From NCBI GenBank assembly GCA_021848605.1, contig JAJZUM010000007.1, positions 1-34,631 of the forward strand: a DNA stretch of 34,631 nucleotides, given 5' to 3'. Under the pieces are notes generated by a model. That model was not told the DNA's origin and made no database searches. It saw nothing but the letters and a program-made list of their open reading frames with translations. Position 1 is the first letter of the stretch. Every line of letters starts with the position of its first letter. This document shows, in pieces, positions 1 through 34,631 of this stretch. The DNA is from Pseudomonadota bacterium (GTDB lineage: Bacteria; Pseudomonadota; Gammaproteobacteria; Pseudomonadales; Moraxellaceae). Both the position numbers and the translations under genes were made by a program.

Positions 1-23
1 CTATGGCAAACCAAATCTTCATT

Positions 24-1427
24 TCAGGGTGAGTTTTGTTCAGGGGCAACATTGGAAGGCAAGTCAGCTGGATCGCTTGCATCATCAGGACTCGTACTGT
101 TTGGAGAGTTTAAAGCCATCATACTCTTGCCATCCATCTGCAGAGTTTTCAAAACCATTTCAAATCGTCGTCCGGAACTGTCTGGACCAGCCATTTTGAC
201 GGGCAGGTTATTCAGGTCGGGTGCCAGCCAGGCATCATAACCTGTCTGAATTTTGCTATCCCCCACCATTTGTCGGGCTCCCTGCAAATGATAGGTACGA
301 ATCCGGCCAGCTGGAAGTTGTAATAACTCCTCACCCAGCAACTGAAAACGAAGATCGTAAAGACTGGTACCGTTGCTGACCGTCATGTCCATATGTTCAT
401 GACCTGAGAAAACCAGGGCCAGATCGTACGCAAAACTGAACATATCCTGAGTGCCATCAACAAAACTCATTGTTTTTTCCTTGCCGGTACGTCCCTGGAT
501 CAAGGTGTGATCTGCATAAGAGAAGTGGGCAGTAATACGAGGCTTGTGATTGAGCAAAACATCAAACTGGTCAGGAAGCAGTCCTTGTTCGCTGATACGC
601 CCGGCACTCAGGATTTCAGCATGAAATCCGAATTTATGTGCCTTGAGGTCAAGGGTGTAGTGATGGCCATCGATATGCCAGTGTTCTTCGGCGTTGACGC
701 CAACCGGTATAGCAAGACCGACATTGATCCGATACAGAGCTACCAGATCGTGAGGGAACTCGTGATCGTTCGAGGTTGGAGGCTTGATCGGTGATTCGGG
801 TGCAGGCGAGCTGCTTTTTGTGGTGCTTTGGTCGGCTGTAATTTTTGCTGGAGAGGACGTTGGTGTTGTTGCTTGGGATCGTGTCGTTGATGCGTCCGGT
901 GCAGTCGTGGAAGCAGCAACCGGTATCAGGGAAGATGCCAGCGAGGTATTGCTGGCCGTGGGTGCAACAGGATTTGAGGCTTGTACAGGAGCATTTGTCG
1001 CAAGGGTATCCTTTTTGATCTCAGCTGCCTTGTTTTGGGCAGTCAGTGTTTTGGGGGGGTGATGCTTGTGTCTTTTATGCACAAGCCTTTTTTTGAGTTG
1101 GACCGTTGCGATTGTTTTGGACGTTGAGGCTGCAGAAGGACGAGCGACAGGTTCTATTGGCCGTGCAGGCGTACTGAGCCAGTGGATATGCAGGTATAAC
1201 GGCCCGGCAGGCTTGTCGGCGTCATCACCAAGGTGGAGATGTACTTTTGGAACTTTTCCACCCTTGTGTCGGCTCAGAACGTCATTGGCGCTGTTGCGAT
1301 CCGGTTCAAGGTTCAGGTCAGTCAAATAAGGATAGAAAAACAACAGGCCATGAGCAAAAAAAGCAAAGCAAACCGCCCCCAGCAGGGGGCGGCGATACCA
1401 CGGTCTGGATTCAGGACGCCAGTTCAC
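24..1427 (-). CDS. DUF3108 domain envelope protein
   Basis: The 467-residue protein begins with a basic segment and one hydrophobic helix (about residues 14-33), so it is probably anchored in the inner membrane with the rest in the periplasm. Residues about 85-225 are a low-complexity stretch rich in Pro, Thr, Ser and Ala, with a Lys/His-rich patch ([10 protein letters not shown]) near 118. The C-terminal half, about 228-430, is a beta-rich domain resembling DUF3108, with the typical run of strands and a [16 protein letters not shown] segment. The start is GTG and overlaps the 3' end of hemL by 17 bases, so the two are probably translated together. The family's biochemical role is not established; an envelope role is inferred from the N-terminus. 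The long linker is unusual for the family, and the protein tail is also polar and Ser/Pro rich. Confidence 0.75.
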
Positions 1428-2694
1428 GGAAGGCCCGATCAGCAGCAGCCAGAGTCAGGTCGATCTCATGCTGGGTATGGGCGGAGGAGATGAATCCGGC
1501 TTCAAAAGCTGAGGGCGCCAGATAAACACCTGATTGCAGCATGCTGTGAAAAAAGCGCTTGAACAGGTCTACACGGCTGGCCATGATGTCCTCATAGCTC
1601 TCGATGGGATGCCGGTCGTTGAAGTAAAGACCAAACATGGCGCCTGCCTGAGTGGTGCTGAAAGGAATGCCGTTGGCATCGGCGCGAACCTGTAGTCCCT
1701 CCAACAAGGATGTCAGTTTTGCCTCCAGTTCCTGGTAGAAGCCAGGTGCCTGGATGAGTTCAAGCATGACGAGACCAGCACGCATGGCTAGAGGGTTTCC
1801 AGAGAGCGTTCCAGCCTGATACACGGGTCCAAGTGGGGCAAGCTGCTGCATGATATCTCTGCGGCCTCCAAAGACACCTACAGGTAGTCCAGCACCGATG
1901 ATTTTGCCCAAGGTCGTCAAGTCCGGTTCGATACCGTACAGACTTTGGGCACCGCCCAAGGCAACTCTAAAACCCGTCATGACTTCATCAAAAATCAGTA
2001 GACTGCCGTATTGGCTGCACAGTTGACGCAGACCCTGCAGAAATCCAGCATGAGGAGGCAAACAGTTCATATTGCCGGCCACCGGTTCAACGATCACTGC
2101 AGCAACGCGTTCACCTTGTTCGGCGAAGACGTGCCCGATGGCATCCAGTTGGTTGTAAGGCAGAGTCAGTGTGTGGCGAGCCAGATCGGCCGGAACCCCG
2201 GGTGAGGTGGGAACGCCTAGGGTCAGCATACCAGATCCTGCCTTAACCAGGAGCGAGTCGGCATGACCGTGGTAGCCTCCCTCAAATTTGATCAGTAGGT
2301 CGCGCCCGGTAAAACCGCGCGCTAGCCGGATGGCGCTCATGGTTGCTTCAGTGCCGGAACTGACCATGCGCATCATCTGCATGGATGGCATCAGTTTGCG
2401 AATGGCTTCGGCCATCAAAACTTCCCAGATGGTCGGTGCCCCAAACGAGACACCGGTCTGGGCAGATTCCTGGAGCACTTCAACAATGCGTGGATGACTA
2501 TGCCCGAGAATCATCGGTCCCCATGAGCCAACATAATCAATATAGGATCGACCTTCGATATCGGTCAGCCATGCGCCTTTGGCTGATTGCATGAAAACCG
2601 GGGTGCCGCCAACGCCACGAAACGCCCGTACGGGTGAGTTGACTCCGCCCGGAAGTACGTCACTGGCGCGTTCAAACCAATCGTGTGAGTTCAT
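1411..2694 (-). CDS. hemL: Glutamate-1-semialdehyde 2,1-aminomutase
   Basis: This PLP enzyme converts glutamate-1-semialdehyde to 5-aminolevulinate, the second step of the C5 route to heme; the first enzyme, HemA, is encoded at 18319. The protein starts [10 protein letters not shown] and has the family hallmarks: [13 protein letters not shown] near residue 15, [15 protein letters not shown] near 112, [10 protein letters not shown] near 137, [10 protein letters not shown] near 235 and the PLP lysine in [14 protein letters not shown] (K264). At 427 residues the length is normal. I chose ATG 2694 because it aligns with the family start; an in-frame TTG at 2712, only 2 bases after AAGGGG, is possible and adds six residues. 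The gene lies 90 bp downstream of thiE and overlaps the DUF3108 gene. Confidence 0.95.
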
Positions 2695-2801
2695 GGTTGT
2701 TTCACTGAACAAAGCCCCTTCAGGCCGACCATCCCTTGCAGGGAACAGGGTCTGGTTCCACGTTCAGTATCTCCTTTAAAATGTCCCTGAAGTTGAAGAT
2801 G

Positions 2802-3449
2802 TCATTTTTTAGATCCGAAGGTCGTCTGGATGCACTGAATCTGTTGCAGCCAGTTTCGGGTTGTTTCTCCGATGTCTGCCACATCAAACAGACCTTGAAC
2901 CACTGCCAGTGCATCTGCCCCTGCTTCCAGAACTGTCTGGCAATTTTGCAAGGTCAGGCCACCGATAGCAACGACGGGTTTGCCGTATAGTTTAACGGCA
3001 GCAAAGATATTGAGCGATACCTGAATCGCATGGGGCTTGGTTCTTGAGGGAAAAACAGCACCAAACGCCAGATAATCGGCATACAGAGCCGCTTTTTCAG
3101 CGAGCCTGATGTCGTTGTGGCACGTGGCCCCGAGGATATACTCTGTACCGAGGCGTTGACGGGCTTGCTCAAGGTCTCCGTCGCCGCGACCAAGATGGAC
3201 GCCATCGGCCCCGACATTCAGGCAAAGGTCCACAGAATCATTGATGATCAGGGTTGCGCCTGCAGCTTTGGTCATGTCGCGCAATTTCAGGGCTCGCCGT
3301 ATTTTTTGTTCCGGCGATGAGGTCTTGTCGCGGTACTGCAACCAGCGCAGTCCGTTGTTTAAGGCTTGCACCACATCGTCGAACAATTTCGGGTCGCTTG
3401 ATCGCTCAGGGGTAATGCCATAAAGCTGTTGAAATAAAGAGGGTTTCAT
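2802..3449 (-). CDS. thiE: Thiamine-phosphate synthase
   Basis: ThiE joins the pyrimidine (HMP-PP) and thiazole phosphate to make thiamine monophosphate. The 215-residue protein has the TIM-barrel motifs of the family: LQYRDKTSS near residue 37 (pyrophosphate contact), LIINDSVDLCLNVGADGVHLGRGD at about 72-95, GATCHN near 110, YLAFGAVFPSRTK near 126 and VVAIGGLTLQN near 157. The ATG overlaps the thiD stop as ATGA, so expression is coupled to thiD, whose product makes its pyrimidine substrate. The segment before FPSRTK and the region after it agree with active homologues. No riboswitch or thiamine control element was recognised upstream of the cluster. Confidence 0.95.
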   Translation of the reverse strand: MKPSLFQQLYGITPERSSDPKLFDDVVQALNNGLRWLQYRDKTSSPEQKIRRALKLRDMTKAAGATLIINDSVDLCLNVGADGVHLGRGDGDLEQARQRLGTEYILGATCHNDIRLAEKAALYADYLAFGAVFPSRTKPHAIQVSLNIFAAVKLYGKPVVAIGGLTLQNCQTVLEAGADALAVVQGLFDVADIGETTRNWLQQIQCIQTTFGSKK

Positions 3450-4201
3450 TGTTGTCGACCTGGAATCAGTTGGTAATGACCAATGGCAAAGGCGCGACTA
3501 AGACAGTCCTGAGTGTAGTGCAAGGCTTTGGCCGCAACTTCAGCAAGTGTCAGTCCTTGGGCTAGCAGGCAGGCACAGGCTGAGGCAAGGGTACAGCCAC
3601 TGCCATGAAACTCGCCCGGCAGGCGTATGGCTTCGTGTCGATGCATGACGCCTTCAGCGGTAACGAGTTCATTGACAATCATTGCGCCCCGGCGGTGCGC
3701 ACCTTTGATCAGCATGGCTTTCAGGCCGCGGGCAAAAAGCTGATCCATCGATGTGCCGGCACAGATTGCCTGCAGTTCTGGAATATTGGGTGTGAGCAGG
3801 GTTGTATAGGGTAAAAGGGTCAGAAGTGCATCGAGTAGATGGGGCTTTGCCAGTGAACCCTGAAGATTGCCTGCAAGTACGGGATCAAGAATGACAGGGA
3901 CCTGTGGATATTGTTCCAGTAATTCCTTGGCAACGGATACGATGGCTGGATCAGCCAACATGCCCAACTTGAATGCGTTCGGTGTACAGTCATGTAGCAA
4001 GGTGTTCGCTTGCTGGCGAAGCTGTGCTGGATCGACTGCCATGAAATCATGAACGGAACGGGTATCTTGACGGGTGAGTGCTGTAATCAGGCTTATGGCA
4101 TGTCCACCCATGGCCTGGATCGCCTCAATATCGGCTTGGATGCCAGCACCACCTGTTGGGTCATGGCCAGCCATGACCAGCACGATTGGTTTTGGTTTCA
4201 C
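3446..4201 (-). CDS. thiD: Hydroxymethylpyrimidine (phosphate) kinase
   Basis: ThiD phosphorylates HMP to HMP-P and then HMP-PP, the substrate of ThiE encoded next to it. The 251-residue ribokinase-fold protein shows the N-terminal motif MAGHDPTGGAGIQADIE (residues 10-26), FKLGML near 97, VILDPVLAG near 125, TPNIPE near 158, KGAHRRG near 184 and the anion-hole/catalytic GEFHGSGCTLASA near 213. The start is GTG 4201, whose last bases overlap the hemJ stop (GTGA); this fits the family alignment exactly. It is a ThiD-only version with no fused ThiE. Co-transcription with hemJ from the promoter at 4650-4678 is likely. Confidence 0.93.
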   Translation of the reverse strand: MKPKPIVLVMAGHDPTGGAGIQADIEAIQAMGGHAISLITALTRQDTRSVHDFMAVDPAQLRQQANTLLHDCTPNAFKLGMLADPAIVSVAKELLEQYPQVPVILDPVLAGNLQGSLAKPHLLDALLTLLPYTTLLTPNIPELQAICAGTSMDQLFARGLKAMLIKGAHRRGAMIVNELVTAEGVMHRHEAIRLPGEFHGSGCTLASACACLLAQGLTLAEVAAKALHYTQDCLSRAFAIGHYQLIPGRQQ

Positions 4202-4620
4202 AGTGGTTTCAGCACAACCAGCAGCACAATGGCAATAAGGAAAAGTACCGGGATTTCATTAAACCAGCGGTAGAAAACATGGCTATGCCGGTTTTTGTCC
4301 TGGGCAAAGACTTTGACCAGATGCCCACAGTAAAGGTGGTAGCCCAGCAGGAGCATGACCAGACTGATCTTGATATGAACCCAGATTTGTTGTTTGTAGG
4401 CCGACCAATGAGGAATCAACATCGCAAGCCCACAGCCGATTGTGGCCATCATGGCCGGTGACATGATGCCTCGATAAAGTTTTCGCTCCATGACACAGAA
4501 GCGTTCTTTACCCGGGGTATCTTCGGTCATGGCGTGGTAGACAAACAGACGAGGAAGATAGAACAAACCAGCAAACCAGCTGACAACCGCCATGATATGA
4601 AATGCTTTCCAGTAGAGCAT
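4198..4620 (-). CDS. hemJ: Protoporphyrinogen IX oxidase, HemJ type
   Basis: HemJ is the membrane protein that oxidises protoporphyrinogen IX to protoporphyrin IX in bacteria lacking HemY or HemG. The 140-residue product has four predicted membrane helices and the family features: WKAFHIMAVVSWFAGLFYLPRLF at the N-terminus (conserved His8), an ERKLYRGIMSPAM segment in the middle, WVHIKISLVMLLLGYH and the late RWFNEIPVLFLI. Length matches the UPF0093/HemJ family. The gene is first in a minus-strand series hemJ-thiD-thiE-hemL-DUF3108. A good promoter lies about 30 bp upstream and AGGAAG is a plausible ribosome site 9 bases before the ATG. It is divergent from the hybrid kinase gene. Confidence 0.9.
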   Translation of the reverse strand: MLYWKAFHIMAVVSWFAGLFYLPRLFVYHAMTEDTPGKERFCVMERKLYRGIMSPAMMATIGCGLAMLIPHWSAYKQQIWVHIKISLVMLLLGYHLYCGHLVKVFAQDKNRHSHVFYRWFNEIPVLFLIAIVLLVVLKPL

Positions 4621-4649
4621 GATTCTAAGCTTCCTGATGATTTACGACT

Positions 4650-4678
4650 ATTATGGAGGAGAACAGCGATGCTGTGAA
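4650..4678 (-). promoter_or_regulatory. Putative sigma70 promoter for hemJ-thiD-thiE
   Basis: On the minus strand TTCACA (5 of 6 to consensus) and CATAAT (5 of 6) are separated by exactly 17 bp. The predicted transcription start is about 20-25 bases before the hemJ ATG. The element sits in the 88-bp divergent gap between hemJ and the hybrid kinase gene. Confidence 0.6.
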
Positions 4679-4708
4679 CCAACAAGCCTGTATCTTCCGG
4701 AGGATTCA

Positions 4709-7480
4709 GTGGACAATTTTTGGGAAACTGATCTGTCTGAGCTGATTCCCGGTTGTCATTTTGTCTATGACTTAGGTCATGAAGTGGGCTGGCAGCGTTT
4801 GATCGATCAGCCGGGTGAGCGTGTGGTTTTGTACCACGATGCTCGGCCCGTGCAGCTTGGCTATGGTGTTCAAGCACTGACCGGATATCCGGCCACGACC
4901 TTTACAGAAGGAAATGTTCTTTCCTTTGGCAGTCTTATTCACCGTGAAGATCGCCCTGGAATTCTGGAATCGATGCGTCGGGCTGAGCACGATCACCCGG
5001 TGTGGGAGGTGGAATACCGGCTACGCAGTAGTGGTTCTGGTGTGCGCTGGATGCGCGAGCGTGGTCGCATGTTGTACCGTTCAGGCCACTGTGTCGTCGA
5101 TGGCTGGGTTCAGGATATCAGTAACCAGCGTCATGCCGAAGAAAGTGAATGGGTCTATCGTCGGCTGGTTGCCGAGACAGGAATGGGATATCTGGCCCTG
5201 GATGAACGAGGTATTGTGCTCAGTTGCAATGAACCCTTTCGTGCGATGCTGGAACTGCCTGAGTCTCAAAATGTTCGGGGGCTTTCAGTTTATACCTGGG
5301 TGCAGGAAAACAATCGTGAGGTTATGGCCCGAGTGTTGCTTCAAGCTGTTCGACAGCGAGCAGTTCGAGACGTTGATGTTGAAATACGCAGTCAATCGGG
5401 GCAGGTGTTGATGCTAAGTCTCAATGCCGCATCAACATCGGATGGTATGGCAACACGGATTCATCTCCTGGTCAGCAACGTCACCACACGACGACGTGAG
5501 CAGCGTGAATTGACGCAGAACAGAGATCTGCTGGCCGAGTCACAACGAATTGCCGGGCTTGGTTTCTGGGTTGAGGATGTTCGGGAACAGCCGGGCCTTT
5601 TCTGGTCCACCGAATTGCTGGAGATGCTGGAATTGGAGGGTGTTGAGGCCCAGCCGGCCGAGTCGCTCTTCCTGGAGCGGATTTCCCCGGAAGATCGATC
5701 CCGTTTTCTGGCTTTCTGGGCAAAGGCACGTCAGGAACAGGAGTCCTGCTCTCTGGAATTTGGGCTTGAACTCCCGAGTGGTGCGAAGCGTATTGTTCGT
5801 TGTTTTATCCGTTTTGAGCATATCGGCAGGCTATTGCTGCGTATGATCGGAGTGGTACAGGATATGACTGCATACCGGCAGGCTGAATGGGCGGTAAGGC
5901 AGTCGGAGCAACGTTATCGGGCCTTGTTTGAAACCAGCATTGACGGTATCTGCATCATGACACTCGATCGTCGCATCGAAGATGCCAATCAGGCTTTCTT
6001 ATCAATCGTTGGCTTTGAACTTGCTGAGCTTAAAGGTCGCAAAGAGCAGTCCTTAACGGCAGCCCCGTGGGCGGAACACGATGAACAGGTGGCACAGCAA
6101 CTTGTTGCACAAGGTTCAGTAGATACCTACCGCAAGGCCTATCGTCATCAATCCGGCAGGGATATTCCGGTACGGGTGCGGCAGTGGCTGGTGCGTGATG
6201 AACAGGGTATGCCACGTCATATCATGGCCATGGTACGAGATATCACCGAATTGCAACATGTTGAAAAAGAAAGGACACAGTTGCAAAAAGCGATGCAACA
6301 GGCCCAGAAGATGGAGGCGATTGGGCATCTTGCTGGTGGTATAGCTCATGATTTCAATAACATATTGACAAGTATGCTGGGTTACAACGAATTGGCTGAG
6401 CGACAGGTGACGTTACTGGATAACCCCAGATTGTTGCGTTATGTGCAACAGATTGCGCTGGCAGGTCAAAGGGCACGTGAATTGATTCGTCAGTTGTTGG
6501 TGTTTAGCCGCGGCGGAACGAGTCAGGGCTTGATTCAGGATATAAGTGCCGGCGTTGACGCTGCTGTACGTATGCTCAGACCCATGGTGCCATCGTCAAT
6601 GCGTTTACGGGTGCGAAAAATGTCGGATCTGTCTCCAGTACATATGGATGATGTGCCGCTCCAGCAAGTACTGATGAACCTGGTGATCAATGCCCGTGAT
6701 GCCCAGGAGCAACGGGGTGAAATTCGCATTGAACTGGACGAAGTTATGCTGGAGCAGCAACATTGTGCTTCATGTCATCAGCAATTTAGAGGTCGTTTTG
6801 TTCGCATTGCGGTTCGGGATCGGGGTAAAGGACTGGATGCTTCCTTGCTGGATCGAATCTTTGACCCTTTCTTTACGACCAAGCCTGTGGGGAAGGGGTC
6901 GGGCATGGGGCTATCAGTTGTACACGGTATCGTCCATGAGTTCGGTGGTCATATTCAGGTACAACAGCCAGCGCATCATGATCCCTTATCGCCTGGATGT
7001 GTGTTCAGCATTCTTTTACCCTGTCGGCAAGCGATTGAGCAGGCTGCATTGCCGACTGCATCTGTACCTGCTCAAACAATTCCTCAGGGTAAGCATATTC
7101 TGGTTGTTGAGGATGAACCACAGATAGCGGCCATGCTGGTGGAGCTTCTCGAAGCGCAGGGCTATGATGCCATGATGCGGACTGATCCACTGCAAGCCCT
7201 CAGTGATCTGGCCAATCATCACCAGTCGATTGATTTTCTTCTGACGGATCAGGTTATGCCGGGCATGCTGGGTGCGGATCTGATTCAGCAGGCCCGGCGG
7301 TTAAGACCCCATCTGCCAGTTTTGATGATCAGTGCTCAGGCGGATTTGCTACGCCAACAATGGGGTGAGCACTTGGATTGGCCTGTCATTGCCAAACCAC
7401 TCAATATCGAAGATTTACTGGCCGCTATCTGCTCTGGGCTTGTTCAGCAGCAGGTAGATCATGGCGTTCAGGAAAAGTGA
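4709..7480 (+). CDS. Multi-PAS hybrid sensor histidine kinase with receiver
   Basis: This 923-residue protein has no membrane helix, so it should sense a cytoplasmic signal. It carries about four PAS-type modules (roughly residues 25-135, 150-265, 275-390 and 395-520, the last ending MVRDITELQ). A HisKA domain follows with the phosphoacceptor in GGIAHDFNNIL (His547), then an HATPase domain (NLVINARDA near 660, RDRGKG, FFTTKPVGKGSGMGLS near 727) and a C-terminal receiver (VVEDEP, phosphoacceptor Asp847 in LLTDQVMPG). A CASC pair inside the ATPase domain also occurs in related kinases. I chose GTG 4709 because CGGAGGA lies 5-6 bases upstream; the in-frame ATG at 4619 would overlap the hemJ start and has no such site. 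The next gene, 2 bp away, is a receiver protein that probably takes part in the phosphorelay. The ligand cannot be read from sequence. Confidence 0.9.
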   Translation: MDNFWETDLSELIPGCHFVYDLGHEVGWQRLIDQPGERVVLYHDARPVQLGYGVQALTGYPATTFTEGNVLSFGSLIHREDRPGILESMRRAEHDHPVWEVEYRLRSSGSGVRWMRERGRMLYRSGHCVVDGWVQDISNQRHAEESEWVYRRLVAETGMGYLALDERGIVLSCNEPFRAMLELPESQNVRGLSVYTWVQENNREVMARVLLQAVRQRAVRDVDVEIRSQSGQVLMLSLNAASTSDGMATRIHLLVSNVTTRRREQRELTQNRDLLAESQRIAGLGFWVEDVREQPGLFWSTELLEMLELEGVEAQPAESLFLERISPEDRSRFLAFWAKARQEQESCSLEFGLELPSGAKRIVRCFIRFEHIGRLLLRMIGVVQDMTAYRQAEWAVRQSEQRYRALFETSIDGICIMTLDRRIEDANQAFLSIVGFELAELKGRKEQSLTAAPWAEHDEQVAQQLVAQGSVDTYRKAYRHQSGRDIPVRVRQWLVRDEQGMPRHIMAMVRDITELQHVEKERTQLQKAMQQAQKMEAIGHLAGGIAHDFNNILTSMLGYNELAERQVTLLDNPRLLRYVQQIALAGQRARELIRQLLVFSRGGTSQGLIQDISAGVDAAVRMLRPMVPSSMRLRVRKMSDLSPVHMDDVPLQQVLMNLVINARDAQEQRGEIRIELDEVMLEQQHCASCHQQFRGRFVRIAVRDRGKGLDASLLDRIFDPFFTTKPVGKGSGMGLSVVHGIVHEFGGHIQVQQPAHHDPLSPGCVFSILLPCRQAIEQAALPTASVPAQTIPQGKHILVVEDEPQIAAMLVELLEAQGYDAMMRTDPLQALSDLANHHQSIDFLLTDQVMPGMLGADLIQQARRLRPHLPVLMISAQADLLRQQWGEHLDWPVIAKPLNIEDLLAAICSGLVQQQVDHGVQEK

Positions 7481-7482
7481 TC

Positions 7483-7854
7483 ATGAAAATGCTGATTGTT
7501 GATGATGACCTATTGTTGCTGGAGTTTCTTCAGGATGCCCTGAGCGAGTTTGCCGATTCATTACTGACGGCACAGAATGGTGAAGAGGCGCTACATCTGC
7601 TTCAGGATCACACGCCGGATATTTTGCTGACGGATCTGGTGATGCCTGAGAAGGATGGCATCACGCTCATTGCGACGGTACGTTGCCTTCTTCCTGCTTT
7701 ATACATAGTGGCGATGTCGGGTCGTAGTCGCAATGATCTGGATATTGATACGCTTGAACTGGTTCGTATGCTTGGAGCTGATGCCGTGCTGCACAAGCCC
7801 TTTACGCTTGATGAGTTGCATCAGGTTTTGAGCCCTGGGAGTCAGCGGCATTAG
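7483..7854 (+). CDS. Single-domain response regulator (receiver only)
   Basis: The 123-residue protein is a lone CheY-like receiver: acidic pocket VDDD at residues 6-9, phosphoacceptor Asp51 in ILLTDLVMPEKDG, Ser/Thr-type switch residue in AMSGRS near 78 and the conserved Lys105 in LHKPF. It has no DNA-binding or enzymatic output domain. The ATG is 2 bases after the hybrid kinase stop, with AGGAAAA just upstream, so the two genes form an operon. It may receive phosphate from the kinase or act as a phosphate sink or relay protein; its partner downstream is unknown. Confidence 0.88.
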   Translation: MKMLIVDDDLLLLEFLQDALSEFADSLLTAQNGEEALHLLQDHTPDILLTDLVMPEKDGITLIATVRCLLPALYIVAMSGRSRNDLDIDTLELVRMLGADAVLHKPFTLDELHQVLSPGSQRH

Positions 7855-7901
7855 TCATTCAGGCGTGATAGAATATCGTCTTGATGACGTTAAGATAGGT
7901 T

Positions 7902-8789
7902 ATGGGCATGCAGCAGATTTCATCTGGGCCAGAATTGTCCCGTTCTGAATTCAACAAACTCCAGAAACGTTTGCGCCGGTTGGTTGGGCAAGCCATTGAA
8001 GACTACGGCATGATTGAGGATGGTGATAAGGTGATGGTTTGCCTGTCTGGAGGTAAGGACAGTTATACCATGCTGGATATTCTGTTGAACCTGCAAGTCA
8101 GTGCGCCAATCCGTTTTGAGCTGGTGGCTGTCAATCTGGACCAGAAGCAACCGGGATTTCCAGAGGAAGTCTTGCCGACTTATCTGACCGAGCGAGGAGT
8201 GCCGCATTATATTCTGGAGCGCGATACCTACAGCATCGTTAAACAGCTCACTCCTGAAGGCAAGACGTATTGCAGTATCTGTTCCCGACTGCGCCGGGGC
8301 AATCTCTATGGTTTTGCCCAGCAAATTGGTGCCAATAAAGTGGCTTTGGGGCATCATCGTGATGACATCATGGCCACTTTTTTCCTCAATATGTTTTTTA
8401 ATGGCAAACTGAAGGCGATGCCTCCCAAGCTGCTGAGTGATGATGGCAAGAACATCCTTATTCGGCCGTTGGCTTATTGTAAGGAAGAGGACATCATTCC
8501 CTACGCTCGTCATCGTCAGTTTCCGATCATTCCCTGTAATCTTTGTGGGTCTCAGGAAAATTTGCAGCGTGTTGCGGTACGTAACATGATGAAGGCTTGG
8601 GATCGGGAACATCCACATCGCCTGGACAGTATTTTTACGGCCTTGAGCAGTGTGGCGCCTTCCCAGCTTCTCGATCGTGAACTATTTGACTTTATTGGTC
8701 TTGATCAACAGCGTGCTTCTCAAAATCCTGTCATGGATCCTTCCAGTGGACGTATTGAAACGCTGGATCTCGGGTTGAATTGGGCATAG
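7902..8789 (+). CDS. ttcA: tRNA 2-thiocytidine synthetase
   Basis: TtcA adds sulfur to cytidine 32 of certain tRNAs, using ATP and a 4Fe-4S cluster. The 295-residue protein has the PP-loop SGGKDS at residues 49-54, CSIC (Cys124, Cys127) and CNLC (Cys212, Cys215), plus the family segments [18 protein letters not shown] and [13 protein letters not shown]. Length and Cys spacing agree with the family. The ATG at 7902 is followed by another in-frame ATG two codons later. Spacing of 47 bp from the receiver gene allows co-transcription, though a weak promoter-like TAGAAT lies in the gap. Confidence 0.95.
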
Positions 8790-9003
8790 TGACCGGTCAG
8801 ATCGGCGCAGGTATTCACTCATCTTCGATGCACAGCGCTGCTCAGAGGCATCCGCCATCGCGATCAAGAAATCTGTCGTCTCTCGGGTGAGAGCCCGCCT
8901 CTGGCTCGACTGACGAGCCAGATATGCAAGGTCTTACACACCACCGGACCCAGGTTGCAGGAACAGCCCTCCGGTGTGAAAGACAGCCGGTATCGCTCAG
9001 ACA
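8790..9003. other. Intergenic stretch with hairpins, left edge of accessory island
   Basis: The 214 bp between the convergent ttcA and DUF4276 genes hold no supported gene. Three inverted repeats are visible: the perfect palindrome TGACCGGTCA right after the ttcA stop (8790-8799), an 8-bp stem CTGGCTCG/CGAGCCAG with a 5-base loop at 8901-8921, and CACCGGA/TCCGGTG at 8942-8976. None is followed by a clear T-run on either strand, so they are not classic terminators, but they could stop or process the convergent transcripts. The motif GTATTCAC at 8811-8818 recurs at 11141-11148 on the other side of the island. Confidence 0.5.
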
Positions 9004-9672
9004 TCAGGCTTCGCTCCCCAAAGCTTCCAAGCGGCTGAGCCATGTTGCAAAGTGCGGACAGGCATCACGAATGGCCGTAATGCCAATCTTGCCCATCAGG
9101 GTCGGGCCGTTCGATGTTTCTTTGTAACCCGTCGCCATGGCCTGTAGTCGGGCTTTCGGGTGTGTGTCTTTGCCATGGTTAATCAGTTCCGGCTCTCCGG
9201 CCACCGCGATGGCATCAGTGACTTTCCCTACCAGGTCAGCACGGTCAAAGTGCTTTGCCAGAACGTTGGCATTGCAGAACACCCACGCCTCAAACTCATG
9301 CAGAGCCAGGAAGGGGATGAACCGCTGATTGTTAACTTTGGCAGCCAGGCAGGCTTCCAAGCCCGCCACTCGCTCACGGGGATTCCCTGGTAGCAGTGCC
9401 TCTTGGTAGCCGGGAACGTCATCTGGCAAGCCATAAAAATCGAGCAGGGTGGTGATCCATGCATCGGTATCGGAGGTCAATGGCAACAGGCTGCGTTGAA
9501 TTTGATGCCAGTTCGACACGCCGCCACGATGACCACCGCCAGCAGCCAAACGCTTGGTCCACAGCACGATGGGCTGAACGAATACACCATGGTTAGCCAG
9601 GTGCGGTGCGAGAGTTTGTTTGACGAAAATTTCCTCGGACTGCCCCTCTACAAGCATCAGTAGTCGGGTCAT
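9004..9672 (-). CDS. DUF4276 family, Toprim-like protein
   Basis: The 222-residue protein starts MTRLLMLVEGQSEEIF. The LVEGxSE motif at residues 7-13 resembles the first acidic motif of Toprim domains, with Glu9 as the likely metal ligand. DTD near 68, LLDFYGLPDD near 76 and the signature LALHEFEAWVF near 119 are typical of DUF4276. Toprim-like proteins are often nucleases; catalytic activity here is an inference. The ATG overlaps the ATPase stop as ATGA, so the two proteins should be made together. I rejected a 20-residue longer start because it lies inside the ATPase gene and matches no family. The role is probably the effector half of an ATPase-effector defence pair, analogous to OLD or PARIS systems, but this exact pairing is not assigned with certainty. 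Confidence 0.8.
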   Translation of the reverse strand: MTRLLMLVEGQSEEIFVKQTLAPHLANHGVFVQPIVLWTKRLAAGGGHRGGVSNWHQIQRSLLPLTSDTDAWITTLLDFYGLPDDVPGYQEALLPGNPRERVAGLEACLAAKVNNQRFIPFLALHEFEAWVFCNANVLAKHFDRADLVGKVTDAIAVAGEPELINHGKDTHPKARLQAMATGYKETSNGPTLMGKIGITAIRDACPHFATWLSRLEALGSEA

Positions 9673-10739
9673 GGACGACCTCCTAGGACGTTCTTCTCCC
9701 ACAGGTCGCCAATACTGAAGTCTTCCAGCCACAACGATAGCTTGTTTTCATCCAGACGCTTGAAGGTGGTCTTCAGGCCATCGTTTTCGGCAACGATCAC
9801 ATCCTTGGGCTCGAAGTTGTTCAGCAGGGTGACCGATTGCGTAGCCAGGATCACCTGAACACGCTTGGAAGCTGCATCCAGCATTTCGGCCAGGATGCGA
9901 ATGGCGAATGGGTGCAGGCCCAGCTCGGGCTCATCCAGCAGGATCAGCGCAGGCGGATTAGGCTGCAGCAGCAGCGTAGCAAGACAAATGAAGCGCAGCG
10001 TACCGTCGGACAGGGAGTAGGCATCAAAGTAAGCGTCCGAGCCCTTCTGACGCCACTCCAGCTTGATTTTTTTCTCGTTCAGTTGCGACGGTGCCAGCTC
10101 GAAACGGTCAAAGAACGGTGCCACCAGCCGAATGTGTTCCTCAATGTGGCGGAATTGCACGGGGTGCTTCTCCTGCAGCCAGTACAGGTAGGCTGGCAGG
10201 TTGGCCGCATCGGGGCGGAAACTGCGGTTGTCAGCAACGTTGCATGTCTGCTTGGCGGGCGAATTGTCCGAGGTGTCATGGAAGTGGTAAACGACTAAGT
10301 TACGCACCATTGGGAAAACGTGCTTCGGAATCTTGTTGCGGTACGACTCCGCAGCTTCCTCCAGCTTGCTTTCCTTGTGACCTACCGCAATTGGTTCGCC
10401 ATAGTTCCAAAAACCACTGTATTGTACCCACTCGTGCTCAAAAATCAGCGTGTCTTGGGATGCCTTCAGCGCAAAGCCGTAGGCGTTCTGGTCGAACCTG
10501 AAGTCGAGCGACAGGGTAGAAGTCTTCTTGCGCCCATGGTGCAGCAAGCGATCAGGCTCGCTGCCCACGTACACCTGCAGGTTGTGTGAAAGCACCCTTT
10601 CCAGCAAGCGGAATACACCAATGAAATTGGACTTGCCTGAACCGTTGGCACCGATAACCACGTTCAGGTCGCCCAGCTCAAGTTCCGCTTGTTTGATGGA
10701 TTTGAAGCCATCAATGGTTATTTTGCGTAGAGTCTTCAC
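9669..10739 (-). CDS. AAA family ATPase (SMC/RecF-like, AAA_21)
   Basis: The 356-residue protein is an ABC-type ATPase of the OLD/RecF class. It has IDGFKSIKQAELELGDLN then Walker A GANGSGKSN (residues 30-38, Lys36), the signature-like YSLSDGTLRF near 243, Walker B ALILLDEPELGLHPF near 266 and a switch strand VILATQS near 295. The switch carries Gln where many relatives have His. There is no fused Toprim or nuclease domain; that function appears to be supplied by the overlapping DUF4276 gene. The GTG start overlaps the stop of the HTH gene by 4 bases (GTGA). Such ATPases usually gate the activity of a partner nuclease or toxin, so a phage-sensing role is inferred, not shown. Confidence 0.88.
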   Translation of the reverse strand: MKTLRKITIDGFKSIKQAELELGDLNVVIGANGSGKSNFIGVFRLLERVLSHNLQVYVGSEPDRLLHHGRKKTSTLSLDFRFDQNAYGFALKASQDTLIFEHEWVQYSGFWNYGEPIAVGHKESKLEEAAESYRNKIPKHVFPMVRNLVVYHFHDTSDNSPAKQTCNVADNRSFRPDAANLPAYLYWLQEKHPVQFRHIEEHIRLVAPFFDRFELAPSQLNEKKIKLEWRQKGSDAYFDAYSLSDGTLRFICLATLLLQPNPPALILLDEPELGLHPFAIRILAEMLDAASKRVQVILATQSVTLLNNFEPKDVIVAENDGLKTTFKRLDENKLSLWLEDFSIGDLWEKNVLGGRP

Positions 10740-10954
10740 GGCGTTTCCCCCCGCCCCGAATCAAGCCCTTCCATCGACTGCTGCTTGATCCAAGCGTCAA
10801 TGTCCGCTTTGGAAAAGCGCCAAGTACCACCAACCTTGAAAGCGGGGATCTTCTTGGCACCTGCCAGTCGGTAAATCGTGCGCTCCGTGACCTTCAGGTA
10901 GTCGGCGACCTGCTTGATGGTGAGGATTTCACCCTCAGGGGGACTTGTAGACAT
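10736..10954 (-). CDS. Excisionase-family helix-turn-helix DNA-binding protein
   Basis: The 72-residue protein matches the excisionase/MerR-like HTH family: LTIKQVADYLKVTERTIYRL (residues 11-30) forms the HTH, followed by the wing IPAFKVGGTWRFSKADIDAWIKQQ. I chose ATG 10954 because the 40 residues of the longer frame are not conserved and the promoter at 10985-11013 sits inside that extension. It is the first gene of a three-gene operon and overlaps the ATPase start, so it probably autoregulates the module. There is no recombinase in this island, so a true excisionase role is unlikely. Confidence 0.85.
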   Translation of the reverse strand: MSTSPPEGEILTIKQVADYLKVTERTIYRLAGAKKIPAFKVGGTWRFSKADIDAWIKQQSMEGLDSGRGETP

Positions 10955-10984
10955 GGTAAAGGCCAATTTTGGGCAAACTCCGAC

Positions 10985-11013
10985 AGGATAGTGCAAAGTT
11001 TTCAAGGTATCAA
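10985..11013 (-). promoter_or_regulatory. Putative promoter of the HTH-ATPase-DUF4276 operon
   Basis: Minus-strand TTGATA (5 of 6) and TATCCT (4 of 6) are separated by 17 bp. The predicted start of transcription is about 25 bases before the HTH ATG. It gives the accessory operon a promoter separate from the flanking core genes. Confidence 0.55.
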
Positions 11014-11081
11014 TGACAGCTGGCTGCTGCTGGCAGAACGGGAAGAGGATCATGCCGCGGTATTCCGGACACATCCAAAAA

Positions 11082-11110
11082 GCCTGATCATGGGCCGCCT
11101 GATCATGGGC
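11082..11110. repeat. Tandem 14-bp direct repeat
   Basis: GCCTGATCATGGGC occurs at 11082-11095 and again at 11097-11110, a 15-bp period. Each copy contains the palindrome TGATCA. The pair lies about 70 bp upstream of the promoter of the HTH-ATPase operon, near the ychF-proximal edge of the island. It could be an operator for the HTH protein or a scar of insertion. Confidence 0.7.
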
Positions 11111-11166
11111 TAAAAGTTGTGTTATGTCGACTAGGGGGAAGTATTCACCTGCGCGGCGCCATCAAC

Positions 11167-11186
11167 GGTTGTTGCATGCAACGACC
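11167..11186. repeat. 20-bp near-perfect palindrome
   Basis: A perfect 12-bp palindrome GTTGCATGCAAC (11171-11182) extends outward to 20 bp with a single G-T mismatch (flanks GGTT and GACC). It lies just downstream of the ychF terminator hairpin. It is a candidate protein-binding site or chromosome-side remnant of an insertion junction. Confidence 0.6.
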
Positions 11187-11187
11187 T

Positions 11188-11216
11188 GAAATGAACAAGC
11201 CCCGTATCCACGGGGC
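11188..11216 (-). terminator. Putative intrinsic terminator of the pth-ychF unit
   Basis: A 7-bp stem GCCCCGT/ACGGGGC with loop ATCC spans 11199-11216. Read on the minus strand it is followed by TTGTTCATTT, a moderately T-rich tract. It lies about 65 bp after the ychF stop. Confidence 0.55.
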
Positions 11217-11279
11217 CTTGCGTTGATTTCATCGATGCGCCTGCAAGCAAGTGCAATCGCCTGAAATGGCTAGTTCGAA

Positions 11280-12371
11280 TCAGACGTTGAAGCGAAAGTG
11301 CATGACATCGCCATCCTGAACAATATAGTCTTTGCCTTCGAGTCGCCATTTGCCAGCATCCTTGGCACCCTGCTCACCTTTGTAGCGAATGAAGTCGTCG
11401 TATGCAATGACTTCGGCACGGATAAAGCCCTTTTCGAAATCGGTATGAATGACGCTGGCTGCCTTTGGGGCTGTTGCGCCTTTGGCAACAGTCCAAGCCC
11501 GAACTTCCTTGACCCCAGCCGTGAAGTACGTCTGTAGTCCAAGCAGTTCATAGCCGGCACGAATCACACGGTTCAAGCCGGGTTCTTCCATGCCGAGGTC
11601 ACTAAGAAAATCTAGGCGTTCACTTTCATCCAGTTCGGCAATCTCGGCTTCAATTTTGTTGCAAACAGGCACAACGACGGCCTTTTCTTGTTGGGCCAAC
11701 GCGCGGACGGCATCCAGATAAGGATTGTTCTCAAACCCGTTTTCGGATACGTTGGCAATGTACATCACGGGTTTGGTCGTAATCAGGCACAATGGCCGCA
11801 GCAGAGTAAGCTCATCGGTATCAAGTTGTAAGGATCGGGCTCGTTTGCCTTCAGCCAGAACCGGCTGTAGTTTTTCCAGGACTGGTTTGAGGGCAAGGGC
11901 CTCCTTATCACCAGCCTTGGCCTGCTTGCTGATGCGGTTCAGGCTTTTCTCAACGGTGTCCAGGTCGGCCAGTGCCAGTTCCATATTAATAATTTCAATA
12001 TCATCAACCGGATTGATGCGGTTGGATACATGGATGACGTTTTCGTCGTCGAAGCAGCGAACCACATGGGCAATGGCATCTGTTTCACGGATGTTGGCAA
12101 GAAACTGATTGCCAAGGCCTTCGCCTTTGGATGCACCGGCAACCAGACCAGCAATATCGACAAATTCCATACTTGTAGCAACGACCCGTTCTGGCTCGAC
12201 GATTTCTGCCAGGGCATCAAGACGTGGGTCTGGCATGGGAACGACACCCGTATTGGGTTCAATGGTACAAAACGGAAAATTTTCTGCAGCAATGCCGGCT
12301 TTGGTAAGGGCATTGAACAGGGTGGATTTGCCGACATTCGGCAATCCGACGATTCCGCAATTAAATCCCAT
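11280..12371 (-). CDS. ychF: Redox-regulated ribosome-associated ATPase YchF
   Basis: YchF is an Obg-family P-loop protein that prefers ATP and binds the ribosome; it is linked to stress responses and translation fidelity. The 363-residue protein has G1 [11 protein letters not shown] (residues 9-19), the switch sequence [20 protein letters not shown] near 73, a non-standard base motif NVSEN in place of NKxD near 205, and a C-terminal TGS domain ending [11 protein letters not shown]. Length is that of the family. The start lies 3 bp after the pth stop, the common pth-ychF pairing, and the gene ends at the island boundary. Confidence 0.96.
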
Positions 12372-12374
12372 GGT

Positions 12375-12956
12375 TCAGGTTCCTTTAGCGGTTGACGAGT
12401 GGACGAGGTTCATGAAGGAAGCTGTATTGCCATCGAGCAAAAGCTGCCGATGCTCCAGTGCCTTAACGATACTTTGGTCGATCAGGGTACGTTCCGTTTG
12501 CCCGGGAGCGTGCAGGACAAAATCAACGACATTCTTTTGGCCGGCAGGAGGTCTGCCAATGCCCACACGCAGACGCGCAAAACCCGAATGCCCCAGCGCC
12601 TGAATGATGTCGCGCAGACCATTATGCCCGCCATGCCCACCACCTATCTTGAGACGGATCTGGCCGACACCAAGATCAAGTTCATCATGGGCAACCAAAA
12701 TGTCTGCAGGAAGAATCTTGAAGTAATGGGCAACACTCAGAACTGCCAGGCCTGACTTGTTCATGTAGGTATCCGGCAACAAAAAACGCACATCACCCAT
12801 GCGGGCAATACGTCCGTGCAAACGGGAATCACTCGACCAGTTCAGACGAAGACAATCAACCCACTGTTCGACGAACCAGGCCCCGGCATTATGCCGGGTA
12901 TCGGCATATTCCGGGCCTGGGTTGCCAAGCCCGACAATCAGACGAAATCCCGGCAT
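12375..12956 (-). CDS. pth: Peptidyl-tRNA hydrolase
   Basis: Pth releases tRNA from peptidyl-tRNA dropped by stalled ribosomes. The 193-residue enzyme shows VGLGNPGPEYADTRHNAG with catalytic His22, TYMNKSG near 63, VAHDELDL near 88, LKIGGGHGGHNGLRDI near 101 and the RLRVGIGRP motif near 128. Size and motifs are standard. It lies between rplY (18 bp upstream) and ychF (3 bp downstream), the usual translation-related cluster. Confidence 0.96.
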   Translation of the reverse strand: MPGFRLIVGLGNPGPEYADTRHNAGAWFVEQWVDCLRLNWSSDSRLHGRIARMGDVRFLLPDTYMNKSGLAVLSVAHYFKILPADILVAHDELDLGVGQIRLKIGGGHGGHNGLRDIIQALGHSGFARLRVGIGRPPAGQKNVVDFVLHAPGQTERTLIDQSIVKALEHRQLLLDGNTASFMNLVHSSTAKGT

Positions 12957-12974
12957 GATGAGTCAGTCTGGACC

Positions 12975-13571
12975 TTATTCTGCGTCTGTAGTGGATTTAT
13001 GCACGTTGGCAACCGGCTGGTCGTGATCGTGTCCAAGCGCCAGAACCGGAATTTCAACACCTTCGGGCAGTTTCAGGTCAGAGAGGTGCAAGGTTACGCC
13101 GACTTCAATGTTGGCCATATCCACTTCAATGAACTCAGGCAGATTGGCGGGTAGACAGCTGATTTCGACATCTGTCGTGTAGTGGGTAATTTGACCTCCA
13201 CCTGTTTTGACGCCAACACAGAGATCCTGATTGATGAAGTGCAGGGGTACACGAATGGTCAAGCGGGCCGTTGTATCAATACGCTGGAAATCGACATGCA
13301 TGGGAAACCCTTTGGCGGGGTGGCGCTGCATGGCTTTGATCAGGGCTGGTTCTTTGCTTCCTTCGATATCCAGGGTAATAACCTGTGAGAAAACGGCTTC
13401 GTTTTCGATGGCCTTGACCAAATCTTTAAGGGCAACGGAAATCGATTTGGGCGCATTTTTTCCGCCGTAGATAATGCCAGGAACGCGAGATTCCAGACGA
13501 CGAAGGCGGCGGCTCGCACCTTTCCCTTCTTCGTTCCGGACCCGGGCTTCCAGAGTAAGTTGTGTTGACAT
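12975..13571 (-). CDS. rplY: 50S ribosomal protein bL25, long Ctc form
   Basis: bL25 binds 5S rRNA in the large subunit. The 198-residue product is the long two-domain (Ctc/TL5) form. The N-terminal domain runs from LEARVRNEEGKGASRRLRR to HPAKGFPMHVDFQRID (residues 7-98) and the beta-rich C-terminal domain from there to about 185, including LPANLPEFIEVDMANIEVG. TAGGAGTT lies 5-6 bases before the ATG. The gene sits between prs and pth as in many proteobacteria. Confidence 0.95.
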   Translation of the reverse strand: MSTQLTLEARVRNEEGKGASRRLRRLESRVPGIIYGGKNAPKSISVALKDLVKAIENEAVFSQVITLDIEGSKEPALIKAMQRHPAKGFPMHVDFQRIDTTARLTIRVPLHFINQDLCVGVKTGGGQITHYTTDVEISCLPANLPEFIEVDMANIEVGVTLHLSDLKLPEGVEIPVLALGHDHDQPVANVHKSTTDAE

Positions 13572-13593
13572 GATGAACTCCTAGGTGAATTAA

Positions 13594-13614
13594 GGCTGTC
13601 TGCGACCAACAGCC
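13594..13614. other. Small hairpin between prs and rplY
   Basis: GGCTGT/ACAGCC with a 9-base loop lies between the prs stop and the rplY ribosome site. On the minus strand it is followed by TTAATT. It could be a weak attenuator or an RNA-processing hairpin in the rplY leader; evidence is limited to the stem. Confidence 0.3.
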
Positions 13615-13629
13615 GGGTTGTGAAAAAAA

Positions 13630-14580
13630 TTAGTAACGATCAAACATGGCACTGATTGATTCTTCATTGTTGATACGGCGCACCGTTTCTGCAAGAAGCG
13701 CAGAGATGCTGACCTGTCGAATGCGTCCACTGGCGGATGCTGCAGCCGACAAAGGAATGGTGTCGGTAACGACCAGTTCATCAAGCTTGGAACTGCGGAT
13801 ATTGTCAATGGCTGGTCCGGAAAGAACAGCATGCGTGCAATAGGCCAAGACACGGCGAGCTCCATGTTCTTTGAGCGCGGCGGCAGCCTTGCATAGAGTG
13901 CCAGCGGTATCAACTATATCATCAACAATAACACAGTCCCGATCCTTGACGTCGCCGATGATGTGCATGACCTGAGACTCATTAGCACGTGGCCGACGTT
14001 TATCAATAATGGCAAGATCGGCGTCATCCAGTTGCTTGGCAACTGCACGCGCACGAACCACGCCACCAACATCAGGGGAAACCACAACCAGTTCACCGTC
14101 GTGGTTTCGTTCCAGGTCAGCGAGCAGGACTGGAGAGCCGTAAATATTATCGACCGGGATGTCAAAGAACCCCTGAATCTGATCCGCATGCAAGTCAACG
14201 GTGAGAACTCGATCAATCCCAACGGTGGTGATCATGTCGGCGACAATTTTTGCAGTGATTGGTACTCGGGCAGAACGCACACGGCGATCTTGGCGAGCAT
14301 ATCCAAAATAGGGAATCACGGCAGTCACACGGCCAGCAGAAGCACGCCTTAAGGCATCCGCCATGACAACAAGTTCCATGAGGTTGTCGTTCGTTGGATT
14401 ACAGGTCGATTGGATGATAAAAGCATCCTTGCCGCGCACGTTTTCTCGGATTTCAACCTGGATTTCACCGTCACTGAATCGTCCCACCTGGGCTTCGGCA
14501 AGCGGGATGTGCAAATGCGACACGACTTTATGGGCCAGTGCAGGATTGGCATTTCCAGTGCAGACAACGAGATTGGGCAT
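13630..14580 (-). CDS. prs: Ribose-phosphate pyrophosphokinase (PRPP synthetase)
   Basis: Prs makes PRPP from ribose-5-phosphate and ATP for nucleotide, His and Trp synthesis. The 316-residue protein starts [16 protein letters not shown]. It has the flexible catalytic loop region [21 protein letters not shown] near 94, [22 protein letters not shown] near 129, [12 protein letters not shown] near 166 and the PRPP loop [13 protein letters not shown] near 215. The longer upstream frame crosses toward the tRNA-Gln gene and is not conserved, so I chose ATG 14580. The upstream tRNA gene is 82 bp away and may share the transcript. Confidence 0.96.
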
Positions 14581-14662
14581 GATGTATGTACCTGAGATGT
14601 GTCTAGACCAGCCAACAGGGTCCATTGGCAATATATCAATGCATTCCGGAAAGGTTCTGGAA

Positions 14663-14737
14663 TGGCAGGGGCGGATGGATTCGAACCACCGCATGGCGGG
14701 ATCAAAACCCGCTGCCTTACCGCTTGGCGACGCCCCT
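14663..14737 (-). tRNA. tRNA-Gln (anticodon TTG)
   Basis: The 75-nt sequence folds as a cloverleaf: acceptor AGGGGCG/CGCCCCT, D arm GCC..GGC, anticodon stem GCGGG/CCCGC around the loop TTTTGAT (anticodon TTG), T arm GGTGG/CCATC around TTCGAAT, discriminator G and an encoded CCA. The D arm and anticodon loop closely resemble known proteobacterial tRNA-Gln. It lies between ispE and prs, the usual place in related genomes. Confidence 0.95.
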
Positions 14738-14757
14738 ATATGCTCTTAAAACCCGAT

Positions 14758-15615
14758 TTATTTCTTTGAGCCTATCTTATCCCATGCATCCATGGATTGC
14801 AGGAGAAGCGAACGGTTACAACCTTGCGCAACAAATCCAGCGAAAGGTGCCTGAGTCAAGCGATCAAGTGCCTGTTCCTTTGACGAACAGGACTGAACGA
14901 CACAGGAACCCGTTCCAGTCAGGAACGCAGGTCCAAAACTTCTCAGCCAATCCAGCCCTTGGGCGACTTCAGGATACATGCTGCATACAACCGGTTCGCA
15001 GTCGTTGTGAGCTCGTTCCCAACGAAAGGTGCTTAATGTACTGATCGGAGTGTCCCGTGTCAATTGGTCATGCTGAAAAATCGTGGCGGTCGCACAATGA
15101 ACAGGGGGGGTTAGGACGAGATACCAGGGCGTATTGAGTTGAACAGGTGTGAGGTGTTCGCCTACGCCTTCAGCCCAGGCCGACTGACCGTGAACAAAAA
15201 CCGGTACATCAGCACCGAGTTGCAAACCAATGTTGGCCAGCTGTTCGGTACTGAGCCCCATTTCCCAGAGATGGTTCAGCGCATGGAGAGTCGTTGCTGC
15301 GTCGGATGAGCCTCCACCAAGACCTGCGCCAGTTGGTATGCGCTTGTGCAGGCTGATACGGACCCCTGGAGCGGTATCAGAGTGACGTTGAAGCAGCCGT
15401 GCTGCACGCACGACCAGGTTGTCATCGGTGGCAAGATCGTGTCGATCCACTTCTAACACGATTTTGTGATGTGGTTCAAAACAGAGTGTGTCGTGCATAT
15501 CCAGAAACTGAAAAATCGTCTGGAGTTCATGATAGCCATCAGGTCGTCGACCGGTTATATGCAAAAAAAGGTTGATTTTACAGGGGGCAGGAAGAATCAA
15601 AGTTGGGGATGGCAT
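14758..15615 (-). CDS. ispE: 4-(cytidine 5'-diphospho)-2-C-methyl-D-erythritol kinase
   Basis: IspE is the fourth enzyme of the MEP pathway and phosphorylates CDP-methylerythritol. The 285-residue GHMP kinase has LPAPCKINLFLHITGRRPDGYHEL at the N-terminus (catalytic region), the ATP-binding glycine loop PTGAGLGGGSSDAATTL near 95-111, LGADVPVF near 133 and the C-terminal FLTGTGSCVVQS. The start overlaps lolB by 19 bases. IspD and IspF of the same pathway are encoded at 28630-29828. Confidence 0.95.
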   Translation of the reverse strand: MPSPTLILPAPCKINLFLHITGRRPDGYHELQTIFQFLDMHDTLCFEPHHKIVLEVDRHDLATDDNLVVRAARLLQRHSDTAPGVRISLHKRIPTGAGLGGGSSDAATTLHALNHLWEMGLSTEQLANIGLQLGADVPVFVHGQSAWAEGVGEHLTPVQLNTPWYLVLTPPVHCATATIFQHDQLTRDTPISTLSTFRWERAHNDCEPVVCSMYPEVAQGLDWLRSFGPAFLTGTGSCVVQSCSSKEQALDRLTQAPFAGFVAQGCNRSLLLQSMDAWDKIGSKK

Positions 15616-16217
15616 TGCGATGAAATCGTCCAGGCTTGAACAATAAGTGTCAGATGAAGCTGAGGGCCAGAAACATCTATGCGGCGGGGCAGCATAAACG
15701 GGCCTTCAGAATGGTACTGAGTGTAGAGAATTTGATAGGAACCATCAATCATACCGGCAAGATTCTGGTTTTGGTCCCACCAGACTTGTGCGGAGGACTG
15801 GTGAGGTCGTCCCGCCATCCAGTCCAACAGCGACGATGCAGGGAGCTCGATGCCAAAGGCCTTTTGGATCAGCTTATCCGGCCCAGGAGCTTGCCAGATA
15901 TGGCCAGTGGCGTCCTGGAGTTGTACCTGCATCGTATCACCATGGATCTGGAGTGGGTTCTGGTTCAAAGGCCCACTAAGGTCAAGATCCCATGTTTGTT
16001 TTTGATGGGACCAGTCAAGAAAAGCTACGGTACCATGATGATGGTAGCGTACCCCGATTTTTCCGGAAAAACTCCAGGAGCTGCAGCTGGGTTGAAACCA
16101 GCCAGAACTCCTGTGCCAAGGCTGTGGGTGTACCCCGGCAGGAACTTGGGGCAGGGATGTGCAGCCAGAAAGTATGGTGAGAACCATGACTGTGGCGATA
16201 AGCGAAGAGCGTATCAA
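15597..16217 (-). CDS. lolB: Outer-membrane lipoprotein receptor LolB
   Basis: LolB takes lipoproteins from the carrier LolA and inserts them in the outer membrane. The 206-residue protein has a lipoprotein signal ending in LSGC (Cys19) and the LolB-like run SSWSFSGKIGVRY...VAFLDWSHQ..WDLDLSGPL, followed by ASSLLDWMAGRP near 128 and a C-terminal LPRRIDVSG..LHLTLIVQAW. The start is TTG 16217, overlapping the stop of the TPR gene; the next ATG would leave too short a signal peptide. It overlaps ispE by 19 bases, giving the conserved TPR-lolB-ispE order. Confidence 0.88.
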   Translation of the reverse strand: MIRSSLIATVMVLTILSGCTSLPQVPAGVHPQPWHRSSGWFQPSCSSWSFSGKIGVRYHHHGTVAFLDWSHQKQTWDLDLSGPLNQNPLQIHGDTMQVQLQDATGHIWQAPGPDKLIQKAFGIELPASSLLDWMAGRPHQSSAQVWWDQNQNLAGMIDGSYQILYTQYHSEGPFMLPRRIDVSGPQLHLTLIVQAWTISSQCHPQL

Positions 16218-17968
16218 TGCACCCCCAGACGTTTAAGGGTGGCGGGTATGTAAGGGCTTTTTGGGTGCAGGCGTAAAGCCTCATCCCAGATGTGTTGAGC
16301 ATCAGCTTTTTGACCGGTGACCCAGAGCACTTCGCCATAATGGGCGCCAATTTCATCGTCGTGATCCAGTGACCACGCTTTCGCCAGGTTCTCCAGAGCC
16401 TTGGCTTTGTCACCTTGGCGATACAGGACCCAACCCATGGAATCGATGATGGCAGGATCATTAGGACTGAGTTTGAGTGCTTCCTCAATATCGCTGCGCG
16501 CTTCCTGTAGCCGATTGGTACGGTCTGCAAGCGTATAGCCCAACGCGTTCAGTGCGATAGGGTTGTGTGGGTTCTTTTTAAGAATGATGTGAATGTCTTT
16601 GAGGAAAAGATCAAGATCGTTCAATTGCACAGCAACCATGGCTCGCGCATAGAGCGCGTCGTTGTCATCGGGATGACGCTTGAGTACACCGTCCAGGACT
16701 GCGGCCGCCGCAGCATATTGTCTGAGGTCATTCAGAGCATCAGATTTCAGCAGGTTCAGAGGGAGTTCGAATTCCGGGTGACGCTGAATGCTGGAGTCCA
16801 GCTCCTTGACGGCTTGCTCCGGGTGCTCTGATTTTTCCAGGATAACGGCAATGCTTTGCTGTGCAGCCAGGTAGTTTGGACCTGAATTAACAGCACGAAA
16901 ATCGATCAGGGCAGCGTGGAGATGCCCTTCGGCAACTTCAAGCTGTCCTAAGTACAAATAAGCTTCATTTTCGTGTCCAGGAATACTGGCCAGAGCATTG
17001 AGTGCGTGGTGAGCCTGATCAAGGTGATGATTTTGAATGGAAAGCAAGGCATAAGCCAAAGCGATTTCCGGATGATCGGGCGCATTCTTGAACAATATGG
17101 CATAATCGCTTTCCGCTTGTTTGGCATCCCCCATGCGAATGGCCAGTGCGGCTCGATTCTGGCGCATTTCAATCGATTCAGGGCTATGATTGAGCGCATG
17201 GCTGATGGAGCTCATGGCTTCTTTGTCGCGGTGCAAAACTTCGAGCAACTGAGCTTCCAGCAGGTTGGCTGGTACAAAGTAAGGGTCAATGCGATCAATA
17301 GACTGACATACTTGCAGCGCTGCTTCGGTCTTTTTCTCATGAGCTAACCAAAATGCATAGGTGTAACGTGCATTCACATTGTCCGGAAGATCGTGGAGCA
17401 GTTGCTGCATGGCGGATTCGATGCGGTGAATTTCGTTAGCACTTCGGGGCTTACGTGAAAAAAGCAATTCGGCAAAAATAGCATGAGGGTCATTGTGCAG
17501 GATTTTCTCAAGTTCCTGAACGCTGGCATCGTAATAGCCCAAATGCCACAAACTCGCTGCTTTGGCACTCATGGCCTGGATGTTGGAGGGCTCTTTCTCC
17601 AGCCAGAGCTGCGCCAGTCGCAACGAAACCTCATGATGGTGAGTCAACATGGCCAGCCGTATAGCACGTTGCAGAACGGCGGGATCCCTGGTTGATTCAG
17701 CTTCCTGGGTGTACAGCGGGAGAGCCTGGTCCGGATGACCGTGATCAATGGCGCTTTCTGCCTGCATCAAATCAAGCATGGTGGATCCGGACATCTGGCT
17801 TTGAGGTTTCACCTTGAGGACAGGTACAGAGGAAGCGGGGGTTGCGGCAACATGAGGCCGAAAAGTGCTGCAACCGCTCAGGCCTGCAGCCAGAAAGCCA
17901 CCTGCTAGAAAGCTACCTGTCAGAACTGTGAGAAACAAGGCAGATGAACGTTTTTTATGCTTGGGCAT
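16214..17968 (-). CDS. TPR-repeat lipoprotein
   Basis: The 584-residue protein has a signal peptide with a lipobox LSGC (Cys33), then an almost continuous array of tetratricopeptide repeats from about 60 to the end. Repeat units such as PNDPAIIDSMGWVLYRQGD and HPDDNDALYARAMVAVQ are clear. It should act as a periplasm-facing scaffold in protein-protein interactions; no catalytic domain is visible. Orthologue-like TPR lipoproteins precede lolB in related genomes, which hints at an outer-membrane assembly role, but this is inference. I chose ATG 17968 over TTG 17998 because the signal peptide then begins with a normal KHKKR n-region. Confidence 0.85.
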   Translation of the reverse strand: MPKHKKRSSALFLTVLTGSFLAGGFLAAGLSGCSTFRPHVAATPASSVPVLKVKPQSQMSGSTMLDLMQAESAIDHGHPDQALPLYTQEAESTRDPAVLQRAIRLAMLTHHHEVSLRLAQLWLEKEPSNIQAMSAKAASLWHLGYYDASVQELEKILHNDPHAIFAELLFSRKPRSANEIHRIESAMQQLLHDLPDNVNARYTYAFWLAHEKKTEAALQVCQSIDRIDPYFVPANLLEAQLLEVLHRDKEAMSSISHALNHSPESIEMRQNRAALAIRMGDAKQAESDYAILFKNAPDHPEIALAYALLSIQNHHLDQAHHALNALASIPGHENEAYLYLGQLEVAEGHLHAALIDFRAVNSGPNYLAAQQSIAVILEKSEHPEQAVKELDSSIQRHPEFELPLNLLKSDALNDLRQYAAAAAVLDGVLKRHPDDNDALYARAMVAVQLNDLDLFLKDIHIILKKNPHNPIALNALGYTLADRTNRLQEARSDIEEALKLSPNDPAIIDSMGWVLYRQGDKAKALENLAKAWSLDHDDEIGAHYGEVLWVTGQKADAQHIWDEALRLHPKSPYIPATLKRLGVH

Positions 17969-18116
17969 AATATCTCGTGTAGAGGCAACAGCCTGCAAGT
18001 GTCTGGACAGCCATCACACCGATTGAGTTTTCGATCAGGGCGACGAATTTACCCCTTAATCCTAGCATGAATTGTAGAATCGAGTGCATCCGATCACTGC
18101 AAATGGGGGCAGATCG

Positions 18117-18145
18117 TTGTCATGGGGATCATTGCCAAGTATACT
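18117..18145 (+). promoter_or_regulatory. Sigma70-type promoter for hemA operon
   Basis: TTGTCA (5 of 6) and TATACT (5 of 6) are separated by exactly 17 bp. The predicted start near 18152 leaves a leader of roughly 165 bases before the hemA ATG, long enough for RNA-level control. Confidence 0.7.
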
Positions 18146-18146
18146 G

Positions 18147-18248
18147 TTTTTCTCATTCTTGATGCATAGGGGCTGCACGGGCATTAAGCAGATTGTCGGT
18201 CGATCAGGTCATCTGCATCCGTGTTTTTCTCATGCAAGAAGCATTAAG
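18147..18248 (+). repeat. Repeated motif pair in the hemA leader
   Basis: TTTTTCTCAT occurs at 18147-18156 and 18224-18233, each followed by GCATTAAG at 18181-18188 and 18241-18248. The arm ATGCAAGAA (18232-18240) can also pair approximately with TTCTTGATGCAT just after the first copy. The arrangement could give alternative RNA folds or tandem protein sites. Confidence 0.5.
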
Positions 18249-18318
18249 AACGGCAAGTAAAGAAATGGTGGGGCGATTGTTCAACGCTCCGATGCGTTTT
18301 CCTTGATGTGGATGTAGT

Positions 18319-19587
18319 ATGGGGCTTTGGGCCTGGGGCATCAATCATAAAACCGCGAGCGTCGGCTTGCGTGAGCGACTGGCTTTGCCTGCCGAGCGTC
18401 GTTCTGAGGTGCTGCGTTCCATTCAGCAGCGAACGGGAGTCTCTGAGCTGGCCATATTGTCCACATGTAACCGGACGGAAATTTATGCCCACGGGCCCGG
18501 TAGTGAGCATGAGTGGCTGCGCTGGCTGGTTGAGGAACGCCAATTACCCTTGTCAGAGTTGACTGAGGCAGCGTATCAGTGGACCGATGAGGCTGCAGTG
18601 CGTCATATGATGCGGGTGGCAGCCGGTCTGGATTCCATGGTTCTGGGTGAGCCGCAGATTTTAGGTCAAATGAAGTCGGCCTATCAGGATGCCCAGACCG
18701 CTGGGACCTTGGGGCAGTCGCTAAATCAGGTCTTTCAGCAGGTATTTGCCTGTGCCAAACAGGTGCGCAGTGAAACAGCCATTGGCCTCAATCCGGTCTC
18801 GGTCGGCTATGCGGCCGTTGTGCTGGCACGACAGATTTTCAGCAGCCTCGAGAAAAGTACGGCACTTCTGGTTGGGGCTGGTGAAACCGTTGAACTAGTT
18901 GGTAAGCACCTTCGGGAGCAGGGCGTTCGTCATATTCACGTTGCCAACCGGACATTGGCTAAAGCAGAAGTTCTGGCGGAGGCGCTTGGAGGCGGTCGAG
19001 CCATGCCCTTAAGCGATTTGCCTTCGGCTCTTGTCGATGCCGATATGGTTTTTTGTTCTACGGCGAGTACCTTGCCACTCATCGGCAAGGGTATGGTTGA
19101 GCGGGTTCTACAAGCGCGGCGTTATCGTCCCATGCTGATGATTGATATGGCCGTGCCCCGCGATATCGAGGCTGAAGTTGCAGAACTTGACAATGTCTAT
19201 CTCTACACCGTCGATGACCTTGAACACGTCATTGCGGATAACCGTAAGGCACGGGAAGATGCTGCTCAGGCAGCAGAAAAAATCATTGCCGAGCGTACTG
19301 AGCTTTTTGTGCAGCAACGACGCTCACTAGATGCGGTCGATACCATTCGGGCGCTGCGATCCCAGGTTGAAGAATGGCGTGTCCAGGAGCTTGAGCGAGC
19401 GAGTCTGCTGCTGGGCCAGGGTGTTGCTGCACAAGAAGTCATGGATCGCATGTCACGCGCCTTGATGAACAAGGTTTTGCATCAGCCGTCCGTTTCTTTG
19501 CGCTCATGGGCGGCAGCCGGTGATCAGGCTGGCCTTGCATATGCCCAGGAGTTGCTTGGTTTGTCGTCGGCTCGGGAGGATGCATGA
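18319..19587 (+). CDS. hemA: Glutamyl-tRNA reductase
   Basis: HemA reduces glutamyl-tRNA to glutamate-1-semialdehyde, the committed step of tetrapyrrole synthesis, and passes it to HemL (encoded at 1411-2694). The 422-residue enzyme shows [16 protein letters not shown], the catalytic [10 protein letters not shown] (Cys50), [20 protein letters not shown] near 105, the NADPH fold [16 protein letters not shown] near 185 and DMAVPRDIE near 275, with a C-terminal dimerisation helix. The stop overlaps the prfA start as ATGA. The ribosome site is weak, in line with possible leader control. Confidence 0.96.
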
Positions 19588-20666
19588 TCAAAGCCAGTTT
19601 GCTTGACAAGTTGCAACGGCTGGTCGAACGCCAGGAAGAAGTGCATGCTATGTTGGCTGACCCACTCGTTATTGGTCAGCAAGAGCAATTTCGCAAACTC
19701 AGTCGTGAGGCAGCTGAACTTGAACCGGTTGTATTGGCCTGGCAGGACTGGAAAACTTTGCTGGTGGCTCGTTCCGAAGCTGAGGAACTCATCCGTGATC
19801 CGGATTTTCGGGATATGGCGCAAACCGAGTTGCAAGCCATTGAAGCTCGAATTCCTGAAGTTGAAGATTCATTGCTTGCCAGCATGCTGCCGCATGATCC
19901 ACGCGACGATTCCAGTATATATCTCGAGGTGCGAGCGGGAACCGGTGGTGATGAAGCTGCAATTTTTGCGGGCGATCTCTTTCGGATGTATTGCCGATAT
20001 GCCGAGCGCCAAGGCTGGGAGGTTGAAGTCATGTCGGCCAGCGATGGTGAGCATGGTGGCTTCAAAGAAGTGATTGCGGAGGTTCGTGGGCGATCCATTT
20101 TTGCCCGCCTGAAATTCGAGTCTGGCGTGCATCGGGTTCAACGTGTACCTGAAACCGAAGCTCAGGGCAGGGTGCATACCAGTGCTTGTACCGTTGCTGT
20201 GCTGCCGGTGCAGGAAGAGGTGACCTCTGTTGAAATTAATCCTGCGGACCTGCGGGTGGATACCTACCGCTCCAGTGGGGCGGGAGGACAACATGTCAAC
20301 AAGACTGATTCGGCCATTCGTATAACCCATGTGCCGACCGGAATAGTGGTGGAGTGTCAGGACGAACGCTCCCAACACAAAAATCGCTCGCGAGCGATGA
20401 GTTTGCTGGCTGCAAGGTTATTGGCGCGTGAACAGGAGGCTCAGCAAGCGGCAACTGCAACGCTTAGGCGCAATCTGGTGGGTACGGGTGACCGGTCGGA
20501 GCGGATCCGCACCTACAACTTTCCGCAAGGACGTTTGACCGATCACCGGATTAACCTGACGTTGTACAGTCTTCAGGATGTCATGGAAGGGGAGTTGGAT
20601 CCCGTGATTGATGCCCTGGTGCGCGAACATCAGGCGGATCAACTTGCTGCCCTTGCTGAAGGTTGA
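19584..20666 (+). CDS. prfA: Peptide chain release factor 1
   Basis: RF1 ends translation at UAA and UAG. The 360-residue protein contains the stop-recognition region [20 protein letters not shown] (PxT motif as PET) and the GGQ motif in [15 protein letters not shown] (about residues 234-236), whose Gln is methylated by PrmC encoded next. GGGAGGA lies 3 bases before the ATG. Overlap with hemA and adjacency to prmC give the common hemA-prfA-prmC operon. Confidence 0.97.
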
Positions 20667-20670
20667 TTGC

Positions 20671-21486
20671 ATGCAGGTTCGCCAGTGGTGGCGCATGCGC
20701 GCGGTGAATGACGAGGCTAGGAAGGATGCCCAGGAACTGTTGATGCATCAGCTAGGGGTGAGCCGAACCGGTTTTTATCAAGTCCAGGATCAGTATTTGG
20801 CTGGTGAACAGCTGGACTGTCTTCATCAGCAGTGGCTTAAGCGGGAGCAAGGGACACCTCTGCCTTATATTTTAGGAAAAGCATGGTTCTGGGGGATGTC
20901 CTTGCGAGTTTCTGCTGATGTTCTGATTCCCCGGCCGGATACCGAGGTTCTGGTTCAGGCCTTGCTGGAGCTTGATGTTGCTGGCGAGGCTGATGTTGCT
21001 GACCTGGGAACGGGGAGCGCCGCTATTGCCTTGGCAGCATCTCGAGAGCGTCCACAATGGCGTTTTGTGGGTGTTGACCGGTCCGAGGCCGCTTTGCGGA
21101 TTGCCCGTCAGAATGTGGATGAGTTCGCTGCGGGTCGGGTGCATCTGGTCTGTGGCTCATGGTTCGATCCCCTAAAGCCACACAGCTGGGATGTCGTAGT
21201 CAGTAATCCGCCTTATCTGTCTTCAGATGATTCCCATCTGAGTGCTCTGATTCATGAACCCTTGGGTGCTCTGGTTGCTGGCGATCAGGGGCTCGCCGAT
21301 CTGGCCAGGATTGTTGACTGTGCTCCTCTTTACTTGCGGCAAGGCGGCTGGTTATTGCTTGAGCATGGTTGGCAGCAGGGGGCAGTTGTCCATCACATGT
21401 TTAAACGAGCCGGTTGGCACGATGTTCGAACGCTGGTTGATCTGGCCGGTCGTGATCGAATGTGTCTGGGGCAGTGGCATGGATGA
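20671..21486 (+). CDS. prmC: Release factor glutamine methyltransferase
   Basis: PrmC N5-methylates the Gln of the GGQ motif in release factors using S-adenosylmethionine. The 271-residue protein has an N-terminal helical RF-binding domain (PLPYILGKAWFWG near 64), IPRPDTE at 86-92, the SAM motif VADLGTGSAAIALA near 109 and the active-site NPPY at 179-182. I chose ATG 20671, 4 bases after the prfA stop with AAGG upstream; the longer frame lies inside prfA. Its end overlaps the next gene by 8 bases. Confidence 0.94.
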   Translation: MQVRQWWRMRAVNDEARKDAQELLMHQLGVSRTGFYQVQDQYLAGEQLDCLHQQWLKREQGTPLPYILGKAWFWGMSLRVSADVLIPRPDTEVLVQALLELDVAGEADVADLGTGSAAIALAASRERPQWRFVGVDRSEAALRIARQNVDEFAAGRVHLVCGSWFDPLKPHSWDVVVSNPPYLSSDDSHLSALIHEPLGALVAGDQGLADLARIVDCAPLYLRQGGWLLLEHGWQQGAVVHHMFKRAGWHDVRTLVDLAGRDRMCLGQWHG

Positions 21487-22231
21487 TCTTCAGTTATTGC
21501 GCTACAGTCGGCATTTGTTATTGCCGCAGTGGGATGCTGAAACCCAGCAACAACTAGCTGCTTCACGTGTCCTGCTTGTTGGAGCTGGGGGGTTGGGCTG
21601 TGCAGTCGCTCCCTATCTTGTCGCCGCAGGTCTTGGAGTCGTACACATTGTTGATGATGATGCGGTTGATTTAAGCAATTTACAGCGACAGATTCTTTAT
21701 GGTTCGGCCAGTATAGGTCAAGCCAAGGCAGAAGCGGCCCGGCAACGCCTTCTGGATCTCAATCCGGAGGTAAGGGTGGTGCCTCATGTCTGTCGTCTTG
21801 ATGCAGACTGGTTGTCCGGTATGGATGTTGATCTGGTCCTTGATGGCTCGGATAATTTTGAAACCCGCCATTCGGTCAATGCTTTTTGTGTGCGTCGAGG
21901 CATAGGATTGGTCAGTGGGGCTGCCTTGGGTTGGCAGGGTCAACTTGCTGTTTTTGATCCTAAACAACCTGAAACAGGGTGTTATGCCTGTCTTTATCAT
22001 CCAGGGCCCGATGATGAAGGCGGTCAATGCAGTCATTCAGGAGTTATTGGACCACTGGTTGGCATCATCGGCAGCATGATGGCGCTGGAAGCGCTCAAAT
22101 GGCTCGGTAAAATTGAACAATCGGCTGTTGGCAAGCTCATCGTGTATGATGCGCAGCACAGTAGCTTTCGTCAGGTTCGTCTTCGGCAGGATCCGGATTG
22201 CCCGGTGTGTGCCAACAGACAGCTGGCATAA
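21479..22231 (+). CDS. moeB: MoeB/ThiF/HesA family adenylyltransferase
   Basis: The 250-residue E1-like protein activates the C-terminus of a small sulfur carrier (MoaD or ThiS type) by adenylation. It has the Rossmann ATP site VLLVGAGGLGC (residues 31-41), DDDAVDLSNLQRQILY near 59, LDGSDNFETRHSVNAFC near 121, and two zinc-binding Cys pairs, CYAC (168-171) and CPVC (241-244). There is no rhodanese domain. MoeB is the usual assignment next to prmC, but ThiF is a fair alternative given the thiamine genes in the window; sequence alone does not decide. It overlaps prmC by 8 bases. Confidence 0.85.
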   Translation: MDDLQLLRYSRHLLLPQWDAETQQQLAASRVLLVGAGGLGCAVAPYLVAAGLGVVHIVDDDAVDLSNLQRQILYGSASIGQAKAEAARQRLLDLNPEVRVVPHVCRLDADWLSGMDVDLVLDGSDNFETRHSVNAFCVRRGIGLVSGAALGWQGQLAVFDPKQPETGCYACLYHPGPDDEGGQCSHSGVIGPLVGIIGSMMALEALKWLGKIEQSAVGKLIVYDAQHSSFRQVRLRQDPDCPVCANRQLA

Positions 22232-22254
22232 TGTCGCAATGACTAGGGAGATTC

Positions 22255-23583
22255 ATGATGGCGACAAATAATTCCTATGTAACCATGACCAATCTTTTCA
22301 AGGGAATGTTTCGTATCGGACAGACGGGTAGTGTTTTGGCGCAAGCCGGTCTACGCTGGTTGCTCGGCGATCGGCCGACGTTGCCCCGGTTGCTGCGCGA
22401 AACTTTTGAAGAGTTAGGCGCCACGTACATCAAATTGGGTCAGTTTATTGCCAGTTCGCCGTCTCTTTTTCCAGAAGCCTATGTTGCAGAGTTTCAAAGT
22501 TGTCTTGATCAGACTGATCCTTTGCCCTTTTCCCTGTTACGCCCTGTTGTTGAGGCTGACCTTGGGCGCCCCATTGCCACCCTATTTCGCTCCGTTGAAG
22601 AAAAACCATTGGCTTCTGCGTCGATTGCTCAGGTTCATGCTGCTGTCACGACTACGGGCGAATCGGTGGTTTTGAAAATTCAAAAACCTGGAGTTGCCAA
22701 TATTCTGGTGACGGATCTCAATTTTCTTTATCTCTCGGCTCGTGTGGTTGAAAAACTGTTTCCTTACATCCAGTTTGCTTCTCTGTCGGCAATCGTTGAA
22801 GAAATACAAGGTTGTATGATGGAAGAGGTGGACTTTTTCAAGGAAGCCAACAATATCCGGCAATTTCAGAGTTTTCTGGCACGTACCGGCAATACACAGG
22901 TTGTGGTACCACGGGTTTATGGTGCGCTGTCCGGTCAAAAGGTGCTGACCATGGAACGTTTTTATGGTGTGTCCCTGACGGATCTCGAGGCAATTCGGCA
23001 GTACTCGGCAGACCCGGCCATGACTCTGATTACGGCCATGAATACCTGGTTTGCTAGTCTTACCCAGTGTGAGAGCTTCCATGCGGACCTGCATGCAGGA
23101 AATTTGATGGTGCTCACGGATGGTCGATTAGGTTTTATCGATTTTGGTATTGTCGGGAGAATTGAGCCTGAGACCTGGAAGGCAACCATGCAGTTCATGG
23201 AGTCGCTCAGTGTCGGCGATGTTGATACCATGGCAGCAAGTATGGTCAAAATCGGCATAACGCGCAGTCAGGTAGATCTGAAACGGCTGAAAGCTGATAT
23301 CCGCAGCATACAGCATCTTTTTGGATCCATGGATGCCGATTCGATGATGTCCGGTATGATCAACGACCAGCAGATCAACCGGATTCTGCTGGATATTGTG
23401 GCTGTTGGCGAACGACATGGCATCCGCTTCCCGAGGGCCTTTGCACTGCTGGTCAAACAGGTTCTCTATTTCGATCGTTACATTAAGATTTTGGCGCCGG
23501 ATCTGAATATGTTTGATGACGGGCGCCTTGATCTACTCGGTGAGGATATCCCCCTGACACCACTGAAATTCAATCCACTCTAG
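22255..23583 (+). CDS. ABC1/ADCK (UbiB-like) atypical kinase
   Basis: The 442-residue protein has the signature of the ADCK family: the KxGQ motif in YIKLGQFIASSP near 61, the Ala-rich loop LASASIAQVH near 122, the lysine in VVLKIQKPG near 139, the HADLHAGN catalytic loop near 277 and FIDFGIVG near 294. Family members support ubiquinone synthesis or lipid homeostasis and are ATPases or kinases with unclear substrates. It lacks the two C-terminal membrane helices of classical UbiB, so I do not call it ubiB. GGGAG lies 6 bases before ATG 22255; a second ATG follows directly. It is in line with moeB and the GST gene. Confidence 0.87.
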   Translation: MMATNNSYVTMTNLFKGMFRIGQTGSVLAQAGLRWLLGDRPTLPRLLRETFEELGATYIKLGQFIASSPSLFPEAYVAEFQSCLDQTDPLPFSLLRPVVEADLGRPIATLFRSVEEKPLASASIAQVHAAVTTTGESVVLKIQKPGVANILVTDLNFLYLSARVVEKLFPYIQFASLSAIVEEIQGCMMEEVDFFKEANNIRQFQSFLARTGNTQVVVPRVYGALSGQKVLTMERFYGVSLTDLEAIRQYSADPAMTLITAMNTWFASLTQCESFHADLHAGNLMVLTDGRLGFIDFGIVGRIEPETWKATMQFMESLSVGDVDTMAASMVKIGITRSQVDLKRLKADIRSIQHLFGSMDADSMMSGMINDQQINRILLDIVAVGERHGIRFPRAFALLVKQVLYFDRYIKILAPDLNMFDDGRLDLLGEDIPLTPLKFNPL

Positions 23584-23593
23584 GAGTCTGTCG

Positions 23594-24262
23594 ATGATTC
23601 GTGTCCACCATCTGGAAAACTCACGTTCCCAGCGCATTCTCTGGCTTCTCGAGGAACTTGGGCTTGATTATGAGGTCGTTCATTATCAACGTGATCCAAA
23701 AACCATGTTGGCGCCCGCCGCTCTTAAAGCCATTCATCCATTAGGAAAGTCTCCTGTCATTACCGACGGTGATCGCGTCGTGGCTGAATCGGGGGCCATC
23801 ATTGAATATCTGATTGACAAGTATGGAGAGGGGCGACTGAAGCCGGCTGCGGGAAGTGCTGCTCTGGATGCTTATCGTTATTGGCTGCATTTTGCCGAGG
23901 GTTCGCTCATGCCTTACCTAGTCATGAAGCTGGTCTTCACCAAGGTAGAAACTGGACCAATGCCCTTTTTCATTCGTCCGATTGCTCGCCGCATCAGCAA
24001 GGAAGTCGGCAAACGTTTTCTTGATACCAATCTTGAACAAATGATGCAGTTTATCAATGATCACTTGTCCCGTAATCGTTGGTTTGCCGGGTCTGAACTG
24101 AGTGGTGCCGATATTCAGATGAGTTTTGCGATGGAGGCGTTGATGTCTCGTCCTGCCCAGATGCAGTCGTGTCCACAGATTAAGGCCTATGTTCAGCGTA
24201 TGCGCGATTTGCCGTCTTATCAGAGGGCGTTAGAACAAGGAGGAGCCCTTGTTTTGGGCTAA
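23594..24262 (+). CDS. Glutathione S-transferase family protein
   Basis: The 222-residue protein has a thioredoxin-like N-domain (IRVHHLENSRSQRILWLLEELGLDYEV, HPLGKSPVI near 48, VVAESGAIIEYL near 61) and an all-helical C-domain including WFAGSELSGADIQMSF near 164. SRSQR places the likely glutathione-activating Ser/Arg region. The substrate is unknown. AGGAG lies 7 bases before the ATG and the start is 10 bp after the ABC1 kinase stop, so it ends the hemA operon. The terminator stem overlaps its last codons. Confidence 0.9.
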   Translation: MIRVHHLENSRSQRILWLLEELGLDYEVVHYQRDPKTMLAPAALKAIHPLGKSPVITDGDRVVAESGAIIEYLIDKYGEGRLKPAAGSAALDAYRYWLHFAEGSLMPYLVMKLVFTKVETGPMPFFIRPIARRISKEVGKRFLDTNLEQMMQFINDHLSRNRWFAGSELSGADIQMSFAMEALMSRPAQMQSCPQIKAYVQRMRDLPSYQRALEQGGALVLG

Positions 24263-24270
24263 GTTTTTTT
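24244..24270 (+). terminator. Intrinsic terminator after the GST gene
   Basis: A 5-bp stem AGCCC/GGGCT (24244-24248 with 24256-24260, loop TTGTTTT) is followed within 3 bases by seven T residues. It includes the GST stop codon and separates the hemA operon from pyrG. Confidence 0.65.
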
Positions 24271-24286
24271 CTGGTTTTTGCTTGCG

Positions 24287-24315
24287 TTGAACCAGGACGG
24301 TGAAGCTGCTAGAAT
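24287..24315 (+). promoter_or_regulatory. Sigma70-type promoter for pyrG operon
   Basis: TTGAAC (5 of 6) and TAGAAT (5 of 6) are separated by exactly 17 bp, directly after the GST terminator. The predicted start near 24322 gives a leader of about 60 bases before pyrG. Confidence 0.75.
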
Positions 24316-24344
24316 GCCCTCCCGTCCTGATGCGTATTGCTTGA

Positions 24345-26854
<2,510 letters not shown>

Positions 26855-26913
26855 AGCTTGATGGAATTTCTGGCGTTATGACGGCCGGGCAGGGACGCAT
26901 CGGCTCAAGATAG

Positions 26914-28296
<1,383 letters not shown>

Positions 28297-28298
28297 GA

Positions 28299-28619
28299 AT
28301 GACCTGGACGCGTTGGTTGTTGTTGCTGGCTCTGACCCTTTTTATTCTGGTTCAACTCCATCTGTGGGTTGGGCATGGTGGAATCAGGGATATCCAGCAC
28401 ATCAAGGCACTGGTTGCGCGTCAGCAGGCCCAGAATCAGGTACTGCAAGCGCGTAACCGGGTGTTGAGGGCTGAGGTTCAGGACCTGAAAACCGGAACGG
28501 CGGCTCTTGAAGAGCATGCCCGGTTGGATTTAGGTATGATTCGTTCCAATGAAACCTTCTATATGATTCCGGGTCAACTTTCAACATCGGCACCAACGCT
28601 GCCCGCATCGGCACACTGA
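28299..28619 (+). CDS. ftsB: Cell division protein FtsB
   Basis: FtsB is a small bitopic divisome protein that binds FtsL and FtsQ. The 106-residue product has one N-terminal membrane helix (about residues 6-24), a coiled coil (about 30-70, with LVARQQAQNQVLQARNRVL) and the family motif EEHARLDLGMIRSNETFYMI. A Ser/Pro-rich tail follows. The ATG is 2 bases after the eno stop, the conserved eno-ftsB junction. Confidence 0.9.
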   Translation: MTWTRWLLLLALTLFILVQLHLWVGHGGIRDIQHIKALVARQQAQNQVLQARNRVLRAEVQDLKTGTAALEEHARLDLGMIRSNETFYMIPGQLSTSAPTLPASAH

Positions 28620-28629
28620 GGGATGTTGC

Positions 28630-29328
28630 ATGCAATTTTGGTGGGTCGTTCCCGCAGCAGGGGCTGGTCAGCGGATGGGTGCAGCACTTCCCAAACAATA
28701 TCTTTCCTTAGCAGGGCGTTCTGTATTTTACTGGACGCTTAAGCAACTGTCCGAGATGCATGGATTTGCCGGAACGGTGGTTGCAATAGCTCCGGATGAC
28801 CAGCGGGCACGACAGAATGTGCCGGAAGGAATGCATGTCTATTGGGCAGAAGGTGGGGTAGAACGCTCCGATAGTGTGGCCAGAGCCCTGGAGGTTGTTG
28901 CTGAACTGGCTGCGCCAGATGATTGGGTTCTGGTACACGATGTGGCGCGTCCATGTATTGATTCTCAGGATGTTGAGCGATTGATCGAGGTGGCTGTACA
29001 GCGTTCCGGTGGCGCTGGGGCACTGCTTGCTGCCCCGATAGCGGATACTATTAAGCGTGCGCAGGAAGGAGCTGTTGCGGCGACCGTGGATCGTTCCGAA
29101 CTCTGGTCGGCCCTAACACCTCAGATGTTTCGCCTGAACCGCCTGCGCGAAGCATTACGTGTGGCACGGCAAAGAGGAGTGATGATTCGTGATGAGTCCT
29201 CTGCTGTTGAGCTTCTGGGGGACTGTCCTTTGTTGGTGCGCGGGCGAAGGGATAACCTTAAAATCACTTGGCCGGAAGATATGGTCATGGTCGAGGCAAT
29301 TTTGTCCCAACGTGGAGTTATTCAATGA
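28630..29328 (+). CDS. ispD: 2-C-methyl-D-erythritol 4-phosphate cytidylyltransferase
   Basis: IspD is the third MEP-pathway enzyme and joins CTP to methylerythritol phosphate; the CTP producer PyrG is encoded in the same operon. The 232-residue protein has the nucleotide-binding start [29 protein letters not shown] near 98, [17 protein letters not shown] near 157 and the C-terminal [10 protein letters not shown] near 210. GAGGGA lies about 6 bases before the ATG. The stop overlaps ispF as ATGA. Confidence 0.95.
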
Positions 29329-29828
29329 AGGATTTAGCATTTCGGGTGGGTCAAGGTATTGATGTACATCGATACGGCCCGGGTGATCATGTCGTATTAT
29401 GCGGTGTAAACATTCCTTATGAACAGGGCATCGTGGCTCATTCGGACGGAGATGTTGCCCTTCATGCCTTAGCCGATGCCTTGCTTGGGGCATTGGCGCT
29501 CGGCGACATTGGTCAGCATTTCCCAGATCACGATGAACGCTGGCGCGGAGCTGATAGTCGTATGCTTTTGCGTCATGTCATGTCGATGGTGTCCGAACGG
29601 GGTTGGCAGGTTGGTAATGCTGACCTGACCATTCTCGCAGAACGCCCTAAAATTGCACCCTGGATTGATTCCATGAAACAAAACCTTGCCGAGGATCTGC
29701 GGGTTGCAACTGATGTGACCAGCGTCAAAGCAACGACCACCGAACGTCTCGGATTTGTAGGACGTGGTGAGGGAATCGCGGTGTGGGCCTCGGTGCTGCT
29801 CTATCGACAAGAGACAAAACCGAACTAA
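29325..29828 (+). CDS. ispF: 2-C-methyl-D-erythritol 2,4-cyclodiphosphate synthase
   Basis: IspF cyclises the product of IspE in the MEP pathway. The 167-residue protein begins [17 protein letters not shown]; zinc ligands are expected at Asp13, His15 and His47 ([19 protein letters not shown]), with [10 protein letters not shown] near 61, [13 protein letters not shown] near 100 and the C-terminal [21 protein letters not shown]. The longer in-frame start lies inside ispD. It is the last gene before ssrA. Confidence 0.96.
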
Positions 29829-29842
29829 ATCTAAAAGATCCC

Positions 29843-29871
29843 TTGTATGTGCAGGATTAAGCCCTTACTAT
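29843..29871 (+). promoter_or_regulatory. Putative ssrA promoter
   Basis: TTGTAT and TACTAT (each 4 of 6 to consensus) lie 17 bp apart, ending 9 bases before the mature 5' end of tmRNA. The real transcript may start slightly earlier and be trimmed by RNase P. Confidence 0.5.
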
Positions 29872-29880
29872 ATCCGATAA

Positions 29881-30233
29881 GGGGGTGACCTGGCTTTGAC
29901 GGCGGTAATGAAGCTGGAGGTGCATGCCGAGACGGTGACGGTCTCGTACCTAAAAGTCACAAAATAGTAGTCGCAAACGACGAAACCTACGCACTGGCTG
30001 CCTAATCCCGGCCTACGACTGAACTTGCCTGCCTATGGGCGGGGGATGTCGGCGCAAAAAACATAGGATCGCCTGATGTTCTGCCTCGAGACTGATGGCT
30101 AAAACCCCAGAGGATCGCATACGGCTCCCTGCCCGTTGGGCCGCCGGATGTTAAATCAATAAATTGGGCTAAGCATGTAGATCCAAAAGTGGAGTGCTGA
30201 CGGACGCGGGTTCAATTCCCGCCACCTCCACCA
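29881..30233 (+). ncRNA. ssrA: tmRNA (transfer-messenger RNA)
   Basis: tmRNA rescues stalled ribosomes and tags their products for proteolysis. The 353-nt gene starts GGGGGTGACCTGGCTTTGAC and ends with a T arm (GCGGG TTCAATT CCCGC) and CACCTCCACCA; the 5' GGGGGTG pairs with 3' CACCTCC as the acceptor stem. The open reading frame at 29973-30005 encodes ANDETYALAA followed by TAA, with GCA as resume codon. The 3' end is intact and serves as integration site of the element that begins right after it. Confidence 0.97.
30206..30233 (+). other. Probable attachment site (att) at the ssrA 3' end
   Basis: The T-arm and acceptor 3' half of ssrA are followed at once by accessory DNA and, 210 bp on, by a tyrosine integrase pointing away. 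This is the usual layout for elements that insert in the tmRNA 3' end and restore it. The matching copy (other att site) is expected beyond the right edge of the window. Confidence 0.7.
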
Positions 30234-30264
30234 ATCAATGATTCAAGTAAGTCCAATGAAGTCC

Positions 30265-30300
30265 AAAAAACCCAAGAAAATCAACGTTCTTGGGTTTTTT
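30265..30300 (+). terminator. Strong bidirectional terminator downstream of ssrA
   Basis: A perfect 14-bp inverted repeat (30265-30278 with 30287-30300, core AACCCAAGAA/TTCTTGGGTT, 8-base loop) ends in six T residues on the plus strand and six A residues at its start, so it can end transcription from both sides. It lies inside the element, so it probably replaces the native ssrA terminator. Confidence 0.85.
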
Positions 30301-30355
30301 GTTATCCTGGTAAGTCCTATCAGTTCCTTAGAGCTCCATTGACGACCCGTACAGC

Positions 30356-30428
30356 GTGACGGTACTTTAGACGGTATATTTAGGATTCGTACCGTTAGAT
30401 ACCGTCACCCACTGTTTTGTCCGTCACC
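30356..30428. repeat. Array of short repeats upstream of the integrase
   Basis: ACGGTA occurs at 30359-30364 and 30371-30376, and its complement TACCGT at 30390-30395 and 30400-30405, forming a symmetrical set around a 13-bp centre. The outer pair extends to GTGACGGTA/TACCGTCAC (30356-30364, 30400-30408). A further CCGTCACC occurs at 30402-30409 and 30421-30428. This looks like arm-type integrase sites or an operator over the int promoter. Confidence 0.65.
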
Positions 30429-30443
30429 TCAAGGGGGATTCTG

Positions 30444-31661
30444 ATGCCACTGACTGATATTCAATGCAAATCAGCCTCAACGAAAGAACAAGGTAAGCCC
30501 CAGAAGTTTCAAGATGAGAAGGGGATGTACCTGCTGGTGACCACCAGTGGCAAGTACTGGCGCTTTGATTATCGATTCGTCGACAAGCGAAAGACCCTTG
30601 CGCTTGGTATCTATCCTGAGGTTAAGCTGAAGGAAGCACGACAAAAACGGGATGAAGCACGGCAGTTACTGGAGCGAGGTATTGATCCAGGCCAACATCG
30701 CAAGATTCAGAAGTTGGCTCGTGGGGTGATCCATGAGTCCTCATTTGAGGCATTGGGCCGTGAATGGTTTAGTCGACAACAGTCCATCTGGTCAGATAGC
30801 CATGCTGATCGTATTTTGCGTCGACTTGAACGGGATGTTTTCCCGTGGCTGGGAGCGCGGCCCATCATGGAGATTGAGCCACCTGAACTGCTGCTGGTTT
30901 TGCGCCGGATTGAAGGTCGGGGAGCGATAGAGACCGCGCATCGGGCCAAGCAGGATTGTGGGCAGATATTCCGGTATGCGATTGCTATCGGAAAGGCAAC
31001 ACGTAATCCCGCAGCGGACTTGACGGGTGCACTCACTCCTGTCGCGAAGTCTTCATTTGCGACGATTACGGAGCCTAAGAAAATTGGTGAACTGCTTCGA
31101 GCCATGGATGGGTATGAGGGAACCATGATTAGCCGTTGTGCGCTGAAGTTGACCCCCTTGGTTTTTGTACGGCCCGGGGAATTGAGGAAAGCGGAATGGT
31201 CCGAGTTTGATCTGGAGGGAGCGCGCTGGGTGATTCCTGCTGAACGGATGAAAATGCGTGAAAGGCATGTGGTGCCTCTGTCGCGTCAGGCGCTGGCTGT
31301 TTTACGGGAGATTCAGTCCTTGACCGGACACCTTCGTTATGTTTTTCCTGGAACCAATCAATCTAAAAGGCCTATGTCTGAAAATACCGTCAATGCGGCC
31401 TTAAAGCGTTTGGGATACATGGGTGATGAGATGACTGTCCATGGATTTCGGCACATGGCGTCCACCTTGTTGAATGAGTTTGGTTTTAGTGCAGATGCCA
31501 TTGAGCGGCAACTGGCTCATGGGGATCGAAACAAAATCAGAGCAACGTATAATTACGCGGAATACATGCCTGAACGCATCAGGATGATGCAAGCCTGGGC
31601 AGACTATCTGGATAGTTTGCGTCAAGGAGCTGAAGTTATACCCATTCACAAATATGGATGA
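30444..31661 (+). CDS. P4-type tyrosine site-specific integrase
   Basis: The 405-residue recombinase integrates and excises the element at the ssrA 3' end. It has the DUF4102-type N-terminal arm-binding domain (KFQDEKGMYLLVTTSGKYWRF...TLALGIYPEVKLKEAR, residues 21-67), a SAM-like core-binding domain (about 100-190) and the catalytic domain with Arg243 (RPGELRKAEW), Lys270, HGFRH (His333, Arg336), His359 (LAHGDRN) and nucleophile Tyr369 (TYNYAEY). All catalytic residues are present, so it should be active. AAGGGGG lies 7 bases before ATG 30444; a start at 30417 would cut into the repeat array. Confidence 0.95.
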   Translation: MPLTDIQCKSASTKEQGKPQKFQDEKGMYLLVTTSGKYWRFDYRFVDKRKTLALGIYPEVKLKEARQKRDEARQLLERGIDPGQHRKIQKLARGVIHESSFEALGREWFSRQQSIWSDSHADRILRRLERDVFPWLGARPIMEIEPPELLLVLRRIEGRGAIETAHRAKQDCGQIFRYAIAIGKATRNPAADLTGALTPVAKSSFATITEPKKIGELLRAMDGYEGTMISRCALKLTPLVFVRPGELRKAEWSEFDLEGARWVIPAERMKMRERHVVPLSRQALAVLREIQSLTGHLRYVFPGTNQSKRPMSENTVNAALKRLGYMGDEMTVHGFRHMASTLLNEFGFSADAIERQLAHGDRNKIRATYNYAEYMPERIRMMQAWADYLDSLRQGAEVIPIHKYG

Positions 31662-31673
31662 AGTACCATCACA

Positions 31674-31874
31674 TCATTGTTCAGGGTATAACGAGGCGAT
31701 GTACCCTAAGACTTCATTACGATGCCAGACGCTGGTTCGGCCAATTTTGCGAGGAGCCGGAAATTCGCCATGCTCGATCCGGGTATAAAGGTTTGAACGC
31801 GAGATAGGCACCATAGCGAGAACATCCGGTAGCCGCAGCAAAATCTTTTCGTGTTTCTTGTCTTGATCGTTCAT
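31674..31874 (-). CDS. AlpA-family HTH transcriptional regulator
   Basis: The 66-residue protein matches AlpA-like excisionase/activators: LLRLPDVLAMVPISRSNLYTRIEHGEFPAPRKIGRTSVWHRNEVLGYI. AlpA of P4-like elements activates integrase or excision. GGAGA lies 7 bases before ATG 31874; the longer start at 31904 leaves no ribosome site. It converges on the integrase with 12 bp between the stops, so its transcript would run antisense into int unless ended. An AT-rich stretch upstream (31890-31940, with TAAAAT on the minus strand) probably holds its promoter. Confidence 0.88.
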   Translation of the reverse strand: MNDQDKKHEKILLRLPDVLAMVPISRSNLYTRIEHGEFPAPRKIGRTSVWHRNEVLGYIASLYPEQ

Positions 31875-32034
31875 GTTTATTCTCCGTACGAAAAAAGGGG
31901 ACAAAATATTTTAGATGATTATTTTTAAATTGAAGGAGGATTTGTTTGAAATCAATGAGATGATGTGATCAGAACGCATACACTGGGCAAAAAGATGTTC
32001 TCTGTTCTGGTTTTTTGATGCATCCATCGCCGCG

Positions 32035-32053
32035 CCCACCGCTGTGCGGTGGG
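32035..32053. repeat. 8-bp stem with 3-base loop
   Basis: CCCACCGC TGT GCGGTGGG is a perfect hairpin without a following T-run on either strand, so it is not a typical terminator. Its form would suit a single-strand initiation or protein-recognition hairpin, which matters because the relaxase downstream carries a primase domain. Confidence 0.55.
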
Positions 32054-32100
32054 GTGAAAGGAACTGCAAAAGCTTGCTGTGTTCGAGATTCTGCCAGTAT

Positions 32101-32400
32101 GGGGCGGGTTAGGTGTGTGTGCTCTTGCTGTGTGGTGTGTTCACGTGGTTGTGGTGTTTGTTGGTTTGGGGGTGTGTTCAGAGTGGGTTGCGTGATGTGA
32201 TGTGTGGGCGGCTGACTAGGGTTGAGTGCATCCGTTTCTTAGGGGGGGTGCTGGCCCTGCACTGTAGAGTGTGTTCTGAGGTTTTTTTGCTTAATCCTTG
32301 GCTGACTCAGGAATTGCTGTTTTGTGGTGTCGTATCACGGATCTTGCTGATTCTTAGAGGGTGCAGGATTTGGCTGTTGCTGGATTGCCTGTGGTGACTT
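32101..32400 (+). other. Strand-biased G+T-rich tract
   Basis: By hand count, about 228 of these 300 bases are G or T on the plus strand (about 101 of the first 120), against the near-even mix of the flanking genes. It contains runs such as GTGTGTGTG and TGTGGTGTG but no tandem repeat of fixed unit. No gene of fitting codon pattern is present. Confidence 0.6.
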
Positions 32401-32506
32401 TCTTGCGTACGTTATTTTGTGGGCCTAACATGGGGTCGTGCGAAGTTTAGCAGCTTGGCTGGTTAGAAGCAAGCCATGTTTTCGCTTTGCTCAAACGGCT
32501 TGGCAA

Positions 32507-32548
32507 GGGCTACGCCCCTGCACCCCGACGGTGCCGTAACTGGCACCG
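32507..32548 (+). other. Candidate origin of transfer (oriT)
   Basis: CGGTGCC (32529-32535) and GGCACCG (32542-32548) form a 7-bp stem with loop GTAACT, preceded by GGGCTACGCCCC (32507-32518), a second short inverted repeat. The position directly upstream of mobC-mobA is the usual place of oriT in MOBP systems. The nick site cannot be placed with confidence. Confidence 0.5.
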
Positions 32549-32579
32549 CCTACCGCATTCACGCACAGGAGGTTTGTTC

Positions 32580-32963
32580 ATGACGGCAGAAGCAGCAGTG
32601 CGCAAGGGCCGCGGTGGTCGCCCCAAGGGCGATCCCTCTGCCGTGCGCACCTCAACCATTGGCGTCCGGGTGTCGGTGGAGGAATATGCCATGCTCCGGG
32701 CCAAGGCCGAGCAGATGGGGCTGACTCCGGCGCAGTGGTTGCGGGAAGCAGCATTGTCCCGGCGGTTGCCATCGCCGCCGGTTCCAGCCATCAACCGTGA
32801 GCAGTATGCCGAGCTGGCGAGGTTGTCTGCCAACCTCAATCAGCTGGCACATGCGGCTAATGCCGGGCAGCCTGTCATGGTTGCTGATGCGCTGTTGCAG
32901 CGACTGGCCGGTGAAGTGGGGCGGCTTCGTCTGGCGCTGATTGGCGTGGTGGACAGGTCATGA
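32580..32963 (+). CDS. mobC: Mobilization accessory protein MobC (relaxosome)
   Basis: MobC-type proteins bind oriT and help the relaxase open the DNA. The 127-residue protein has a basic N-terminus (RKGRGGRPKGD), a ribbon-helix-helix segment TIGVRVSVEEYAMLRAKAEQMGLTPAQWLREAALSRRLP (residues 26-65) and a C-terminal helical part with the motif LARLSANLNQLAHAAN near 82 seen in MobC families. AGGAGG is 7 bases before the ATG. A 31-codon longer frame would translate the oriT hairpin and was rejected. The stop overlaps the relaxase start as ATGA. Confidence 0.85.
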   Translation: MTAEAAVRKGRGGRPKGDPSAVRTSTIGVRVSVEEYAMLRAKAEQMGLTPAQWLREAALSRRLPSPPVPAINREQYAELARLSANLNQLAHAANAGQPVMVADALLQRLAGEVGRLRLALIGVVDRS

Positions 32964-34631
32964 TTGCCAAGATGATCAAGGGACGTGGCTTTCGTGGGGC
33001 GCTGGAGTATGACCTCAAGAAAGAGAAGGGGCGTGTCCTTGATGGCAATATGGCTGGGCGAAACCCGCGTGAACTTGCTGCCGAGTTTGGCGAGATCCGC
33101 AAATTGCGTCCGAATTTAGGCAAGGCGGTGCTTCATGTTTCGTTGTCGGCGGCCATTGGCGAGAAGCTTACAGACGATCAATGGTGTGCGATTGGTAAGC
33201 GGTATTTGCGCGGGATGGGTTTTAAGGATAACCAGTTTCTGATTACCCGGCATACGGATACCGAGCATGAGCATATCCATATTCTGGCGAACCGGATTAC
33301 CACGGCTGGGGAGGTGGTGAGTGACGGACAGGATTACCAGCGGCAGGAAACCATCATGCGTGAGATTGAGCTGGAGTATGGCCTGCAACGGGTGGTTCCG
33401 AGCCGTGAAAGTGAGCGTAGAGCACCGACTAAGGGTGAGATTGAGCAAGGGATCCGGACCGGTCGCCCCTCTACACGTCAGTGTCTACAGCAGCTGTGTG
33501 ATGCGGCGGCACAGGACTGTCACTCATTTACAGACTATCTGGAACGGCTGGAGGCTGTTGGGGTTGAGGTTATACCGACCGTACAGAAGGGGGGAGCCAG
33601 GCTTTCTGGCATACAGTACCGTCTGGACGGGGTGATCATGAAGGGTAGTGATCTGGGCAAGATTTATGCGGCAGCGGGGATTCAGAAACGAGGAATTATT
33701 TATGAGCAAGACCGAGATTTTGCGGCAGTCAGCCGCAGCCTTGAACGCGAAGCGACTCGAGGAGCTGGCCGGCCAGATCGAGGCGATGAGGCAAGCCAAA
33801 AACCGGAGCGTGGAGGAATTGGCCACGATGCTGGAACCCCTGGCGCAGTCAATGGCAGCCCTGGCCGACGAAACGCGGAAGACGTTGATCGAGATCGACC
33901 GCATGAGCCGGGAGCAGGGCAAGACGTTCAAACAGCAGCTAGTGGACTCGGTGAAGAGCTACAAAGACGCGGCAGCAGCAGCGAGCAAGGCCGCCGAGAG
34001 TCTGAGCCGAGCAGGGAACCGGATGGACTGGATTCACTACAGTTTGGCCCTAGCGATTGGACTGGCGACAGCGGTGCTTGTGAGCGTATTCTTTCTTTGG
34101 CTGGCACCGACGCCGAGTGTTCAGAACACGCTGGATCCACAGGCAGTCGCCAATTTTCTAAAACCCGCCGTGATCGAAGCCTTGAGGCCATCCGGCGGCA
34201 GGTAGAAGCGCTGGGTTCATCGCATTTTGATATCGAAATTCGGGAAGTCAGGAGTGGTCAAGTCATAAGACGGTTATGGACTCGTCCTCAGTTGGAGCAG
34301 TCGACCAAGTGGCTCAAACGGATGAATGCCAGGGGCAATGATATTTTTATCCGCCCGGCGGGTGATCATGGTCTGGTACTGGTCAAAGATCTCAAGGCAG
34401 AGAATCTGCAGCGCATGAAGGCCGATGGTTTTGCTCCTGCCGCAATCCTTGAAGTTGGCCTAGGCACTTATCAGGCGTGGGTGAAACTATCCGATCAAGC
34501 TCTGTTCGCAGGCGTTCGGCAGCTTGCCGAGCAAGATTTGGCAAAGAAATACGGTGCACAGAAAAAAGGAGACAGTTGCGGTTATGGGCGGTTGGCGGGT
34601 TTTACGAATCAGAATGTGGAATATATAGATC
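32960..34631 (+). CDS. mobA: MOBP relaxase fused to RepB-type primase, 3' end beyond window
   Basis: The frame is open from the ATG to the last base, 557 codons without a stop. Residues 1-about 245 are a MOBP relaxase: FRGALEYDLKKEKG with the likely nucleophile Tyr17, LGKAVLHVSLS near 53 and the metal-binding His motif in RHTDTEHEHIHILANR (about 97-112). Residues about 248-415 form a charged, Gly/Arg/Glu-rich linker of low conservation that overlaps the MobB gene. From about 415 the frame resembles RepB/TraC-type primase domains: IEIREVRSGQVIRRLWTR, WLKRMNARGNDIFIRPAGDHGLVLVKDL, YQAWVKL and YGRLAGFTN. The product would nick oriT, lead the strand into the recipient and prime its complement. 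Start ATGA overlaps mobC. This is the layout of IncQ-type MobA/RepB. Confidence 0.88.
   Translation, partial: MIAKMIKGRGFRGALEYDLKKEKGRVLDGNMAGRNPRELAAEFGEIRKLRPNLGKAVLHVSLSAAIGEKLTDDQWCAIGKRYLRGMGFKDNQFLITRHTDTEHEHIHILANRITTAGEVVSDGQDYQRQETIMREIELEYGLQRVVPSRESERRAPTKGEIEQGIRTGRPSTRQCLQQLCDAAAQDCHSFTDYLERLEAVGVEVIPTVQKGGARLSGIQYRLDGVIMKGSDLGKIYAAAGIQKRGIIYEQDRDFAAVSRSLEREATRGAGRPDRGDEASQKPERGGIGHDAGTPGAVNGSPGRRNAEDVDRDRPHEPGAGQDVQTAASGLGEELQRRGSSSEQGRRESEPSREPDGLDSLQFGPSDWTGDSGACERILSLAGTDAECSEHAGSTGSRQFSKTRRDRSLEAIRRQVEALGSSHFDIEIREVRSGQVIRRLWTRPQLEQSTKWLKRMNARGNDIFIRPAGDHGLVLVKDLKAENLQRMKADGFAPAAILEVGLGTYQAWVKLSDQALFAGVRQLAEQDLAKKYGAQKKGDSCGYGRLAGFTNQNVEYID
33702..34205 (+). CDS. mobB: MobB-like membrane protein nested inside mobA
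   Basis: This 167-residue protein is read one base later than the relaxase frame and lies wholly inside it. It has a helical, Ala/Glu/Lys-rich N-terminal half with coiled-coil character (residues 4-108, e.g. KRLEELAGQIEAMRQAKN), one strong membrane helix (about 112-134, HYSLALAIGLATAVLVSVFFLWL) and a short periplasmic tail. GAGGA lies 8 bases before the ATG. In IncQ plasmids MobB is likewise nested in mobA, sits in the membrane and stabilises the relaxase at the coupling protein. Similarity is by position and topology, so the symbol is provisional. Confidence 0.8.
   Translation: MSKTEILRQSAAALNAKRLEELAGQIEAMRQAKNRSVEELATMLEPLAQSMAALADETRKTLIEIDRMSREQGKTFKQQLVDSVKSYKDAAAAASKAAESLSRAGNRMDWIHYSLALAIGLATAVLVSVFFLWLAPTPSVQNTLDPQAVANFLKPAVIEALRPSGGR

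Follow-up and report, generated by a model that had tools for sequence, protein, structure and literature searches.

We consider it likely that the right part of the DNA analyzed here, a stretch of 34,631 nucleotides (the window), is an integrative mobilizable element that occupies the 3′ end of ssrA, with its left end in view, its transfer half conserved, and the primase fused to its relaxase decaying or dead. The window corresponds to contig C60 of a draft genome of 2.6 Mb (219 contigs, 91% complete), and its right edge at 34631 is the end of the contig and falls inside the primase domain.

The locus and its left boundary

Up to ssrA the window holds chromosomal genes. The tmRNA gene itself (29881..30233, + strand) was recognized by both ARAGORN and Rfam (RF00023), and the element was inserted at its 3′ end. 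In the two sister genomes of the genus, other DNA begins directly behind the ssrA CCA; because they diverge at this point, we placed the left boundary of the element there. The sequence that follows ssrA in the sisters itself resembles another element and was not found in the genome that contains the window. Some 210 bp past the 3′ end of ssrA, and thus placed as a site-specific integrase at a chromosomal target, lies a tyrosine integrase gene (30444..31658, + strand; PF13356, PF22022, and PF00589), followed by a gene for an AlpA-like regulator or excisionase (31677..31874, − strand; PF05930, E 1.7e-8), approximately 0.6 kb of largely G/T-rich DNA, and then mobC and mobA with its nested mobB. 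Between the AlpA gene and the candidate oriT described below, positions 32101-32250 form a strand of 70 G, 54 T, 15 C, and 11 A per 150 bases with no convincing gene. Relatives of the integrase are common in the host family; in 10 regions fetched around the best of them a tRNA gene was close in 7 and ssrA in 1, and a few also carried an AlpA-like gene. Neither an attR, sought as a repeat of the ssrA 3′ end, nor the rest of the primase or the contig-terminal sequence was found on other contigs of the same draft assembly. The contig stops inside the element, in whose visible part (30234-34631) there were no iteron-like or tandem arrays. An earlier note on this DNA had placed the mobilization module within an integrated ssrA element, and the joint presence of tmRNA, integrase, AlpA, and mobC, together with the divergence of the sisters after the CCA, upholds that placement.

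A candidate oriT upstream of mobC

The mobC gene (32580..32963, + strand) encodes a NikA-like ribbon-helix-helix accessory protein (PF21983, E 5.8e-17; PF05713). It is preceded by a conserved candidate oriT of about 60 bp (32460..32520, + strand), which contains the 18-bp core AGCAAGCCATGTTTTCGC, followed in both the window and the Plesiomonas plasmid by a predicted hairpin. The same DNA precedes mobC both in plasmid relatives and in integrated ones, L033 and L130 among them; the exact core was not found in L031. An integrative mobilizable element carries a relaxase and an oriT of its own but no mating-pair apparatus; here the relaxase and a conserved oriT candidate are present, and the right part of the element lies beyond the contig. 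The IMG/VR provirus contig L130 encodes an integrase with 49% identity to that of the window, followed by the oriT core, mobC (65%), and the first mobA codons, at which point that contig ends; judging from this arrangement, the integrase-oriT-mobC-mobA layout recurs. Two integrated elements, L033 and G541, encode relaxases without any primase. L033 also contains, at 10890-14685 between two tyrosine integrases, the Gabija defence pair GajA and GajB (PADLOC, E below 1e-240), which there accompanies mobC and the primase-less relaxase.

The relaxase-primase fusion and its overprinted mobB

As the earlier note had claimed, the mobA/repB frame (32960..34630, + strand) joins a P-type relaxase to a RepB-like primase domain without interruption, running for 557 codons and remaining open until it is cut by the contig end. 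Relaxase PF03432 was matched at residues 20-142 (E 1.5e-35). The profile search, in which the note had named absence of primase homology as grounds for refutation, found RepB_primase PF16793 at residues 450-555 (E 5e-15), and the comparison with RSF1010 that it had proposed recognized RepB′ (3H20/3H25) over residues 399-552 (~1e-37). The PF16793 match covers profile positions 43-149 of 186, with the C-terminal helical domain beyond the contig end. The relaxase gave no hit to PF03389, the MobA_MobL (MOBQ) family of IncQ1, which the IncQ1 control did match.

The nested open reading frame at 33702..34205 (+ strand), which crosses the relaxase-primase linker in another frame, matches Mobilization_B PF17511 (E 5.8e-12), as the overprinted MobB of IncQ plasmids does, and its product has a membrane helix near the C-terminus. 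When the window was compared with its relatives, pS in the MobA frame was 0.19-0.32 in the overlap vs 0.68-0.77 in the relaxase part, and pN/pS in the overlap was about 0.9-1.6 for the MobA frame and 0.34-0.53 for the MobB frame. Because MobA-frame synonymous differences are so few and MobB-frame pN/pS is low, we concluded that the nested mobB is under selection; by this substitution pattern MobB appears to be the constrained product in the overlap, and the MobA linker nearly free. The same dual-frame pattern led us to reject a chance open reading frame as the explanation. The earlier note's second gene with a membrane helix thus stands on both the PF17511 match and the substitution pattern, and its comparison with the overprinted IncQ design holds for the MobB-RepB half.

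Relatives on plasmids

The mobC-MobA/MobB/RepB module also occurs on small plasmids (62-69% identity), with about 60-69% over the fusion in the wider set of small plasmids and contigs, and its closest full-length relatives lie on Plesiomonas and Chitinibacter plasmids (69%), on plasmids of Serratia (63%), and on small plasmid-like contigs. These plasmid relatives are full length, including the primase C-terminal domain PF22448, and their mobC is 64-88% identical to that of the window. In every relative where mobC is visible it lies upstream and is co-directional; the earlier note had contrasted this orientation with the divergent mobC of RSF1010, but it is not special to the element and proved to be the standard arrangement in the closest plasmid relatives. 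The small plasmids (for example, Plesiomonas pPS-MS-17-188-3, Serratia p31A16004_B_KPC, and contigs L025-L029) share with the window the gene order, the co-directional mobC, the overprinted mobB and, in most, the oriT core in the same position ahead of mobC; unlike the window, they are plasmids or plasmid-like contigs without the ssrA integrase, and Asp77-Asp78 of their primases is intact. Where replication proteins of relatives were identified they were TrfA-like (L026, L027, and L028), Rep3 (L029), or RPA (L032), trfA is annotated on the Serratia plasmid, and the IncQ RepA/RepC pair was not the type; therefore, RepA/RepC partners are not expected in the right flank beyond the contig.

Both IncQ groups resemble the window in part. 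IncQ1 plasmids (RSF1010 type) have a RepB-type primase behind the relaxase and mobB overprinted in the linker, but they differ in their MobA_MobL PF03389 relaxase, divergent mobC, RepA/RepC replicon, and an ATG over the mobB stop. IncQ2 plasmids (pTC-F14 and pRAS3) have a P-type PF03432 relaxase fused to a RepB primase, but with extra TraI_middle and LPD7 domains and, again, a RepA/RepC replicon. The window primase is 47-49% identical to IncQ1 RepB vs 26-28% to that of IncQ2. Because its relaxase is of the PF03432 family, as in IncQ2, and its primase is nearer IncQ1 RepB, the module is a mosaic, and one that is established on plasmids.

The fusion was absent from the two other genomes of the genus. 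Among 294 genomes of the order, the best that any other gave was a partial match at ≤35% identity; among 369 genomes of the class, each of the three other matches covered the relaxase alone or the primase alone; and viral and phage collections held no fused relative. Of the RepB primases examined elsewhere in the order, one was a long open reading frame in another island and the others either stood alone on a plasmid-like contig or had conjugation-type genes next to them; no MobA fusion was among them.

Several relatives had individual features of their own. L032 (10001-12229), beside an RPA-type initiator, keeps the relaxase and the overprinted mobB and has another C-terminal region, without a Pfam match, in place of the primase. 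L026 (5700 bp) and L031 (3720 bp) have exact terminal overlaps of 92 and 77 bp, respectively, and are probably small circular plasmids; L031 contains little beyond mobC-MobA/RepB and one small unrecognized open reading frame. In L028, a small TrfA-type plasmid contig with the mob module, ARAGORN predicted a tRNA-Ser (GGA) at 3985-4066 that overlaps an open reading frame. The Chitinibacter bivalviorum plasmid unnamed2 (L003) carries a mob-rep-par module several times as near-identical repeats, which may reflect either a multimer or misassembly.

Loss of the primase active site

In RSF1010 RepB′, catalysis has been assigned to the aspartates D77, D78, and D134 (PMC4434180). Alignment showed that the window has Lys476, Asp, and Gln at these positions, two of the three aspartates of an active RepB′ primase being replaced. 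Of the aligned sequences, 23 keep Asp77-Asp78, RSF1010 among them, down to IncQ2 at 26-28% identity; the only other exception is the Azohydromonas copy L030, which carries D78G and also D134T and D139S. As L030 lies near ileS and ribF in a 308-kb contig, it too is chromosomal. The window codon at Asp77 is AAA, and Asp needs GAT or GAC; since at least two base changes separate them, a single sequencing error does not explain the difference. In the Plesiomonas-type plasmid copies Asp134 is missing as well, owing to a gap of five residues, and for this reason we did not take loss of Asp134 alone as proof. The internal ATG that overlaps the mobB stop in IncQ1, which we took as the RepB′ start because it agrees with the start of the 3H20 chain, is absent from the window as well as from each of the eight family members examined, and thus free RepB′ is not evidently made here.

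The primase has also changed faster than the relaxase. The primase/relaxase path ratio was 2.64 for the window (bootstrap 1.70-4.03), 1.81 (1.22-2.54) for the chromosomal L030, and 0.70-1.83 for the plasmid copies, whose intervals all include 1. At columns invariant in the plasmid copies, the window differed at 23 of 84 in the primase vs 12 of 139 in the relaxase (Fisher p 3e-4). With RSF1010 as the outgroup, Tajima tests gave p 0.001-0.017 for the window against seven plasmid-type copies and p 0.20 against the partial L031; tests of one plasmid copy against another were not significant. Neither in the window nor in L030 was the relaxase accelerated, as judged by path ratios and by relative-rate tests with outgroups, and clear acceleration of the primase was confined to these two chromosomal copies. 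From these results we consider the primase domain probably catalytically inactive and drifting.

The frame is nevertheless still open, and pN/pS of the window primase against plasmid copies is 0.29-0.44, so that either the decay is recent or a non-catalytic role, such as DNA binding or stability, is still selected; such a role for the primase fold is possible for the same reason. A stronger form of this idea is that the changes are adaptive, the fold being kept for a new role, for example at another single-strand site or in support of the relaxase. The open frame and low pN/pS fit this, as does retention of core motifs such as QAWVK and YGRLAGFTNQ; however, the catalytic residues and the TSPxN motif were lost together, and a similar loss occurred in the unrelated chromosomal copy L030, and we regard adaptation as unlikely, though less so than the two alternatives considered below.

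Discussion

How an integrative mobilizable element of this kind would move can be outlined from family knowledge. The tyrosine integrase, with AlpA, would excise a circle; MobC and MobA would bind and nick the candidate oriT at ~32460-32520; membrane-anchored MobB would help pass the relaxase-DNA complex to a type IV secretion system supplied by a conjugative element in the same cell, none of which is visible here; and the transferred strand would re-integrate at ssrA in the recipient. Complementary-strand synthesis would depend on host primase, because the RepB domain is probably inactive.

Another arrangement of the same genes would be two separate insertions, in which a plasmid or plasmid remnant landed in an older ssrA island represented by the integrase-AlpA end, leaving the mob module as an immobile relic. 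The degenerate primase, the truncated contig, the lack of an attR in the draft assembly, and the other chromosomal fused copy, Azohydromonas L030, which shows no integrase nearby, are consistent with such a history. Against it, conservation of the relaxase, mobC, mobB, and oriT core is good, the relaxase shows no acceleration, and the integrase-oriT-mobC-mobA order recurs in L130, an independent contig; we think separate insertions improbable.

Least probable, in our judgment, is the earlier note's proposal of an active relaxase-primase that primes its own complementary strand, with an excised circle that may replicate as an IncQ-like plasmid: a recognizable RepB_primase domain, an open frame with pN/pS below 1, and the residence of relatives on plasmids speak for it, but self-priming and plasmid replication are disfavoured by the loss of Asp77 (Lys) and Asp134 (Gln), the fast primase branch, the lack of an internal RepB′ ATG in the family, and the TrfA, Rep3, or RPA initiators of the relatives, and, with no iterons there, replication after excision finds no support in the visible part.

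We return, then, to a probable integrative mobilizable element with a decaying or dead primase. Relaxase-RepB′ fusions have already been described by Kazlauskas et al. (2018; PMC5862659), who, in the portions of the published text at hand, also report primases of the wider supergroup (archaeo-eukaryotic type) in elements integrated at tRNA genes and one tmRNA gene; those portions make no mention of an overprinted mobB or of primase active-site loss. What is new here is that a single ssrA element combines the fusion and the overprinted mobB with a primase active site that has been lost. In other respects it adds a further member to the integrative mobilizable elements, a class already known.

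Asp77 or Asp78 was lost in both of the chromosomal fused copies and in none of the seven distinct plasmid-type copies, a contrast with a chance of 1/36 if the copies are independent, and suggestive only. We infer that the fusion originated on plasmids and that priming activity has been lost. Tentatively, and with rather less confidence than we place in the element itself, we propose that capture of the module by the chromosome led to loss of the primase active site, with relaxase, MobB, and oriT remaining under selection, and that the fused primase matters more for life as a plasmid than for conjugal transfer. The reason for the relaxase-primase fusion in IncQ-type plasmids is unsettled and may lie in replication, in priming the strand that is transferred, or in the two together. 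That relaxase, MobB, and oriT were kept as the primase active site was lost suggests that an integrated element can do without self-priming, and a plasmid copy and a chromosomal copy form a ready pair for comparison on this question.
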